A stretch of 64,000 nt of DNA, taken from assembly GCA_016787485.1 (NCBI GenBank), contig JAEUUL010000004.1:124001-188000 (forward strand), read 5' to 3'. The translations under genes were made by a program, and so were the position numbers. This document shows positions 1 through 64,000 of the stretch, piece by piece; within the stretch, counting starts at the first letter, position 1; each line of letters opens with the position of its first letter. The DNA is from Bacteroidota bacterium. Its GTDB lineage: Bacteria; Bacteroidota; Bacteroidia; NS11-12g; UBA955. The notes under the pieces are model-generated. The model was given only the letters and a program-made list of their open reading frames with translations, had not been told where the DNA came from and ran no database searches.

Positions 1-716
1 AGTGTGGTGTTGAGGTAATTGTTTCCATTGAGGCCCATGAATCCCTGGGTGATGTGGTTCTGATAATCCTGATCGGTACCTGATACGGTGTAGTGTTTTA
101 ATGAAGTTTTTAAAATAAATGTGTCGTTTCTTGCATACTCAGGAAATGCAAGGCAATAGGCCTTGTCGAAATTTGACACTTCAAATTTCAGTGTGCCGGC
201 AGCCGTGTCCAGCGCATAGGTATTTACCTCGGTCCAGTTTTGTTCCTTGTTCAAATCGAAGGGCATGGAACGCTGATACGCAATTTCATACAATTTCACC
301 CCGGATAATTTTCCATTCAAAAAAGAGGGTTGAAAAATATTCTGATAATTGTACACATTGTCCTCCGGGGTGGGTTTATCAAAATGATATTCCACGCTGG
401 CCGGAGCATTTAATACAGTGGTTTTGGGGGATAAAAACAATACATCTGACAGGGGCAGATATTTACCCAGATTCAGGTCTTTGTTTTCGATGGTAAAAAT
501 TTCAACTGTTGTATTTTTTGCCACTGCACCTGCAGGAAAACTGAGCACGACATGCGGTACATCAGAAGTAAAATCTGCTTCTTTCCTGAAAATGATTTTG
601 CCCCCTGCCGGTGTGATGGTTCTGGTAATTTCTGAGGGTGGCGGAATATTTTTTTTTGTTTCCTTGGTGCAGGAAATCAAACATGCCATCGCTATGATTC
701 CGGTCAGATATTTCAT
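1..716 (-). CDS. Lipoprotein with ZU5-like region, 3' end outside window
   Basis: The reading frame starts at the ATG at 716 and runs open through the left window edge, so the C-terminus is missing. The N-terminus MKYLTGIIAMACLISC is a lipoprotein signal with lipobox LISC, so the protein should be lipid-anchored in the envelope. Residues about 25-80 carry a pattern of the form GG-K-I-x-F followed by LSFPAGAVAKNTTVEIF, which resembles the ZU5 fold often seen in Bacteroidota surface lipoproteins. The start codon overlaps the stop of the upstream barrel gene as ATGA, so the two are very probably co-translated. Substrate or partner is unknown. The lipoprotein call is firm; the ZU5 assignment is by pattern only. 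Confidence 0.75.
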   Translation of the reverse strand, partial: MKYLTGIIAMACLISCTKETKKNIPPPSEITRTITPAGGKIIFRKEADFTSDVPHVVLSFPAGAVAKNTTVEIFTIENKDLNLGKYLPLSDVLFLSPKTTVLNAPASVEYHFDKPTPEDNVYNYQNIFQPSFLNGKLSGVKLYEIAYQRSMPFDLNKEQNWTEVNTYALDTAAGTLKFEVSNFDKAYCLAFPEYARNDTFILKTSLKHYTVSGTDQDYQNHITQGFMGLNGNNYLNTT

Positions 717-1477
717 GGGCGGGAAACCAGCTGATGAAGAAAAAAATCGTAGGAGAGTGCAATGCCTGTATTCAAGAATCTCCGGTAATATGCCGGTGAA
801 TTTTTTTCAGGCGCAGCAATGGATGTTTCATAAAAGGTTTCAATCCGAAGATCGTAAAAACGGACACCCAGCTGGGCCGATGCACAGAGCATCCAGGGCT
901 TCAGCGTATTCATGTTCTGATACACCAATTCATTCCGCACTTCCCTGCCCTGCACGCTGCGGAATCCGTTGCCAAACCGGTGGTACAGCATTCTGCGCAG
1001 TACTGCACCGCCGCTGACATACGGCTGCACAATGTGTTTGTGGGTGAGGCGTGTGCCTGCCATCACATGCAGGTTGAGAAATGAAAAATCCTGAATGATG
1101 GGTGTATTGTCTATGCGGGTGATGGTGTTATACCCCAGATTCGGGTCCTTGTACCGGGCAACTGCCTTGTATTCCAGGGTATTGCGTTGAATAAATCCGG
1201 AAACGGCGAGGGTTCCGAAGAACCGGTTTTTACTGTCGTATCTGATATGGCCGCTGAAATAGCTGCGTGAGAGGTTGACCGATTGTGTGATTTTCCCCAC
1301 AGAGATGGTTTCATTTTCCTGATTGGCAAAGGTGAGCACACGGGGCTGATCATAGCTCTGCATGCGCGAGGCCAATGGCAGCACATAGCCCGCGCCGGCC
1401 GAAAGGGTTTGGGCCCTGGCATGCTGAATGCCTGCGAGGCAGACAAACATGGATACGGACAATTTACCCCTGCGCAT
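713..1477 (-). CDS. Outer-membrane beta-barrel-like protein
   Basis: This 254-residue protein starts MRRGKLSVSMFVCLAG and has a Sec signal peptide that should be cleaved near ARA-QT. A start 27 bp further upstream (1504) is possible but would put the hydrophobic core too far from the N-terminus and would lie upstream of the likely promoter. The mature part alternates polar and hydrophobic residues with aromatic girdle positions, as in small Bacteroidota porin-like barrels, and ends in a strand-like segment (TGIALSYDFFLHQL). No specific family is recognised. It is translationally coupled (ATGA) to the lipoprotein downstream, which suggests a barrel-lipoprotein pair acting at the outer membrane. 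Confidence 0.65.
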   Translation of the reverse strand: MRRGKLSVSMFVCLAGIQHARAQTLSAGAGYVLPLASRMQSYDQPRVLTFANQENETISVGKITQSVNLSRSYFSGHIRYDSKNRFFGTLAVSGFIQRNTLEYKAVARYKDPNLGYNTITRIDNTPIIQDFSFLNLHVMAGTRLTHKHIVQPYVSGGAVLRRMLYHRFGNGFRSVQGREVRNELVYQNMNTLKPWMLCASAQLGVRFYDLRIETFYETSIAAPEKNSPAYYRRFLNTGIALSYDFFLHQLVSRP

Positions 1478-1492
1478 ATCTTTGCAAATGTA
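1477..1492. promoter_or_regulatory. Two abutting divergent -7 boxes
   Basis: The sequence TATCTTTGCAAATGTA holds TATCTTTG on the plus strand and TACATTTG on the minus strand, head to head. Both match the Bacteroidota -7 consensus TAnnTTTG. The minus-strand box has a TTG 20 nt upstream (1513-1515), which fits the -33 element. Together the boxes fill the whole space between the start codons at 1477 (minus) and 1493 (plus). Confidence 0.65.
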
Positions 1493-2497
1493 ATGGGTAA
1501 GCACAGCAGGTTCAACGGTTGTCTGACAGCTATCGGGTTTTGTGCCGTTGCGTTTACTTCTGTCTCCTGTAAAAAGGAAAAATCTGCACCCGGCCCCTCA
1601 GGATGGTCACAGGTTTTCAGCACCCTTTTTAATGATCACGCACTACGGGTAAAAGTGATGCCGGATGGTAAAGTGTATTTCACCACGCTTTACGGTAAAA
1701 TGTATGTGAGTCATGACCGGGGAAAGCGGTTCGTACGCCAGGCTGTCTGGGGAGATCCGTATGATATCAGTGATGTGGCCTGGTCAAAGGAATTTAATTT
1801 TCTTGTGGGAAATACCGGGCTGATGGGCCGTGAAAGTGACGGGGGATCGGGAGATGACTGGTGGCAGACCTGGAAATTCGATGATGCTTACGATTTTAAT
1901 TCCATAGCCTGTCTGAAGGATTATGTATGGATCTGCGGCACAGAGAAAGGCACAAACAATTCCATGCTGCTGGCCTCGGACAATGGGGGATCTTCCTTTG
2001 TACCTGTTTACTTAAATAATAAACTGCTTTACAAAACCATCTTCATCACAGAATACAATGGATGGCTTGCGGGTGACGGGTTGCTGATGAAGTCCACCAA
2101 CCGCGGACTGTTCTGGAAGCCCAAATACCAGAATCCCGATGTGGGTTTCAGGGATATCACCTTCTACGACAGCCTGAACGGCATTGCTGTGGGATTTCCG
2201 TCTGCCATTTACCGGACTTCCAACGGTGGTGAAAGCTGGACTATGGTGCCCAGTCCGGTCAGTGGTACCCTGCTGAGTGTGGATTATACGCCCAATGGCA
2301 CGGTGTGGATAGCAGGACACCGGTACGACGGCAAGGCGTATAAAAGCGTGCTGTTGTACAGCCGCGATATGGGTCAGACATTTCAGGCCCATTCCTACCA
2401 AACCAATGCCCTGTATTCCATAGATTTTATGGATGACAGCACCGGTTTTGCCTGTGGGGAAAACGTCATGCTCAGAACCCAAACCGGTGGATTTTAA
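1493..2497 (+). CDS. BNR/Ycf48-like propeller lipoprotein
   Basis: The 334-residue protein begins at the ATG at 1493; the open frame extends further 5' but the lipoprotein signal (ending SVSC, then KKEK) begins here. The body contains at least four Asp-box/BNR-like turns, seen as SDNGGSSF, STNRGLFW, TSNGGESW and SRDMGQTF, each preceded by strand-like segments such as NGWLAGDG and NGIAVGFP. This is the architecture of Ycf48-like beta-propellers, which act as assembly or binding scaffolds and usually have no enzyme activity. It should be lipid-anchored and face the periplasm or cell surface. The gene is divergent from the barrel gene with only 15 bp between start codons. The ligand is not predictable. 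Confidence 0.7.
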   Translation: MGKHSRFNGCLTAIGFCAVAFTSVSCKKEKSAPGPSGWSQVFSTLFNDHALRVKVMPDGKVYFTTLYGKMYVSHDRGKRFVRQAVWGDPYDISDVAWSKEFNFLVGNTGLMGRESDGGSGDDWWQTWKFDDAYDFNSIACLKDYVWICGTEKGTNNSMLLASDNGGSSFVPVYLNNKLLYKTIFITEYNGWLAGDGLLMKSTNRGLFWKPKYQNPDVGFRDITFYDSLNGIAVGFPSAIYRTSNGGESWTMVPSPVSGTLLSVDYTPNGTVWIAGHRYDGKAYKSVLLYSRDMGQTFQAHSYQTNALYSIDFMDDSTGFACGENVMLRTQTGGF

Positions 2498-2646
2498 GGG
2501 TTGGGTTTAAAAGACAAGCAACTACTGCCGTATAAAGAGAGTGTTTCTGAATTGTTCTTTATGTGTTGCTCTAACAATATGCTTTTGTGAACAATGCGCC
2601 GGGCGGGTAAAAAGCGATTCAGGACAGTCTTTATTTGCCGCCGAAT

Positions 2647-2721
2647 ATGGCACATATTGCCGACCGGATACTTGATGCCATTGTGCCACGCACAAGGGCA
2701 TTTTATCAATAATTCAACGAA
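2647..2721 (+). other. In-frame N-terminal remnant of the DUF47 paralogue
   Basis: An ATG at 2647 opens a frame reading MAHIADRILDAIVPRTRAFYQ, then TAA at 2710-2712, then FNE and the Met at 2722. It is in phase with the downstream gene. It lines up with the N-terminal helix of the neighbouring intact DUF47 protein (ILSIFLPKDRVFYGLFEQ), with the TAA where that protein has Leu in FYGLF. This indicates a nonsense codon in an originally longer gene. Confidence 0.65.
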
Positions 2722-3300
2722 ATGGCCAACTGGAATTATTTCATGGCCGAAGCGTTGAAAATGCTGGAGCATATGCCGGATTCAGGACACCGTTCGCAGT
2801 GTTTTGAAAAAATGGAAACTGCCAGCAGGGAAATTGAACAGTTAAAGCATCAGATTCTGCATCAACTCGGGAAAACCTATATCACTCCCATTCCCCGTGA
2901 AGATGTGTTGGCAATAAGTGTAGCCCTGAACCATACCTGCCATGCGCTGATGGCTTGCGGCCGCAGCCTGCTGGGCGAGAGGTGTGCGCAATTTGCAGGC
3001 AGGTTTGGCAACCTTACAGGATTACTGGCAGAAATGGCCACGACTTTGAAAGAACTCACTGTTGCGCTGGAGCACAGGAATTATACCCAGGCACATTCTC
3101 TTATTTTTCTCGCCTCCAAATTCAAACATGAAATTATGAATGCCTGTGACACGGCCATGGTTTCATTGTATGAGGCCGAAAACGATTTCCGTTCCTTCAT
3201 GCTCATACGCGAAATACTTTATCAGTTTGAATCTGCGGCAAGGCAGGCCGGCAACCTGGCAACGGCGGTAGAAAATGTAATACTCTGCTATACTTCCTGA
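2722..3300 (+). CDS. DUF47/PhoU-like protein, N-terminally truncated paralogue
   Basis: The frame from the ATG at 2722 gives 192 residues, mostly helical. It aligns with the DUF47 protein next door: HQLGKTYITPIPREDV against VELGRNFITPFDREDI, and YEAENDFRSFMLIREILY against FETEDNFKELIRRREVYT. DUF47 proteins are PhoU-like helical bundles that usually work with PiT phosphate permeases. This copy has lost several acidic residues: the ALDDVADYI stretch of its neighbour reads ALNHTCHAL, and the E-H-x-x-D metal-binding pattern is absent. Its first helix is cut by an in-frame TAA at 2710. It may be translated from 2722, or it may be a decaying gene. It lies 170 bp upstream of the intact copy. Confidence 0.6.
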   Translation: MANWNYFMAEALKMLEHMPDSGHRSQCFEKMETASREIEQLKHQILHQLGKTYITPIPREDVLAISVALNHTCHALMACGRSLLGERCAQFAGRFGNLTGLLAEMATTLKELTVALEHRNYTQAHSLIFLASKFKHEIMNACDTAMVSLYEAENDFRSFMLIREILYQFESAARQAGNLATAVENVILCYTS

Positions 3301-3441
3301 GCTGCGAGTCTCTGCTGGCGCGGCAGAATAACAGAGTAGCCACAAAATACAAGGCACACTTGAAAGTTACGGGCATCTTAGCCATATATTAACTTTGTGT
3401 TAATTCTGTTTTAACTCAGTTAATAAGGGGGAATGCCATTC

Positions 3442-3449
3442 TACCTTTG
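3442..3449 (+). promoter_or_regulatory. -7 box TACCTTTG of the DUF47-PiT operon
   Basis: TACCTTTG is a perfect TAnnTTTG match 21 nt before the ATG at 3471. No clear -33 TTTG is visible at the usual spacing. Confidence 0.6.
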
Positions 3450-3470
3450 CAGCACAAAACGCGCAATACA

Positions 3471-4118
3471 ATGGCATTGAACAACATCCTTAGCATTTTT
3501 CTGCCCAAAGACCGGGTTTTTTATGGCCTGTTTGAGCAGGTGGCAAGCAATGTGACTGCAATGGGAAAACACCTGCAGGAATTTGTGTATGAAGCTGAAG
3601 AGGACAAGCGTCTTTCTATAAGCAAAGTGATTGAAGATCTGGAACATCAGAACGATGAGCTGACCCATCAGATATTTGTGGAACTGGGTCGCAATTTTAT
3701 TACCCCATTCGACCGCGAAGACATTCACTATCTTGCCACTGCGCTGGATGATGTTGCTGATTATATCTATGCGAGCAGCAAGAAAATTCAGTTTCACGGT
3801 GTGGACCCTAACGATCAGGGCATACAGAAGATGGCTGAGGTCATCAATCAAAGTGCTACCGAAGTGGGCAAAGCAGTGATGCAGTTGCGCGAACTGAAAC
3901 ACCCTGAAAAAATTACAGAATGTCTGGTGAAAATCAACAGCATGGAAAACCATGCAGATGACATCTTTGATATGAGCATCAAAAAATTGTTTGAAACCGA
4001 AGACAATTTCAAAGAACTCATCCGCCGCCGGGAAGTGTATACCGTAATGGAAGTAGCTACCGACAAGTGTGAAGATGTGGCCAATGTGATAGAAAGCATT
4101 ATTGTAAAATACGCCTGA
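3471..4118 (+). CDS. DUF47 (PhoU-like) phosphate-transport accessory protein
   Basis: The 215-residue protein starts MALNNILSIFLPKDR, the standard DUF47 N-terminus, which decides the start over a frame opening 24 bp earlier. It keeps the family signature LEHQNDELTHQIFVELGRNFITPFDREDIHYL-region with the ALDDVADYI metal-binding acidic helix at about residues 85-95 and a second acidic helix near ENHADDIFD. DUF47 proteins are cytoplasmic three-to-six-helix bundles that modulate PiT permeases. The PiT gene follows after 12 bp, so the pair is an operon and the role is probably control of low-affinity phosphate uptake. Confidence 0.88.
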   Translation: MALNNILSIFLPKDRVFYGLFEQVASNVTAMGKHLQEFVYEAEEDKRLSISKVIEDLEHQNDELTHQIFVELGRNFITPFDREDIHYLATALDDVADYIYASSKKIQFHGVDPNDQGIQKMAEVINQSATEVGKAVMQLRELKHPEKITECLVKINSMENHADDIFDMSIKKLFETEDNFKELIRRREVYTVMEVATDKCEDVANVIESIIVKYA

Positions 4119-4130
4119 TAAGGCTGTGAT

Positions 4131-5630
4131 ATGACAACAATAACCTTGCTTATTGTCATCATTGCCGTTGCACTGATTTTTGACCTGATCAACGGATTTC
4201 ATGATGCGGCAAACTCCATAGCCACAGTGGTGAGCACAAAAGTGCTTACTCCTTTTCAGGCAGTGCTGTGGGCGGCTGTTTTTAACGTAGTCGCTTTCTG
4301 GATTTTTGATTTGAATGTGGCCGATACTGTTTCCAAAACGGTGATAGATCCGGGAGGGATAAACCTTTCGGTGGTACTGGCCGGACTGATTGCTGCCATT
4401 GTATGGAACTTATTTACCTGGTGGTTTGGTATTCCATCTTCATCTTCTCACACACTGATGGGTGGATTTGCCGGCGCAGCAGTGGCCCATGCAGGCACCT
4501 TTAAGGTGCTGGACAATGAGGTGATTCTGAAAACCGCGGGCTTTATTGTTCTGGCACCACTGATCGGTATGGTGATTTCATTCATCATCAGTATCCTTAT
4601 TCTGAACCTGAGCCGAAGGGCGAACCCGTATAAAGCAGACCGCTGGTTTAAACGCCTGCAGCTGGTTTCATCCGCAGCATTTTCCATAGGACATGGTGGC
4701 GCTGATTCCCAGAAGGTGATGGGTATCATTGCTGCAGCCATGATGGTATTCATCAGTTACCAGCAAAAACACGATAAGGACTGGAAACCGGCGGCATGGA
4801 TGAACGTTGAGAAAAAAGATCAGGGCAAACTGAAGGTTCATTCTGCCATTGTCATGATAGAAAAGGGCGAATATTCAGCCTTTGATTCAGCCAGCGGAAA
4901 AGATAAAAAGTATACCCTTGAACATGTACAGGGCAATGTAACCAATGGCAAGATGGAGGTAAAAGATGCCACTGGCAGAATCATTGAAGAAAAAATAGAT
5001 GTGAAGGCGGGCTCACTCAGTGATGTGGAAGCCACCGGGCACTATAGTCATCTTGATCACAAAGGCAAATCGAAACACAACGACAGTCTGATATTGCACC
5101 ATGCCTATGCCAGCATAAGCCGGGGAAAACTGAAATGGAAACACGATGCAGGAGAAATCCTGCTTATCAATAAAGAAGGCAAAACAGTACCCGGGGTTGA
5201 TAAAATTGATGGCGGAAGTTTTCAGTTGAAAGAGGCAAAAGCCGTATTGAAACCCAAGAAAAAACTGTTTATTCCGGACTGGATTGCATTTGCCTGTTAT
5301 GCCGCCATAGGATTGGGAACCATGATGGGTGGCTGGAAAATTGTAAAAACCATGGGCACGAAGATTACCAAAGTGACCCCACTGGAAGGTGTGGCTGCCG
5401 AAACAGCCGGTGCAGTAACCCTGTACGGGGTTTCGCAGGCGCTGGGCGTGCCGGTGAGCACCACCCATACCATTACAGGTGCCATTATAGGTGTAGGTAT
5501 GACCAAGCGGCTGAGTGCTGTACGCTGGGGAGTAACTGTGAGTCTGCTGTGGGCATGGGTTCTTACCATTCCCGTGAGTGGTTTGATTGCAGGTATAACC
5601 TATTGGTTGCTGAAGTTTGTGATTAAGTAA
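4131..5630 (+). CDS. pit: PiT-family inorganic phosphate transporter
   Basis: The 499-residue membrane protein carries both PiT signatures: NGFHDAANSIATVVSTK at about residues 22-38 and GVPVSTTHTITGAIIGVG near residues 435-455. These form the inverted repeat that binds phosphate with a coupling cation. An N-terminal half of about six membrane spans is separated from a C-terminal half of about four by a hydrophilic segment of roughly 170 residues (about 205-380) rich in Lys, Asp and Gly, comparable to the large loop of long bacterial Pit proteins. It should take up inorganic phosphate (or metal phosphate) across the inner membrane. It is co-transcribed with the DUF47 gene upstream. Confidence 0.92.
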   Translation: MTTITLLIVIIAVALIFDLINGFHDAANSIATVVSTKVLTPFQAVLWAAVFNVVAFWIFDLNVADTVSKTVIDPGGINLSVVLAGLIAAIVWNLFTWWFGIPSSSSHTLMGGFAGAAVAHAGTFKVLDNEVILKTAGFIVLAPLIGMVISFIISILILNLSRRANPYKADRWFKRLQLVSSAAFSIGHGGADSQKVMGIIAAAMMVFISYQQKHDKDWKPAAWMNVEKKDQGKLKVHSAIVMIEKGEYSAFDSASGKDKKYTLEHVQGNVTNGKMEVKDATGRIIEEKIDVKAGSLSDVEATGHYSHLDHKGKSKHNDSLILHHAYASISRGKLKWKHDAGEILLINKEGKTVPGVDKIDGGSFQLKEAKAVLKPKKKLFIPDWIAFACYAAIGLGTMMGGWKIVKTMGTKITKVTPLEGVAAETAGAVTLYGVSQALGVPVSTTHTITGAIIGVGMTKRLSAVRWGVTVSLLWAWVLTIPVSGLIAGITYWLLKFVIK

Positions 5631-5698
5631 CCAGACCGCAGGGTGCAGGCCGTTTTCTAAGGCAAAGAACGGCTGCAAACAGTGCTGCCGGATACCCA

Positions 5699-6193
5699 TT
5701 ATCTGACGCGGACAAACAATACCTTTTTCTGGCCTCCGTTACCCAAAAGCAAACCCGTTTCGCTGACGGTGTAATAAAGTTCCCCGTCTTCACTGGTTGC
5801 GGGGTCTACAAAGTGCAGGCTTTTCCCGCGGGTGTACCAGTTGCCCCTGCTCATTTTGCTCTTGTCCTCATCCCGGCTGTAATCCGGTCCCACACTGCGG
5901 CCGGGCCATGTGGCGATGGTGCCATCTGCAAAAAGCTCCATCATGGATTCATTGGTCATGGTAATATCTCCGCTACCCAGTATTTCTGTATTCTTCCACA
6001 GACCCACCAGTGCAGGATCATGCTCATTGACTCCGGTATTGGTTGGAACGGGTTCTTCCCTGTTGTCAGGTGATTTTTGTCCCGCAGTTTGCCTGGCAGT
6101 ATCCGGAGTTTTTGGAGGTTTGGTTCCCGGACCGGCCTGGTTGCAAGAAATGATTGCCACAGCAATTGCACAAAAAGAAAAAGTTGTTTTCAT
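5699..6193 (-). CDS. Small lipoprotein, lipocalin-like C-terminal part
   Basis: The 164-residue product starts with a lipoprotein signal (MKTTFSFCAIAVAIISC, lipobox IISC). A Pro/Thr-rich linker of about 40 residues follows, then a compact domain from about residue 62 (LVGLWKNTEILGSGD, FADGTIATW, RGNWYTRGKSLHF, LYYTVSETGLLL). The order WKN-strand, DGT-turn, GxW-strand is that of small lipocalin-like Bacteroidota domains. It faces the PiT gene tail-to-tail and shows no functional link to it. The function is unknown. Confidence 0.65.
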   Translation of the reverse strand: MKTTFSFCAIAVAIISCNQAGPGTKPPKTPDTARQTAGQKSPDNREEPVPTNTGVNEHDPALVGLWKNTEILGSGDITMTNESMMELFADGTIATWPGRSVGPDYSRDEDKSKMSRGNWYTRGKSLHFVDPATSEDGELYYTVSETGLLLGNGGQKKVLFVRVR

Positions 6194-6290
6194 ACAGCTT
6201 CAGGTTGCCAAGTTAGTGGTTGCCCGGAAATGTTCAAACAAACCATTTTGAACCGTACAAGGAAATGCATGAAATGTCAGCCTGTTATTC

Positions 6291-6322
6291 AAAAAAAAAG
6301 CCGGCAGAAATCTGCCGGCTTT
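6291..6322 (-). terminator. Rho-independent terminator of the susCD operon
   Basis: A near-perfect hairpin with arms AAAGCCGGCAGA and TCTGCCGGCTTT lies at 6297-6322. Read on the minus strand it is followed by a run of nine T (complement of the A run at 6291-6299). It is 19 bp past the stop of the last gene of the SusC/SusD operon. The opposite orientation has a weaker T tract. Confidence 0.85.
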
Positions 6323-6340
6323 CTATTGAGAAAATCAGTT

Positions 6341-7003
6341 TTACTTGCGCGAGAAATTGCGGAGTGCGGTACCAAAACCGGGTCCCATTACACGCCAGCC
6401 AATCATCGTGTCGGAAGGAGATTTGTCTATGTACTCATCCGCAGAGGTGGTGTTACCGAAGGGTCCTGGCTGCTCGGGATAATGCAGCGTGGTATCAGTC
6501 AGTTGAACAAAATAGGTGTCGAAAATATAATCCGGAATACCGGGTACACCACCCATATTGTCTACTTTGTAAATACCGGTTGCCACTTTGGATACGGATA
6601 TTTCCTGCAAATTGCTTGTGCGGAAATATGTGCCGCTGATGTCTTCGGAAGCCGGCACAGGCGTAACAGCCACCCAGCGCACCGCCTGAGATTTGAATCC
6701 ATACTTGTTTGTCCCTTCATAAATAATGGGATACATTCCAGGCGTGTTGGGGTCTACCGCACTCTGGGTAGGCTCAATTGCCACCCAACCATTTGCCATG
6801 GCGAAAGAATCAAACATTTCAGCCCCGGGATCGGTAAACGAGCCCCCCAGGCCGATGGTGTTGTATTCTGCACCCTTGAGGCGAATGATGGGGTACTGCA
6901 CTTTTATGGTTTCTGACACATTTTTAGCCTCTTTCTTGCAGGCCGCAATGAGCAACAAAGCTCCGGCAGCCAGGCCAAGTGTATATTTCATGTACTTTTT
7001 CAT
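6341..7003 (-). CDS. SusCD-associated lipoprotein (DUF5011/DUF5012-like)
   Basis: The 220-residue product has a lipoprotein signal (MKKYMKYTLGLAAGALLLIAAC). The start at 7003 has AAAGGA upstream at good spacing. Residues about 35-115 look like an immunoglobulin-type domain: GGSFTDPGAEM, then PGMYPIIYEGTNKYGFKSQ and RWVAVTP, the pattern of DUF5011/5012 proteins found as third genes of Sus-like operons. The second half begins ISGTYFRTSN and is a separate beta-rich domain. It is the last gene of the susC-susD operon, 18 bp after susD, and is probably a surface-exposed glycan- or peptide-binding accessory lipoprotein. Confidence 0.72.
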   Translation of the reverse strand: MKKYMKYTLGLAAGALLLIAACKKEAKNVSETIKVQYPIIRLKGAEYNTIGLGGSFTDPGAEMFDSFAMANGWVAIEPTQSAVDPNTPGMYPIIYEGTNKYGFKSQAVRWVAVTPVPASEDISGTYFRTSNLQEISVSKVATGIYKVDNMGGVPGIPDYIFDTYFVQLTDTTLHYPEQPGPFGNTTSADEYIDKSPSDTMIGWRVMGPGFGTALRNFSRK

Positions 7004-7021
7004 ATTTCTTGTCCTTTCAGA

Positions 7022-8512
7022 TTATGGTTTTTGGTCCCACCATACTTTGGTATCCACTGTTTTGTTTATGGCGTTGGGGTTGCGTGTAATTTCATCGCTG
7101 GGCAACACAAAGCGGGCGGGGAACTTGCCGGCAGACAGGGTGCTGGTGGTAGACGGGGTAAGAAAATCGGGGTATTTGGTGCGGCGGAATTCTGTCCAGG
7201 CCTCCACATTTTGCGAGCCACAGAATGAATACCACTTCTGGGTAATGATGGCTTTCACCTTGTCCGTAGCAGAACCACCGGTAGGGTACGCAACACCGGC
7301 ACCTCCAAGGTAGGTGGCAGCGTCACCCGGAGTGAGTCCCCACTGCGCAAAGCTGGCAACTACACCGTTTTCATACTCATCTTTGCCTGTAGAACCGGTA
7401 GCCCAACCCCTTGCATAAGCTTCAGCCTGCAGGAAATAGCTTTCGGCAGCAGACATAAGATAAACGGGGGCTGCTTTGCCGGCTGCCTGGTTTTGTCCGC
7501 CACCCACTGCGTTGCTGGGCAGGCTCCAGTTTGTATGTTGGGTAGAGCTGGTGGTGGGGAAACCATAGGCGGCACCCTGCACCATACCTACATACTGACC
7601 GGCAGAGGCGCCGGTGCTGGCTTTTTTGAACAGGATATCGATGCGTGGATCTGATTCGTTGATATAAGCATCAATAATGGATTTGCTGGCCAGCAGGTTG
7701 AAATCACCCAAAGAAGAGATGGTGGTGTTCAAAGGGTTGCTCTGGAACTGTGCACCTGTGTAGTCTATACGCACATCGGCATCCAGAAAGGCGTCACCAC
7801 GGGCAAACATAGCTCCTACGCTATCCTTGCAGCGGGCTGCCTCTTCGGCAGTTTCACTCTGGCGCAGGTAAACCCGCAGACGCAAAGTGTTGGCAAATGC
7901 TTTCCATTGCGCCATATCACCGCCAAAGAGCACATCTTCTGCCCCCGGGTGAACATCGCTGTGGTCGTCAATCTGAGAAGCTGCCTGAATGAGCATCGTC
8001 TCCAGACCCTTATAAATGCTGCGCTGAGCATCATATGCGGGACGAAGGTTTGCTGTTCCCAGCAATGCCTGAGAAAAAGGCACATCGCCGTACAGGTCGG
8101 TCATGTACTGAAAACAGTAAGCCTTCATAATCATGGCGCAGGCAGCATAGTTTTTCTTGCCTGCCGCGGTGGCTTCTTTCTGTACATAATTCAAATCGCT
8201 GAGAGCACCAGCATACATCTGGCTCCAGGGACGGTCCATTTCGTTGTTCGACTGAATGTAGCGGTCCCAGCTCACATACTGGCTGGCTGTAGGCCCCTGT
8301 GCCCAGTACTGGGACCAAATGCCGCCCCAAATCTGGTAATAGTTGCCCATCACATACCCGGTATATTGAATCGCATTCGGAAATACGAACTTGATATCAA
8401 CGTTTTCCGGGTTGTTCGGATTCTTATTGATGTCGAAAAAGTCTTTCTTACAGGAGGTAACTGTAATACCCGCTGCCAGTATAAGACCTGTTATCCATTT
8501 TGCATTTTTCAT
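7022..8512 (-). CDS. SusD/RagB-family nutrient-binding lipoprotein (SusD-like 2 type)
   Basis: The 496-residue protein starts MKNAKWITGLILAAG with a lipobox ending TSC and then KKDFFDINKNPN, the typical N-terminus of the SusD-like type 2 group. AAAGGA 9 nt upstream supports the start at 8512 rather than 8533. TPR-type helices follow (YNYVQKEA-like region, MKAYCFQYMTDLYGDVPFSQAL near residue 135), and the C-terminus has the usual EAWTEFRRTKYPDFL and RFVLPSDE segments. It binds the imported ligand on the cell surface and closes the SusC channel as a lid. The gene follows susC by 24 bp. No hydrolase or peptidase lies nearby, so the ligand cannot be named. Confidence 0.92.
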   Translation of the reverse strand: MKNAKWITGLILAAGITVTSCKKDFFDINKNPNNPENVDIKFVFPNAIQYTGYVMGNYYQIWGGIWSQYWAQGPTASQYVSWDRYIQSNNEMDRPWSQMYAGALSDLNYVQKEATAAGKKNYAACAMIMKAYCFQYMTDLYGDVPFSQALLGTANLRPAYDAQRSIYKGLETMLIQAASQIDDHSDVHPGAEDVLFGGDMAQWKAFANTLRLRVYLRQSETAEEAARCKDSVGAMFARGDAFLDADVRIDYTGAQFQSNPLNTTISSLGDFNLLASKSIIDAYINESDPRIDILFKKASTGASAGQYVGMVQGAAYGFPTTSSTQHTNWSLPSNAVGGGQNQAAGKAAPVYLMSAAESYFLQAEAYARGWATGSTGKDEYENGVVASFAQWGLTPGDAATYLGGAGVAYPTGGSATDKVKAIITQKWYSFCGSQNVEAWTEFRRTKYPDFLTPSTTSTLSAGKFPARFVLPSDEITRNPNAINKTVDTKVWWDQKP

Positions 8513-8536
8513 AATTTTTTTCCTTTCTATCAATGG

Positions 8537-11500
8537 TTAGAAGGTTACTTTCAGGTTGGCAGTGATGCTGCGCAGAGTGGGCAATGAACCGAATTCGAAG
8601 CCCTGCACGTTGCCGGTACCGAAAGAGTTGGTCTCGGGGTCTACAAAGATATTTTCCTTGGGAGTCCACAGCAACAGGTTGCGGCCGGAAAGACCCACGG
8701 TAACCATGCCAAAAGGTGTTTTGCCCAGATACTTCTTGGGCAGGACATAGCTCAGGGTTACTTCACGCAGCTTGGTATAGGAAGCATCAATGATGTTGGC
8801 TGCGTTGTTTCTCTGGTCTGTGTAGTAGTCCTGCACTTTGGCCTTGGTGGTGTTTTCAAAGTACTGTCCGTCACGACCTGCACCGGTACCTGCAATCACT
8901 GTATTGGCCAGCACTTCAGGTGTGCGGTCTTTTCCGCTTCCATTCAGGTTCAGGGTGTTTTCGGTTGCGCCTACAAACTCCATGATGTCCTTGGTGCGGC
9001 TGTACATGATACCACCGTCTTTGCGGTCGATCTGCACATACAGGTTCCAGTTCTTATACCTGAAATTGTTGGTGATAGAGAAGGTGAAATTGGGAATCCA
9101 GCTGCCATAGTACTGAGGGGTTGAAGCCGTCAGCGGAATACCGGTGGCTGAGTCAACCACAACGCGGCCATCGGGGGCTGTCTTGGGTCCCACCACGTAG
9201 AAGGTACCGAAGGGACGGCCCACTGCAGCAACCACAGAAGCTGCACTGAGTCCACCCAGGTTCACCTGATCCACACCTTCATACAGTTCGGTAACCTTGT
9301 TGGTGTTTTTGGCGTAAACGAAGTTCAGGTTCCAGCGGAAGTCCTTGTTCATCAGCGGGGTGGTCTTCAACAGGAGTTCCACACCCTTGTTGGTGAATGA
9401 CGCTGCATTGATGGTTTGGGATGTGAATCCGGTAGAAGGTGCAATCGGCACATTCATGATAATGTCCGTAGTGGTGTTGGAGTAGTAAGTGAAATCCACA
9501 CCCACACGGTCGTTTTTCAGGAACGCCAGTTCCAGACCGATTTCATTGCTGGTGGTAAATTCAGGCTTCAGATTGGGGTTTCCAATGCGGTTGCCACGTT
9601 CGTAGCCGGTAATGGTACCATAGGGGCTGCGAATGAGTGAATTGTTGTATCCGTCTCCGATTTCACCGGTTACAAACACACTGGTCAGCTGGTAAGGATC
9701 TGCGTCTTTACCCACCTTGGCTGTTGCCAGGCGGAGTTTACCATAGCTCATCCAAGCCGGCATTTTAAACTGCTTGCTGAATACCCAGGCCAGGTTGGCT
9801 CCGGGGTAGAAGTAAGAACGCTTGCTGGCAGGCAGTGTGCTGCTCCAGTCGTTGCGGCCTGTGATGTCCAGGGTAAGGAAGTCTTTGTATGACAGAGAAA
9901 TGTCGGCATACACACCCACCAGACGGCGCTGGCTGTAGGTATTGTTCACCTGCGGACGGCCGTCAGAGTTTGCCATGTTGTAGTAACCGGGAATCACCAG
10001 ACCGGCCGTGGTGGCGGTGGTGCTGTTCACAGTGCGCTGGCGCACGTTATGTCCCATGATGGCGTTCAGTTTCAGGTCATCGGTGATCTTGCGGGAAGCA
10101 TTGGCAATGAAGTCAGAGGTAAGTTCCATTACGCGGTACACCTCTTCATTGTACAAACCAATGTTCACAGCCTGTGCTGCGTTCTGACCGGTGATTCCGC
10201 TGATTTTCGGCTCATGGCCGTAGCGGTTGTCTGTGTAGAAGTTGCTACCCAGGCGATAGGTCAGATCCAGCCAGTTCTTGTATTTGTACCCCAGGGTGGC
10301 AACACCCAGTACGTTGTCTACTATGTTCTTGTTCTGGCTGGTTTCCAGAATGTAGTAGGGGTTCAGGGTATAGGCTCCGTAGTATCCGCTGAGGGTGTTG
10401 AACTTGTTGTTCAGGTCTTTCAGCTCATGCAACGGGATGTCCCGGGGGGTCTGCAGAATCTGGTCGTAGAATGAATAGGACTGACCCTGAGTGGAAATCA
10501 GAGAATTGGTGTGGGTGTAAGTAACACTCGCATTGCCATAGAAGTTGTTTGCCAGTTGGGCATATGCATTTGCCTTCACGGTATTGCGGCGGTACTCGGT
10601 ACCCGGAATTACGCTGGTATTGCGCAGGTCGCCGAAGGAGAAGTAGTAACCCACCTTGTCTCCGCCACCATTCAGTGACAGGTTGTTCTGGAAGGTATGT
10701 CCGGTATTGAAGAAATTCTTCACATTGTCGGGCTGTGCTTCATAGGGTTTTACGCGCTGTTCTCCGTCGATGGCCTGGCCCCAGGGGCGCAGTTTGCCGT
10801 CGAAACGGGGGCCCCAGCTGAAGTTCTCACGGCTGTCGGGCAGGAATTCACCGCCCTGACCAAATTCGTTCTGGAATTTGGGGAAGCGCAGAATGTTTTC
10901 CCAACTGTAGGAACTGCTGTAGGTCATGCTCAGTTTGTTGTTTGATCCCAGAGAGCCTTTGCCACTTTTGGTGGTGATGATGATGGCCCCGTTGGATGCC
11001 CGTGAACCATACAGTACAGCAGCCGCAGGGCCTTTCAGTACGTCAATGGTTTCGATGTCATCCGGGTTCAGGTCATTCGCACGGTTACCGGCATCCACCT
11101 GACGGTTCAGGTTGTCTGAAGACTGGATGCTGCTGTTGTCAATGGGAATACCATCTACAACAATCAGCGGCTGGTTGTCGCCATTCAGTGAAGTGGCACC
11201 GCGCAACTGAATGCGGGTGGAGCTACCGGGGGTACCCCCGCCACTGCTGATGTACAGACCGGCTACCTTGCCCTGCAGACCGTTGAATACGCTTCGGTCG
11301 CGGCCCTGGGCAGCTTCTGAACCATTTACCTGCGTGGTGGCATAACCCAGGCTGCTCTTCTGCCTTTTGATGGCCACCGCCGTTACACTTACAGCATCAA
11401 TACCCAGCGGATCTTCTTCCATGGAAATGTCCATGTTGTCACTTCCCGCCGGAATGTCGATGATGCTTGTTTTGTAGGAAGGCGCAGAAACCATCAGCTG

Positions 11501-11713
11501 GGTGGACCCGGCATCGGCCGCCAGCACAAAAGTGCCATCGGACTTGGTGGTGGTTTGAGCTTCCGTACCTACAACTTTCACTGTGGCTCCTTCAATGGGT
11601 GTACCATCGGAAGAAGACACCTTTCCCCGCAAAAATCGCGACTGTGCCAACAGGGTACCCGTACCCAGACACAGCAGCAACAGCAGGGGTCTTAGTAATT
11701 TTACACATTTCAT
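8537..11713 (-). CDS. SusC/RagA-family TonB-linked outer-membrane transporter
   Basis: The 1058-residue protein starts MKCVKLLRPLLLLLCLG with a signal peptide ending LLAQ. Residues about 25-100 form the carboxypeptidase-regulatory-like domain (LRGKVSSSDGTPIEGATVKV). A plug follows with GKVAGLYISSGGGTPGSS, IQLRGATSLNGDNQPLIVVDGIPID and the SusC signature GPAAAVLYGSRASNGAIIITTK near residue 240. The rest is a 22-strand barrel ending LPTLRSITANLKVTF with the terminal Phe expected for BAM targeting. It imports a ligand delivered by the SusD partner using TonB energy. It is first in an operon with susD and a lipoprotein. There is no N-terminal extension (STN domain) for anti-sigma signalling. Confidence 0.95.
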   Translation of the reverse strand: MKCVKLLRPLLLLLCLGTGTLLAQSRFLRGKVSSSDGTPIEGATVKVVGTEAQTTTKSDGTFVLAADAGSTQLMVSAPSYKTSIIDIPAGSDNMDISMEEDPLGIDAVSVTAVAIKRQKSSLGYATTQVNGSEAAQGRDRSVFNGLQGKVAGLYISSGGGTPGSSTRIQLRGATSLNGDNQPLIVVDGIPIDNSSIQSSDNLNRQVDAGNRANDLNPDDIETIDVLKGPAAAVLYGSRASNGAIIITTKSGKGSLGSNNKLSMTYSSSYSWENILRFPKFQNEFGQGGEFLPDSRENFSWGPRFDGKLRPWGQAIDGEQRVKPYEAQPDNVKNFFNTGHTFQNNLSLNGGGDKVGYYFSFGDLRNTSVIPGTEYRRNTVKANAYAQLANNFYGNASVTYTHTNSLISTQGQSYSFYDQILQTPRDIPLHELKDLNNKFNTLSGYYGAYTLNPYYILETSQNKNIVDNVLGVATLGYKYKNWLDLTYRLGSNFYTDNRYGHEPKISGITGQNAAQAVNIGLYNEEVYRVMELTSDFIANASRKITDDLKLNAIMGHNVRQRTVNSTTATTAGLVIPGYYNMANSDGRPQVNNTYSQRRLVGVYADISLSYKDFLTLDITGRNDWSSTLPASKRSYFYPGANLAWVFSKQFKMPAWMSYGKLRLATAKVGKDADPYQLTSVFVTGEIGDGYNNSLIRSPYGTITGYERGNRIGNPNLKPEFTTSNEIGLELAFLKNDRVGVDFTYYSNTTTDIIMNVPIAPSTGFTSQTINAASFTNKGVELLLKTTPLMNKDFRWNLNFVYAKNTNKVTELYEGVDQVNLGGLSAASVVAAVGRPFGTFYVVGPKTAPDGRVVVDSATGIPLTASTPQYYGSWIPNFTFSITNNFRYKNWNLYVQIDRKDGGIMYSRTKDIMEFVGATENTLNLNGSGKDRTPEVLANTVIAGTGAGRDGQYFENTTKAKVQDYYTDQRNNAANIIDASYTKLREVTLSYVLPKKYLGKTPFGMVTVGLSGRNLLLWTPKENIFVDPETNSFGTGNVQGFEFGSLPTLRSITANLKVTF

Positions 11714-11875
11714 AGGCCTAAGGGTTTTTGTTGGTTGATGCGGCAACGTTACATTTTTGTCCGACTAAAAGCAAGAAATTGCCGACAGAAATGGCAAATT
11801 GTACAGGTTTTGTTATACACAACGAACATTGTTGTAGAATTTATTGTATGTCAAATGTCAGAGAACTTATTTCTT

Positions 11876-12697
11876 ATGGGTAAGCATATTTTGCGTTTTA
11901 TCGCATGGGGTCTCACACTGCCGGCGGTGCTGAATTCCTGCCAGTTATCCAAACACAGGTATACCGGTGGCTTTCACCTGGAATGGCGGAAAACAGCCCG
12001 GTCCACCCCGCAAAAGATACCTGTACGTCAGGTCATATCATCAAAGACACATGCTGTAAGGCCTGCCGACATTTATTTACACTGTTCGGATTCCTGCGAA
12101 ACTGATACACCCGGCCTTAACGGGAATGACACTTCAATGCGGCAGGAAGTACAGCAGTTCTACACGGCGCTGAAGTTCAGAAAGAAAAACCACATAGGCT
12201 CTGTGCTTTGTTCTGCCGGAGCCGGTATTTTTGGCAGCGGTGCCCTGGTTTTCGGGGTCACAAATGCTTTGGGACAGGGATTTATAGGGTCGGGCGGTAC
12301 ACCGGGTATAGTCCTTCTCCTGCTTGTTCTGGCTTTTATCGCCTTCACTTTGGGTGCCATTGCGTTTCAGCGTGCGGCTGCCTCTTATGAAAATGAAGCC
12401 TGGATTCATCTCCGGTCAGTTATGGAGCAATTGCCTGCACATCCGTTACAGTCTGAAACCGTTACAGAAATGGTACTGGCCTGGCTGAAAGCCACCAATC
12501 TGTGGAGGAATGGAAGCGTTTTGCACTACCTGACGGTTCGGAGGCAACTGCGCCAGTTGCTGAAAACCTATGAGCCCTATTTTACACCAGAGCAATGGGG
12601 CCGCATATGGCGGGCATTCCGGATTTCGGGTTTGTTGACCCATTTTTTGTTAACAGCAATCCTGTTGCTGGTGATGCTCACCATGCTGTTTGGATAA
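11876..12697 (+). CDS. Lipoprotein with two additional membrane helices
   Basis: The 273-residue product starts at 11876 with a signal ending VLNSC, then QLSKHRYTGGFHLEW. A motif of the form SKxxYxxGFHxEW just after the lipid cysteine recurs in uncharacterised Bacteroidota lipoproteins. After a soluble part of about 80 residues come a hydrophobic Gly-rich segment and a long hydrophobic stretch (GIVLLLLVLAFIAFTLGAIAF) near residues 145-175, a helical domain, and a final hydrophobic helix (LLTHFLLTAILLLVMLTMLF). A lipid anchor plus integral helices points to the inner membrane. It is divergent from susC with about 160 bp between starts. The function is unknown. Confidence 0.65.
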   Translation: MGKHILRFIAWGLTLPAVLNSCQLSKHRYTGGFHLEWRKTARSTPQKIPVRQVISSKTHAVRPADIYLHCSDSCETDTPGLNGNDTSMRQEVQQFYTALKFRKKNHIGSVLCSAGAGIFGSGALVFGVTNALGQGFIGSGGTPGIVLLLLVLAFIAFTLGAIAFQRAAASYENEAWIHLRSVMEQLPAHPLQSETVTEMVLAWLKATNLWRNGSVLHYLTVRRQLRQLLKTYEPYFTPEQWGRIWRAFRISGLLTHFLLTAILLLVMLTMLFG

Positions 12698-12698
12698 A

Positions 12699-12724
12699 AC
12701 AAGGACAGCCCGGGGCTGCCCTTT
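12699..12724. terminator. Hairpin between convergent genes
   Basis: The self-complementary core CAGCCCGGGGCTG, flanked by AAGG and CCCTTT, sits directly after the lipoprotein gene and reaches the end of the minus-strand fragment. The T run is short, so termination is plausible rather than certain. Confidence 0.45.
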
Positions 12725-13020
12725 CATTCAACGAACGGGCGTGATTCAGCGGGAGATGTGGTCAGGAAGTTTGTTAGTGTGGCCTGATAACTTACACCTG
12801 CCAGATAATAGGTGTTGGGACCTGCAATTTCCACTGAGGTAATTCCCCAAAACTTTGACGAACTTCCTGTAAGGTTCAGCGTAGCCTGGGTGACATCTCC
12901 GCGCATATGACTGCTGTATACCGGCGTGCTTAAATCGGGTGGGAAAATGACCACCGATGCATAACATGTTACACAGTTATTGGCACCTGTGCTGCCACCA
13001 GAACCTGCGCCATAATATAC
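12724..13020 (-). pseudogene. Orphan 3' fragment of a secreted-protein-like frame
   Basis: A frame of about 98 codons is open from just after a TGA at 13021-13023 to the stop at 12724. It reads beta-strand-like sequence with a Cys pair (NNCVTCYASVVIFPP) and TQATLNLTGSSSKFWGITSV. The only internal ATG codons give 76 or fewer residues with no signal peptide and no ribosome-binding site. The composition, rich in Gly, Ser and Thr, fits the C-terminal part of a larger exported protein. It sits between a lipoprotein gene and the giant T9SS genes, so it is probably a remnant left by a deletion. A short genuine gene cannot be excluded. Confidence 0.4.
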
Positions 13021-13200
13021 TCAAGTTGTGTAAAAACTATTCTTGAGACCACTTCTAACAACACTGAAATGTGTGGCTTAACTTTTCATCAGGGATTCTA
13101 TTGCAAGTTCAACGAAGATGTAACACAAAAGCGGGTACTGCACAGCCATGACAAGATGCTAATCTAGGGGTGTTTTGTTCCATTGGTTACTTCGGAAGCA
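13021..13200. other. Intergenic region after giant gene 1
   Basis: This 180-bp stretch between the stop of giant gene 1 and the orphan fragment shows no convincing frame, terminator hairpin or promoter. It is A/T-richer than the flanking genes. Confidence 0.4.
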
Positions 13201-16200
13201 TTACCTGATAATAAGTAGTTTCTCACTATTACCGGTAAAGTGGTCTGTAACGGTTAGGATATAAACACCATTACTAAGATTGCTCACATCTGCTGTACAA
13301 TAACAAAGATTGGAAACACCCCGCAAAAGCGTCTGTCCTTTGCTATTACTGATGGTGTAGCTGAACCCATCTTCGGTTGCGACGTTGATATTGATGTGAG
13401 TGTTTGCGGGGTTTGGCCAGAATGCAAATGTGTTTGCAGCAGTACCATACTCCCTGAAGATTACACTTTTGATTTCACTATAGGCTTTTTCGCCATTGCG
13501 TTCTACAGATTTTATGCGGTAGTACACCACATCTTTAAAAGCTTCGGTAACAGGGTCACTGAAGCTGTAAGCCAGAGTGCTTCCCGCAACCGCGTTAATG
13601 GTGCCCACAGTTGTAAAGGCTGTTTGTCCTGATATTTTTCGTTCAACCTCATACTGCGTTACTTCCGGGTCTTGTTCCACTCTCCAGTTGAGCAAGACGG
13701 TGCTGTTCGGCTTTTTGACTGCAGAGAAGGAGACCCAGTTGACAGGAAGTGAATAGACCATAGAGGTCATTACTAAAGGCGTACAGTTACAATTAGGCGC
13801 TGTGCTGGTGCGGATAACGGTGAACATAGCCCTTATAGGATCCGGTGGTAAGCCACCGGTATATTGGAAGGTGTCTATAAAATTAAGGATTCCGCCACCG
13901 GCAGCAATAGCACCGGTATAGGTTCTTGTTCTAACCAGCCGGTCAATACCCGGATCGAAGGCGTTGTTGTAATCCACATCCCACCAGGTCTCCAGCACAG
14001 TTTGGGTACCTGCTGTAACCGCTGCGAACGTTGAAGTGTTGACAATGCTGCCGGAGTAGGTGTATATAAACTGGGGCAAACCGGTAACATAGGCCCCCTG
14101 ATAAGTGGCAAATGCCAGCGAGGGTTTATAGATAACCACATTTCTGGATGCTGAGCCCATAACCACGCTGCTGCTGACACATGGCACACCGCCGCAAAGC
14201 AGGGGAGTTATCTGGCGGCGCATTTCTGCGTCTATCTGGGTATTGCCACAGCCCACATTGGGGTCGCAGGATACTCCAAATGTGAATCCGATATTGGTGC
14301 CACTGCTTACGCCTGCATCCAGTTTTATTTTTACGATGGTTGTATTGGCTACACCAGCTACCGGGGTGGCTGTGCAGGTAGCACAGTTGGCTCCAGGGGT
14401 AAAACTGCCTGCATAAGACATGCCTGCCGGCAATGTGTAATAGGCGGTATCGCCGGCCTGGGTGCTGGTTAGTACAGGTGTAACACCCAGACTGAGGGTT
14501 TTGGTGGCACCGCCGCAGCGGAAGGTATCGTTGGCCAGGGTTAAGGTAAGACCCATGCCCCCGGTTACACTGGCTCCGGTGATGTTGATACCATTACTTT
14601 TGTTTATCACACCATTTCCAACGGCAGGCTCACCGCAAGGCTTGTTGCCGTAGGTGCGGAATGTGAATGAGGTGCCCGAGGTTAAAGCACAACTGGTGGT
14701 ATAGTACAGTTTAACCGCTGCCTGCCTGCCTGCTGCTCCGGGGTTTGCTATTGTACCCGGTAGCCCATTGCTGCTAATACCGCTATGCGTATTCAGATTG
14801 ACGTTGATGCCTCCGGCTATGGGGTTGGTGGTTGCCGTTTGCCAATTGCCTGAGCCCAGGGGATATTCTACCCTTACCACACCGGTAACTGTTACTCCGG
14901 TGGGTGTAACTACCTCCACCCGAGGGCTTATCAGATTGGCCGCCTGGGCACTGTTTACCTGCACAATCACACTGTCTGTGGTACACAGGTCTATGGTGCT
15001 TCCGTTACCAGGGTGGCGCTGCACCGAAAGCTGAACCTCTGAAGTGGCTGGTGTAACACGGGCTAACACACTGGCTTGACTACATGCATTGGTGTCAGTC
15101 AGTGGATTGGGGCTGGGATATGCGGTGCAATTCCAACCTGCCTGTATCCTCACGCTGTCAGGGTTGCAACTTGCATATTTGAAGAAGATACGCAGGGTTT
15201 CTGTACCGGCCGATGGCAAACCTGCCGCACTTACCTGATACCAGTTGCCCGATGCACCATTGGCTATGGGTGCCAGCGTGGTATTGGTTGAAAGCCTTCG
15301 TACACTGTCTATGGTAACCAGTGAGCCTGCGGGCCGGTTTACCGCAAACCAAAGATAGGAGGCTGTTTGCAGACCGATGTTTGAAAGCTGTATATCCCAG
15401 GTGTGCTGGTTAGCTGTTCCCACCACCGTTCCGGTGAGGTTTTGGGCTACCGGATTTGGGGTTCCTGTTGAGTTGTAGACTATGGTTTGCGAGAATCCTG
15501 CATTGTTCTGCGCAATATTTGCACTTGTATTTCCGTATGAATATATATATTGTGAAGGATAAGTGGCTCTGGTGCCAAGGGCATAATAATAGTCTTTGAT
15601 ATAAAATTTTACATTGTGAACCTGATTCGCGTTTGTTCTGCACGTTGGAAACATAGGGTATCGGACATAATCTCCATATGTATTGGTTACCGTAAGAGGC
15701 GTTGGAAACCAGGTTCCGGGGTTGTAGAAAGCATGCACCCTGCCGCGAATCTGTGTTGGAGTCAATGCCACAAAAGTATGCGATGCGTTGGTAAAAGAAG
15801 CTGTTACAGTGCCGGGGGTGTATGTGGGTGGGTAGGTCACCACAAATGAATCTATAAGAAATACAGGCCTGAACTCGGTGGCAAATAGTTGCCCGCTGGT
15901 ATTGAAACGACGAGCCAAATGAGACATGTTGTCGCTTACAGGGCTGCACCCGGTGGCATTCCATCCATTCCTGCCATCTACGGCAGTTGTGCCCACCAGG
16001 TACATTTCCGGAACCGGATCATTACATCCTTCGCGCACACCGGCAATGATGGAGTAATACTGATAGGTCAAACCGGTCTGAATGTCTTGCTGGGGCAGGG
16101 TGGCGTTGTCTCGCACTACGTAACGGGCGCGGGTATATACGCTGTCACCCGCAAGCATAGCTCCGGCCGGAAGTCCACTACTCAAATCCCAGGTTACATT

Positions 16201-18342
16201 CTGTACATTTCCACTGGAATTATCGGTAAAACTGCTGATGGTATAGTTGGCCACTGAACTACCGCCACGTATTATATCTACAACAATATTAAGGGGTTCG
16301 AGCCTGTTGGTGTTTGATGCTCTTACCAACCGCAGTTCCTGATACAGGTTAGTTACATTTGAGACTTGCCGGCCTGAACCGGTTATTTCCAGTGTATCTA
16401 AAAACAAGGCCTTGCTCAAATCATATGCACTGATGGAAGATGCCACCTGCCTTGTGGTCATGGCTGCATTGGTCCAGCCCAGGCAGCCCGCCGATCTCCT
16501 CACAGTAGGCACATAAGTAACAGGTCCAAGACTTACACAACCCGGGCATATTGCCTTGCCAAAAACCGAACCACACATGATGTTTTGGTTGCAGCGGCAC
16601 CCGGCCACATCATCGATAATTTTGTACAGGCCATAGTTAAAAGTCACATTTCCACCAGCTCCGCAGGTATAAACCAGATTTATGCCTGCAGTGCTAAGGG
16701 CAGTGGATGGCGATTTAATGAAAACCGTATCATTGCTTTGGGTATAAGAAACAGAAGATGCCCCGTAAGTGGGGTTTCCACTGCCTGAAACACTAGCACC
16801 CGGGGGTAGTTTTAAATAATACTCATAGCGTGTGTTGGCATTCTCCATAGGGTTTTGGTTGTTATAAAAACCAGTTTTCAGCTGAATGCGGAAAGGTGTG
16901 CCGGGTACAATATTGGCCGGAACATAGGAAGTGCCTGTAAAGGCTGATTCATAAATGAACATGTTGCCACCAAAAAAACGGGCAGTCAACTGTTGTGTGC
17001 CACACATGGTATTGTAGCGTATATCGGTACCGGGGTATACTATAATGTCTCTGCCGCAGGTATTGCGGTAATTGCAATCAGCAGTTGCAGTTACAGTATA
17101 GGTTAAGCTCTGTCCGCGGGGCAAATCATCGAAGTAACCGTCGCCATCCAGGTCTGTAAGCCCGCCTGCTCCGTCAGGGTCAGTTGTAAACAGGTTATTC
17201 AAATTCATGGTGCCTATACCCCCGGAAAAGGTAAAGGAAGAAATCACATTTCCGTTGATGCGTGCATTGGAAAAACTGAACGTTGTGAGGCCTACCAAGG
17301 GGGAAGTGAAAGTAGAGTACACATATCCGATTCTGAGACGAATATTGTACATACCACCTGCCGTATCATCTCCGGTACCACCATTGGTAAGGGTTACATT
17401 CTGGTCAAAACTGTTACAGTATGAAGTGAAACCGGTAGCAGACTGTGATACGGCGCTGAAATTAGCAACACCGGCGCGCATGGAAACCGAACCTGTACGG
17501 GTGGTATAGCTGCAGACATTGCGGCCATGCACCCCCCAGCCTGCACCGTAAAAGGTATTGGAATTGCACATCCTTACCCTTACAGGCTCGGTTATGGTTA
17601 TAGATTCTCCATTGGTTAGCAGATTGTCGCCGCCAAAAAGGGTGGCCCCGAAAATGCGGTAAAACAGGGTGTCGCCATTGGTACGCCATGGTGTAAAGTT
17701 TGCCCCATTGGCTGTAATGGTGTTGCTGCCCGATGCATTTTGCATACCTGCAGAAGGGTAAACAATATAAAAGAAAACCGTATCCGCAGCCCCATTGCCA
17801 CCATTGGTTACCGTAAGTGTTCGGGTGGCCAGGGTGCCGATAACCGCATTGCCTATAGCAGCAGGCGGTGTTAAACTGATAGATGGTGCAAAAATGTTGT
17901 AGGTGTTTACTATACCGCTGGTTTCCTGGGCCGTACCGCAGCTGCCTTTTACATACACACTGTCTTTACCACTGGCCAAAGAGCCACAACCCGCTTTGCG
18001 CAGTATGGTAAAAATGATATCGCCTGTACCGGTAATATTGCTTACCACAAACCTTGGTGTGCGCAGGTTGCTTATATCGGCCTCTGCTATGGTTTGTGTA
18101 CCGCCGGTTTTGGTAACCGACCCGGGCACATATGTTATCCCTTCCGGCAGGCGTATGGTTATGGTATCTCCGTTACAGGTTGCGGTCCAGGCTACCTGCA
18201 CAGTAAGTGCAGAGTTACCATAACCGCGGGTGAGATCCCCTGCCGCTGTGGGATAAACGGGTGTATGTATCTGACCAAAAACTTTGGCTGATGCTAGAAG
18301 AAGGAGACAGCATGCTGTAAGATTTTTTAGTATATGTTTCAT
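13201..18342 (-). CDS. Giant T9SS-exported surface protein 1
   Basis: The 1713-residue protein starts MKHILKNLTACCLLLLASAK with cleavage near VFGQ. The body is a long series of beta-rich, DUF11-like modules (for example GNAVIGTLATRTLTVTNGGNGAADTVFFY) with many Cys pairs and a PDSVRIQAGWNCTAYP motif near residue 1100. Near residue 1560 comes the fibronectin-like stretch WVSFSAVKKPNSTVLLNWRV, typical just before T9SS signals. The last 75 residues are a type A sorting domain (FAFWPNPANTHININV, ADVSNLSNGVYILTVTD, KLLIIR), so the protein is exported by T9SS and attached to or released from the surface. It begins 14 bp after a broken barrel gene and is paralogous to the giant gene upstream. An adhesin or surface-layer role is inferred only. 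Confidence 0.85.
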   Translation of the reverse strand: MKHILKNLTACCLLLLASAKVFGQIHTPVYPTAAGDLTRGYGNSALTVQVAWTATCNGDTITIRLPEGITYVPGSVTKTGGTQTIAEADISNLRTPRFVVSNITGTGDIIFTILRKAGCGSLASGKDSVYVKGSCGTAQETSGIVNTYNIFAPSISLTPPAAIGNAVIGTLATRTLTVTNGGNGAADTVFFYIVYPSAGMQNASGSNTITANGANFTPWRTNGDTLFYRIFGATLFGGDNLLTNGESITITEPVRVRMCNSNTFYGAGWGVHGRNVCSYTTRTGSVSMRAGVANFSAVSQSATGFTSYCNSFDQNVTLTNGGTGDDTAGGMYNIRLRIGYVYSTFTSPLVGLTTFSFSNARINGNVISSFTFSGGIGTMNLNNLFTTDPDGAGGLTDLDGDGYFDDLPRGQSLTYTVTATADCNYRNTCGRDIIVYPGTDIRYNTMCGTQQLTARFFGGNMFIYESAFTGTSYVPANIVPGTPFRIQLKTGFYNNQNPMENANTRYEYYLKLPPGASVSGSGNPTYGASSVSYTQSNDTVFIKSPSTALSTAGINLVYTCGAGGNVTFNYGLYKIIDDVAGCRCNQNIMCGSVFGKAICPGCVSLGPVTYVPTVRRSAGCLGWTNAAMTTRQVASSISAYDLSKALFLDTLEITGSGRQVSNVTNLYQELRLVRASNTNRLEPLNIVVDIIRGGSSVANYTISSFTDNSSGNVQNVTWDLSSGLPAGAMLAGDSVYTRARYVVRDNATLPQQDIQTGLTYQYYSIIAGVREGCNDPVPEMYLVGTTAVDGRNGWNATGCSPVSDNMSHLARRFNTSGQLFATEFRPVFLIDSFVVTYPPTYTPGTVTASFTNASHTFVALTPTQIRGRVHAFYNPGTWFPTPLTVTNTYGDYVRYPMFPTCRTNANQVHNVKFYIKDYYYALGTRATYPSQYIYSYGNTSANIAQNNAGFSQTIVYNSTGTPNPVAQNLTGTVVGTANQHTWDIQLSNIGLQTASYLWFAVNRPAGSLVTIDSVRRLSTNTTLAPIANGASGNWYQVSAAGLPSAGTETLRIFFKYASCNPDSVRIQAGWNCTAYPSPNPLTDTNACSQASVLARVTPATSEVQLSVQRHPGNGSTIDLCTTDSVIVQVNSAQAANLISPRVEVVTPTGVTVTGVVRVEYPLGSGNWQTATTNPIAGGINVNLNTHSGISSNGLPGTIANPGAAGRQAAVKLYYTTSCALTSGTSFTFRTYGNKPCGEPAVGNGVINKSNGINITGASVTGGMGLTLTLANDTFRCGGATKTLSLGVTPVLTSTQAGDTAYYTLPAGMSYAGSFTPGANCATCTATPVAGVANTTIVKIKLDAGVSSGTNIGFTFGVSCDPNVGCGNTQIDAEMRRQITPLLCGGVPCVSSSVVMGSASRNVVIYKPSLAFATYQGAYVTGLPQFIYTYSGSIVNTSTFAAVTAGTQTVLETWWDVDYNNAFDPGIDRLVRTRTYTGAIAAGGGILNFIDTFQYTGGLPPDPIRAMFTVIRTSTAPNCNCTPLVMTSMVYSLPVNWVSFSAVKKPNSTVLLNWRVEQDPEVTQYEVERKISGQTAFTTVGTINAVAGSTLAYSFSDPVTEAFKDVVYYRIKSVERNGEKAYSEIKSVIFREYGTAANTFAFWPNPANTHININVATEDGFSYTISNSKGQTLLRGVSNLCYCTADVSNLSNGVYILTVTDHFTGNSEKLLIIR

Positions 18343-18355
18343 TGTGTAATGTTTG

Positions 18356-19236
18356 TTAAAATTTTCCCGGGGAAAAACCACCTCTGCGAATTTTCAATCC
18401 CTCTCGTGTTTTTATCCAATATTTTCTTCCATATTTTCCCAATGGAATGGAGAAGTTGATCGCAATATTTGGAGTAGTTGTCATTGTTTTCCTTATTTCC
18501 GCGGATAGCTCCCATATCACTGAATCCTGGGATATCGGGAACTGACCGATCTGCAAGATTTGCGGTAAGTTGTCCATTGCTGTTTATCAAGGATGTTTTA
18601 TCTACATACGTTGTGCTAACATCATCCAGGTAATCAGTAAATGTTTTCCGAAAACCAAATTCACAGGAAAGGGCACTGTTGTCCTTATATTTTTTCAGCA
18701 AGAGATGCAAACCCATAGGAATGGTATAGGAAAACAAAGGATGTGGTTTTATATCGGGTAAGAAATACTGACCGTCAGTGCCAGACTGCCTTAGCTCATA
18801 TACACTTCCATTGAAGCGGGTATTTGGGTTGAAACGAAAAACCCCGTCTCCGAAAAAGACAGAATTCGTTCCGTTCTTGCCAAGATAAAGTTTAGTAGAA
18901 ACTGAAAACTCAAACACATTGAAAAAAAAAGACCGATTGCGCATGTGGCGTTCCCTGTTTTTGGTTAATTTGTCATTACCGCTTAATCTTATGTAATTCA
19001 ATTGTGCCCGCATGCCCAAAATATGATTAAAAACTTCGGAAAGTAGATGTTAAGGCATATCTCGTGCTGCCGGCATTAATGTCCATGAAATCACTGGTTG
19101 CCAAACCGGGTTTCCCTCCCAAATCACCCAAAAAAATGGAAAGACCTGCACCTAAAAGTAAATCGCTTTGTTGTGCCCACAAAGCCTGAATATTCAATGT
19201 GAAAAATGATGTAATAAAAATATTTAATTTCTGCAT
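18356..19236 (-). pseudogene. Outer-membrane barrel gene broken by two frameshifts
   Basis: Three frames read in series match the intact barrel protein encoded at 58608-59504. The first runs from 19236 (signal peptide, then LLGAGLSIFLGDLGGKPGL to YALTSTFRSF, stop). The second resumes as FNHILGMRAQLNYIRLSG and continues through DYLDDVSTTYVDKT to NDNYS. The third gives NIAINFSIPLGKYG to GGFSPGKF. The first break is one extra T in a T5 run (plus-strand A run at 19029-19033); the second is one extra A in an AAA run (18468-18470). Removing both bases gives 292 residues against 298 in the paralogue, with no gap at the second joint. It precedes giant gene 1 by 14 bp. Sequencing error in homopolymers is the main alternative. 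Confidence 0.8.
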
Positions 19237-19326
19237 TTCAACCACGAATAAATCAAGATGGGTTTTTTAAAACTGGCGGCATTTGACTTTCATTGTTTAT
19301 AAGCTACCAAAACACTTAATCCAATG

Positions 19327-19334
19327 CAAAGATA
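19327..19334 (-). promoter_or_regulatory. -7 box of the barrel-giant protein 1 operon
   Basis: TATCTTTG on the minus strand (CAAAGATA on plus) lies about 90 nt before the start at 19236. It is 28 nt downstream, in gene direction, of the 21-bp tandem repeats. Confidence 0.55.
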
Positions 19335-19362
19335 CTCATATTAATGCTAAAGGAATGCCATC

Positions 19363-19414
19363 CTTTACAAAGTCAAAATGGGGCTTTACAAAGTCAAAAT
19401 GGGGCTTTACAAAG
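19363..19414 (+). repeat. 21-bp tandem direct repeats, locus A
   Basis: Two perfect 21-bp units at 19363-19383 and 19384-19404, then a 10-bp partial third unit at 19405-19414. Each unit has the core ACAAAGTCAAAA followed by TGGGG. The repeats lie upstream of the broken-barrel/giant protein 1 operon on the minus strand. Closely related units occur at 24831-24879 and, degenerate, at 52564-52610. A 21-bp period equals two helical turns, as in direct-repeat operators. Confidence 0.9.
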
Positions 19415-19497
19415 ACAGTACCGTAGTTTCTAAAAAAACAATTCTGGGTTGCCGTGATTACTCAGCGAAAAACTTTCTGACGGATGTTAATTGTGCA

Positions 19498-22400
19498 CTA
19501 TCTGTTTATTAGCAGTTTCTCACTTTTGCCGGAATAATTATCGGTTACTGTGAGTACATATACCCCACTGCTGAGGTTGCTTACATCTGCCGTGCAGAAA
19601 CTCTGTGTGCAACTGCCTCTTAGCAGCACCTGTCCGGTGGCGTTGCTGATCCTGTAGCTGAATCCTTCTTCTGCCGCTACACTGATATGAATGAGTGTAT
19701 TGGCCGGATTCGGCCAGAATGCAAATGCATGATTGGCCGAAGTCCCATTGAAACGCACTGCGCGAATTTCACTGCGTTGATTCGTGCCATCCAGGTTTAT
19801 CAGTTTTAAGCGGTAGTAAACCACATCCTTCAGGACCTCAGTCTGGTTGTCGGTATAATTGTAATACCGGGGGCTTAAACTATTCCCTGCGGCAGCAACC
19901 TGACCCATATCCACGAATTTATTCTGGCTTGCAAGTTTCCGCTGCACAACAAATTTTGAGGTATTGGTCTCACTCAGTGTCATCCAGTCCAATCTCACCC
20001 CATCTCCGGTTTTAACTGCATAAAAATAACCCCATTGCAAATCGAGTGGAACATAGAAGGAGGGTAAGGATGCGACCGCATCGGTGCTGCCACAATTGCA
20101 TGGCTGGGTCACAATGAGTTTGAGATACTGTGAAGGGGGCAATGTTTTGTGTCCATACAAAAGGATTTTGGAGTAAGTATTGGACCCGGATGCCGCCAGA
20201 GGAGCAAAAGTATCGGTAAACAGGCTGGCCTCACCCGGGTCTTTTATGTTGTTGTTGTTCACATCGGCAAACAATTGAATGATTGGTTGATTAGCGGTTG
20301 CATTTCCCAAATTCCGGAATATCAGATTGCTGAGAATAATGGAATCGGGTTGATAAATATTACCTGCGGTAGTGTCCTGCACCAATCTGGCAGAACCGGA
20401 TCCGGGGATATAGGTAATCCGAGGTTTCTGAACAGGTCGATCCTGTTCGAGCTTATTGTTTTCTACAAACGAATTGCAAACACCCCCAGGCACAGTTGCA
20501 CATGTAGCGGTATATGACGACACAGCCTGCAGTGTAAGATTGCTGTTCCCACCACAAGATATATTCGACGGACTATAATAGTTCAACTGAATTACTGTAC
20601 TGTCAAATGCGGGCAAGCCGTTGGCCACCCAACGCAGCCTCTGGCGGCCACCTACCGTATCCACAAGAGGTGTAGTTACTGAAAACGGATTGCGAATAAA
20701 ATTAATGGAGCCAGGTACGTAAAAAGAACCTGCCGGCAAATAAGCCCATAACTGATCGTTGGCAGAACTTGTACCAGTTTCATAATTGTTCAGTTTTATT
20801 TCCATCAGGAATTGCGAATCGCAAGTAGTAATCCCGGGTGTAATAGTCCCTAAAACCAACAGTTTGGGTCCTGGAGCACCAGTAATAATGATGGGATCAA
20901 ATTCTGCATCTTGCGGCAATACAGCCCCGCAGGCTTTCTTCGAATTTGCTATGAAACGCACACTGCTGCCAGAGGTATAATTACAATTGGTAACCATTCT
21001 CATTCTAAGCAAAATCTCATTGAAAGGAGCTTCACCAATGGGTCTGAGTCCATCCGTTTTTATTTGTGCTATGCTGTCTGAAATATAAAATCTGTATCGG
21101 CCGGGTATTACCTGAACCGGAGTAATATTTGTCCAGGTGGGGGCATTAGCAGGATATTTATACTGATAATGAGGCACCAAATAAGCACCATTGCCGCCAT
21201 CGGGCACCAGAAAATCCAGGTGCACGTCATAGGCTGCGGCAACCTGCCTGCTGCTCACACTAACCGTCCAGGCCAGCGTATCGCACAAGGGTGATGGGTC
21301 TGCCGGTGCTGAAATCAAATCAGTCTGTACAAGAGCATTCAATGGTATTACAAAGGTTCTGATGCTGTCTGCACGACAGCTTCCGGATGTACCTGCCAGG
21401 CTGGCGGGATATCCGGTACAGTTCCAACCGGAATAAATAATAAGGCTATCGAAATCGCAGGCCGTATAACTCGCAAAAACCCGGAATTGTTTAATGGTAC
21501 CTCCTCCATTAAGATTGCCAGACTGGTAAATTCCATTCACACTTGTAAGCAGGGTTCCGGTTCCAAGGTCACGAATACTATCTACCAATATGCGGCCCGT
21601 TGGGCTGCGGGTGCCAATCCATACATTGTTGGCTACAGCGCCAATGGCATTGTTCTGCAATTGAAAATCCCAACTGATGGTTCTGTTTATGCCCTGTACC
21701 ACGGTAGCACCCACATTTGCCACATCCAGCTGAGCAGAATTCTGATACTGGTAGGTGCCTCTGGTATGGTTATTGGGCACCCCCCGGGTAGTAATGCCTG
21801 TCCAGGAAGCTCTCCCAATCCAGCGATCGGCTGTAAACTGGGTCAAAATGCTATTGGCCGGTACAGCGCAGGATGATTTGATATAATTGTACATCTGCCA
21901 GTAGCTGCCGGTAGTGGATGGCACCTGGCTTCCACCTGCAAATGTATACAGAGGGGTAAGTAGGAAAGTATACCAATCACCGATAACAGAAAGGGGTGTT
22001 ATACTGAAAACTTTGGAACCGGCCTTGCCTGCACCTGTGGTGAATACATAGGTGATGCGGGTTGAGTCTAAAACGTAACCCGAGGGAATGAGGATACGAA
22101 CGGTATCCAGGGTGGTAAACAGCCGATATTCATAAGGAAAATGCAAACTGCCCGCATAGTTGGCGCAACAATCTCCCACACTCTGAAAATAATCAGAATA
22201 TACCGTGGTTTGGTCACATCCTGTAGGTCGGGAAATAAAACCACCATTATAGCCTTTGTACACATTCACTACACGGTAGTTGGATGGCAAATCCAGACAG
22301 CGGTATCGCGCAGTATCACTGGTAGGGTTGCTGTAGGGACTCACATACACCATGTTGGAGGTAGTAACCAGATCATCCGGATTGGCCGATTCCTGCACAT

Positions 22401-24792
22401 TCCGGTTGTAAACAAACTTCAGTTTCAGTTGAATAGAATCTCCATCGTCAAAGTAAAACCCACCCGGGAAGCCAGAAACGGTTGAACTGAAATCAAATTC
22501 CACCCTGCGGCGGGAAGAGGTATCAAATTTGGTAAATGGCAAACCGGTAACCGTAAAACTTGTGCCGGTAGATTGATCTATTACCCGAATCTCACCACTC
22601 ACAGGTTCGGCCATATTGCCGTATTGTGGAATATAGATGCTGGCGTACCCATAGGCAAAGGTGGCGGCTGGCGATTGCGAACCCCTTACAATTCTGGCAT
22701 GGTAAGTGAGTTCAAAAGAATCCCGTGGAGCCATTTTGTCCCACTCAACCAGATTCATATTCATAGTTCCACTGCCATCCGGAATGCCGTTGTTGTCATT
22801 GTCCACCTGCCCGAAAGTGGTTCGCCTGATTTGTGCAAAATACGGCACCACACCGCCTCTCGGGCATGAGCCGGGGCATATAAGGGTAATGGGATTGCCA
22901 TTTCTGCAACTGTATGGAAGCACCTGGAACCCGCATCGTCTTACTGGTCTTACATTGAAATACTGCACATAAATCGTATTCACTCCACTCACTCCTCCCA
23001 AACTGCAATCCAGAATCATTCTGGGTGTGGTTGTCCACCCGTTTGGAGAAGGAAAATTGCGGTAATACGCTTCTAGAATTCGGGTAGTGGGGTTCCAGCT
23101 AACAGAATCCACATATTTAATAAACGTACTGCTCAGGCTGGTCATTTTCAGTTTGGATGAATCTCCATCCCATTTCAGCCCGGCAGGCAATTCCAGTTTC
23201 ATCATAAAGAAATCACCTGTTACACGGTAATGGTTGAATCCGGAACCACGATTGGTGGTGAGTTCAATGGTTCCTGAATCTCCATTTATCATGTAGGCGG
23301 GTGCCCGGTAAAGTGTTTTGCCATAATACCGGTGGGCTTCACCCGCCAGATTGGTTTTTGGCAATGAGTAAGCAGCGGTGCCACAAATATTGGTGAACCA
23401 GGCCATATAATTGACATAGTTCTCCGTTACTGTACACATGGTATTGTCATACAAACCCCTGAACCGTCTGAACCGGATATAAACGGTATCGCCGGAGTTG
23501 ATTGCACTTCTCCTGATGTAAAAGGTGGCAGTTGGATTGGATGTGGGCCAGAAAGTCCTTGAAAAACCATACTGCACCATAGAATCGGGCGTGGTTTTGC
23601 TATAAGTACCTGTGTTTGTTTTTACAAAAATATTCGCCGTATCTATATAGCTCATACTGGAACCGTTGGGCCCTGTATAGGCTTCAATCGGATAACACTG
23701 GTCTATGCGCATGGCAACATTGCTTGCCCTGCCGGATCCAATATTGATAAACCTGACAACTACGGTATCGTAACTGCCATAGCAGCCATTATTTACGGAT
23801 ACCAGCTGTGCCCTGAGATTGGGTATAATGCTGGGAATCTGCACTGAAGGATAAAGATTGGAAAGATTACATATAGGCGTGTTCAAGCAACCCCAATAAG
23901 CTGTAATTTCACTGCTTTGGCTGGGGTCGGTGCATGAATTTACCCGAAATGATTCATTGATAAAAACTGTATCTGCCGGGAAGACAGACTGGTTTTTCAG
24001 ATTTTGAATGTGCTGGTACCAGATGGTATCGCCGTTTATCCGTGTGGGAGAGACATAAACACCGTTCACTTCAAGGTCAGTATAGAAGGTGCCCGGCTGG
24101 TAAACTGCTCTGAACCATACTGTGTCTAAGGTACTATTGGTTCCGGTGTTTCTGATTCTCCAGCTGCGGGTATGTACCGAGCCAATGGTGGCATTCGGGC
24201 GATTATTATCCGCCCTGGCTTCAAGAATGATTGTGGGCGCCTTGATGGCACTTACAAAATCCTGGCCGCTTTTTACAACATTAAACCCTCCCCCAACAGT
24301 GGAGGTGAGCCGCATTGTGTGCACTGCGGAAGTTAGCCCGTTTACCCCGCAGGATGCCCTTACCAGAAGTTTTATCAAGGTAGGGGTATTGCCGTTGTTC
24401 AGAGGTGCGTTCATTGTCAATGTGGCAATCCGGGTATTCAATCCACTTAAGGATGCTATTCGCGCAGACGGGATATACCCGGTAACGATAAAGCCGGCAG
24501 GCAAAGTATCAGACAGCTCAACAGTACCTGTTAGGGCACCTGTTGCCACCCGAAGATAGATGGTAATGGTATCCGGGGTGCCGCATTCATTTAGAATCAG
24601 TTGATGGTGATTGGTACTGTCGCCCAATACGACAATCTGCCCCTGAAGCATTGGTTTCCCGCAGAACAAGCCCAGAACAATAACGGTCATTCTCAGCAGT
24701 GCCGGTTGAATTTTTTGGCTTAGCCGCGAAGTTGATATGGCACTCTTAGGGCTTTTTCCAAAGAGCCTTGAAAATAGAAAATTTGCTTTCAT
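19498..24792 (-). CDS. Giant T9SS-exported surface protein 2
   Basis: The 1764-residue protein has a long basic N-terminal region before the hydrophobic signal core (LLRMTVIVLGLFCGK, cleavage near LQGQ). An internal Met at residue 35 is an alternative start, but the -7 box at 24806-24813 favours 24792. The body is beta-rich, with Cys-containing modules and the FDSLIIYSGWNCTGYP motif shared with giant protein 1. Near residue 1600 is LDWMTLSETNTSKFVVQRK, the usual fibronectin-like module before the sorting signal. The C-terminal 75 residues (FAFWPNPANTLIHISV, TADVSNLSSGVYVLTVTD, SEKLLINR) are a T9SS type A domain almost identical to that of giant protein 1. It probably arose by tandem duplication and acts at the cell surface. 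Confidence 0.85.
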   Translation of the reverse strand: MKANFLFSRLFGKSPKSAISTSRLSQKIQPALLRMTVIVLGLFCGKPMLQGQIVVLGDSTNHHQLILNECGTPDTITIYLRVATGALTGTVELSDTLPAGFIVTGYIPSARIASLSGLNTRIATLTMNAPLNNGNTPTLIKLLVRASCGVNGLTSAVHTMRLTSTVGGGFNVVKSGQDFVSAIKAPTIILEARADNNRPNATIGSVHTRSWRIRNTGTNSTLDTVWFRAVYQPGTFYTDLEVNGVYVSPTRINGDTIWYQHIQNLKNQSVFPADTVFINESFRVNSCTDPSQSSEITAYWGCLNTPICNLSNLYPSVQIPSIIPNLRAQLVSVNNGCYGSYDTVVVRFINIGSGRASNVAMRIDQCYPIEAYTGPNGSSMSYIDTANIFVKTNTGTYSKTTPDSMVQYGFSRTFWPTSNPTATFYIRRSAINSGDTVYIRFRRFRGLYDNTMCTVTENYVNYMAWFTNICGTAAYSLPKTNLAGEAHRYYGKTLYRAPAYMINGDSGTIELTTNRGSGFNHYRVTGDFFMMKLELPAGLKWDGDSSKLKMTSLSSTFIKYVDSVSWNPTTRILEAYYRNFPSPNGWTTTPRMILDCSLGGVSGVNTIYVQYFNVRPVRRCGFQVLPYSCRNGNPITLICPGSCPRGGVVPYFAQIRRTTFGQVDNDNNGIPDGSGTMNMNLVEWDKMAPRDSFELTYHARIVRGSQSPAATFAYGYASIYIPQYGNMAEPVSGEIRVIDQSTGTSFTVTGLPFTKFDTSSRRRVEFDFSSTVSGFPGGFYFDDGDSIQLKLKFVYNRNVQESANPDDLVTTSNMVYVSPYSNPTSDTARYRCLDLPSNYRVVNVYKGYNGGFISRPTGCDQTTVYSDYFQSVGDCCANYAGSLHFPYEYRLFTTLDTVRILIPSGYVLDSTRITYVFTTGAGKAGSKVFSITPLSVIGDWYTFLLTPLYTFAGGSQVPSTTGSYWQMYNYIKSSCAVPANSILTQFTADRWIGRASWTGITTRGVPNNHTRGTYQYQNSAQLDVANVGATVVQGINRTISWDFQLQNNAIGAVANNVWIGTRSPTGRILVDSIRDLGTGTLLTSVNGIYQSGNLNGGGTIKQFRVFASYTACDFDSLIIYSGWNCTGYPASLAGTSGSCRADSIRTFVIPLNALVQTDLISAPADPSPLCDTLAWTVSVSSRQVAAAYDVHLDFLVPDGGNGAYLVPHYQYKYPANAPTWTNITPVQVIPGRYRFYISDSIAQIKTDGLRPIGEAPFNEILLRMRMVTNCNYTSGSSVRFIANSKKACGAVLPQDAEFDPIIITGAPGPKLLVLGTITPGITTCDSQFLMEIKLNNYETGTSSANDQLWAYLPAGSFYVPGSINFIRNPFSVTTPLVDTVGGRQRLRWVANGLPAFDSTVIQLNYYSPSNISCGGNSNLTLQAVSSYTATCATVPGGVCNSFVENNKLEQDRPVQKPRITYIPGSGSARLVQDTTAGNIYQPDSIILSNLIFRNLGNATANQPIIQLFADVNNNNIKDPGEASLFTDTFAPLAASGSNTYSKILLYGHKTLPPSQYLKLIVTQPCNCGSTDAVASLPSFYVPLDLQWGYFYAVKTGDGVRLDWMTLSETNTSKFVVQRKLASQNKFVDMGQVAAAGNSLSPRYYNYTDNQTEVLKDVVYYRLKLINLDGTNQRSEIRAVRFNGTSANHAFAFWPNPANTLIHISVAAEEGFSYRISNATGQVLLRGSCTQSFCTADVSNLSSGVYVLTVTDNYSGKSEKLLINR

Positions 24793-24805
24793 TGGAGGGG
24801 TAGTG

Positions 24806-24813
24806 CAAAGCTA
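24806..24813 (-). promoter_or_regulatory. -7 box of giant gene 2
   Basis: TAGCTTTG on the minus strand (CAAAGCTA on plus) lies 13 nt before the ATG at 24792 and 17 nt from the tandem repeats upstream. The spacing of repeat to box differs from that at locus A by 11 bp. Confidence 0.6.
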
Positions 24814-24830
24814 TAGCTATTTCAAATTTC

Positions 24831-24879
24831 ATTCACAAAGTCAAAACAGGGTTTCACAAAGTCAAAACAGGGTTTCACA
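24831..24879 (+). repeat. 21-bp tandem direct repeats, locus B
   Basis: Two 21-bp units at 24831-24851 and 24852-24872 that differ at one base, plus a 7-bp partial unit to 24879. The core is CACAAAGTCAAAAC then AGGG. They match locus A in core and period and stand directly upstream of the giant gene 2 promoter. Confidence 0.9.
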
Positions 24880-24934
24880 TATGCCCTTTAGTATTAAAGT
24901 ACTAAAAAAAGGTGTTTGGGAAATCCCATTGTAA

Positions 24935-25249
24935 AAAATACCTTGCCGGCAGACTGCAGAATGACAGCCTGGCTCTTCAGATTCAAAATTAAGGTCAAAC
25001 TCCTGCAAACAACTGCTGCATGGAAACAGAGGGCAATGCGATGTTTAACCCGATACCCCTGACATTTGCCAGCTTTCTCAGGATCACATGTATTCAGTTA
25101 TGGACTTTGCTCAACAAAAAGCATTTCCCCGGAGTTGGTTTGGTTACATCATTTTCATGGGTTGCTTTTCCGTAGGTTGCACACTACCCATACTTAAAAT
25201 TTCCTGTAAATCAACTCATCCTACGTGAGACTGTGCTGATTTGCCGGGG
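24935..25249. other. Intergenic region without a clear gene
   Basis: This stretch separates the upstream region of giant gene 2 from the 3' end of the acyl-CoA dehydrogenase gene. The only frame of note is a 42-codon plus-strand one at 25100-25228, with a hydrophobic stretch GYIIFMGCFSVGC. It has no convincing ribosome-binding site or promoter, and I do not call it a gene. No terminator hairpin with a T tract was found. Confidence 0.4.
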
Positions 25250-26392
25250 TTAGCCCTTAAGCACGCTGCGGCTGATAACCACCCGCTGCACCTCGCTGGT
25301 ACCCTCGTAAATCTGGGTGATTTTGGCGTCGCGCATCAGGCGTTCCACATGGTACTCTTTTACATAGCCATAACCCCCGTGAATCTGCACTGCTTCCACC
25401 GCAGTTTTCATCGCGGTCTCACTCGCAAAAAGCTTGGCCATGCTACTCGCACGGTCGTAGTCCAGGTGCTGGTCTTTGAGCCATGCGGCCTTCAGGCACA
25501 ACAAACGTGAAGCTTCTATTTCAGTCGCCATATCTGCCAGTTTAAAGGCAATGGCCTGGTGGTTCATGATCTCGGTGCCGAAGGCTTTGCGTTCCTTCGA
25601 ATATTTCAGTGCCAACTCATAGGCTCCACTGGCAATACCCAGCGCCTGTGAGGCAATGCCTATGCGGCCACCGGCCAGGGTTTTCATGGCAAACTTGAAT
25701 CCGAACCCATCTTCACCTATGCGGTTTTCTTTGGGCACCACCACATCCTGAAACATGATGCTGTGCGTATCACTGCCGCGGATGCCCAGTTTGTCTTCCT
25801 TCTTACCTACAGTTACACCCGGTGAGTTCTTCTCTACAATCAGGGCATTGATGCCTTTGTGGCCTTTTGCCACATCGGTTTGTGCCATCACGAGATACAC
25901 GCTGGCACTGTTGCCATTGGTAATCCAGTTTTTGGTGCCATTCAGCAGGTAGTGGTCGCCCTTGTCTTCAGCGGTAGTGCGCTGACTGGTGGCATCGCTG
26001 CCTGCTTCGGGTTCACTCAGCAGAAATGCGCCTATGATTTCACCTTTGGCCAGTGGCACCAGGTATTTCTGCTTCTGCTCCTCATTGCCGAAAGTCTCCA
26101 GACCCCAGCATACCAGACTGTTGTTTACACTCATCACCACCGAACAGGAGGCGTCTATTTTGCTTATTTCCTCCATGGCCAGCACATAGCTCATGGTATC
26201 CATTCCGCTACCGCCGTATTTGGGGTCTACCATCATACCCAGAAAACCCAGTTCGCCCAGTTTTTTTATCTGCTCGGCAGGAAATTTCTGGTGTTCATCG
26301 CGTTCTATCACACCGGGCAACAGCTCAGTCTGTGCGAAATCTCTGGCGGCTTGTTGTACAGCCAAATGCTCTTCGGAAAGTTCGAAATTCAT
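25250..26392 (-). CDS. Acyl-CoA dehydrogenase
   Basis: The 380-residue flavoprotein starts MNFELSEEHLAVQQAARDFA, the usual N-terminus of short-chain acyl-CoA dehydrogenases. It has the FAD and substrate signatures FLLSEPEAGSDATS (about residues 122-135) and GGRIGIASQALGIASGAYE (about 241-259), and the catalytic Glu within YEGTSEVQ near residue 365. It oxidises short or medium straight-chain acyl-CoA to the 2-enoyl-CoA in the cytoplasm, passing electrons to ETF. It is monocistronic, divergent from the ferredoxin gene, with its own -7 box at 26407-26414. Chain-length specificity (butyryl-CoA type) is inferred from overall similarity. Confidence 0.93.
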   Translation of the reverse strand: MNFELSEEHLAVQQAARDFAQTELLPGVIERDEHQKFPAEQIKKLGELGFLGMMVDPKYGGSGMDTMSYVLAMEEISKIDASCSVVMSVNNSLVCWGLETFGNEEQKQKYLVPLAKGEIIGAFLLSEPEAGSDATSQRTTAEDKGDHYLLNGTKNWITNGNSASVYLVMAQTDVAKGHKGINALIVEKNSPGVTVGKKEDKLGIRGSDTHSIMFQDVVVPKENRIGEDGFGFKFAMKTLAGGRIGIASQALGIASGAYELALKYSKERKAFGTEIMNHQAIAFKLADMATEIEASRLLCLKAAWLKDQHLDYDRASSMAKLFASETAMKTAVEAVQIHGGYGYVKEYHVERLMRDAKITQIYEGTSEVQRVVISRSVLKG

Positions 26393-26406
26393 AGTGAGTG
26401 AAAGGG

Positions 26407-26414
26407 CAAAAATA
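26407..26414 (-). promoter_or_regulatory. -7 box of the acyl-CoA dehydrogenase gene
   Basis: TATTTTTG on the minus strand (CAAAAATA on plus), 14 nt before the ATG at 26392. Confidence 0.55.
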
Positions 26415-26480
26415 GGATTTTGTTTGCGAAAATACGTACATCCCTGCCAGCAAATCAAAACCAATGCCCGCCGGGTGTGT

Positions 26481-26488
26481 TATCTTTG
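26481..26488 (+). promoter_or_regulatory. -7 box of the ferredoxin gene
   Basis: TATCTTTG ends only 6 nt before the ATG at 26495, so the transcript would start at or within a few bases of the start codon. Confidence 0.6.
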
Positions 26489-26494
26489 CAGCCC

Positions 26495-26824
26495 ATGGGA
26501 AATATCACTTTCCACTTTGAGAATAAAGAGAAAACACCCCTCACCGTAGAGATTTTCGAGGGAGAAAGCATACTGGATGTTGCACTGGACAATGATGTTC
26601 ACCTGAACCACAACTGCGGCGGCGTTTGCGGATGCAGTACCTGCCATGTGTATGTGGAGCAGGGTGAGGATTTGCTGCCGGAAATGAGTGAACGCGAAGA
26701 GGATTATGTAGACCGCGCACGCAATCCCAAATACAACAGCCGTCTGGCATGCCAGTGCAAGTTGCAGGAAGAAGGCAACATCACCGTTACCATCCCTGAC
26801 CAAAGCGGCATCATCGGCCATTAA
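26495..26824 (+). CDS. fdx: 2Fe-2S ferredoxin, adrenodoxin/ISC type
   Basis: The 109-residue protein starts MGNITFHFENKEK and has the cluster motif NCGGVCGCSTCHVYV, giving C-x5-C-x2-C, with the fourth ligand in RLACQCKL near residue 95. The conserved acidic stretch EREEDYVDRA lies between. This is the vertebrate-type ferredoxin that supplies electrons to iron-sulfur cluster assembly. The next gene is iscX, 46 bp downstream, which supports an ISC role even though iscS/iscU are not in the window. The TAnnTTTG box lies 6 nt before the ATG and no Shine-Dalgarno is visible. Confidence 0.9.
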   Translation: MGNITFHFENKEKTPLTVEIFEGESILDVALDNDVHLNHNCGGVCGCSTCHVYVEQGEDLLPEMSEREEDYVDRARNPKYNSRLACQCKLQEEGNITVTIPDQSGIIGH

Positions 26825-26870
26825 TCCGCCACACGATTTACTTCACGTCCCAATCTGCTAACGAAAAACC

Positions 26871-27101
26871 ATGTTTGAACCACCCATATACTGGAACGAC
26901 CACGAAGACATTGCCATGAAACTGTATGAGAAATTCGGCGATGAGTTCAACGAGAGTAAAATTTACCGTGTACGGTTTACCGAACTGCTGGAGTGGGTGC
27001 TGGAGTTGCCCGGATTTGCCGGCAAGCGGGAAGAATGCAATGAAGGCCACCTGGAAATGATACAGGCCAAATGGGTGTACGAGTGGCGGGATAATCAATA
27101 A
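26871..27101 (+). CDS. iscX: Fe-S cluster assembly protein IscX
   Basis: The 76-residue acidic protein has the IscX pattern: YWNDHEDIAMKLYEKFGDE, then YRVRFTELLEWVLELPGFAG and EGHLEMIQAKWVYEW, matching the helix arrangement and VRFTxLxxW core of the family (about 66 residues in Enterobacteria). IscX binds IscS and iron and modulates cluster assembly. It follows the ferredoxin gene, the usual genomic neighbour. Confidence 0.88.
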   Translation: MFEPPIYWNDHEDIAMKLYEKFGDEFNESKIYRVRFTELLEWVLELPGFAGKREECNEGHLEMIQAKWVYEWRDNQ

Positions 27102-27161
27102 CCACCCTTCTTTTTTCGATAAACAGGCCGCTTTCATTCACTCCGCTATAGGGGATAGAAG

Positions 27162-27169
27162 TACTTTTG
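27162..27169 (+). promoter_or_regulatory. -7 box of the T9SS protein gene
   Basis: TACTTTTG, a full TAnnTTTG match, 15 nt before the ATG at 27185. Confidence 0.55.
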
Positions 27170-27184
27170 TGGTACCAATAGCGT

Positions 27185-28543
27185 ATGAAAAAACATTTCC
27201 TCCTGTTCGGTGCTGCCCTGACAATAATAGGTGCAGCCCAAGCGCAAATTCCCAACAACGACTTTGAAGAATGGACCACTACCAGTGCGGATGCCCTCAA
27301 CAACTGGCAACTGCAGGTGGGTCATGTAACAAAAGTAACCGACAAGCACAGCGGATCTCTTGCCGTAAAACTGCAGGGGGATACCTCCAATGGTAACGAA
27401 GAACCGGGTGTGGTGCTTTACGGCAACTCTGAAGACGGCACCTATTTCTGGGATGGTGTGCCTCTGGCAGCAAAACCCGATTCCCTTATCAGCTGGCTCA
27501 AGTACGACATTGCCGCCGGCGATACGGCTATGGTTCTGCTTATTACCAAAAAGAACCATGCCGAACTCAGCCATGAATGGTTCAAGATCACTGGCAGCAG
27601 CAATACCTATAAGCGCCACGCATTCAAAATCAACTATACGGTTTCGGGCCAAACCCCGGACAGTGTGATTCTGGGTTTCATCAGCACCAATTTTATGAAT
27701 GAGGTAAATGCCGCCAGTTGGCTGATGGTAGACGATGTATCTTTCGCCGGCACCGCACTCAACGTGCCCAATCCGGGATTCGAAGACTGGAAAGTATTGT
27801 CACACAACTATCTGAACAAATGGTATGATGGCTACAATGTGCGTGACCTGCTCTTTGGCCGGCAGCCCAATATGTCGCGCACCACAGACAAAGCCACTGG
27901 TAACTATGCTCTCCTTTTGCAGAATATCATTCAAAACGGAGATACAAGCTGGGGCTATACCCGCACCGGTGGCCCGGATCAGTGGTCTGGTCCCACCTTT
28001 CCTGTCAGCGGCAAAAAAGATACACTGTATGGCTTATACAAGTGGATGCCCCAAAATCTCGATACCTTCGAAATCTCCGCCTCCTTCTACAAAATGGGCA
28101 GCATGGTCGGTTATGCCAACTGGGTAAACGGAGAAGCCAAAAGCACCTGGACCATTTTTAAAATCCCGGTGAATTATTTTGGCATGGATATTCCGGACAG
28201 CGCCAGTATCAGTATCAATTCTGCAAGGAATAAAGCCAAAGGGGCAAGCAAACTCTATCTGGACAATATCAACTTCAACCAGGTTTATAATATTTCCAGC
28301 CGCAATTTTACAAGCACAGGATTCAGGGTATGGCCAAATCCTGCTTCAGACCGGTTGCAGGTAGAGTTAACTTCTGCTACAGATGCATTCCGCATAGAGA
28401 TATTCAACAGCCAGGGACAACAGGTGTTGAACGAAAAAATATCTGCCGGAGAAAACACGCTGGATATTTCCAGACTCTCACCGGGTATTTACACCGCCAA
28501 ACGGGAAGGTTACATGGCTGCTACCCGGTTTGTTAAGAAATAA
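27185..28543 (+). CDS. T9SS-exported protein with two repeated beta domains
   Basis: The 452-residue protein has a signal peptide (MKKHFLLFGAALTIIGAAQAQ). Two domains of about 180 residues begin alike: NNDFEEWTTTSADALNNWQ at about residue 24 and NPGFEDWKVLSHNYLNKWY at about residue 196. Both contain a lectin- or carbohydrate-binding-like beta-sandwich pattern (SLAVKLQGDT, YALLLQNIIQNGDT; AASWLMVDDVSF, ASKLYLDNINF). The last 75 residues form a T9SS type A sorting domain (RVWPNPASDRLQVEL, NTLDISRLSPGIYTAK). It is exported to the surface. Binding of a polysaccharide is plausible but no catalytic motif is seen. It is monocistronic, with its own promoter and terminator. Confidence 0.85.
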   Translation: MKKHFLLFGAALTIIGAAQAQIPNNDFEEWTTTSADALNNWQLQVGHVTKVTDKHSGSLAVKLQGDTSNGNEEPGVVLYGNSEDGTYFWDGVPLAAKPDSLISWLKYDIAAGDTAMVLLITKKNHAELSHEWFKITGSSNTYKRHAFKINYTVSGQTPDSVILGFISTNFMNEVNAASWLMVDDVSFAGTALNVPNPGFEDWKVLSHNYLNKWYDGYNVRDLLFGRQPNMSRTTDKATGNYALLLQNIIQNGDTSWGYTRTGGPDQWSGPTFPVSGKKDTLYGLYKWMPQNLDTFEISASFYKMGSMVGYANWVNGEAKSTWTIFKIPVNYFGMDIPDSASISINSARNKAKGASKLYLDNINFNQVYNISSRNFTSTGFRVWPNPASDRLQVELTSATDAFRIEIFNSQGQQVLNEKISAGENTLDISRLSPGIYTAKREGYMAATRFVKK

Positions 28544-28601
28544 TTTTCAACAGTGATTCTCCCCTGCCCCGGTGGCAGTGGAATAATAAATTATATATAG
28601 G

Positions 28602-28629
28602 AAAAAGCCACCCGTGAGGTGGCTTTTTT
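28602..28629 (+). terminator. Rho-independent terminator
   Basis: An 11-bp stem AAAAAGCCACC / GGTGGCTTTTT around the loop CGTGA, ending in six T. It lies 58 bp after the stop of the T9SS gene. Confidence 0.9.
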
Positions 28630-28676
28630 CATGCAATAAATCCCACACATCTTCTGGTTTCACTCCCATAAATGCC

Positions 28677-28684
28677 TATTTTTG
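28677..28684 (+). promoter_or_regulatory. -7 box of the nusB gene
   Basis: TATTTTTG, 21 nt before the ATG at 28706, between the terminator and the gene. Confidence 0.6.
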
Positions 28685-28705
28685 CGCCCTGTTTAATTCA
28701 GTTCT

Positions 28706-29647
28706 ATGATTACGAGGAGATTGGTGCGGGTGAAAACCCTTCAGGCCCTGTACAGCTGGGCCCAAAATCAGGGGGAAACAACGGTCCAATGCAGGCACGA
28801 CCTGCGGGATGCCATGCTACGCACCTATGAGGCCTATCTCCTTATGCTCGAGTTGCCTTTTGCCCTGAATGACTATCTCATCAGCGAAAAAGAGGCTGAA
28901 GCTTCCAAGTATTTCCCCGACAAAGAAAAAATACGGAGCCTGCAACTGCTGGCTAAAAATACAGCGGCTCAAACCCTGCAGGAAAAAATTCAACCCTTCA
29001 AACGCAAATTGCTGGCTCTCGATTGGCCCCAGCTGGCAGACCATTTCGGTGACCTTTACACAGCCCTGCTCAGTCAGGAGTTTTGTCAGGACTACCTGGT
29101 ATTTGAAGATCCCCTGCACAGCCAGCAACAACAGTTTCTGCTCGATTTTTACGAGTGGCTCTTCGAATCTTACGAACCCTTCCACCTGCTTATGGAGGAA
29201 AACTACACCGCCTGGTCCGACGATGAAAACCTGCTGGGGCGCGAAGTAAAGAAAACACTCCAAAGCATGAAAAATGCTGAAACGGTGGTGTTGTCTCAAC
29301 CCGACAGTCAGGGCAGTGAAGATGTGCAATTCGGCCTGAAACTGTATGACCGTGTGACCAGTGAAAGTGAAGATTATGAATCCCGTATCGCAGGCATAAC
29401 TGAAAACTGGGACCCGGGCCGCATCGCCATCATCGATTTGCTTTGCATAAAAATGGCACTGGCAGAATTCATGCACTTTGCAGAGATACCCGTAAAAGTG
29501 AGCATAAACGAGTATCTGGATATCATTAAAAACTACAGCACCCCAAATAGTTCACGTTTTGTAAATGGCGTGCTGGACAAACTGCGCATACGCATGGAAG
29601 AAAATGGCAGTATTCAAAAGGCCGGCCGTGGCCTTCGTGACAGTTAA
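28706..29647 (+). CDS. nusB: Transcription antitermination factor NusB (long Bacteroidota form)
   Basis: The 313-residue protein starts MITRRLVRVKTLQALYSWAQ, the Arg-rich first helix of NusB that binds boxA RNA. The C-terminal part has the conserved DPGRIAIIDLLCIKMALAEF and IPVKVSINEYLDIIKNYSTPNSSRFVNGVLDKL region that defines the NusB fold. The central insertion of about 150 residues is usual for Bacteroidota NusB, which is about twice the length of the proteobacterial protein. It acts with NusE/S10 in rRNA antitermination. The downstream genes (DUF1573, yajC, coaE) follow the conserved order of the phylum. Confidence 0.95.
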   Translation: MITRRLVRVKTLQALYSWAQNQGETTVQCRHDLRDAMLRTYEAYLLMLELPFALNDYLISEKEAEASKYFPDKEKIRSLQLLAKNTAAQTLQEKIQPFKRKLLALDWPQLADHFGDLYTALLSQEFCQDYLVFEDPLHSQQQQFLLDFYEWLFESYEPFHLLMEENYTAWSDDENLLGREVKKTLQSMKNAETVVLSQPDSQGSEDVQFGLKLYDRVTSESEDYESRIAGITENWDPGRIAIIDLLCIKMALAEFMHFAEIPVKVSINEYLDIIKNYSTPNSSRFVNGVLDKLRIRMEENGSIQKAGRGLRDS

Positions 29648-29660
29648 GTTTGAAAAATTG

Positions 29661-29668
29661 TATTTTTG
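29661..29668 (+). promoter_or_regulatory. -7 box of the DUF1573-yajC-coaE genes
   Basis: TATTTTTG ends 4 nt before the ATG at 29673. This is an internal promoter after nusB that would give a leaderless or nearly leaderless mRNA. Confidence 0.5.
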
Positions 29669-29672
29669 CATC

Positions 29673-30155
29673 ATGCGTTCAATAACCCTTATACCCGTTT
29701 TTGCATTTCTCGTATTGGCATCCTGCAGCGCTGGCAGCCGCAAACCGGATACAGATGATATTGAAAAAAACAAAACCAGCATTGAAAATCCGGTATTGAA
29801 GCCAAACGGCCCCAAAGGGGAGCCGGTGTTTACCGATACGGTTTTCAACTTTGGCAAAGTCCGCGATGGTGAGTCTGTACAACACAAATTCACGTTTAAA
29901 AACACCGGTAAAGGCGATCTGGTTATTTCTGAAGTGAAAGCCAGCTGCGGCTGCACCACCAACGACTGGACCCGTGACATAATTAAACCAGGAGGCGAGG
30001 GATTTATTCTGGCCACCTTTAACAGCAGTGGCAAAGGTGCTCCAGAAGGCATACTGGCCGAAAAAACTGTAACTGCTATTTTCAGCAACAGCAATACTGA
30101 AAGTGTGGAATTGAAATTCCGCGCCATGGTATACTCCGAACCCGAGAAAAAATAA
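29673..30155 (+). CDS. DUF1573 lipoprotein
   Basis: The 160-residue protein has a lipoprotein signal (MRSITLIPVFAFLVLASC). The DUF1573 domain (about residues 50-150) has the hallmark FGKVRDGESVQHKFTFKNTG and SEVKASCGCTTNDW, an Ig-like fold with a conserved CGC motif. It probably sits in the periplasm or outer membrane; the function of the family is unknown. The gene is 25 bp after nusB and 2 bp before yajC. Confidence 0.9.
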   Translation: MRSITLIPVFAFLVLASCSAGSRKPDTDDIEKNKTSIENPVLKPNGPKGEPVFTDTVFNFGKVRDGESVQHKFTFKNTGKGDLVISEVKASCGCTTNDWTRDIIKPGGEGFILATFNSSGKGAPEGILAEKTVTAIFSNSNTESVELKFRAMVYSEPEKK

Positions 30156-30157
30156 AC

Positions 30158-30481
30158 ATGATTCTGAATATTCTATTAGACGGCGCTGCCTCCAAAGCTG
30201 GCGGCCTGGGCCAGTTTCTGCCCCTCCTTCTCATTATGGTTGTGTTCTTCTTTTTCATGATCTGGCCACAGATGAAAAAGCAGAAAAAAGCCAAAGCCTT
30301 TATGGAATCCGTACAAAAGGGAAACCACATTGTAACCACCGGTGGTGTTCATGGTAAAATCGTATCTGTACAGGATACCACCTTTACCATAGAAACCGAA
30401 GAGGGCCGGATGAAAATAGAAAAAGGTGCGGTAAGCCTGGAAATGACACAGGCTGCGTACAAAAACGAAAACGCTTCCTGA
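30158..30481 (+). CDS. yajC: Preprotein translocase accessory subunit YajC
   Basis: The 107-residue protein has one membrane helix (FLPLLLIMVVFFFFMIWPQMKK region, residues about 20-36), then the YajC cytoplasmic domain with KAKAFMESVQKGNHIVTTGGVHGKI. YajC associates with SecDF and the Sec translocon in the inner membrane. It lies 2 bp after the DUF1573 gene and 12 bp before coaE. The ybbR/cdaR gene often found between yajC and coaE in this phylum is absent. Confidence 0.93.
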   Translation: MILNILLDGAASKAGGLGQFLPLLLIMVVFFFFMIWPQMKKQKKAKAFMESVQKGNHIVTTGGVHGKIVSVQDTTFTIETEEGRMKIEKGAVSLEMTQAAYKNENAS

Positions 30482-30493
30482 TCCCACAGCGCT

Positions 30494-31105
30494 ATGATGC
30501 GCATAGGCATAACAGGTGGCATTGGCAGCGGAAAAACCACTGTGTGCAACCTGTTTGCCAGCTTGGGTGTGCCCGTGTATCACGCCGATACGGAAGCACG
30601 CAAACTGTATACTGAAAACCCACAGTTGAAAAGCGAACTGATAGCCGCTTTTGGAGCAGAGGTGTATACCCTGGATGAAATCAACAAACAAAAACTGAGG
30701 TCCCTGGTATTCGGCAACCCCGAAAGTGGTAAAAAGCTCAATGCCATTGTGCATCCTTACGTTTTTTCCCATTACGAAGAATGGTGCAAACAGCACAACG
30801 CGTATGTTTATACGCTGAAAGAGGCGGCCATTCTATTTGAAAGTGGCAGTTACAGGCATCTGCATGCAGTTATAGGTGTGTCTGCACCACAGGAATTGCG
30901 CATTGCGCGCACCATGCAGCGCGACGGATTGAACCGGGAGGATGTATTGAAACGAATAGATGCCCAGATGCCGCAGGAAGAATTGCTTGCCCGGTGTCAG
31001 TACATCATCGTAAATGACGGATTGCAGGAATTAAATAAACAAGTGCAGGAATTGCATGATTTATTTATTCAAAAACCATCATTGCACACAGATTATTTAC
31101 CATAA
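30494..31105 (+). CDS. coaE: Dephospho-CoA kinase
   Basis: The 203-residue enzyme starts MMRIGITGGIGSGKTTVCNLF, a P-loop (GGIGSGKT) directly at the N-terminus. It has the CoaE substrate motif YHADTEARKLY near residue 30, LNAIVHPYVF near 80 and the lid Arg region RIARTMQRDGLNREDVLKR near 135. It phosphorylates dephospho-CoA at the 3' hydroxyl, the last step of CoA synthesis, in the cytoplasm. Start could be the first or second of two adjacent ATG codons. It ends the nusB cluster before a strong bidirectional terminator. Confidence 0.95.
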   Translation: MMRIGITGGIGSGKTTVCNLFASLGVPVYHADTEARKLYTENPQLKSELIAAFGAEVYTLDEINKQKLRSLVFGNPESGKKLNAIVHPYVFSHYEEWCKQHNAYVYTLKEAAILFESGSYRHLHAVIGVSAPQELRIARTMQRDGLNREDVLKRIDAQMPQEELLARCQYIIVNDGLQELNKQVQELHDLFIQKPSLHTDYLP

Positions 31106-31135
31106 TATCCAGCAGGATTCTTCTGCTATCCGCAT

Positions 31136-31173
31136 AAAAAAGGGTTCTTCAAAAAATGAAGAACCCTTTTTTT
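31136..31173. terminator. Bidirectional Rho-independent terminator
   Basis: Stem GGGTTCTTC / GAAGAACCC around an A-rich loop, flanked by six A on the left and seven T on the right. It serves coaE from the left and the lipoprotein gene ending at 31190 from the right. Confidence 0.92.
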
Positions 31174-31189
31174 GTTTAATGAATGCGTT

Positions 31190-31723
31190 CTAGAATTTTA
31201 AATCGATAAATTCACCTTCAGTGACATTTATATTCTGGCTGCCGGTTTTGTCCTGCATGGCGATGATAAATGTACCGGAGATTTTCCGTCCTATCATATC
31301 CACCTTGGTAATTTCCACAGTGTAGGTAGTGGTATAGCTGAACAAAGCTGCAAGCAGGGAACCCAGATCCACACCCTTAGCATACATGCAACCCCAGGCA
31401 GCATCGGTTGTGCCGGTGTAGGTGCCTGTTTTAGCTCCGGTTAATTTTATATGCAGAACGATGGCCGAAGTATCCGGTGAAATACGAATACCCTGCATAT
31501 GCAACGTATCTGTATTCAATGTGCATTCAGTGCCTTTGTAGCTGCTGCCACCCAGATTATACTGAGTAGTGGATGGCCCGCTTTGCCAGGCCACTCCGTT
31601 CGCTTTACACATCAAAACATTGGTGGGTTTTGGTGTGGGTGTGGTGGTGGTTTTTTTCTTACATGCGCCGGTTATGGCCAATCCCAGCACTGCGGCTGCG
31701 AGAAATAAATGTTGAGTTTTCAT
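31190..31723 (-). CDS. Small lipoprotein, DUF6252-like
   Basis: The 177-residue product has a lipoprotein signal (MKTQHLFLAAAVLGLAITGAC), a Lys/Thr/Pro linker, and a domain opening with LMCKANGVAWQSG. The pattern of a short strand, NG, then W is shared by small Bacteroidota lipoproteins grouped near DUF6252. The C-terminal KISGTFIIAMQDKTG and VTEGEFIDLKF strands also fit. It is monocistronic with its own terminator. Role unknown. Confidence 0.65.
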   Translation of the reverse strand: MKTQHLFLAAAVLGLAITGACKKKTTTTPTPKPTNVLMCKANGVAWQSGPSTTQYNLGGSSYKGTECTLNTDTLHMQGIRISPDTSAIVLHIKLTGAKTGTYTGTTDAAWGCMYAKGVDLGSLLAALFSYTTTYTVEITKVDMIGRKISGTFIIAMQDKTGSQNINVTEGEFIDLKF

Positions 31724-31749
31724 GCTATGTTTGTTTAGGTGTTTTGTTT

Positions 31750-32541
31750 TTATTTTCCGGGGAAATTGGGTTTGCGTTTATTCAAAAACGCATCCGTTCC
31801 TTCCTTGAAATCCTCGGTGGAAAATGCTTCGCCAAATTCGTAAATCTCGCGTTGCATTCCATTCACATTTGGCCGGTAAAAATCATTCACACATTTAATC
31901 ACTTTGCTCACAGCTACCGGACTTTTTGTCGCAACTTTCATGAGTATTTCGCGGCTTTTTGCAAGTAATTCTTCCTGGGGTACCACGTAATTTACAAGTC
32001 CGTGTTGCAAAGCGGTTTGTGCATCTATTGCATCGCCGGTAAGCAACAATTCCAATCCTTTTCCTTTGCCTACCAGTTGAATCAGGCGCTGTGTGCCGCC
32101 ATAGCCCGGAGGTACGCCCAGGTTCACTTCAGGCTGACCAAATTTGGCGTTTTCACTGGCCAGGCGCAGATGGCAGGCCATGGCCAGTTCGCAGCCACCA
32201 CCCAAAGCAAATCCGTTAACGGCAGCAATCACTACTTTGGTGTTGTTCTCTATACTGTTCATCACATCATGCCCATCGGCACTCATGCGGGTAGCCTGTT
32301 CTTCGGTAAAGTGTGCAAATTCGCTGATGTCTGCACCGGCGGCAAATGCCTTTGGTCCGGCACCTGTAAGAATGATTCCGGTTACGGCTGCATCATTGGC
32401 GGCGGAATCCATTGCGGTCCTGATTTCCTGCAGGGTTTTCAGGGTAAGCGCATTCAGTTTGCTTTCGCGGTTAATGGTGATGGTAAGGATGCCATCAGTA
32501 ATGTCTGTGAGAATGTTCTCGAACGATATTGCGGTAGTCAT
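31750..32541 (-). CDS. Enoyl-CoA hydratase/isomerase (crotonase family)
   Basis: The 263-residue protein has the crotonase oxyanion-hole segments AFAAGADISEF (about residues 67-77) and NGFALGGGCELAMACHLRLAS (about 110-130), with both catalytic Glu positions: one in GGCEL and one in GQPEVNLGVPPG. This pair is that of true 2-enoyl-CoA hydratases. It adds water to trans-2-enoyl-CoA in fatty-acid or amino-acid breakdown. It is 11 bp downstream of a B12-binding mutase domain gene, and an acyl-CoA dehydrogenase lies at 25-26 kb, so a branched-chain or propionyl-CoA pathway is a reasonable inference. Confidence 0.92.
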   Translation of the reverse strand: MTTAISFENILTDITDGILTITINRESKLNALTLKTLQEIRTAMDSAANDAAVTGIILTGAGPKAFAAGADISEFAHFTEEQATRMSADGHDVMNSIENNTKVVIAAVNGFALGGGCELAMACHLRLASENAKFGQPEVNLGVPPGYGGTQRLIQLVGKGKGLELLLTGDAIDAQTALQHGLVNYVVPQEELLAKSREILMKVATKSPVAVSKVIKCVNDFYRPNVNGMQREIYEFGEAFSTEDFKEGTDAFLNKRKPNFPGK

Positions 32542-32552
32542 AAATAGGTCTT

Positions 32553-32969
32553 TTAAAATGGGCGGTTTTCACGCACCCAATTGCGAATGTAATCTGTGAT
32601 TTCCGACATTTCTGTACCCGGCGGAAACAAACGCGCTACACCCAGTTCATTCAGCTTGTCGGCGTCTTCATCCGGGATGATTCCACCTCCGGTAAGGAGC
32701 ACATCGGTCATGCCATTGCTTTTCAGCAAATCCAGTATGCGTGGAAAAACCGTATTGTGTGCCCCGCTTAATATGCTCACCCCGATGGCATCCACATCTT
32801 CCTGCAGTGCCGCCTGAACCACCATTTCCGGCGTTTGTCTCAGCCCGGTGTAGATTACTTCCATCCCTTCATCGCGCAGTGCGGCGGCAATAACCTTGGC
32901 ACCACGGTCGTGGCCATCCAGGCCCACCTTGGCTATGAGTACCCGTATGGGACGCTGCCCTGTGTCCAT
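32553..32969 (-). CDS. B12-binding domain protein, methylmalonyl-CoA mutase C-terminal type
   Basis: The 138-residue protein is a stand-alone cobalamin-binding domain. It has the DxHxxG base-off motif in [15 protein letters not shown] (residues about 14-28), followed by VSILSG near 63 and [10 protein letters not shown] near 92, as in the small C-terminal part of methylmalonyl-CoA mutase. The large catalytic barrel subunit is not in the window, so it presumably pairs with a separate subunit in a split acyl-CoA mutase. It is co-directional with the enoyl-CoA hydratase, 11 bp apart. The promoter is of the full consensus type (32974-33004). Confidence 0.88.
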
Positions 32970-32973
32970 ATTG

Positions 32974-33004
32974 CAAAGGTATGGGTAAACACGGGCTGTA
33001 CAAA
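32974..33004 (-). promoter_or_regulatory. Consensus Bacteroidota promoter of the mutase/crotonase operon
   Basis: On the minus strand TTTG (33004-33001), 19 nt, then TACCTTTG (32981-32974) matches the -33/-7 consensus. The -7 box ends 4 nt before the ATG at 32969, so the mRNA should be almost leaderless. Confidence 0.75.
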
Positions 33005-33008
33005 CACC

Positions 33009-34436
33009 TTATAGTCTGTAGCCAATACCCAGTCCGAGCATCTGGTAGTGAAACCGTTCATTGTGTGTGCGGAACACAGAGCCCATGCTGCGGTTCAATT
33101 CTGCCCGCGCCATAATGGTGAGTTTCTTTACCGGACTGAAACCCAGTCCCACACCGGCCATGCTGCGAAACAACACAGGCGAAGCAGCCCTCGAAACCGA
33201 TAATTCCTGTGCAGTGAAATTCCCCTGTATCATTTCTGTGGCATACTTGCCCTTCTGGCTGGCCAAAATAGCGGTTTGCACACCCATCCAGGCTTCCAGC
33301 TCCCAGCGACCCATACGCTTTACAAGGCCGGCCTGCAACGGAATCTGCACGTAATGCAACCCATACGGACTGCGGTTGGTTATTTGAACGGTATAGCCTG
33401 AACCTGTGCTGTCTTTTATCTTTTGCACCTGTGCTATGGGGTTGCCGCTAAATGAAGTGCCAACGTTTTTGCTCTTCAGAACCAGCGAGTAAGTGTAAGT
33501 GTATTTTACCCTGTTTTCGAAATAACTGGTATACCCACGAAATGTCTGAAAACCAGCACCTGTTCCCAGTTTAAACATACCCTTCTGCCAGTACACCATG
33601 GCACCTGCACCTGCCGTATACCCGGGCACTTCGCTGGATGCATCATTTTCAAAGCGTTTGCTGCCGGTGGTTTGATACCCGTTACTGCCTGCACCAAATA
33701 TTCCCAGACTCCAATACCGGGTGCTGTCTTTGGGTTTGATATGATCGGTTTTGTTCTTGCCTCTGGTTGATGCCGGTGCCGCCGTAATTTGTGGATTTGC
33801 GGGGTTATCTGATACAAGCAGGGCCGCTTCAGTGCTTTCTGTTTTTTCTGTTGTCTCTCCGGATAGCTCATTTTCTGATTCCGTAATCCGTTCTGATTCT
33901 GTTTTCATTCTGCTTCCTGCAACTTCAATTCCTTCCGTGCGCGATTCATTACCCCGTTCCACAATTATTTTTTCCTCCGTTTTAAATAATAAATCTGCCA
34001 TTTTCTCTGTGCGGACAGATCTGGTTTCGGGAGAATGAGAACCACCAGAAACATGGGCTGCGCCATTCTTCCGATTCATCCCATCAGAAATACCAGTAAC
34101 CCGGCCTGCGGTGGTCTGTTCAGAATTTTCCAGAGAGCCAGTAAGATCAGTTTTACCGGAATTTGAATGACCGGCATGTATATCGGCAGCTTCTGTCTTC
34201 AGTTGGGCTTCGGTTGCATCTTTTCCGTTGTTTCCAGGTGACAGTGTAAACCAGTAGAAGCCTGCCAGCGAGAGCAACGCCACTGCACCAGTTCCATACC
34301 AGGCTGCACGCTTGCGGCGCTTCTTGCTGTTTTCTGCCTCTATCAGAGCATGCATGTGCTGCCATTGCTCAGGCTGATACTCCAGGTGTCTGGAATTCAA
34401 ATGGTCTTTATATAACTCGTCTATGGGATTGCTCAT
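33009..34436 (-). CDS. Anti-sigma-like protein fused to outer-membrane barrel domain
   Basis: The 475-residue protein has a cytoplasmic N-terminus of about 45 residues (IDELYKDHLNSRHLEYQPEQW), one membrane helix (about 46-66, YGTGAVALLSLAGFYWFTL), a low-complexity charged Ser/Thr/Glu linker (about 70-235), and a C-terminal beta domain (about 240-475) with amphipathic strands such as RYWSLGIFGAGSNGYQ and HYQMLGLGIGYRL. It overlaps the ECF sigma gene by ATGA, so the N-terminus is probably the anti-sigma part. The linker is long enough to let one chain reach from inner to outer membrane. The barrel resembles the porin-like OMP_b-brl group. Ligand and mechanism are inference. Confidence 0.7.
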   Translation of the reverse strand: MSNPIDELYKDHLNSRHLEYQPEQWQHMHALIEAENSKKRRKRAAWYGTGAVALLSLAGFYWFTLSPGNNGKDATEAQLKTEAADIHAGHSNSGKTDLTGSLENSEQTTAGRVTGISDGMNRKNGAAHVSGGSHSPETRSVRTEKMADLLFKTEEKIIVERGNESRTEGIEVAGSRMKTESERITESENELSGETTEKTESTEAALLVSDNPANPQITAAPASTRGKNKTDHIKPKDSTRYWSLGIFGAGSNGYQTTGSKRFENDASSEVPGYTAGAGAMVYWQKGMFKLGTGAGFQTFRGYTSYFENRVKYTYTYSLVLKSKNVGTSFSGNPIAQVQKIKDSTGSGYTVQITNRSPYGLHYVQIPLQAGLVKRMGRWELEAWMGVQTAILASQKGKYATEMIQGNFTAQELSVSRAASPVLFRSMAGVGLGFSPVKKLTIMARAELNRSMGSVFRTHNERFHYQMLGLGIGYRL

Positions 34437-34990
34437 AAGGCTTGGCTATGGATTTTTAATTCATGGGTTTTTAACAATTCCTGCAATTTTTTACGGGCTG
34501 AATTTACATGCCAGCGGCAGGTCGCTTCTGTGATTTCCAGCATACCGGCAATCTCTGCATAACTGAATCCGTCTACAGCATGCATGCAAAACACAGTGCG
34601 GGACGAGAGTGGAAGCAGTGCCAGCAGGTGATCCAGAAATTCTTTCATATGGCCTTCAACAGCCTGATTTTCATCGGAGGGCAATTCATATTCCTGCAAG
34701 GAACTTATATCCATCCAGTGGCGGGTGCGTTGCTGCTTGCGGTATTCGTCTATAAAATGGCGTACAAAAATGGTGCGTATCCAGGTGGCAAGGGCATAGT
34801 CCGGATTGTACTTTTCTATATTCTGCAGCACCTTCAGAAAAGCAAAATTGAGGCCCTGCCGGGCCTCATCTATGTTGGAAGAGTATCTCAGGGCTATGGA
34901 ACTCATAAGGGGATAATACAATTCATACAAACGTTGTTGGCATCTGGAGTCGTTGCGCTGACAGCCCTGTATGATTTCTGCTTCCTTCAT
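34433..34990 (-). CDS. ECF RNA polymerase sigma factor
   Basis: The 185-residue protein has a sigma-2 region (about residues 20-90, including NPDYALATWIRTIFVRHFIDEYRKQQR) and a sigma-4 helix-turn-helix (about 130-175, FSYAEIAGMLEITEATCRWHV). It directs RNA polymerase to a small regulon, probably for envelope functions, and would be held by the downstream membrane protein. The stop overlaps the partner's start as ATGA. A 30-nt hairpin with a UUCG loop lies 5 nt upstream of the ATG. Confidence 0.92.
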   Translation of the reverse strand: MKEAEIIQGCQRNDSRCQQRLYELYYPLMSSIALRYSSNIDEARQGLNFAFLKVLQNIEKYNPDYALATWIRTIFVRHFIDEYRKQQRTRHWMDISSLQEYELPSDENQAVEGHMKEFLDHLLALLPLSSRTVFCMHAVDGFSYAEIAGMLEITEATCRWHVNSARKKLQELLKTHELKIHSQAL

Positions 34991-34994
34991 AACA

Positions 34995-35024
34995 GTAAGG
35001 GGAAGGCCGAAGCCCTCCCTTTAC
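34995..35024 (-). promoter_or_regulatory. UUCG-capped hairpin before the sigma gene
   Basis: On the minus strand a 13-bp stem (one A-C mismatch, one G-U pair) closes on TTCG. It lies between the stop of the beta-helix gene (35036) and the ATG of the sigma gene (34990). No T tract follows, so it is a poor intrinsic terminator. It may control translation or processing. Confidence 0.5.
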
Positions 35025-35035
35025 AATATTGCTTT

Positions 35036-36721
35036 TTATTTTCCTACAATCAACCGGGTGGCTGCCCTTCCGTTGGTGTTGCTCACAACCACCGTGTATA
35101 CACCACTGCTGAATTTGCTTATATCAACCGGCAGGGTTCCATACCGGCCCTGATATGTTCTGGTAAGTACAGATACCCCAACGGCATTGTAAATACGCAA
35201 TACCGGGGATTGTTGCAAAACACTGTTCAGTTCTACAGTCGCCATTTGGTCTGCCGGATTGGGGAACAATTTCACCACAGCTTTTTCCTTTCCGGGATTT
35301 CTTACCCCATTCAATTGTCCCCAATCTATGGCCTGGATAAAATAGCCTGAATCTACACTCCCATCCGGTCCGACTGAGTCGCAAAAGGTACTGTTACAAT
35401 TGGTTTTGGGGTCGTATATGTGCAGACACACCCATATTTTACCAGAACCATAATATTTGAAATTGGGCAGGCGTGTATTCTTAATTGAAATGCCATTAAA
35501 CGTCCAGTCAAATATTGTACTCATACTGGTTTTTTTACTGTTTTCTATTAAATAAAACGAATTGTTGTCGGTGCTGTCAACGGCTATGATAAAATCGGAT
35601 TTGCAACCTTTGTCTGGTTTGATACTGCAGCCTGTATCCCTTGCAGAAAGGTAGTTGCTGTAATCCGCCAATGCATACATATTGATATTGTCAGCCCAAT
35701 CTTTAATATATGCTTTGATCTGATTTGTATCTGTAGTTCCCCAGTAGTTTTTCTGCAAATTCATGAGTTTGAATTTGGGCACATTTTGGCTGGGTATATA
35801 CAATTCCACCTTAACGGCATTTCCCTTGTAATACAAAAAGTTATTTTCATTGATCGTCACTTTTACAGCGGGTATATTGTTATAATTGTAATCCATGATT
35901 TTAAACATGGGATAATTAAAATATCCCAAACTGTCCAGCGTGTTGTTCTTAAAGTTCAGCCAGCGCATGGTGTCATAGACTGTATTCATACTGATATCTA
36001 CTGAATAGCAGTTTTTAAACAAATTGCATTTGATTTCTGCATATCTGAAAACATACATTGAAAATCCCTGCTGGTTTTTCACAATATTTCCTTCAAAAAT
36101 TAAATCTCCATAAATATACAATCCACCCCTGCTTTCATAAAATTCGCAATGACGGATGATGAATGTGCAACGTTTGCCATAGTCGCGCATTTCTATGGAT
36201 CTATCCATGGATTTTTCAAAAATGCAATTGTTAACTTCTGCGGTGTTGGTATCTCCGGAAGAGGAACTGAAACTTACTCCATAAAAGCCGCCCGAAAATC
36301 TGCAGTGCGAAACATAAACAGAAGCCCCTGCAACACTAATCCCATATGCTCCGCTGCCTATACTGTCAAAATTCGTATAGAGTACACTATTACCCGCTTT
36401 GGTTATGGGATTATAATCCTTACTTGAAGTATTGTATTGCAGATTTACACGTTTTACAACAATGGCAGTATCTGCTTTTCCCAGCAACTGCAGTTCCCCG
36501 TCTACCTGCAGTTTTACCGCTGTTGACGGGCCTTTAATTACCGTTCCCGGCATGACTTTAATTGAAATACCCGTACCGATATAAGTGTTTTGGTTAACCA
36601 GATAGGGACTGCCTGCGGGTGTCCACACCTGGCTGGATGTAATAATGTTGGGTACTGTGGTTTGTGCAAAACCCAATGTTGCAATGACAAGAACAGAAAG
36701 GAAGAGTAATGACTTTTTCAT
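35036..36721 (-). CDS. T9SS-exported right-handed beta-helix protein
   Basis: The 561-residue protein has a signal peptide (MKKSLLFLSVLVIATLGFAQ). Residues about 40-330 show rungs of a parallel beta-helix: IKVMPGTVIKG, VSHCRFSGGFYGVSF, EVNNCIFEKSMD, IIRHCEFYESRGGLYIYG, FEGNIVKNQQGFSMYV. This is the pectate-lyase-like fold with no visible catalytic residues. A separate beta domain follows and the C-terminus is a T9SS type A sorting domain (VKLFPNPADQMATVEL, LPVDISKFSSGVYTVVVS). It should be exported to the surface. It precedes the ECF sigma gene by 45 bp in the same direction and may be its target or co-transcribed with it. Confidence 0.85.
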   Translation of the reverse strand: MKKSLLFLSVLVIATLGFAQTTVPNIITSSQVWTPAGSPYLVNQNTYIGTGISIKVMPGTVIKGPSTAVKLQVDGELQLLGKADTAIVVKRVNLQYNTSSKDYNPITKAGNSVLYTNFDSIGSGAYGISVAGASVYVSHCRFSGGFYGVSFSSSSGDTNTAEVNNCIFEKSMDRSIEMRDYGKRCTFIIRHCEFYESRGGLYIYGDLIFEGNIVKNQQGFSMYVFRYAEIKCNLFKNCYSVDISMNTVYDTMRWLNFKNNTLDSLGYFNYPMFKIMDYNYNNIPAVKVTINENNFLYYKGNAVKVELYIPSQNVPKFKLMNLQKNYWGTTDTNQIKAYIKDWADNINMYALADYSNYLSARDTGCSIKPDKGCKSDFIIAVDSTDNNSFYLIENSKKTSMSTIFDWTFNGISIKNTRLPNFKYYGSGKIWVCLHIYDPKTNCNSTFCDSVGPDGSVDSGYFIQAIDWGQLNGVRNPGKEKAVVKLFPNPADQMATVELNSVLQQSPVLRIYNAVGVSVLTRTYQGRYGTLPVDISKFSSGVYTVVVSNTNGRAATRLIVGK

Positions 36722-36801
36722 AGTTGAAATGTGTTTGATTTGAGGGTATATACGTCAGGCAAAAGTCGTTTGTTGGGTAATCCCCTTACAAACAGAAAGA
36801 T

Positions 36802-37491
36802 TCAGGAATCCACACTGCCTGCCGCCTCAGTGAGAAAGGCGATATATGGCCCGGCCGTGTCCCACAGTTTCAGGAGTTTTTCTGCGATGCCGGCCTGTGT
36901 AAATTCGGATTCAGACAATTCAGCCATGATATAGAATTGTGTGTTTTTCAACACAGGCAATTGTATGGATGCCTCTTTCCATTCCGCGGCAACGCGCGTT
37001 TGCTGTTCGCCCCTTACACCACCAAAAGTTTTTACAAATGCTTTGTCCGAAACAATCGCTTTCCAGCGTGCAGATTCTGCCATGATTTTGTTTCGGATAG
37101 CGGCCAGTAGTGGCTTCTCCGGCATATAAGATCCGGCATACAGGGCGCAGGTCTCCGGCCCTGCCTCTATATAGATGCCCGAGGGTCCCATATCCTTGCG
37201 CCCATGCGGGCCTATGATGGCGCTTCGGTTGAGTTTATAGGGGCTTTTGTCTTTGCTGAAACGTACATCGCGGTTGATGCGGAAAATGCAATCCTTCGCC
37301 AACACGTATGCCATGGAAGGGTCTGTCTTGGTGCGCGCTTCTATGAGTGCTGTAACCAGGTTTTCAAAAGGAATCTTTACATCCTTTTCGTACCGTTGTC
37401 TGTTGGAATCAAACCAGTCTTTGTGATTGTTGGGTGCCAGTTCCCTGAAAAACTGGAAAAAGGCGGGACTAAGACATTGTTTCGTGGCCAT
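36802..37491 (-). CDS. DUF2461 family protein
   Basis: The 229-residue protein has the DUF2461 signature: FFQFFRELAPNNHKDWFDSNRQRYE at the N-terminus, then IFRINRDVRFSKDKSPYKLN and GIYIEAGPETCALYAGSYMPE. The family is widespread and of unknown function, cytoplasmic by sequence. The start at 37491 overlaps the last 23 bp of comB, which suggests translational coupling; a start 18 bp further upstream is possible. Confidence 0.88.
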   Translation of the reverse strand: MATKQCLSPAFFQFFRELAPNNHKDWFDSNRQRYEKDVKIPFENLVTALIEARTKTDPSMAYVLAKDCIFRINRDVRFSKDKSPYKLNRSAIIGPHGRKDMGPSGIYIEAGPETCALYAGSYMPEKPLLAAIRNKIMAESARWKAIVSDKAFVKTFGGVRGEQQTRVAAEWKEASIQLPVLKNTQFYIMAELSESEFTQAGIAEKLLKLWDTAGPYIAFLTEAAGSVDS

Positions 37492-38197
37492 ACAATGCAA
37501 TTTTACCATGAATATAACGGGGAACCAATGTGCTGGTATTCATGCGCAGGCATACTTCCAGATCACTTTCTATATGCAGGGTTTGAAACCTTTGCACATG
37601 GTTGGCCTTTTGCAGATATCCTGCCAGATCCGGACTGGCCAGATTGTATAAATCCACCGCTGCTGCAGTGGCATCATCTGCACATACAAAGTCTGCTCCC
37701 AATGACTGAAAAAGGCAGCCTGCATACAATGTGTCTTCCAGATTGAATTTGTTTTTCCAGCCTGCACAAAACAGCAGCACATCACGGTTTTCCTTCTTCA
37801 ATACTTCGGCCAGTGCCTGCACATTGCGAAAAGCGCCTACATAGACAGAGGCGGCTCCTTTGCTCATTTCCAGGGCGCGTGTTCCGTTGGTGGTGGTGAT
37901 GGCTATGCGCTGTCCACCCACCTTTTCCTTTGAGTATTCCTGTGGCGAATTTCCCAGTTCAAAACCCTGAACGGTTACTCCACTCCGTTCGGCTGCTGCC
38001 AGGTATCCTCTTTGCTGCCATACAAGTGCATCTTCAGGGGTGGAAACCGGAATCATTTCGCGGGCCTGGTTTTCAAAAGCCACACACATGGTGGTGGTGG
38101 CGCGCAGTATGTCAGTTACCACCACATTCTTTTCTGTTAAATCCTGATTATACAGGTGAAACAGGGCGGGTGTAAGTATGGTTTCTACTTTCGGCAT
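37469..38197 (-). CDS. comB: 2-phosphosulfolactate phosphatase (ComB family)
   Basis: The 242-residue protein matches ComB: VVVTDILRATTTMCVAFENQA near the N-terminus, FELGNSPQEYSKEKV, the Ser/Thr/Asn-rich ITTTNGTRALEMSKGA and LFCAGWKNKFNLEDTLYAG. ComB hydrolyses 2-phosphosulfolactate to sulfolactate with Mg2+, a step of coenzyme M synthesis in methanogens. In Bacteroidota a sulfolactate or sulfonolipid role is more likely. The start at 38197 follows the pth stop by 1 nt; an ATG at 38209 overlapping pth is an alternative. It belongs to the operon ldt-pth-comB-DUF2461. Confidence 0.85.
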   Translation of the reverse strand: MPKVETILTPALFHLYNQDLTEKNVVVTDILRATTTMCVAFENQAREMIPVSTPEDALVWQQRGYLAAAERSGVTVQGFELGNSPQEYSKEKVGGQRIAITTTNGTRALEMSKGAASVYVGAFRNVQALAEVLKKENRDVLLFCAGWKNKFNLEDTLYAGCLFQSLGADFVCADDATAAAVDLYNLASPDLAGYLQKANHVQRFQTLHIESDLEVCLRMNTSTLVPRYIHGKIALYGHETMS

Positions 38198-38198
38198 T

Positions 38199-38762
38199 TT
38201 ACCTGGCATTTAACTGGGTCATGGCCAGGCCAGGCCCCATTGTGGCGAACAAAGTTACACCATCTGCCGCACGCTGCAGCGTTTCCTCTATCAGGGGTTT
38301 TTCTTCCTGGCTCCATTCGCCCAGCACATAGTCCACCTGCCTGCCCGGGGCAAACTGATTACCCACTCCAAACCGGAGCCGTGGATATTCCTGTGTGCCC
38401 AATATGGTCTGTATGCTTTTCAGTCCGTTGTGGCCACCATCACTGCCTTTGGTTTTCAGGCGCAATGTACCTGCCGGTATAGCCAGATCATCGGTGATAA
38501 CCAGCATATTTTCCGGCCTGAGTTTTTCTGCCTGCAACCAGTAGGCAACTGCCTTTCCACTCAGATTCATATAGGTGTTGGGTTTAAGCAGTATCAGATG
38601 ACGGCCACGGGTGCTGCAGCGTGCCACCCAGCCCAGCCGATCCTGCTGCCAGGTACCGCCCAGAGCAGAAGCCACCTTGTCTACCACCTTAAAACCAGCA
38701 TTGTGCCGTGTGTTCTCGTACTCTGCGCCGGGATTACCCAGACCCACTATCAGGTACTTCAT
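38199..38762 (-). CDS. pth: Peptidyl-tRNA hydrolase
   Basis: The 187-residue enzyme has the Pth signatures GLGNPGAEYENTRHNAGF with the catalytic His (residue about 20), LKPNTYMNLSGKAV, ITDDLAIPAGTLRLKTKGSDGGHNGLKSI in parts, and RLRFGVG. It releases peptides from peptidyl-tRNA in the cytoplasm. Its start overlaps the upstream L,D-transpeptidase stop by one base (TGATG) and its stop abuts comB. The usual neighbour rplY/ctc is not present. Confidence 0.95.
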   Translation of the reverse strand: MKYLIVGLGNPGAEYENTRHNAGFKVVDKVASALGGTWQQDRLGWVARCSTRGRHLILLKPNTYMNLSGKAVAYWLQAEKLRPENMLVITDDLAIPAGTLRLKTKGSDGGHNGLKSIQTILGTQEYPRLRFGVGNQFAPGRQVDYVLGEWSQEEKPLIEETLQRAADGVTLFATMGPGLAMTQLNAR

Positions 38763-39550
38763 CAGTGGTTGTTATCGTGCAGGTGGTAATTCTGCGGAAA
38801 TACCACATTGTATTTTCCCTTTTGGTCCACCCAGTAACCGGGGGCTATTTTCTGCTTTGCAAAAAAGTCATATGCCTCCTGCAGGTTTTGCCAAAACTTG
38901 ATGAGTTGCGGTTTGTGGCTGTAGTTCTGCTTCAGATAGGTCCAGTTTTTGGCATTGAAATGACAGGGGAATATATCTATGGGAATTTTTACTTCCTTGC
39001 CCTGGTAGGACTGGCTCATTACCGTAAGCCAGTAGATTTCATCAATCAGGCTGTCGGTCATAGGCAGGCAACCCACACTGGCGCAGCCTCCATGTATGTA
39101 AATTTCATTGCCCGGGTTTTCCTTGTCAGCAAATACCAGGTCACTCTCATTCGGATAAGCAATTTTTAAACTGAGGTGAAAAGTGCTGTTGGGATTAAAC
39201 CTTTCTATATAATATAAGCCTTCAGGCACCTGCATGTCTCCAAACTTGCGTTTGGGCCCCAAATCTCCGCTGCCCTTGCATATCTTGTATTTTTTTACCA
39301 GTCTGTAAGGTTTGCTGCTGCTGTCTGTAGCCCACAGTTCCAGCTCATCCTCCAGTTTAAATGATCGCCAGTAAATGTATTTGGGCTGGTCTCCCAGTCC
39401 GCTGTCGCGAAACATTTTGCGGATACGTGCTTCGGTACGTGCTTTCGCCACCCGAACCCGGTCAAAGTTCAATTGCTGGTCTGAAAATGCCTGTGCCGAC
39501 AAAGACTGTCCGGCCAGAAAAATGCCTGTAATAAATAAAAAGGTGCGCAT
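38762..39550 (-). CDS. L,D-transpeptidase (YkuD family)
   Basis: The 262-residue exported protein starts MRTFLFITGIFLAGQSLSA. The YkuD active site IHGGCASVGCLPMTD, of the form HGxxxSxGC with catalytic Cys, lies near residue 180. The region before it (EGLYYIERFNPNSTFHLSLKIAYPN) is the usual first half of the domain. It cross-links peptidoglycan or attaches proteins to it in the periplasm. The -7 box at 39557-39564 ends 6 nt before the ATG, which decides this start. The gene follows an ABC permease gene and overlaps pth by one base. Confidence 0.88.
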   Translation of the reverse strand: MRTFLFITGIFLAGQSLSAQAFSDQQLNFDRVRVAKARTEARIRKMFRDSGLGDQPKYIYWRSFKLEDELELWATDSSSKPYRLVKKYKICKGSGDLGPKRKFGDMQVPEGLYYIERFNPNSTFHLSLKIAYPNESDLVFADKENPGNEIYIHGGCASVGCLPMTDSLIDEIYWLTVMSQSYQGKEVKIPIDIFPCHFNAKNWTYLKQNYSHKPQLIKFWQNLQEAYDFFAKQKIAPGYWVDQKGKYNVVFPQNYHLHDNNH

Positions 39551-39556
39551 TCGCTG

Positions 39557-39564
39557 CAAAATTA
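39557..39564 (-). promoter_or_regulatory. -7 box of the L,D-transpeptidase operon
   Basis: TAATTTTG on the minus strand. Its first three bases are the TAA stop codon of the upstream permease gene (39564-39562). It ends 6 nt before the ATG at 39550. Confidence 0.5.
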
Positions 39565-40752
39565 CACCTCGCGGAGGGATTTCTGCGAAGGATACAAAGA
39601 GCTAAGCAATCCCAGTGCCATACTTATGCAAGTGATGAGCAACAAATCATTCCACCGCAATTCCATGGGATATGCGACTACAAAAGTGCTGTTGGTTCTA
39701 ATAAACCCATACTGCTGTTGAAGCAAAACCATGCCCACGCCGGCCAGCAAACCCAGGGCTGTACCTGCTGCAGAAACCATCAGGCCTTCCTGTAAAAAAA
39801 CAGACCGGATGCCAGAGGGTCGCATACCCACGCTGCGCAACAATTTGCGGTCGGCCGATTTTTCTATCACCAGCATACTCAGCGCACCGGAAAGGTTGAA
39901 CGAGATGAGCAACAGCACAAAAGACATTATACCCACCGTTACCCATTTTTCAGTATTGAACATTTTATATACTGCCTGGTTTTGCTGCCTGCGGTCCTGT
40001 ATTCTGAACCCTTTGCCCATAATATCCTGTATACGTTGGCCTGCAACTATGGCATCGGCGCCGGGTTTAAGCCCTATTTCCAAATGGCTCACAGCACCCT
40101 CCCTTTCGAACAATGTCTGTGCCCAGGCCAGTGGGGCTACCACCAGCTTCTGATTCATTTCATCACCAGGCCTGATCATGGCTTGAATGGGTAGCTGGTC
40201 TTCCATCATATCCATTTGGGCCACACCTACACTTTCACGCCTGGGAGCCATAATATCAACCACTGCATCTTCCCTGCCCAGATTGAGTTTATAAATCAGC
40301 CCTTCTGCCATCCAACCCACGGGGCCATGCCCGCCGTAAAGCTGTGCACCGCCAGCCACAACCAGCGAATCTGTTTTGACCACATTGGTCCAGGTCTTTC
40401 CCACCCCCTTTATCAGGGCTACCACCTGGTTGTTTTTGTGCTTTACGATGGCGTTCTCTTCCAGGCAGGAAGCAATATTTTTCACTTCGGGTATGCGCTG
40501 CAATGCCAGCAAACGGGTACTGTCCGGTTCAAATACTTTTCCGGAAACGGGAGACAGTTTTAAATCCGGATAATACACATCGTACACCTGAAAGATAACC
40601 CTTTCAAAACCATTCAGCGCACTCAGGAGCACCACCAGCGCCCAGGTACCCACAGAATATCCAAATATGCTTATACCTGCAATAATATTGATTGCCGTAG
40701 GATTTCTGCGGCTGAAAAAGTATCGGCGGGCAATGCGTAATGAAAGGTTCAC
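39562..40752 (-). CDS. ABC transporter permease, FtsX/LolC-E type
   Basis: The 396-residue membrane protein starts at a GTG overlapping the rbfA stop (GTGA). It has an N-terminal helix (about residues 20-48), a large periplasmic domain (about 50-270) and three C-terminal helices (about 275-300, 320-350, 370-388), the MacB-PCD/FtsX layout. The N-terminal sequence SLRIARRYFFSRRNPTAINIIAGIS is characteristic of LolC/LolE-like lipoprotein-release permeases. An ATPase gene is not adjacent. It probably works in lipoprotein sorting or another MacB/Lol-type export task. Confidence 0.88.
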   Translation of the reverse strand: MNLSLRIARRYFFSRRNPTAINIIAGISIFGYSVGTWALVVLLSALNGFERVIFQVYDVYYPDLKLSPVSGKVFEPDSTRLLALQRIPEVKNIASCLEENAIVKHKNNQVVALIKGVGKTWTNVVKTDSLVVAGGAQLYGGHGPVGWMAEGLIYKLNLGREDAVVDIMAPRRESVGVAQMDMMEDQLPIQAMIRPGDEMNQKLVVAPLAWAQTLFEREGAVSHLEIGLKPGADAIVAGQRIQDIMGKGFRIQDRRQQNQAVYKMFNTEKWVTVGIMSFVLLLISFNLSGALSMLVIEKSADRKLLRSVGMRPSGIRSVFLQEGLMVSAAGTALGLLAGVGMVLLQQQYGFIRTNSTFVVAYPMELRWNDLLLITCISMALGLLSSLYPSQKSLREV

Positions 40753-41126
40753 TCTCCGGAGTCTGGGTTCTGATGCGGCTTATTCTCTTTCAGGCCTTCG
40801 AAGATTTTTTCCATCTTGTCTACATAATCCAGCGTGTCATCTTCATAAAATGCAATTTCAGGCATTTTGCGCATCTGGTTTTTCAATCTGCGGCTAAGTT
40901 CCATGCGGATTTCACGCGCATTCAGCTCCAGATTTTCCAGCACGGCACCTCTTTTTGTGCTGTTAAACATGCTCAGGTAAAACTTCACATGCCCCAAATC
41001 CGGACTTACCCGCACCTGAGAAATGGTAACAAACTCTCCTGCCAGCCAGTCTATCCGGTGCTGGTTGAGCAGTTCGCCCATGTCTTTCTGCATCAGTCGC
41101 GCAAATTTTTCCTGCCTTAGTCCCAT
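40749..41126 (-). CDS. rbfA: Ribosome-binding factor A
   Basis: The 125-residue protein has the RbfA core: RQEKFARLMQKDMGELLNQH, VTISQVRVSPDLGHVKFYLSM, NAREIRMELSRRLKNQMRKMPEIAFYEDDTLDYVDKMEKI in parts. It binds the 30S subunit and helps 16S rRNA 5'-end maturation. The start at 41126 is set by the TACCTTTG box ending 4 nt before it. The gene begins a chain of overlapping genes down to DUF2461. Confidence 0.93.
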   Translation of the reverse strand: MGLRQEKFARLMQKDMGELLNQHRIDWLAGEFVTISQVRVSPDLGHVKFYLSMFNSTKRGAVLENLELNAREIRMELSRRLKNQMRKMPEIAFYEDDTLDYVDKMEKIFEGLKENKPHQNPDSGE

Positions 41127-41130
41127 AGGG

Positions 41131-41138
41131 CAAAGGTA
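41131..41138 (-). promoter_or_regulatory. -7 box of rbfA
   Basis: TACCTTTG on the minus strand ends 4 nt before the ATG at 41126, another start site with almost no leader. Confidence 0.55.
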
Positions 41139-41267
41139 CACCATCGCATGTCCATAAAGGAATTCCATGCACCGGTACAATCGCAGAAATCCTTAATTTT
41201 TTTGCTGAAATGGGGTTTTTGTAAAAAATGGAATTACCTTAGCACCGTAAAATATATATTTAGCTCC

Positions 41268-41543
41268 ATGAATCTGTACATTGGAAACTTAGATTACGCC
41301 GTTAAAGAGGCGGATCTTCAAGCCGCATTCGAAGCCGTTGGAGAGGTATCGTCTGCCAAAATTATTACCGACAAAATCACCGGCCGCAGCAAAGGCTTTG
41401 GTTTTGTTGAAATGCCTAACGATGAAGAAGGCCGCAAAGCCATAGAAAGCCTGAATGGCACTATGCTCAAAGCCCGTGAAATCACAGTGAACGAAGCGAG
41501 GCCAAAGCCTGAAGGCGGAAACTTCCGCGGCAACAGATACTGA
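41268..41543 (+). CDS. RRM-type RNA-binding protein
   Basis: The 91-residue protein is a single RNA-recognition motif with RNP2 (LYIGNL, residues 3-8) and RNP1 (KGFGFVEM, about residues 41-48), followed by a short Gly/Arg tail (GGNFRGNRY). Such small RRM proteins are common and abundant in Bacteroidota and may act as RNA chaperones or in post-transcriptional control. The upstream box TACCTTAG (near 41236) deviates by one base from the consensus and leaves a leader of about 20 nt. A strong terminator follows. Confidence 0.9.
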   Translation: MNLYIGNLDYAVKEADLQAAFEAVGEVSSAKIITDKITGRSKGFGFVEMPNDEEGRKAIESLNGTMLKAREITVNEARPKPEGGNFRGNRY

Positions 41544-41560
41544 TTTCTGTCTCTTCCAGA

Positions 41561-41593
41561 AAAGTCCGGACCTCCAAAAGTCCGGACTTTTTT
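41561..41593 (+). terminator. Rho-independent terminator of the RRM gene
   Basis: Ten-base arms AAAGTCCGGA and TCCGGACTTT around a 10-nt loop, followed by T. It begins 18 bp after the stop codon. Confidence 0.9.
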
Positions 41594-41649
41594 ATTTGGA
41601 CACCCTCCTGTGCTATCCATCTCTGATTTTTTTATATAATTGCAGTATT

Positions 41650-42000
41650 ATGGAAAACCAACCCCTGGATAACCAGTTTCATGTGCCCAATGCGGGTGGC
41701 AATACACCGCTGCCAAACGCAACCGCAGTGCTTGTACTGGGAATTCTTTCGATTGTAGGCTGCTTTTGTTATGGTATCATTGGTGTGATCCTGGGAATTA
41801 TCGCCATGGTCCTGGCCAGCAAAGACATGCAGGCATATAAGCTGAATCCCGGCATATACTCAGCTGGCAGTTATAACAATATGAAGGCAGGACGCATTTG
41901 TGCCATCATTGGCGTATGTCTCGGTGCCTTGTACATCATTGTGCTTATTGCCTACCTGGCAATTGTGGGCAGCATGTTGTCGCTGGGCAAACTGGGTTGA
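41650..42000 (+). CDS. Small membrane protein, CCC-motif/DUF4190-like
   Basis: The 116-residue protein has a short polar N-terminus with Pro/Asn, a first helix pair (AVLVLGILSIVGCFCYGIIG) with Cys residues, a polar loop containing YNNMKAGRICAIIG, and a last helix (LYIIVLIAYLAIVG). The two Ala/Gly/Ile-rich spans with cysteines at the end of the first match the CCC-motif or DUF4190 small membrane proteins of Bacteroidota. Function unknown. It overlaps the next gene (TTGA). Confidence 0.72.
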   Translation: MENQPLDNQFHVPNAGGNTPLPNATAVLVLGILSIVGCFCYGIIGVILGIIAMVLASKDMQAYKLNPGIYSAGSYNNMKAGRICAIIGVCLGALYIIVLIAYLAIVGSMLSLGKLG

Positions 42001-42290
42001 AACCAAAAAGCGGACCGGTTTTCTGGTTTGCCTGCCCTTCAAAAAAATACTTCGGGCTGGATTGTCCGGGCTGCGGTATGCAACGCGCCTGCTACAGCCT
42101 GGTGCAGGGCAAACCCATACAAAGTCTGAAATACAACCCCGGGGCTCTTCCTTTTCTGCTGCTGCTGGTTTTTACCATGCTGCATCTGCGTTTTCGATTC
42201 AAACACGGACACCGCGTCATTCTGGCCGGGTTCATTGTAACTGTAGCCGCCATGTGGACTGCTTTTCTGTTCAAATTGTCACATTTGTAA
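41997..42290 (+). CDS. DUF2752 membrane protein
   Basis: The 97-residue product contains FGLDCPGCGMQRACYSLVQG, the CPxCGxxRA signature of DUF2752, then two membrane helices (LPFLLLLVFTML, VILAGFIVTVAAMWTAFLF). The likely start is a TTG at 41997 that overlaps the preceding stop as TTGA; no ATG lies at a suitable place. Pairing of DUF2752 with a CCC-motif membrane protein is common in Bacteroidota and suggests one membrane complex. Function unknown. Confidence 0.72.
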   Translation: MKPKSGPVFWFACPSKKYFGLDCPGCGMQRACYSLVQGKPIQSLKYNPGALPFLLLLVFTMLHLRFRFKHGHRVILAGFIVTVAAMWTAFLFKLSHL

Positions 42291-42318
42291 TCATGTGTTT
42301 CGCTTACATTCGCAACGT

Positions 42319-42810
42319 ATGAAAAAATGGTTTACCCTGCGCCGTATACTCATCGCACTGGGTGCGGTGTTTGCATTGATACAACTCATTCCGGTGGACC
42401 GGAGCAATCCGCCTGCAGTTCCGGAAAATGATTTTCTGGTACAAACCAAGGCTCCAGAAAACATAGCTCAAATCATGAAGACTGCCTGCTATGATTGCCA
42501 CAGCAACCAAACGGTGTATCCGTGGTACAGTTACATAGCACCGGTAAGTTTCTGGTTGAAAAACCACATCAATGAAGGGCGCGGGGAACTCAACTTCAGC
42601 GAATGGAATGCCATGTCTGCAAAGGAGAAATCGCATGCCATGAAAGAGGCCGCAGAAATGGTAAAGGAGGGAGAAATGCCCATGAATTCTTATACCTGGG
42701 TGCATAAAGACGCGCGGCTTACCATACAGCAACAGGAGCAACTTGCAGCCTGGTTTTCACAGGTGCGGGGCGGTGGCGCTGAAACGGAAATAGAGTCACA
42801 CAGGGATTGA
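42319..42810 (+). CDS. Haem-binding domain protein
   Basis: The 163-residue protein has an N-terminal membrane helix (RRILIALGAVFALIQLIPV) and then the haem-binding domain with the c-type motif CYDCHSNQT followed by YPWYSYIAPVSFWL. Downstream helices carry ARLTIQQQEQLAAWF. It should be held in the inner membrane facing the periplasm with one covalent haem. The exact redox role of the family is not known; the cbb3 oxidase operon lies about 1 kb away on the other strand. Confidence 0.85.
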   Translation: MKKWFTLRRILIALGAVFALIQLIPVDRSNPPAVPENDFLVQTKAPENIAQIMKTACYDCHSNQTVYPWYSYIAPVSFWLKNHINEGRGELNFSEWNAMSAKEKSHAMKEAAEMVKEGEMPMNSYTWVHKDARLTIQQQEQLAAWFSQVRGGGAETEIESHRD

Positions 42811-42912
42811 GGGCTTTATAACCCATCAACGTAAATTTAACATCGCCTGCCGATTTGGGCATGGATGAAAAAGACTCCAGCGCGTAACATTGTACCTGTG
42901 AAAACAAATATA

Positions 42913-43230
42913 ATGCTTACAACAAGTACCCACCTGGAAGGGTACCGGATAACCGGACAGCTGGGCCTGGTGCGGGGAATTACAGTTCGATCCAGAGGGT
43001 TGGGCGGCAATTTTGTGGGTGGAATCATGGCTCTCTTTGGCGGTCGTAACTCTATCTATACTGAATTGTGCGAAAATACCCGGGAAGAAGCCCTGCAACT
43101 GATGATACAGCATGCCGGTGAACTCGGTGCCAATGCCATTATAAATATGCGGTACGATGCAAACGAAGTGATGAGTGGGATTACAGAGGTGCTTGCCTAT
43201 GGCACTGCTGTGGTTGCAGAGCCCGCCTAA
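42913..43230 (+). CDS. YbjQ family protein (DUF74)
   Basis: The 105-residue protein has the YbjQ pattern: EGYRITGQLGLVRGITVRSRG, YTELCENTREEALQLMIQHAGELGANAIINMRYD. The family forms pentameric cytoplasmic rings of unknown role. The start at 42913 gives the normal N-terminus; the frame extends 48 bp further 5'. It converges with the SafE-like gene and is separated from it by 10 bp. Confidence 0.88.
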   Translation: MLTTSTHLEGYRITGQLGLVRGITVRSRGLGGNFVGGIMALFGGRNSIYTELCENTREEALQLMIQHAGELGANAIINMRYDANEVMSGITEVLAYGTAVVAEPA

Positions 43231-43240
43231 ACCGGCGTTT

Positions 43241-43942
43241 TCAATGCCGGGGTGAATGATGCTTTGAACAGCAATTTTTTGCGGGCTCGTGGCTGCCCAG
43301 ATCCGGGCTGATATAAGGAATGCCCAATCCCAGCCCTTTCAGCAACAACCAAATACCCAGAATCAATACCGGGACTTGTTTCCATATTTTCATGTTTCGC
43401 ACTGGCCGTATTTTTACAAGCCAACGCGAAAAACCCGTTGCGGCCAATACCGGCATGGTTCCCAACCCGAACACTGCCATAAAAACGGCTCCAGACAGCA
43501 TGTTGCCGGTAGCCGCTGACCCAACTGCTGCTGCATACACCAGACCGCATGGAATAAATCCGTTGATGACTCCCAGCAACAAACTGCCATGTTTCTTTCT
43601 CAACAGGGTACCCATTTTAGCTGTGGTCCAGTTGCCTATTCCCTGAAAAGCAGGGATTTGCACAAGCCCTCCGGCTGCCATGAGAAGAAGCAGAATACCA
43701 CTCACTATCATCAGCTTGTTCTGGAACCAAAGCAATGACACCATCTGCCCAAGCAAACCCATAGCCATTCCCAGAAGGATATAGGCAAGTGTTTTCCCCA
43801 GCAAATGAAGCAACAACGGTACCACATACTCCCGTGGACCGGAATACAAACTGCCTGTCGCCAGAAAAACAGGGCCGCACATGCCCAGACAATGCAGGCT
43901 GCCCGCCAGGCCCAGCAGCAATGCAGACAGAATCCAGGTCAT
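43241..43942 (-). CDS. SafE/UreH-like membrane protein of the cbb3 operon
   Basis: The 233-residue protein has about six membrane helices and the signature GSLHCLGMCGP at residues about 15-25, plus GVINGFIPCGLVYAA near 135. It is often named sulfite exporter TauE/SafE, but this branch has the HCxGMCGP motif found with cbb3 oxidase and cytochrome c assembly genes, so copper or redox assembly is more likely than sulfite export. Its start overlaps the ccoH stop (ATGA). The tail is Cys/His-rich (KNCCSKHHSPRH), consistent with metal binding. Confidence 0.85.
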   Translation of the reverse strand: MTWILSALLLGLAGSLHCLGMCGPVFLATGSLYSGPREYVVPLLLHLLGKTLAYILLGMAMGLLGQMVSLLWFQNKLMIVSGILLLLMAAGGLVQIPAFQGIGNWTTAKMGTLLRKKHGSLLLGVINGFIPCGLVYAAAVGSAATGNMLSGAVFMAVFGLGTMPVLAATGFSRWLVKIRPVRNMKIWKQVPVLILGIWLLLKGLGLGIPYISPDLGSHEPAKNCCSKHHSPRH

Positions 43943-44367
43943 GGCGTAAACAACTTGTCGCGGTGCAGGTATCGCCGTCCCTGATGGTACAAGTCCATTT
44001 CTATATGCCACACTCCGTCCGGCTTGTTTCCTTTGGGAAAAAGCACAGCAGTATGTGCCCTTGTGTCTGCTACACCCAGAAAAGACAGCGACATATCCGG
44101 TTTCCAAATAAACTGAACATGCACACTGTCTGCCCATACACTGTCAAATTGCAGGCGAAAGGATTTGTCGGCCGCACTGTAGGACCACGATGGAGCAAAT
44201 ACAGCAGTACCCGAACTGGCATCAATGACTTTCTGATATTGATTGCCTTTTTCGTAATACTTATTCGGCACCTGTTCCCTGCCGTGTAAAATGGCTCTGA
44301 CCAGAAAATACAGAATCATGCAGGCAAACAATACAAAGGCGAGTATCAATCCTTTTCCCCAATTCAT
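43939..44367 (-). CDS. ccoH: FixH/CcoH family protein
   Basis: The 142-residue protein has one N-terminal membrane helix (LILAFVLFACMILYFLV) and a periplasmic domain with NKYYEKGNQYQKVIDA, FLGVADTRAHT and GVWHIEMDLYHQGRRY. These match FixH, which helps assemble and stabilise the cbb3 oxidase with CcoI and CcoG. It lies 9 bp after ccoG and overlaps the SafE-like gene. Confidence 0.88.
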   Translation of the reverse strand: MNWGKGLILAFVLFACMILYFLVRAILHGREQVPNKYYEKGNQYQKVIDASSGTAVFAPSWSYSAADKSFRLQFDSVWADSVHVQFIWKPDMSLSFLGVADTRAHTAVLFPKGNKPDGVWHIEMDLYHQGRRYLHRDKLFTP

Positions 44368-44376
44368 GGTACAAGA

Positions 44377-45777
44377 TTAGTCGTAAACAGGGGCTAAAAA
44401 CCGGTCTTTTACCACATTCACCTTTTCGCCATTGCCATTTATCTGCAATTCGAACGGAATGGTATTGTCGTGAATATGCGCCTTGGTCATACGAATGAGC
44501 ATAGGAACTGATTTGTGCTCGCCGGGCATCACCAGCAGTGAGTCGCCCAGCAACACCACTTCCTGGTTAGAGGATGCTGCCTTTACATCCAGTTTCATCG
44601 GCGAAAATGTTTTGTTCACCACCTTTAAATCAAAAAAATTGGTGATGTCGCCATTGGGTGTAGCAGAGAACGTACTGCCTTTTTTGCGGACCAGATTGGC
44701 CTGCATGTCCCTGCGTGAAATAACCAGTCCGCTGAATACTGAGAAAAGTGCCAGCCACAAAAAGGAATATGCAACCACCCGCGTGTTGAATTTGAATTTT
44801 TTGCCTTCCCCTTTCAATTCCTTTTCAGAAGCATAGCGAATCAATCCCAGATCCTTGTGGATTTTTTCCATCACGGAATCACAGGCATCTATGCAGGCAG
44901 TGCAGTGTACACATTCCAGCTGGGTGCCATTTCGGATATCGATTCCGGTTGGGCAAACATCTATGCATAAGCCACAATCCACACAGTCTCCCAGGTTTGT
45001 ATCCGGCTCGCCTTTTTTGAGTTTGCCCCGCGGTTCGCCCCGGTTGTAGTCGTATGCTACAATCACACTCTGGCTATCCATAAGCACACCCTGCAGCCTG
45101 CCATACGGACAAATCATCACACAAACCAACTCTCTGAGTCGGGCAAAAACCAAATAAAATACGGAAGTAAATATGAGGATGGAAAAGAAGCCACCTATAT
45201 GCTGACTCAGCGGCTCAGTCACAATCTTTATCAACTCTTCAGACCCGATAATATAAGCCAGAAATGTATTTGAAATAAGAAATGAAATGAACCAGAATAT
45301 GAGATTTTTTAATCCCTTTTTTCGCAGCTTTTCCGCGTTCCATGGCATTTCTTTCAGCTTCTTTTGCTGTGCAGGTGATCCTTCTATCCAGTTCTCAATT
45401 TTGCGAAAAACCATTTCCATGAAAATGGTTTGCGGGCAGGCCCATCCGCAAAATACCCGGCCAAAAATGGCGGTGAATGCGATGATGAACACCATAAAGG
45501 TAATGATGCCCAATGCAATGAGATATAAATCCTGAGGCCAGAAAGGAATGCCAAAAAGAATAAACCGACGTTCAAGCACATTGAACAGAAAAAGCGGGTG
45601 ACCGTTGTAGGAAAACCAGGGTCCGGCAAACAAACCAGCGAGCAATACCCAGCTAAACCAGGTGCGCCACTTGTAAAACCGGCCTGCGATAATCTTTGGA
45701 AACAGCCATACCCGCTTCCCCTTTTGATCTACGTTAGAAAGATGTTCTCTGAAATCGGAGGTGTCTTGCTTTGCCAT
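44377..45777 (-). CDS. ccoG: Cytochrome c oxidase accessory protein CcoG
   Basis: The 466-residue protein has five membrane helices and two ferredoxin-type cluster motifs, CVDCGLCIDVCPTGIDI and CVHCTACIDACD, near residues 260-305. Conserved GRVFCGWACPQTIFMEMVFR (about 107-125) and MICPYGRLQGVLMD further identify CcoG/RdxA, a cupric reductase needed for delivery of Cu(I) to cbb3 oxidase. The C-terminal Ig-like domain faces the periplasm. It lies between ccoP and ccoH. Confidence 0.95.
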   Translation of the reverse strand: MAKQDTSDFREHLSNVDQKGKRVWLFPKIIAGRFYKWRTWFSWVLLAGLFAGPWFSYNGHPLFLFNVLERRFILFGIPFWPQDLYLIALGIITFMVFIIAFTAIFGRVFCGWACPQTIFMEMVFRKIENWIEGSPAQQKKLKEMPWNAEKLRKKGLKNLIFWFISFLISNTFLAYIIGSEELIKIVTEPLSQHIGGFFSILIFTSVFYLVFARLRELVCVMICPYGRLQGVLMDSQSVIVAYDYNRGEPRGKLKKGEPDTNLGDCVDCGLCIDVCPTGIDIRNGTQLECVHCTACIDACDSVMEKIHKDLGLIRYASEKELKGEGKKFKFNTRVVAYSFLWLALFSVFSGLVISRRDMQANLVRKKGSTFSATPNGDITNFFDLKVVNKTFSPMKLDVKAASSNQEVVLLGDSLLVMPGEHKSVPMLIRMTKAHIHDNTIPFELQINGNGEKVNVVKDRFLAPVYD

Positions 45778-45829
45778 GTGAGAATTGAATCAAGGTGGAC
45801 CTGGAGAATGAAAAGGTGCAGGCAATGCC

Positions 45830-46963
45830 TTATAGTTTCTCTTTGGGTTCCAGCTTTTCTCCCTGAGGCTCTTTGCCTTCTGGCGGAGAAACCGGCTTTT
45901 TACCCAGGCTGAGTACATAGGTGGCCATTGCCTTCATCTGCGATGCAGGCATATTGTCTTTCCACGGAACCATGCCTTTCTCAATCACACCATACTTGAT
46001 GGTTTTGAAAACTTCCTTCACAGAGTTGCCATGCAACCAGCTTCCATCAGTAAGGTTGGGTCCGGATATACCTTGTCCCTTTTCACCATGACAAGTAGAA
46101 CACTTGCTCTTGAAGAACGCAGCGGCATCTGCAATTTTGGCTGCATCTGTCTCTACGGTTACATTGTTCTCATCTACATTGTCGGCCATTTTAGCGCGCA
46201 CCGCAGCGGTACTGGCTTTGTATGCCTTAAAATCAGCAGCATATTCTTCTATCTGATTTGGGGCGTAGTGCAGCCATGTATAACGAACGAGGTATACACC
46301 GGCGAACAGAACTGTGCCATAAAACATGAACATAAACCATGGTGGAGGCGGGTTGTCCAATTCGGTAATTCCATCAAAATCTTCCTTTAAATCCACTTCT
46401 GCATCCAGAAAAGTGGGTTTAATCTGAAGCATGCGGTTGATCCATGTGGGTTGCGTAGATGCTTCGGCTGGTGTGTCATCCATCCCGAGTATCACCAATC
46501 GGCCCTTTCGCAGATATGCCACTGCATTCAGCAGGCATAGCACACCCAGTGCAATTCCGGCACCCAGCAGCTTTATCACCCACAGGTACCAGTTGCCTTC
46601 AGGCGCTTTGGGCAATATCATCAGATAAAACACCATAAAGAAAAGGACAACAGCCATCAGCAAAACGCTGACAACACCGGTGCGCAGAAAGCCCGTGCGT
46701 ACAGGAATAAATCCGGTTTTCCAGAATTGGTCCTTTTCTGCGTCGGCGGTGCGTACATATTGCTTATATACATCTACCCGGTTCAGTAAATCCAGCCCGA
46801 TAAAAACCGCCAGCACACCTGCCGCGATTAAAAACATCCAGAGTGAGCCCCCCCAGGGTTGCTTGTTCACTTGCTCCGCCAAACGGGGGAAAAAGGCAAA
46901 TATGGCAATGGGTACCGCCAACAGTATCATCATTGCTGTGAGTATTCTCAATAGATTTTTCAT
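45830..46963 (-). CDS. ccoP: cbb3 oxidase subunit III CcoP, monohaem
   Basis: The 377-residue protein has the FixP N-terminal domain signature DGITELDNPPPPWFMFMFY and its membrane helix near residues 195-235, and one cytochrome c motif CSTCHGEKGQG near 290 with the Met ligand probably in MVPWKDNMP. Proteobacterial CcoP carries two haems; here there is one. Four extra membrane helices occupy residues 1-150, as usual in Bacteroidota. The tail is rich in Lys/Glu/Pro. It passes electrons from c-type cytochromes to CcoO. It lies 13 bp after ccoQ and 52 bp before ccoG. Confidence 0.93.
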   Translation of the reverse strand: MKNLLRILTAMMILLAVPIAIFAFFPRLAEQVNKQPWGGSLWMFLIAAGVLAVFIGLDLLNRVDVYKQYVRTADAEKDQFWKTGFIPVRTGFLRTGVVSVLLMAVVLFFMVFYLMILPKAPEGNWYLWVIKLLGAGIALGVLCLLNAVAYLRKGRLVILGMDDTPAEASTQPTWINRMLQIKPTFLDAEVDLKEDFDGITELDNPPPPWFMFMFYGTVLFAGVYLVRYTWLHYAPNQIEEYAADFKAYKASTAAVRAKMADNVDENNVTVETDAAKIADAAAFFKSKCSTCHGEKGQGISGPNLTDGSWLHGNSVKEVFKTIKYGVIEKGMVPWKDNMPASQMKAMATYVLSLGKKPVSPPEGKEPQGEKLEPKEKL

Positions 46964-46976
46964 GTCTTTTTTTGAA

Positions 46977-47141
46977 TTAATCGTTGTCTGAAAAAGGAAT
47001 GTTTTTTAGGTACTCAACTTGTTTTTTATCCATCAGCAGTAACCTCACTACCACACCTATGAAAAACAAGCCAAAAATGAGCAGGGACAGAATCATATAG
47101 AAATCAGCTCCCTGAACTTTCCCAATCAAATTGTTAAACAT
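46977..47141 (-). CDS. ccoQ: cbb3 oxidase subunit IV CcoQ/FixQ
   Basis: The 54-residue protein starts MFNNLIGKVQGADFYMI, has one membrane helix (LSLLIFGLFFIGVVVRLLL) and ends in a short polar tail (KKQVEYLKNIPFSDND). Size, topology and position between ccoNO and ccoP identify the small CcoQ subunit that stabilises the complex. A good AGGAG Shine-Dalgarno lies 10 nt before the ATG, unusual among the weak ribosome-binding sites here. Confidence 0.88.
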   Translation of the reverse strand: MFNNLIGKVQGADFYMILSLLIFGLFFIGVVVRLLLMDKKQVEYLKNIPFSDND

Positions 47142-47162
47142 TGTTTTTGTCTCCTGTTTATA

Positions 47163-49307
47163 TTATTTTACAGCTACAGGTTCTATATCGCGGCCCAGTT
47201 TGTGCAGGTAGGCAATCAGAGCTACAATTTCTGTGCGCTTGGTTGCTTTAATTCCCTGAGCTCTCAGCCTTTCCACAATAAAGGCAGCTTCGCGGTCATA
47301 TTCTGCTTCTGCCAGGTCCTCAAATCCTTTTTCATAAGGTACGCCTACTGTGCGCAGTGCTTTGATTTTGGATTTCAAATCTCCCAAATCCACCTGCCGG
47401 TCATTGTCGCACAACCAGCTGTAGGCAGGCATGATGGAGGCCTTGTTCACATCCCTCGGGTTGTTCATGTGGCGCCAGTGCCATGCCGGATCTTTATACG
47501 TATTGGGGTTGCTCTTTTGCCCGCCGCGACTCAAATCCGGACCGGTGCGTTTGCTTCCCCACAGGAAAGGATGGTCATACACGCCCTCACCAGCTTTGGC
47601 ATATTCGCCATAGCGTTCGGTTTCGGCCGGAAAGGGCCTCACCAACTGTGAATGGCAACTATTGCAACCCTCTCTGATATACAAATCGCGACCTGTCAAT
47701 TCCAGCGGTGAGTAAGGTTTCACCGCAGTGATGGTGGGAATGTTGTTCTTCACCACAAAGGTGGGAATGAGCTGTACCAAACCGCCTACAGAAACTGCAA
47801 CCAGTGAAAACACCAGCATGGTCAGCGGACGAACCTCAATCCATTTGTGCCAGAAAGCGGGCTTGCCAGCTTCTGATGTGTGTGCTGCTTCCATAGGGTA
47901 GGCCTCTGCCGCCTCTTCAGGTACCAGTTTGCCATTGCGTATAGTGGCAATCAGGTTCCAGGCCATAAGAATGGCACCTGACAGATACAACAGACCTCCG
48001 AAACCACGCATAACATGCAGATAAATTACCCGGCTTGTGGTTTCAATAAATTCATATTTCAGTGTACCGTTCGGATTGAACTCAGTCCACATACTGCCTT
48101 GGGTAAAGCCACTGAAATACATGGGCACTGCATAAAAAATGATACCCAGTGTGCCTATCCAGAAATGCGCATTGGCAGCCTTCTGCGAATACAGACGCGT
48201 GTTGAATATGCGGGGAATGATATAATACAGCATGGCAAAGGTGAGAAAGCCATTCCAGCCCAATGCACCCACATGCACATGCGCCACAACCCAATCGGTA
48301 AAGTGGGCGATGGCATTCACATTTTTCAGAGACAACATAGGACCCTCAAATGTGGCCATACCATAAGCTGTAAGCCCCACAACCATGAATTTCAGGTTTA
48401 CATCATCCCTTACTTTATCCCAGGCACCACGCAGGGTGAGAAGACCGTTCAGCATACCGCCCCAGCTGGGTGCAATAAGCATAACTGAAAAGGCAACACC
48501 CAATTGCTGCGCCCAATCTGGCAATGAACTATACAGCAAGTGGTGAGGACCTGCCCATATATAAATGAAAATGAGAGACCAAAAGTGAAGTATGGACAGT
48601 TTGTAGGAGTAAATGGGGCGTTGGGCCATTTTGGGCATGTAGTAATACATGAGTCCCAAAAAGGGTGTGGTCAGAAAGAATGCCACAGCATTGTGGCCAT
48701 ACCACCATTGCACCAGTGCATCCTGCACACCGGCATACCAACTGTAACTCTTCAGGAAAGTCACAGGCATTTCCATGCTGTTTACAATGTGCAGCATGGC
48801 CACTGTAACCCAGGTAGCAATGTAGAACCAGATTCCTACGAAAATATGCTTTTCCCTGCGTTTCAGAATCGTACCAAACATCTGAATACCGAAAATGACC
48901 CAAACCAGTGTGATGGCAATATCTATGGGCCACTCAAGTTCCGCATACTCCTTGCTGGTAGTAATTCCCAGGGGGAGAGTAAGTGCAGCACTTACGATGA
49001 TGAGTTGCCACAACCAAAAGTGGAGATTGCCAAGAAAGTCACTGAACAGGCGCGCTTTCAGCAATCGCTGCAAACTGTGGTATACGCCCATAAAAATGGC
49101 GTTTCCCACAAAGGCGAAGATGACCGCATTCGTGTGCAATGGCCTTATACGGCCAAAGGTAGTCCAGGGGGTAAGATTCAAGCCGGGCTCTACAAGCTGG
49201 AAGGCAATGATTACCCCAACCAGCATGCCCACTATACCCCATAATATGGTGGCATAGGCAAAATTGCGGACAATGCGGTTGTTGTAAGAAAAGGTTTCTT
49301 TATTCAT
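47163..49307 (-). CDS. ccoNO: Fused cbb3 oxidase subunits I and II (CcoN-CcoO)
   Basis: The 714-residue protein joins CcoN (residues about 1-470; 12 membrane helices) to CcoO (about 500-714). CcoN has the haem b and Cu-B ligands in RIRPLHTNAVIFAF, WWYGHNAVAFFLTTP, GPHHLLYSSLPDW and HFTDWVVAHVHVGALGWNGF. CcoO has one c-type haem motif EGCNSCHSQLVRP and the distal MPAYSWL with the Met ligand. It reduces oxygen to water with proton pumping at high oxygen affinity. Fusion of N and O is typical of Bacteroidota. It starts 5 bp after ccoS. Confidence 0.97.
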   Translation of the reverse strand: MNKETFSYNNRIVRNFAYATILWGIVGMLVGVIIAFQLVEPGLNLTPWTTFGRIRPLHTNAVIFAFVGNAIFMGVYHSLQRLLKARLFSDFLGNLHFWLWQLIIVSAALTLPLGITTSKEYAELEWPIDIAITLVWVIFGIQMFGTILKRREKHIFVGIWFYIATWVTVAMLHIVNSMEMPVTFLKSYSWYAGVQDALVQWWYGHNAVAFFLTTPFLGLMYYYMPKMAQRPIYSYKLSILHFWSLIFIYIWAGPHHLLYSSLPDWAQQLGVAFSVMLIAPSWGGMLNGLLTLRGAWDKVRDDVNLKFMVVGLTAYGMATFEGPMLSLKNVNAIAHFTDWVVAHVHVGALGWNGFLTFAMLYYIIPRIFNTRLYSQKAANAHFWIGTLGIIFYAVPMYFSGFTQGSMWTEFNPNGTLKYEFIETTSRVIYLHVMRGFGGLLYLSGAILMAWNLIATIRNGKLVPEEAAEAYPMEAAHTSEAGKPAFWHKWIEVRPLTMLVFSLVAVSVGGLVQLIPTFVVKNNIPTITAVKPYSPLELTGRDLYIREGCNSCHSQLVRPFPAETERYGEYAKAGEGVYDHPFLWGSKRTGPDLSRGGQKSNPNTYKDPAWHWRHMNNPRDVNKASIMPAYSWLCDNDRQVDLGDLKSKIKALRTVGVPYEKGFEDLAEAEYDREAAFIVERLRAQGIKATKRTEIVALIAYLHKLGRDIEPVAVK

Positions 49308-49312
49308 AGCAG

Positions 49313-49480
49313 TTAATTGGATTTATTTCTTTGTGTGTTCGGTGTATCTTCAAATAGCATGCGATGCGCCGGAGTTTCCAGGTCATCGGCTTGTCCGCTG
49401 CGCACCCACCAGATAAAGAGTCCCAGAAAAAGGGCTCCCAGTGAGATGGAGCAGATGATGAGTAAAAATGCAATTTTCAT
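49313..49480 (-). CDS. ccoS: cbb3 oxidase assembly protein CcoS
   Basis: The 55-residue protein starts MKIAFLLIICSISLGALFLG with one helix, then WWVRSGQADDLETPAHRMLFED. The GQxDDxxxPAxRML pattern is the CcoS signature. CcoS is required for insertion of cofactors into cbb3 oxidase. It overlaps the ccoI stop by 4 bp (ATGA) and precedes ccoNO by 5 bp. Confidence 0.92.
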   Translation of the reverse strand: MKIAFLLIICSISLGALFLGLFIWWVRSGQADDLETPAHRMLFEDTPNTQRNKSN

Positions 49481-51879
49481 GGTTTTGTCTTCCTTCCCAA
49501 CATGATTTTGGTTCGTGCCCAGGCATATACCATGAGTGCGATAGAACTTGAAGGCATCAATATGGCCGCAATCAAGGGTGACATATGACCGGTAGCGGCA
49601 AGGGTAAGCGCAATGGCATTGTAAACAAGACTTACTGCAAATGTTTCTTTTACTATTCGGTTGGATCTGCGGGCGGTATCCAGCATTGCTGGCAACAGAC
49701 CCATGGAATCCCGCAGAAGAATGGCACTGGCCTCTGGCGTAAAATTATTGGTGTCTCCGGTAACAACCATGCCTATGTCGGCCATTTTCAGCGCGCCTGC
49801 ATCATTCAGACCATCTCCCACCATAGCCGCTTTTCCCTGCATTTGCTCTTTCTGCAACAACGATACTTTGCCAGCCGGACTCATATGAAAATGCGTTTCT
49901 GTAAAAACAGCCGGAAAAACGGCGTGTAACTTTTCCTGTTCCACTGCACTGTCCCCACTGGCCAAAATCATGCGCAAACCTCTTGTTTTCAGGTTTTTCA
50001 GTACCCCCGCCAATTCCGGACGATAATTGGAATAGATTTCCACGGGTTCCAGAATTCTTCCGTTGATACTGAACCAGATTTCCTTCCTTTGCCCATCTTC
50101 TTTTCCCGTGCTTGCTGCTACCCAGTTTGCACCGCCCAGTTTCAGCACGTCTTCTGAACATTCAGCCAGACTGCCTTTGCCCGGATATTCCCTGAAATGA
50201 TCCACCGGCAGATTCTCATAACCATTCAGGGCATGCACTATGGCCTGGCTATATGGATGATGACTCTGGCTGGCTATGGTTTTCAGCATTTCTTTTTCAT
50301 GGGTGCTGTATGAGGTTGGCACTTCGGCCCGAATGACTTCCTGATTTGTAAGGGTACCCGTTTTGTCAAAAATAATGGTCCGGATTTCTCCCAGGGTTCC
50401 GGCATACTCCGGTTTGCGCAAAAACAAACCCATACCTGCAAAATAGGAAGCAACCTGATTCCAGGTGAACGGGGGTGCCAATGCCAGCGCGCACGGACAG
50501 GCGACCATCAGAACGGCTGTAAATGCAAACCAGGCCCGGCTGGAATTCTGTGGCAGCCACCAAATCAGCGCAGCCAGTGCTATAACCAGCGTGGTCCAAA
50601 TAAATATCCGGCTTGTGCGGGCTTCAAATGCGGGAATGGCCCTGTCTGCATCTGTTTGCCCTTCAGCAGATTTCCATATTTCAGACAATCTGCCATGATC
50701 AAAAGCACGAACCACTTCCATTTCAAAAGCCGGTCCGGCATTGCGACCTCCACCAAGAAGAATTTCACCAGCTACTTTGTTCTCCGGAGTACTCTCCCCT
50801 GTGGCAAAAGCATAGTCTACAACAGCATTGCTTCCCATAAGAATACCATCTGCCGGAATAATTTCTCCGTACCGCACTGCTACCCGGTCGCCGGGTACCA
50901 AATCCACTACTTTTTTGGCTTCTGTACCGCCCTGTTTTACGATTCTGGCCACCAGCGGGAAAAATTTCCGCGCGCTTTCGCCAAATCGCAGTGCGTCGAA
51001 TGTGCGGTTCTGAAGCCAGGCGCCAGTGAGCAAAAAGAATATCAGGCCGGCCAGACTATCAAAATATCCCGGACCGGTAGCAGATGCAACTTCATATATA
51101 CTGCGCAGCCACAGCGCACCTATGCCCAGGGCCAACGGTACTTTTACAGAAATAGCACCCCGCTGTATCCATTGAAAAAATGCCTTGAAATATTCTGCCC
51201 CGCAATACAATACCAAAGGCAGAGATATTACGGTATTCAGCAAATCGAAAAGCCGGCCGAACTCTCTCTCCTCCGCAGGATCCAGTCCCAGATATTGCGG
51301 GAAACTGAACATCATGATGTTTCCTGCACAAAACCCGGCTATGCCAAGCTTTACCAAAAGTTGCCGGCTTAGCTTTTTCTCCGCTTTGCTATTGTCTTCA
51401 GGCATAAGACTTGGCTCATAACCCAGACTTTTCAGCATCATTATAATATTCCCAAAACTGGTATTGGCCTCCTGATAACGGATGCGCAATTGCTTGCTTA
51501 CAAAATCAGTGCGGCTTTCGGTAATCCCTTTGTCCAGATCCCCCAGCTTCTCAAGCAGCCATATGCAACTGCTGCAATGCATGGCAGGTATATAAAGGAG
51601 CACAGTGCGGTTACCTCCTGACTGGGCCAGTGTAAAATGGGAAACCATCAGATTCAGCTCATCCAGACTGTAGTTGCCTTCGCTTTTGGCACCGGCATGC
51701 ACACCCGGCCTGTCATTCAGTGCATAGTACTCGCACAGGCCATTGGCTTCCAATATCTGATAAACCGATTTGCAACCCTGACAACAAAACGCTTTATCTC
51801 CCACCAGAATGGGGTTGTTATCTGTTTCTGCTCCACAATGGATACAAATCAGGGAGGTTTTGTCTGCAAGTGCTGCCAT
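49477..51879 (-). CDS. ccoI: Copper-transporting P1B ATPase CcoI
   Basis: The 800-residue protein starts MAALADKTSLICIHCGAE. The N-terminus carries a Cys motif (CIHCGAE with FCCQGCKSV) and a heavy-metal-associated domain with HCSSCIWLL near residue 100. The P-type core has the CPCALALAPP ion-binding motif in membrane helix 6, DKTGTLTN phosphorylation site, SHHPYSQAI (HP motif) and GDGLNDAGALK. This is the CtpA/CcoI (FixI) branch that exports copper to the periplasm for cbb3 oxidase. The open frame reaches 52026 but the normal N-terminus begins here. ccoS overlaps its stop. Confidence 0.95.
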   Translation of the reverse strand: MAALADKTSLICIHCGAETDNNPILVGDKAFCCQGCKSVYQILEANGLCEYYALNDRPGVHAGAKSEGNYSLDELNLMVSHFTLAQSGGNRTVLLYIPAMHCSSCIWLLEKLGDLDKGITESRTDFVSKQLRIRYQEANTSFGNIIMMLKSLGYEPSLMPEDNSKAEKKLSRQLLVKLGIAGFCAGNIMMFSFPQYLGLDPAEEREFGRLFDLLNTVISLPLVLYCGAEYFKAFFQWIQRGAISVKVPLALGIGALWLRSIYEVASATGPGYFDSLAGLIFFLLTGAWLQNRTFDALRFGESARKFFPLVARIVKQGGTEAKKVVDLVPGDRVAVRYGEIIPADGILMGSNAVVDYAFATGESTPENKVAGEILLGGGRNAGPAFEMEVVRAFDHGRLSEIWKSAEGQTDADRAIPAFEARTSRIFIWTTLVIALAALIWWLPQNSSRAWFAFTAVLMVACPCALALAPPFTWNQVASYFAGMGLFLRKPEYAGTLGEIRTIIFDKTGTLTNQEVIRAEVPTSYSTHEKEMLKTIASQSHHPYSQAIVHALNGYENLPVDHFREYPGKGSLAECSEDVLKLGGANWVAASTGKEDGQRKEIWFSINGRILEPVEIYSNYRPELAGVLKNLKTRGLRMILASGDSAVEQEKLHAVFPAVFTETHFHMSPAGKVSLLQKEQMQGKAAMVGDGLNDAGALKMADIGMVVTGDTNNFTPEASAILLRDSMGLLPAMLDTARRSNRIVKETFAVSLVYNAIALTLAATGHMSPLIAAILMPSSSIALMVYAWARTKIMLGRKTKP

Positions 51880-52050
51880 GGGGCAGTAAGGGTTTTTGGA
51901 ACCGCTAAGGTAAAATGGATTGTGCAAACAAGCGTTTGTTAGTCTCCGCGGAGTAAAAATCCCCGAATGCGCAATGTTCGTGTAACTTTCTGTTATTGTG
52001 ATTTTTGCGCCTTTAGTTGGACGCATTCCAAATAGTTATTTGGAATTTAT

Positions 52051-52488
52051 CTAATTCCCTGCGGGATAGGAATGGGTCAAAAATTGCATAGCCAGCGTAT
52101 AGCCATCCAAGCCCAATCCGCTTATGTTCCCTTTGCAGGCTCCCAGCAATAAATCTGTGCGCCTTTCCGGCTCACGACTGTGGACATTGGTAATATGAAC
52201 AGCGATTACTGGCACTGGCAGGGCCTTAATCGTATCTGCAATTGCCAGACTGGTATGGCTGTATGCGCCGGCATTCAGCACAATACCATGCGCCCCGCCA
52301 AAACCTGCCTGCTGCAGATGGTTGATGATTTCTCCCTCCACATTGCTTTGGTAATACCTGATTTCTACCCCCGGAAAGAGTCTCCGTAACAGTGTCAGAT
52401 GTTCTTCAAACGAAGTGTGGCCGTAAAGATCCGGCTCGCGGCGACCCAGCAAATTCAGATTTGGACCGTTGACAATGGCAATAACCAT
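52051..52488 (-). CDS. aroQ: 3-dehydroquinate dehydratase, type II
   Basis: The 145-residue enzyme has the type II signature VIAIVNGPNLNLLGRREPDLYG at the N-terminus (catalytic Arg and Tyr), then YQSNVEGEIINHLQQA, GIVLNAGAYSHTSLAI and VHITNVHSREPER with the catalytic His. It dehydrates 3-dehydroquinate to 3-dehydroshikimate in the shikimate pathway. Length is normal. The start at 52488 gives the usual N-terminus. It is divergent from the adenylate cyclase gene, with a degenerate 21-bp repeat between. Confidence 0.94.
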   Translation of the reverse strand: MVIAIVNGPNLNLLGRREPDLYGHTSFEEHLTLLRRLFPGVEIRYYQSNVEGEIINHLQQAGFGGAHGIVLNAGAYSHTSLAIADTIKALPVPVIAVHITNVHSREPERRTDLLLGACKGNISGLGLDGYTLAMQFLTHSYPAGN

Positions 52489-52563
52489 GTTGTGTACACC
52501 CACTTCACAAAGATAAGTCAATCCGGGGTTTTCATTTTTGGGTCCATTTGCCAAACGATTGGA

Positions 52564-52610
52564 AAAACAGGGGTTTTTGTTAAGTCAAACCGGGCTTTTA
52601 CAAAGCCAGA
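52564..52610 (+). repeat. Degenerate 21-bp direct repeats, locus C
   Basis: Three imperfect units of the element seen at 19363 and 24831. The pieces are AAAACAGGGG (52564-52573), GTTAAGTCAAACCGGG (52579-52594) and ACAAAG (52600-52605), each at the 21-bp phase: the G runs end 21 bp apart, and GTTAAG/ACAAAG start 21 bp apart. They lie 24 bp or more upstream of the -7 box of the cyclase gene. Orientation relative to the gene is opposite to loci A and B. Confidence 0.6.
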
Positions 52611-52633
52611 GTACACTGTATTGTGTTTTTTGT

Positions 52634-52641
52634 TAGGTTTG
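52634..52641 (+). promoter_or_regulatory. -7 box of the adenylate cyclase operon
   Basis: TAGGTTTG, 10 nt before the ATG at 52652. No TTTG is found at the -33 position, which would fit a promoter that needs an activator bound at the repeats upstream. Confidence 0.55.
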
Positions 52642-52651
52642 CAATTCTACC

Positions 52652-55600
52652 ATGCACCCCATGTCCCGATTTCGCAACCATATTTATGCAGTCTGTTTGG
52701 TTCTGCTATCCGTATTTTGCTACCGTGCATCGGCACAAAACGGTGGCTCCTATTTTTCACTGTTCGAAATTAAAGAGCACGTAAAGCCAGGAACCAGTCT
52801 AAGCCTGACGCAGGATGCGGAGGGTAATATGCAAATTGCCACTCTGCGCGGTATTACCGTGTTCGACGGGGCAAACAGCCAGCTTGTAGGAACCGGGGCT
52901 GCGCCCAACGTGGTGGAATTCGTTCCGGATAACGGACTTGTTTATGCCGCCTGCGATGGTCGTGTGGGTTATGTGCAGAAAAATGAATTCGGGAAATACA
53001 TTTTCAATGCAATTGATGTCCCGGGTATTTCCGGTGATGAGTTTCTGGCCATCACCCATCTGGGAAAAGATGTGTATTTCATGAGTTTCGAAAAGGTAAT
53101 CAAGGTAACCGATAAAAAAGTTTCCGGCACCTGGAAAACAGCGGGCAACGACAATTTTACAGGCATTTTTACACTGGGCAACAAAATCGTTGTAAACCAG
53201 TTTGGCCTGGGTCTGTATACTCTGGAAAACGGGGGTAAACTCAACAAGATACAAATCGACGACAGCCGCCTGGCAACCAATCTCATCCGCTTTTCATTCG
53301 CCCGTGGCAATGGAGAAGTGGTTTTGGGAACAGACAACGATGATATCTTTCTTTTCACCGGCGCAGCACTCACCGATTTGCCATTTGAACGCGCGGCCTA
53401 TCTCAAATCCAAAAATATACAGGATGCGCGCCGGCTCGACAATAAAAAAATGGTGGTGGCCACCAAATCGGGTGGGTTGATTGTGTCTGACATGTATTCA
53501 GGTACTGCAACTGAAATATTCAATACCGCCATGGGTTTTCCGGATGACGAAGTGTTTGCCGTAAGCGTGGACCGTGGTGCCGGTATTTGGGTATTGCACG
53601 AAATGGGACTAACCCGTATAGACCAGTATATTCCAGTCAAGAACTTCTCAGCCTACCCCGGTATTACAAACAGAGCCTATTCCGTTGCCGAGGCCAATGG
53701 CAATGTATACGTTGGCGCTTCTGATGGATTGTATGTGCTGAAAGGCGCAGAAAGCGAGGAAGAGTTTACAAAAGCTGCAGAAACCACCAAGGCAGCCCGA
53801 AAAGAAATAGAAGCCGCCGGTAAAAAAGCCAAAGAGCCGGATGATGCTGTGCCTGCGCCGGATCCGGACCCGGCACCGTCGCCAACCCCGGGAACAGGCA
53901 CCACCACTACACCCGCGCCCGGCACCACCACACCGGAAGAAGGACCCAATGCGCTGGAGAAAGCAGCAGAAAAACTGAAAAACAGATGGCGCAAAGCCAA
54001 AGAAAAAGGCAACAACATCATTAAGGGAAGCGGTGGCAGCGGCTCCAAAGACCCAACCCAGCAAAAATCCATGAATGATCAGCCTGGTGGTCATGGCTAC
54101 CAGTACCGCAAACATTCTTATTTCCGTTATGCTTCATTCGAATCAGGTGCTGCCCAACTTTTCGTTTATAAGAAAGTTCCCGGAATTGAAGGCAAAATCA
54201 AAAAAATCCTGGTTGTTCCATCCGGCCTTGCCTGCGTGGCGAATACCGGGCTTTACTTCTATTCTGGCGATGGGGTGAAACGCCTGTATGCAGCTGATGT
54301 GAGTGATGCCACATTGCTCAACGGCCAACTCTATTTTACCGCAAGCTCCTCCGTATACCGTGTAGAGCAGGATGGCAACATATCCCATATCAATACCGGT
54401 ATCCGGCAGCAATCAATTTACTATTTGTTTGGTGATGCCAACAACACACTGTGGGTAGGAGGAACCAACCGCGTCGCCAAGCTGAAAGTTAGCGAAAGCA
54501 CAACAGTGACTTCTGCCGAAGAAATAAAAATACCGAATGAATTTATCGATTACGTAAACATCTGCAAAGCAGGAAGCACAATATTCTTTATCACTTCAGG
54601 CGGACTCTATGAATACGCACCTGGTAAAAAAGAGGCCCTGGCTGCCAGAATTTCAAAATCACTGACCGACGAAACGCTGGAACATTGCGTAAATGCTGCC
54701 ACCAACGTGGCTTATATAAAAACCCAGGAAGGCTGGAAAGAACTGAAAAGTGAAACTGAACTGGCCAACATGGGACTGTTGGACGCAGTCACCGATGTGC
54801 GATACATATTCAAGTCATTAAGTGGAAACTATTATTGCACAAACGGTGATGGCAAGGTATTCCGTATCAACAAAAACGCTGCTACCTCTGCTCCCCAGGG
54901 TGGTTTCGATGTTTTTATACGCAGCGTTGTAAGCGGCACTACTGGTGCGGCTTTTGATTTGTCCAACCTCAAAATTTCACATACAGAAGGATCTATCGAA
55001 ATTCACTGGGGTACCAATGTGCTGCTGAAACAGGATGTGAACTGGTACCGCTGGAAAATTGAAGGCAGCAGCAACAACAACTACAGCAGCTGGCAAAACC
55101 GCACATCGCTGAACATGAGTCTGCCTCCGGGCAGATACCGTTTTGTGGTACAGGCAAGAGATGTAATGGGAAATATAAGTGCAGAGAGGGGAATTAACTT
55201 CACCATTGAGCCTCCTTTCTGGCAAACCACCTGGTTCATTGCACTCTGTGCAATTGCACTTATAGGCTTAGTGTATGCCATTTTTGTGTGGCGCAACCGT
55301 GCACTCATAGAAAACCAAAAAGTTCTTGAATCCATGGTGAAACAACGTACCACGGAATTGGCCCTTGAAAAGGAAAAAGCTGAAGATTTGCTCCTGAATA
55401 TTCTTCCGCAGGCTGTGGCCAAAGAATTGGCGGAAAAAGGCGAAGCCAGTGTGCGTCAGCATCCCGAGGCAGCCGTAATGTTCACAGACTTTTGCGATTT
55501 TACCAAGAATTCAAAACATTTTACGGCATCAGAACTGGTACATAAACTGGATGATTATTTCAGGAAATTTGACCAGATAGTAGAAAAATACGGACTGGAA

Positions 55601-56050
55601 AAAATCAAAACCATAGGAGACTCTTACATGTGTGCCTCTGGTGTGCCCCAGGCCAAGCGCAATTACACCGCAGCAATTGTAATGGCCGGATTGGAAATCC
55701 TGGATGTGGTCAATCACGAACCCACAGGGTGGAAAATACGCGTTGGTGTCCACCGGGGTGGACTTGTAAGTGGTGTTGTTGGTAAAAAGAAGTTTGCCTA
55801 CGACATCTGGGGCGACACCGTAAACATTGCATCCCGCATGGAAAGCAGCGGAGAGCCCATGCACATCAATGTAACAGAACAAGTATATGCTGAAATTAAG
55901 GAATATTTTGTGTGTGAACAACGGGGAGAAATCGAAGCGAAAAGTTTGGGTAAAACCACCATGTACTTTGTGAAAGCGCTGAAACCGGAATATTCTGTGA
56001 ACGAAAACGGTCAGGTTCCCAATGACCGCTTCATGGCTTTGTTTTCTTAA
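52652..56050 (+). CDS. Membrane adenylate cyclase with periplasmic propeller sensor
   Basis: The 1132-residue protein has a signal peptide (cleavage near RASAQ), a periplasmic beta-propeller (about residues 30-860) of two-component-regulator type ending in a Y_Y_Y-like module (WYRWKIEGSSNNN, PPGRYRFVVQARD), one membrane helix (about 862-882), a signalling coiled coil (VKQRTTELALEKEKAEDLLL) and a class III cyclase domain (about 930-1110). The metal-binding Asp lie in VMFTDFCDFT and IGDSYM. The Lys of EKIKTIGD and the Asp of YDIWGDTVNIASR are the residues that select ATP, so the product should be cAMP. An odd Pro/Thr/Lys-rich insertion splits the propeller (about 363-486). It heads the operon with the HD and Usp genes. 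Confidence 0.9.
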   Translation: MHPMSRFRNHIYAVCLVLLSVFCYRASAQNGGSYFSLFEIKEHVKPGTSLSLTQDAEGNMQIATLRGITVFDGANSQLVGTGAAPNVVEFVPDNGLVYAACDGRVGYVQKNEFGKYIFNAIDVPGISGDEFLAITHLGKDVYFMSFEKVIKVTDKKVSGTWKTAGNDNFTGIFTLGNKIVVNQFGLGLYTLENGGKLNKIQIDDSRLATNLIRFSFARGNGEVVLGTDNDDIFLFTGAALTDLPFERAAYLKSKNIQDARRLDNKKMVVATKSGGLIVSDMYSGTATEIFNTAMGFPDDEVFAVSVDRGAGIWVLHEMGLTRIDQYIPVKNFSAYPGITNRAYSVAEANGNVYVGASDGLYVLKGAESEEEFTKAAETTKAARKEIEAAGKKAKEPDDAVPAPDPDPAPSPTPGTGTTTTPAPGTTTPEEGPNALEKAAEKLKNRWRKAKEKGNNIIKGSGGSGSKDPTQQKSMNDQPGGHGYQYRKHSYFRYASFESGAAQLFVYKKVPGIEGKIKKILVVPSGLACVANTGLYFYSGDGVKRLYAADVSDATLLNGQLYFTASSSVYRVEQDGNISHINTGIRQQSIYYLFGDANNTLWVGGTNRVAKLKVSESTTVTSAEEIKIPNEFIDYVNICKAGSTIFFITSGGLYEYAPGKKEALAARISKSLTDETLEHCVNAATNVAYIKTQEGWKELKSETELANMGLLDAVTDVRYIFKSLSGNYYCTNGDGKVFRINKNAATSAPQGGFDVFIRSVVSGTTGAAFDLSNLKISHTEGSIEIHWGTNVLLKQDVNWYRWKIEGSSNNNYSSWQNRTSLNMSLPPGRYRFVVQARDVMGNISAERGINFTIEPPFWQTTWFIALCAIALIGLVYAIFVWRNRALIENQKVLESMVKQRTTELALEKEKAEDLLLNILPQAVAKELAEKGEASVRQHPEAAVMFTDFCDFTKNSKHFTASELVHKLDDYFRKFDQIVEKYGLEKIKTIGDSYMCASGVPQAKRNYTAAIVMAGLEILDVVNHEPTGWKIRVGVHRGGLVSGVVGKKKFAYDIWGDTVNIASRMESSGEPMHINVTEQVYAEIKEYFVCEQRGEIEAKSLGKTTMYFVKALKPEYSVNENGQVPNDRFMALFS

Positions 56051-56074
56051 ATTTAACTATATTGCAAGCGTAAA

Positions 56075-56677
56075 ATGGTCGATTTCGAGGGTGCCAAATC
56101 GTATGTTCTATCTGAGTTAAGCCAAAATCTGCCTGATAATTTAACCTATCATGGCCTTTGGCATACAAAAGATGTGTACCGGGTTGCAGTGGAATTTGCA
56201 GACTACTACAAACTAACCGGTGATGACCGTATCGTGTTGGAAACAGCTGCGCTGTACCACGATAGCGGATTTTTAAGGGTTTACCGAAACCACGAGGAGG
56301 CCGGTTGCGAAATCGCCTCTGATGTGCTTCCCGGTTTTCATTATTCGCAGGATTTAATTGAGCAGGTTTGCGAACTCATTATGGCAACCAAATTGCCACA
56401 GAGTCCGCGCCGCTTTCTCTCCGAACTGATCTGCGATTCCGACCTGGATTATATCGGTGGCAATGATTATGTGCGAATTGCCAATCTGCTCTTCGAAGAA
56501 TTTAAAGAATACCATATTGTAACCAGTGAGATGCAATGGTTCGAAATGCAGGTGGGATTTCTTGAAACACACAGTTACTTCAGCGATTTCTCCCGGCAAT
56601 TCCGCAATCCAGGCAAACTGCAAAACCTCAAATTAGTAAAAGCCCATTTGGAAAAATTGCGACAGGATGAAAGATAA
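56075..56677 (+). CDS. HD-domain phosphohydrolase
   Basis: The 200-residue protein has the HD metal ligands in order: His of TYHGLWHTKDV (about residues 26-32), HD of ALYHDSGF, His of YRNHEEAG and Asp of ICDSDLDYIGG. The rest is helical. HD proteins of this size hydrolyse phosphate esters, including nucleotides and in some cases cyclic nucleotides or (p)ppGpp. It starts 24 bp after the adenylate cyclase and overlaps the Usp gene by 11 bp. That context makes a role in cyclic nucleotide turnover possible, but the substrate cannot be read from the sequence. Confidence 0.85.
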   Translation: MVDFEGAKSYVLSELSQNLPDNLTYHGLWHTKDVYRVAVEFADYYKLTGDDRIVLETAALYHDSGFLRVYRNHEEAGCEIASDVLPGFHYSQDLIEQVCELIMATKLPQSPRRFLSELICDSDLDYIGGNDYVRIANLLFEEFKEYHIVTSEMQWFEMQVGFLETHSYFSDFSRQFRNPGKLQNLKLVKAHLEKLRQDER

Positions 56678-57524
56678 ATTGATAATTGTTCCCTACGATT
56701 TTACAGAAGAAGCCGATTGTGCTGTTAACCATGCTGCAAGGGTTGTAGAAATTCACGACTCCCGCATAGTGCTTTTGCACATCGTCGATAAAAAATCACA
56801 ATCTAAACTGAAAAGCGATCACAAATCCATTGCAGACCTTGAAAGCCGTTTAAATGAAATTGCTTCAAAAGCATCAGCCAATGGCACAGGCATAGCCCGG
56901 GAGGGGGACATCTTTACCACCATCCCTTCCACCGCAGAAGAATTGGGCGCAGAACTTATCATTTTCGGTACACATGGCGTGCGTGGTATGCAACATATTC
57001 TGGGTGCTTTTGCACTTAAACTCGTTACTTCCAGCAAGGTTCCTGTTGTTATCGTTCAGCGCAGACCCATTCGTACTCACGGGTACAAAAAAATCATTTA
57101 CCCGGTAGATGAAAACCCATACAGTAAGCAAAAAGCATACGCCGTAGCCGATTTTGCCAAAGTGTTTGGCGCAGAAGTGCTCATTTTCCCAAAGAAGAAC
57201 AGCGACGATCATTTTCAGAACTACACAAACGGCAATCTGCGATACAGTGAAAAAGTATTTACCGAGGCCGCTGTGCATTTCTCGGTTTTTGAAAATACCA
57301 AAACAGGCTCCTTTTCAAAGCAGGTAGTGGAATTTGCTGCCCGTAATGACGCAGACCTCATCAGCATTACAACCCAGGATTCCGAAGATCGTGATGTGGG
57401 AGATATTTTTGTGGGGAGTGAAGATGTGCGCATCATCAACAACGAGGCAGAAATCCCCACCCTTTGTATCAATGCCGTGGTTTCCCTTAAAGTGGGCGGA
57501 CTTGCCGGTGTTACCAGTTCCTGA
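56667..57524 (+). CDS. Tandem universal stress protein
   Basis: The 285-residue protein has two Usp domains. The first (about residues 1-130) begins LIIVPYDFTEEADCAVNHAARV and contains GTHGVRGMQHILGAFALKLV, close to the ATP-binding motif Gx2Gx9G(S/T) but without its final Ser/Thr. The second (about 145-275) begins KKIIYPVDENPYSKQKAYAVADFAKV and has lost the Gly motif (TTQDSEDRDVGDIFVGSEDVRI). Some Usp proteins bind cAMP, so being third in an operon with an adenylate cyclase is suggestive. Its start overlaps the HD gene by 11 bp. Confidence 0.9.
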   Translation: MKDKLIIVPYDFTEEADCAVNHAARVVEIHDSRIVLLHIVDKKSQSKLKSDHKSIADLESRLNEIASKASANGTGIAREGDIFTTIPSTAEELGAELIIFGTHGVRGMQHILGAFALKLVTSSKVPVVIVQRRPIRTHGYKKIIYPVDENPYSKQKAYAVADFAKVFGAEVLIFPKKNSDDHFQNYTNGNLRYSEKVFTEAAVHFSVFENTKTGSFSKQVVEFAARNDADLISITTQDSEDRDVGDIFVGSEDVRIINNEAEIPTLCINAVVSLKVGGLAGVTSS

Positions 57525-57533
57525 TCACATCCA

Positions 57534-58535
57534 TTGTCCACAGCTGTAGTCACCGGTGCTGGCGGATTTCTGGGCTCCCACCTGGTATGTCAGCTTTTAC
57601 TGCATGGATATACCGTTAAGGCCTGTCACCGTGCCCATTCGAACAAAGCCATGTACCTGGCTGCGCGCCAATATTATCAATTACCGGAACACTTCGAGGC
57701 GGAATGGATTGTGGCAGACATTCTGGACACCGACAGCCTGATGGATGCATTCGCCGGTGCAGACGTGGTTTTTCACTGTGCTGCCGTGGTCAGTTTTCAC
57801 ATGCACAAAAAAGATGACCTGATGCGCACCAATGTAGAAGGTACTCATAACGTAGTTAATGCATGCCTGAAAACGGGTGTTCCAAAAATCATATATACAG
57901 GTTCTATAGCAGCTCTTGGCCGCAAACCCGGAGTTACGAACTATATTACAGAAGAAACCCAGTGGGAGGAAAGTTCTGCCAATACGGACTATGCCAGATC
58001 CAAATACCTGGGCGAACTGGAAATATGGCGTGGAGCCGAAGAAGGTTTACAGGCAGCGGTTTTGTTGCCCGGGGTAATACTTGGTCCTGCCGATGGTGAA
58101 AGAAGTTCCAACAGCATTTATAAACTTGCCCGCCGCACCGGCTGGTTCTACCCCGAGGGTAGTTCTGGTTTTGTGGGTGTTACCGATGTGGCAAAGCTGC
58201 TCATACTGCTTTACGAAAATAACCTGTGGAACCAAAAAGTACTGGCTGTGGCAGAGAACCTGAGTTATGCCGATTTGTTCCGGTCTATTGCCGAGTGGTC
58301 GGGTATAAAGCCGCCACGTTTTCCACTTTCCGGCTGGGTGCTCAATGCCATTTCCAAAGTGGCATGGGTGCTCGAAAAATTACACCTGCCCACTCCTGTG
58401 CCCTACCAGGCGGTATACAACACAGCTACACACTCCATCTATCACTCCACACGTATACAACAGCTGGGCCCTTTTACTTTTGAACCGGTAAAGGAAGTGA
58501 ACACCAAGGCGCTGGCTTTCCTCTACAACAAATAA
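57534..58535 (+). CDS. NAD-dependent epimerase/dehydratase (SDR family)
   Basis: The 333-residue protein has the Rossmann motif TGAGGFLGSHLV (GxxGxxG), the NFVEG-like TNVEGTHNVVNAC, GSIAALG, and the catalytic YxxxK in TDYARSKYLGE near residue 155. It belongs to the extended SDR group that includes dihydroflavonol-4-reductase-like and sugar epimerase enzymes; FHCAAVVSFHMHKKDDL favours the reductase-like branch. The start is TTG at 57534, as no ATG lies before the Rossmann motif. It follows the Usp gene by 9 bp. Substrate unknown. Confidence 0.85.
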   Translation: MSTAVVTGAGGFLGSHLVCQLLLHGYTVKACHRAHSNKAMYLAARQYYQLPEHFEAEWIVADILDTDSLMDAFAGADVVFHCAAVVSFHMHKKDDLMRTNVEGTHNVVNACLKTGVPKIIYTGSIAALGRKPGVTNYITEETQWEESSANTDYARSKYLGELEIWRGAEEGLQAAVLLPGVILGPADGERSSNSIYKLARRTGWFYPEGSSGFVGVTDVAKLLILLYENNLWNQKVLAVAENLSYADLFRSIAEWSGIKPPRFPLSGWVLNAISKVAWVLEKLHLPTPVPYQAVYNTATHSIYHSTRIQQLGPFTFEPVKEVNTKALAFLYNK

Positions 58536-58607
58536 TCCTTCCCTCCACGCAACGTTTTTAGGGGTAATACTGTCTAAAGGTTGTACTACCCTTAAACAGG
58601 TACTCTT

Positions 58608-59504
58608 ATGAAAAAAAGGACAGGTTTTATCAAACTGCTGCCGGTTTTTATGGCAATAATCGCTGTAAACCCTGTCGGGGCGCAGCAATCAGGTCTCATT
58701 ATCGGGGCCGGAGTTACCAATTTTCTGGGCGACCTCGGCGGAAAACCCGGCCTGGGAACGAATGATCCATCGGACATGAATGTGCGCAGCCTGCGCTATG
58801 CACTTACCCTTGGATACCGACAACATCTCACCCATTGGCTGGCTTTGCGTGGCAATGTATACTATGCCCGTCTAAGCGCAGACGACAAGTATACCCAAAA
58901 CCTTGAAAGGCGCACCCGCAATCTGTCTTTCTTCTCCCCTCTGGTTCAGGGCATGGGGGTATTGGAAATATATCCCGGACACGGCCGCCGCACTTACCTT
59001 TTTGCCGGTGCAGGCATGTTTTACTTCAACCCCAAGACCCGCATGAATGGAAATGTATATACCCTCAGGGACTATGGTACCGAAGGTCAGTATTTTATGC
59101 CCGGGAAATCTCCTTATAAGCAGTGGGCTTTCAGCATGCCCTTCGGGTTTGGTCACCGCATCGCCTCTTTCAGAAATGGTGGGGTGCTGAATGCCGAACT
59201 CACCATGCACAAAACCACCACAGACTATATGGATGACGTGAGCACCACCTATGTGGACAAAACCCAACTCGCGGCCTCCAATGGCACCACAGCTGTTGCA
59301 CTCAGCGACCGTTCGCTTCCCGGTATACCCAGCTTCAGCGAACCGGGAAATATCAGGGGCAACCCCAGGAGCAACGACAATTTTGCATTCCTTACCTTTA
59401 CATATACCCAGCCTTTGGGGGCCAAATCTGTAGGTCAGGGATTCGGTGGCCGCAGCAAATATGGCATGAAACGCCGCCGCGATTTTTGCCCGAATCGTTT
59501 CTGA
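58608..59504 (+). CDS. Outer-membrane beta-barrel protein (intact paralogue)
   Basis: The 298-residue protein has a signal peptide (MKKRTGFIKLLPVFMAIIAV, cleavage near VGAQ). It resembles the DUF6089-like Bacteroidota barrels with GLIIGAGVTNFLGDLGGKPG at the mature N-terminus, followed by alternating strands (LRYALTLGYRQHLTHWLAL, RTYLFAGAGMFYFNPKTRM) and a conserved DYMDDVSTTYVDKTQL segment. The C-terminus is basic (GRSKYGMKRRRDF). It is the intact relative of the frameshifted gene at 18356-19236. It should sit in the outer membrane. Function unknown. Confidence 0.8.
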   Translation: MKKRTGFIKLLPVFMAIIAVNPVGAQQSGLIIGAGVTNFLGDLGGKPGLGTNDPSDMNVRSLRYALTLGYRQHLTHWLALRGNVYYARLSADDKYTQNLERRTRNLSFFSPLVQGMGVLEIYPGHGRRTYLFAGAGMFYFNPKTRMNGNVYTLRDYGTEGQYFMPGKSPYKQWAFSMPFGFGHRIASFRNGGVLNAELTMHKTTTDYMDDVSTTYVDKTQLAASNGTTAVALSDRSLPGIPSFSEPGNIRGNPRSNDNFAFLTFTYTQPLGAKSVGQGFGGRSKYGMKRRRDFCPNRF

Positions 59505-59554
59505 CGCTGCATATCCTAAATTGCAGAAAACCTGTTTTTCCGTCGCTTGAAGCG

Positions 59555-59562
59555 TACCTTTG
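59555..59562 (+). promoter_or_regulatory. -7 box of purQ
   Basis: TACCTTTG ends 6 nt before the ATG at 59569, so a transcript would start at or near the start codon. Confidence 0.6.
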
Positions 59563-59568
59563 CAGGGT

Positions 59569-60267
59569 ATGAAATGCGGAGTGGTTATTTTCCCCGGTTC
59601 CAATTGCGACCGCGATTTAATTGAGGTTCTCAAAGACACCACCGGATCCCCGGTTACAGAACTCTGGCACCGTGACACCGACCTGCAGGGCTGTACACAC
59701 ATTTTTCTGCCAGGTGGTTTCAGTTATGGCGATTACCTCCGCAGTGGCGCCATTGCCAAGCTTTCTCCCGTTATGCAAAGTGTAATTTCTCATGCGGCAA
59801 ACGGTGGATTCGTTTTTGGCATTTGCAATGGTTTTCAGATTCTTTGCGAAAGCGGCCTCCTCCCGGGTGCACTACTGCGCAATACCAGCATGAAATTCAG
59901 CAGTAAAAACGTGTTTTTAAAACCCGGAAACCTGCACACGGCTGTAACCGAAGGAATGGCTGCAGAAACCGTTTTAAAAGTGCCCATTGCCCATGGAGAA
60001 GGCCGTTATTATGCCGATGAAACAACACTTGCCCATCTGGAACAAAACGGACAAGTAGTTTTCAGATATTGCTCAGAAAACGGTACGCTTTCGGATGATG
60101 CCAATCCCAATGGCTCACTCAATCACATCGCAGGTATCTGCAACAGTGGTTTCAATGTTTTCGGAATGATGCCGCATCCTGAAAGATGTGCCATGGAATA
60201 CCTGCACAATACCAATGGCAGGGCTGTTTTTCAGGCCATTGTCCACAGTGCGTTGACAACTGTCTGA
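59569..60267 (+). CDS. purQ: Phosphoribosylformylglycinamidine synthase, glutaminase subunit
   Basis: The 232-residue protein starts MKCGVVIFPGSNCDRDLIE, the PurQ N-terminus. The class I glutaminase triad is present: Cys in FGICNGFQIL (about residue 86) and His-Glu in MMPHPERC near 205, with IAHGEGRYY between. It supplies ammonia from glutamine to PurL in the fourth step of purine synthesis. Length is normal for a stand-alone PurQ; purL and purS are not in the window. The -7 box 6 nt upstream decides the start. Confidence 0.95.
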   Translation: MKCGVVIFPGSNCDRDLIEVLKDTTGSPVTELWHRDTDLQGCTHIFLPGGFSYGDYLRSGAIAKLSPVMQSVISHAANGGFVFGICNGFQILCESGLLPGALLRNTSMKFSSKNVFLKPGNLHTAVTEGMAAETVLKVPIAHGEGRYYADETTLAHLEQNGQVVFRYCSENGTLSDDANPNGSLNHIAGICNSGFNVFGMMPHPERCAMEYLHNTNGRAVFQAIVHSALTTV

Positions 60268-60386
60268 GCCGGTTTATTCATAATTCTGTCATTTTCGCCC
60301 TGCCCCTGCAACACTTTGGGGGTACCATTCGTCTATTAGGTACAATAAGTGGAACACTATTTGAGTTTCACTCATAGAGGCCAAGT

Positions 60387-60491
60387 ATGAAAACCCAGAT
60401 CAAAAAACCAGCCGGTGGAACACGTTCCACCCCGTTGCCTCCCAGACAACGCACCGATAACGGCGCAGCACAGCATGCCGCCGGTGTCTGA
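60387..60491 (+). CDS. Possible 34-codon gene or N-terminal gene fragment
   Basis: A frame from the ATG at 60387 encodes MKTQIKKPAGGTRSTPLPP, then a polar Gly/Ala/Asn tail, and stops at 60489-60491. It lies in the 257-bp gap between the convergent purQ and prfA genes. The sequence is basic and Pro/Gly-rich with no hydrophobic segment; it looks like a disordered N-terminus of a larger protein cut short. No clear promoter or ribosome-binding site was found. I recognise no family. The rest of the gap (60268-60386, 60492-60524) shows nothing else. Confidence 0.25.
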   Translation: MKTQIKKPAGGTRSTPLPPRQRTDNGAAQHAAGV

Positions 60492-60524
60492 TTTTGTCTG
60501 ATTGGAAGTTGTGTCGCAGCTGTC

Positions 60525-61595
60525 TCAGGCTGTGCCTTCTTTCAGTTTTTCTGCGTTTTCGGCCACCTGCAGTGCAGTAAGCAACTCTTCCAGGTCTCCG
60601 TTTATAATTTGGGGCAGATTGTACAACGTCAGCCCGATCCGGTGGTCTGTAACCCTGCTTTGCGCATAGTTATACGTGCGTATCTTGGCACTTCTGTCGC
60701 CCGTGCTTACTATGGTTTTTCTACGCTGGGATATGGCAGACATGTGCTTGTTGTACTCCAGCTCATATAGCCTGGTGCGCAGCATCTTCATGGCTTTTTC
60801 CCTGTTGCCCAGCTGGTTCCTCTCCGTCTGGCAAACCACCACCATGCCAGTGGGAATATGGGTTAACTGTACCTTGGTTTCTACTTTGTTTACATTTTGC
60901 CCGCCGGCACCGCCGCTTCTCGATGTTTCCATTTTCACATCCGCATCACGCACTTCCACATCCACCTCATCAGCCTCTGGCATCACCACCACACTGGCAG
61001 CAGAAGTGTGCACCCTTCCCTGACTTTCGGTAGCGGGCACCCGCTGCACCCTGTGAACCCCGCTTTCGTACTTCAGTACACCATAACTTCCTTCGGCTTC
61101 CACTTCTATCACGATACGGCTATATCCCCCCATCGTGCCTTCCACAGCCTCCACCACCTGCGTTTTCCAGCCCCTGCTCTCGCAGTAACGCATATACATA
61201 CGGTATAAGTCGCCCGCAAAAAGACTGGCTTCGTCACCGCCGGCACCACTGCGGATTTCAATTACAGCATTGCGGTCATCTTCAGGGTCTCTGGGTAGCA
61301 TCAACAGGCGGATTTCTTCCTCAAGCACTGGTTTCTGGCTTTCCAGCTCATCCAGTTCCGTTTTGGCCATTTCTTTCAATTCCCGGTCTTTCTCATTGCG
61401 CAGGATTTCTTTCGCTTCATCCACCCCCTGCACTATCTTGCTGTACTTTTCGTAAGCCCGCACCAGCGGTTGCAAATTCCGGTATTCCTTGTTGAGCTGG
61501 GTAAAACGCCTGATATCTGACAATACCTCGGCACTGCTGAGCAACAATTCCAGTTCTTTTGATCGTGCAGCGATTTGTTCCAGTTTGTCCAGCAT
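60525..61595 (-). CDS. prfA: Peptide chain release factor 1
   Basis: The 356-residue protein has the release-factor GGQ motif in [20 protein letters not shown] (about residue 230) and the RF1 stop-codon-reading PAT in [13 protein letters not shown] (about 185). Absence of the RF2 SPF motif supports RF1 (UAA/UAG). The N-terminal coiled coil is complete ([19 protein letters not shown]). It is the last gene of pheS-lpxH-propeller-prfA; its ATG follows the previous stop by one base. Confidence 0.97.
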
Positions 61596-61596
61596 A

Positions 61597-62412
61597 TCAG
61601 CGCGTGCGCAAAAATAAAGTCTGCCCGCTGCTGAAAAGGGTGTTTCCCGATTTAATTGCCAACGGAATCTCTCCTTGTGACAGTTTCACTGCCGTATCCG
61701 GCCGCAATCCCATAAAGGCGCGTGCAGGATCCCAGGCCTCTTTGCATACGATGGAATCCACGCCAAGTAACGGTGCACCGTCCAGCAATCCCACAAGGGT
61801 TTTTCTGCTGCGTACACCCCGGTATTTTCGGTTCAGGTTTGCATCCAGTACCTGCAGGGTTTCTCCACCCGTCATCAGAAAAATGTTGATTCCATTGTCA
61901 ATAATTCGGTTGCACCCCTCCCCTTGCTCATGCGAGGCATCTTCCAGCCAAATGCTTTCCTGCAGTTTTTCACCCTGTCTGTTTAGCTTTTTCAGCGTGT
62001 GGCTGTTGTCGTCATATATCCATATTTGTCCGTCATTCGATCGTCCAAATGCCGCCGGTGCCATGTTCTCTCCTTCCAGCAGATTGGTTTCATTCTGCAG
62101 GTTCAGTTGATTGTCCAGCACAAGCAAATAGCCGCTAACGGGATAGAAAACAAAGGGCTCCACAGGATTCGAAACGTCCAATATGGCCCCGGAACCATAC
62201 CTCAGTAAACTTTGCCGGGCAACCACCCCCTTGCCTGGTACATATTTTTCTATGGTATAGGCTGAGTCTATGTAATACACATTGCCCTGCGGGTCTATAT
62301 CCGCAGCTATGTAACGGCCTGATACAGATTGTGCCGGCTTGTCGGGGGTTGCCGCACAAATCAGCAGGATAAAAGCGGGTAAAATCCAGTATTGCGCGCG
62401 TTTAGTACCCAT
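61597..62412 (-). CDS. Exported beta-propeller-like protein
   Basis: The 271-residue protein starts [20 protein letters not shown] with a signal peptide (no clear lipobox). The body shows repeated blade-like strands: [69 protein letters not shown]. This fits a six- or seven-bladed NHL/WD-type propeller in the periplasm. It sits between lpxH and prfA in a tight operon, a placement seen in other Bacteroidota. No catalytic motif is visible and function is unknown. Confidence 0.7.
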
Positions 62413-62443
62413 TGTGCCTGTTATGCTGCAAACCCTTTGCCAT

Positions 62444-63181
62444 TTATCCTTTCCAGGTGCGCAGGTGGCAATCCGCGCCGTCAAATACCACATAGGTGCG
62501 GTGGTGCAGCCATTCTCCCAGATTGAAGTAGGTGCTGTTTTCTCCTACATGTATCTGCAGGGGCAAATGCCGGTGCCCGAAGATAAAGAAGTCCTTATGC
62601 CGGGTTTTCAGCATTTCACGGGCAAAGACCGTTAAATGCTCATTATCATCTCCAAGGTACGTCTCGTATCGGTTTTTCTGCGCCAGCCTGCTTTTTCTGC
62701 TCAGCAACAGTGCAAGCCCTATACCAAAGTTCGGGTGTAAGCGGGCAAAAAGCCACTGGCAGATTCCACTTCGAAAAAAACCCCGCAGCAGTTTATAAGC
62801 CCTCTCTCCCCTGCCCAGTCCATCGCCATGGTGCAGGTAAAACTGCTTTCCGTTCAACTCCTTCTCCAGCGCATCTGATACAGTTTTTACACCACACTCT
62901 TCTTCAAGGTAGCCAAACATCCACATGTCATGATTGCCTTTAAATACCGTGATTTCAATGCCACTATCAGTAAGCCGGGCCAGAGTTCCAAGCAACCTTA
63001 CAAATCCCCGCGGTACCGCCCGTTTGTACTCAAACCAGAAATCGAAAATATCACCCATCAGGTAGATTGCCGTAGCATCCTTTGCGGCCATTTCCAGCCA
63101 ACTCACCAGCGACTTTTCCCGTTCCAGGCTGTCCGCATGGTTAGGAATTCCCAAATGAAAGTCACTGGCAAAATAGATCAT
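62444..63181 (-). CDS. lpxH: UDP-2,3-diacylglucosamine diphosphatase family protein
   Basis: The 245-residue protein has the calcineurin-like metallophosphatase motifs in order: DFHLG (residues 7-11), GDIFDFWFEY near 43, GNHDMW near 81, HHGDGLGRG near 116 and FGHRHLPL near 200. The LpxH branch cleaves UDP-2,3-diacylglucosamine to lipid X in lipid A synthesis at the inner membrane. It lies 2 bp after pheS in the same operon. A related phosphodiesterase function cannot be fully excluded. Confidence 0.88.
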   Translation of the reverse strand: MIYFASDFHLGIPNHADSLEREKSLVSWLEMAAKDATAIYLMGDIFDFWFEYKRAVPRGFVRLLGTLARLTDSGIEITVFKGNHDMWMFGYLEEECGVKTVSDALEKELNGKQFYLHHGDGLGRGERAYKLLRGFFRSGICQWLFARLHPNFGIGLALLLSRKSRLAQKNRYETYLGDDNEHLTVFAREMLKTRHKDFFIFGHRHLPLQIHVGENSTYFNLGEWLHHRTYVVFDGADCHLRTWKG

Positions 63182-63183
63182 GA

Positions 63184-64000
63184 TCAGCTGCCGCGGAATT
63201 GTTTCAGCATACGCACATCATTCAGAAACAAATCACGGATGTCTGATATTCCGTATTTAAGCATGGTTATCCGGTCTATGCCCAGGCCAAAGGCAAAGCC
63301 CGAGAATTTTTCGGAATCTATGCCACAATTTTTCAGCACATTCGGGTGAACCATACCGCAACCCAGAACCTCAAGCCAACCGGTGCCTTTGGTGAGTCTC
63401 CGGTTCTCTTCTGTGTCGGTGCCCGCCCAGATATCCATCTCCGCACTTGGCTCGGTAAATGGAAAATAACTCGCCCTGAAACGCACCTTCGTACCCTCAC
63501 CGAAAAATTGCTGTACAAAATAGTACAGGGTTTGTTTCAGATCAGCAAACGTAACACCTTCATCAATATACAATCCCTCAATCTGATGAAAGAAACAGTT
63601 GCTTCGTGCACTTACGGCCTCATTTCTGTACACCCGTCCCGGCATAACCAGGCGCATGGGTGGCGTTCTGCTCTCCATCTCACGTATCTGTACGCTGCTT
63701 GTATGCGTTCTCAGCACATGCCCTGATGTAAAAAATGTGTCCTGCATGTCCCGTGCGGGATGGTCTTCGGCAAAATTCAGGGCATTAAAATTGTGTCTGT
63801 CGTCTTCTATCTCTGGTCCATGGGCTATGTCAAAACCCAAACTGTAAAAAATGTCGCAAAGTCTGTCCTCCACAACCTTTAGCGGATGCGGCGCCCCAAG
63901 CTCTGTTGCTCTTACCGGCAGGGTTGTATCAAACTGTGTAACGGTACCACCCGACTGTTCAAATGCATCGCGCGAAGCGCGGAAAATTTTTTCTGCCTCT
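63184..64000 (-). CDS. pheS: Phenylalanyl-tRNA synthetase alpha subunit, 5' end outside window
   Basis: The frame is open to the right window edge, so the N-terminal coiled coil is missing; 271 residues are present. Class II motifs are clear: QFDTTLPVRATELGAPHPL at the start, HNFNALNFAEDHPARDMQDTF, motif 2 GRVYRNEAVSARSNCFFHQIEG and motif 3 GFAFGLGIDRITMLKYGISDIRDLF near the C-terminus. With PheT it charges tRNA-Phe. It is first in the part of the operon visible here, 2 bp before lpxH. Confidence 0.96.
   Translation of the reverse strand, partial: EAEKIFRASRDAFEQSGGTVTQFDTTLPVRATELGAPHPLKVVEDRLCDIFYSLGFDIAHGPEIEDDRHNFNALNFAEDHPARDMQDTFFTSGHVLRTHTSSVQIREMESRTPPMRLVMPGRVYRNEAVSARSNCFFHQIEGLYIDEGVTFADLKQTLYYFVQQFFGEGTKVRFRASYFPFTEPSAEMDIWAGTDTEENRRLTKGTGWLEVLGCGMVHPNVLKNCGIDSEKFSGFAFGLGIDRITMLKYGISDIRDLFLNDVRMLKQFRGS

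Follow-up and report, generated by a model that had tools for sequence, protein, structure and literature searches.

Tandem 21-bp repeats phased to the -7 box as probable operators of LytTR-type regulators in a Bacteroidota genome

The window analysed here, a stretch of 64,000 nucleotides from a Bacteroidota bacterium, carries three arrays of 21-bp direct repeats belonging to a family that is dispersed through the genome. Judged from their sequence and placement, the arrays very probably function as operators, and the best explanation is that they are direct-repeat activator operators of LytTR-type response regulators, which we regard as probable. LytTR is the best-supported identity because the arrays are helically phased to the promoter and because their layout is conserved beside LytTR genes in distant Bacteroidota.

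RESULTS

Three arrays in the window and the genes that they precede

The first-pass annotation had described 19363-19414 and 24831-24879 as 21-bp tandem repeats and had pointed to a degenerate third copy before an adenylate cyclase gene. All three were recovered. TRF reported a 100% match for both array 1 (period 21, 2.5 copies, score 104) and array 2 (24832-24879, period 21, 2.3 copies); with the R2 model described below, their genome-wide values were E=2.8e-10 and E=2.5e-12, array 2 being the best site of the genome. Array 3 was found by model search at 52576-52611 (E = 6e-7 within the window), and since a weak extra unit precedes this match, the array spans about 52555-52612. Promoters were predicted from the Bacteroidota -7 box, whose consensus is TAnnTTTG at -12 to -5 (PMC9723704). 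The features are as follows:

13201-18381, minus strand: giant protein 1 (1726 aa) with a type IX sorting domain (Por_Secre_tail, 1.7e-8)
18339-19240, minus strand: outer-membrane-barrel-like gene, the first after array 1 (from translation; signal-peptide start near 19238)
19327-19334, minus strand: predicted -7 box TATCTTTG for the minus-strand gene (from sequence; TA 37 bp from the nearest array 1 element)
19363-19414, plus strand: array 1, two perfect 21-bp units CTTTACAAAGTCAAAATGGGG and a partial third (TRF, R2 model)
19498-24792, minus strand: giant protein 2 (1764 aa) with a type IX sorting domain (Por_Secre_tail, 3.2e-9)
24806-24813, minus strand: predicted -7 box TAGCTTTG for giant gene 2 (from sequence; TA 26 bp from the nearest array 2 element)
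24831-24882, plus strand: array 2, two 21-bp units (A/T)TTCACAAAGTCAAAACAGGG and a partial third (TRF, R2 model)
52508-52515, minus strand: predicted divergent -7 box TATCTTTG, 68 bp from array 3 (from sequence)
52555-52612, plus strand: array 3, degenerate, with three units, between two divergent genes (model search and sequence)
52634-52641, plus strand: predicted -7 box TAGGTTTG of the cyclase gene (from sequence; TA 38 bp from the last array 3 element)
52652-56050, plus strand: adenylate/guanylate cyclase-domain protein (1132 aa; Guanylate_cyc, 3.6e-48)

The motif ACAAAGTCAAAA, with at most 1 mismatch, occurs four times in the window, always inside arrays 1 and 2 (shuffle mean, 0.73). The core initially named as the repeat unit was too short, the conserved unit being longer (TTTNNNAAANNSAAAANGGNN, 21 bp). 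A 21-bp period is found in all arrays, as for LytTR-family operators (direct repeats of ~9 bp with a period of about 21-22 bp). Array 1 (19363) and array 2 (24831) are oriented opposite to the genes that they precede and point away from them, each with an exact -7 box on the gene side; array 3 (52564) has the orientation of the cyclase gene. The divergent box at 52508-52515 is upstream of the likely ATG, at 52488, of a type II dehydroquinase gene (ORF 52051-52554).

The two giant proteins are homologous to each other (E=4e-73); orthology between them and an array-adjoining giant of G011, a genome of the same family, was unsupported outside the C-terminus. The barrel-like gene at 18339-19240 has no Pfam match. 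Its reading frame, which opens with the signal peptide (about 19238), appears to change near 19030-19040, a different frame being used from about 19030 on; this apparent frameshift may be genuine or may stem from a sequencing error. Directly beside two arrays there is an AT-rich near-palindrome, TTAGTACTTTAATACTAA or its complement (window 24888-24905 and L078:5948-5965), and in L157 a similar sequence comes after the array. Rfam gave no match in the window or in four array loci.

The array family in the genome

Two models were used: R1 (42 bp), built from 18 array segments of this genome, and R2 (54 bp), built from the R1 set together with G011 sites and one G018 site. Together they identified about 23 arrays or more in the 3.4-Mb genome, a lower bound, as the searches score the best 150 candidates; members used in model building match the models by construction. 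Independent evidence that the family exceeds chance is provided by a looser pattern search of the genome, which returned 10 matches versus 0 for the backwards control. The exact two-copy pattern is restricted genome-wide to arrays 1 and 2, and diverged copies exist elsewhere. The consensus unit, TTTCACAAAGTCAAAACGGGG, recurs two to three times with a 21-bp period and is near-invariant at its TT(T), AAA and AAA blocks; a typical array consists of two full units followed by a third TTTNNNAAA element.

Almost all arrays are intergenic and upstream of genes, mostly ~40-200 bp from the next start, and at most sites they have the orientation of the gene (arrays 1 and 2 and three G011 arrays are opposite). 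The exceptions in placement are C29:192108, between convergent genes, and C9:115175, which overlaps a predicted ORF. Weak intragenic model matches (L093, L095 and C14:53186) were set aside as chance. The proposal of a hidden regulon is upheld by ~23 arrays, almost all of them intergenic and promoter-proximal, and by the phasing described below; many random or intragenic copies, looked for genome-wide, were not found.

At the C29:192108 array (L077:6109-6310), a TACCTTTG box lies 39 bp from the array and is followed by a terminator-like hairpin; this locus possibly encodes a small RNA. The arrays at L088:6057-6105 and L089:6228-6277 resemble each other in the DNA downstream, which ends in GCATATAAGTAA or GCACATATAAGTAA, as if array and flank had been co-duplicated.

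Target genes

Enrichment upstream of T9SS genes, to which the first-pass annotation had looked for support, was observed. At least 8 of the 23 arrays serve genes for type IX-secreted proteins, with ~130 sorting-domain matches genome-wide (p = 3e-6 to 7e-6, assuming 2,700-3,000 genes and uncorrected for the longer intergenic regions there). Targets with a sorting domain are both window giants and the genes after C12:139833, C12:136189, C7:79911, C7:60681 and C41:225419 (the last an open frame of 3916 aa); the C9:115175 array also adjoins such a gene. The set is not purely type IX, since it includes the cyclase, a peptidase/ABC transporter, PriA and a class II tRNA synthetase. At L073:5233-5937, an array precedes a gene whose product matches the serine protease inhibitor family Inhibitor_I10.

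Helical phasing of the arrays to the -7 box

A phasing pattern was seen by eye first and tested afterwards. Exact TAnnTTTG boxes lie 38, 38, 39, 40, 49, 50, 50, 60 and 71 bp downstream of the last scored array unit, and these nine distances are phased at 10.5 bp (R = 0.92, p = 5e-5). Because the unit is 21 bp long, the phase is independent of which unit serves as reference. One-mismatch boxes at 21 other sites, which were not used in setting the phase, show the same phase (V = 0.575, p = 4e-5; two of these sites, G011 C5a and C5b, duplicate each other), and the reverse-complement control for these boxes gave V = 0.09. An alignment of the promoters at their -7 boxes brings the array elements into a column; as the boxes for this alignment were chosen in phase, it illustrates the phasing and does not prove it. 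On the reverse side of the arrays, the exact window boxes at 26, 37 and 68 bp agree mutually, but those of G011 (33 and 34 bp) and C27 (29 bp) are out of phase with them, and no claim of reverse-side phasing is made.

The arrays sit just upstream of the -35/-33 region of the predicted promoters, as LytTR operators do. The -33 TTTG is missing at 26 of the 28 promoters predicted, as expected of activator-dependent promoters. Both observations bear on an alternative in which operators of the same kind repress, as with CoxC, where three LytTR repeats overlap -35 (PMC11347149). The proximal units do adjoin the -33 region, but the lack of a -33 box at nearly all promoters argues against repression, and the distances, which vary by whole turns up to 71 bp, fit polymerase contact better than blocking; we consider repression unlikely.

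Arrays in other genomes

The comparison with related genomes called for by the first-pass annotation showed that the array layout recurs in G011 and in distant orders. G011 is the one genome of the family in which arrays are numerous (at least 8); their neighbours are genes for giant type IX proteins (CHU_C, SprB, Por_Secre_tail) and for a LytTR response regulator. When GTDB genomes were scanned with the DNA pattern and no other criterion, 66 loci were returned, among them about a dozen convincing intergenic arrays, all Bacteroidota by title, in Flavobacteriales, Cytophagales and Chitinophagales. The -7 box is usually at 38-39 bp: exact boxes are found at 38 or 39 bp in L252, L258, L278, L301 and L304, one-mismatch boxes at 38-39 bp in L280 and L314, and boxes at 39 bp in L270 and L305 if a third unit is counted. 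Control matches inside genes had no exact box and two one-mismatch boxes. The arrays of L258 and L304 face, in addition, a type IX lectin-like gene.

In four genus-g13 genomes (G042, G044, G050 and G052), a diverged array has a CAnnTTTG box 38 bp away and precedes the kinase gene; these genomes were chosen for carrying a LytTR gene, so that the array link there is not independent of LytTR. In a fifth with the ortholog (G039), the contig ends too soon. Four g13 loci that precede kinase/LytTR operons (L336, L338, L339 and L340) have, after the array promoter, a short stretch closed by a terminator hairpin and containing a common segment around CTAAAAATA. This stretch is a candidate small RNA; the three loci searched (L336, L338 and L340) had no Rfam match.

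LytTR genes beside arrays and candidate regulators

A LytTR response regulator gene lies within a few kb of 6-7 of the 12 GTDB arrays, commonly paired with a histidine kinase. Kinase (PF06580, Reg_prop) and LytTR regulator are both beside the array in L252, L258, L301, L314 and L270, the L301 pair being that of Flavobacterium sp. LMO8; L280 also holds a LytTR gene, as does L279, a weaker case. The other 59 of the 66 pattern loci, the control matches among them, have no LytTR gene. Compared with Bacteroidota chance loci, LytTR presence is 7 of ~12 versus 0 of 14 (p ~0.001, hand calculation). LytTR genes are linked to arrays in G011 and G047 as well; other LytTR loci lack arrays.

AraC/XylS-type activators also use direct half-sites 21 bp apart next to -35, a geometry that matches the 21-bp direct repeats abutting the -35/-33 region here. 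However, Pfam showed no HTH_18 (AraC) domain in those array neighbours that were scanned, while genomes unrelated to one another repeatedly have a LytTR gene next to an array, and operators of AraC/XylS type are an improbable explanation. The LytTR identity put forward by the first-pass annotation probably stands: the phasing and the LytTR genes beside arrays in distant Bacteroidota speak for it, but for this genome, where none of the 14 LytTR genes adjoins an array, we infer it.

In a tree of LytTR proteins, the array-linked members of L252, L258, L301, L280 and L314 fall in a 100/99 clade with C14:51517 of this genome and C12:33265 of G011; orthologs with 48-50% identity are found in five genus-g13 genomes. 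The array-linked G011 LytTR is instead the sister of C41:49734 of this genome. The array-linked LytTRs are not one clade (at least 4 label changes on the tree), which would require that similar sites be recognised by distinct LytTR proteins. Tentatively, we name as a possible regulator of the arrays the protein encoded at C14:51505-52281, an ortholog of the LytTRs linked to arrays in distant genomes. A further candidate is the regulator at C41:49311-50060, sister of the array-linked G011 protein. A search of genus g13 with the C41 regulator yielded LytTR homologs whose context differs and includes no arrays.

The classical LytTR 9-mer consensus is [TA][AC][CA]GTTN[AG][TA]. Fitted by hand with 42 registers open, so that a chance fit is possible, it is matched at 9 of 9 positions by TCAGTTTAT in L270 and L280 and at 7-8 positions in most other GTDB arrays, on the strand opposite the promoter; the unit of this genome fits in part, its best match, AAAGTCAAA, having 8 of 9 but lying on the other strand.

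DISCUSSION

A MITE-like element, mobile or selfish, scattered between genes and with no part in regulation, would account for the many copies in one genome and for the few flanks in common (C34:119556 with C41:250227; two arrays in G011 C5), but it is very improbable given that most copies lack common flanks, that the 21-bp period holds as copies diverge and that the distance to the -7 box is phased and conserved across orders.

LytTR sites consist of direct repeats of ~9 bp, separated by spacers of 10-13 bp, that lie upstream of -35 or overlap it (PMC11347149, PMC6193735). The arrays resemble the operators of AgrA, HdrR/BrsR (LRS) and RcoM/CoxC in that direct repeats, spaced by two helical turns, abut -35 on its upstream side or overlap it, and three-unit arrays resemble the three repeats of RcoM/CoxC operators (PMC11347149, PMC6193735, PMC4227749). 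They differ from these operators in (i) a longer conserved unit (about 16-21 bp), (ii) dispersal at ~23 promoters in this genome, (iii) several permitted promoter distances, in helical register and (iv) targets rich in type IX-secreted proteins. Closer in phylogeny are the LRS-like operons of Bacteroides thetaiotaomicron and B. ovatus, with 11-bp repeats, 11 bp apart, upstream of a TATCTTTG promoter (PMC6193735, Table 3). They share with the arrays the phylum and spaced repeats before a TATCTTTG promoter, and their regulator is of the LytTR class proposed for the arrays, but their regulators are membrane-bound, their sites are predicted to be autoregulatory and no regulon is described (PMC6193735); receiver-type regulators are implicated at the arrays, whose distance to -7 is a few bp different. 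In the open-access full text searched, no description of the present regulon, or of any LytTR regulon in Bacteroidota, was found, the one relevant report being that of the predicted autoregulatory Bacteroides sites.

In the mechanism that we propose, a LytTR-type response regulator, as dimers or oligomers, would bind two to three head-to-tail 21-bp units, each two helical turns long, on one DNA face. The unit nearest the promoter would end just upstream of the would-be -33 box position, and the bound regulator would stand in for the missing -33 contact and activate a sigma-A promoter (TAnnTTTG). The array-to-box distance would be 38-39 bp, or this plus whole helical turns (49-50, 60, 71). The regulon would comprise at least ~23 arrays and be rich in type IX-secreted surface proteins, both window giants among them, and would include the cyclase gene. 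In this scheme LytTR binding, activation rather than repression, and the signal are what we infer.

On balance, we favour a Bacteroidota-wide operator class in which 21-bp tandem units, at a fixed or helically quantised distance from TAnnTTTG and with no -33 box, link kinase/LytTR pairs to type IX-secreted surface proteins; in this lineage the class would have spread into a regulon of at least two dozen promoters, its unit drifting from the common AAACTGAAA core to AAAGTCAAA. Operator and spacing rule together would make targets readable from sequence alone. For giant surface proteins secreted by the type IX route, they would also name a specific class of regulator, and they would offer a simple in vivo test of activators at the unusual Bacteroidota sigma-A promoter.
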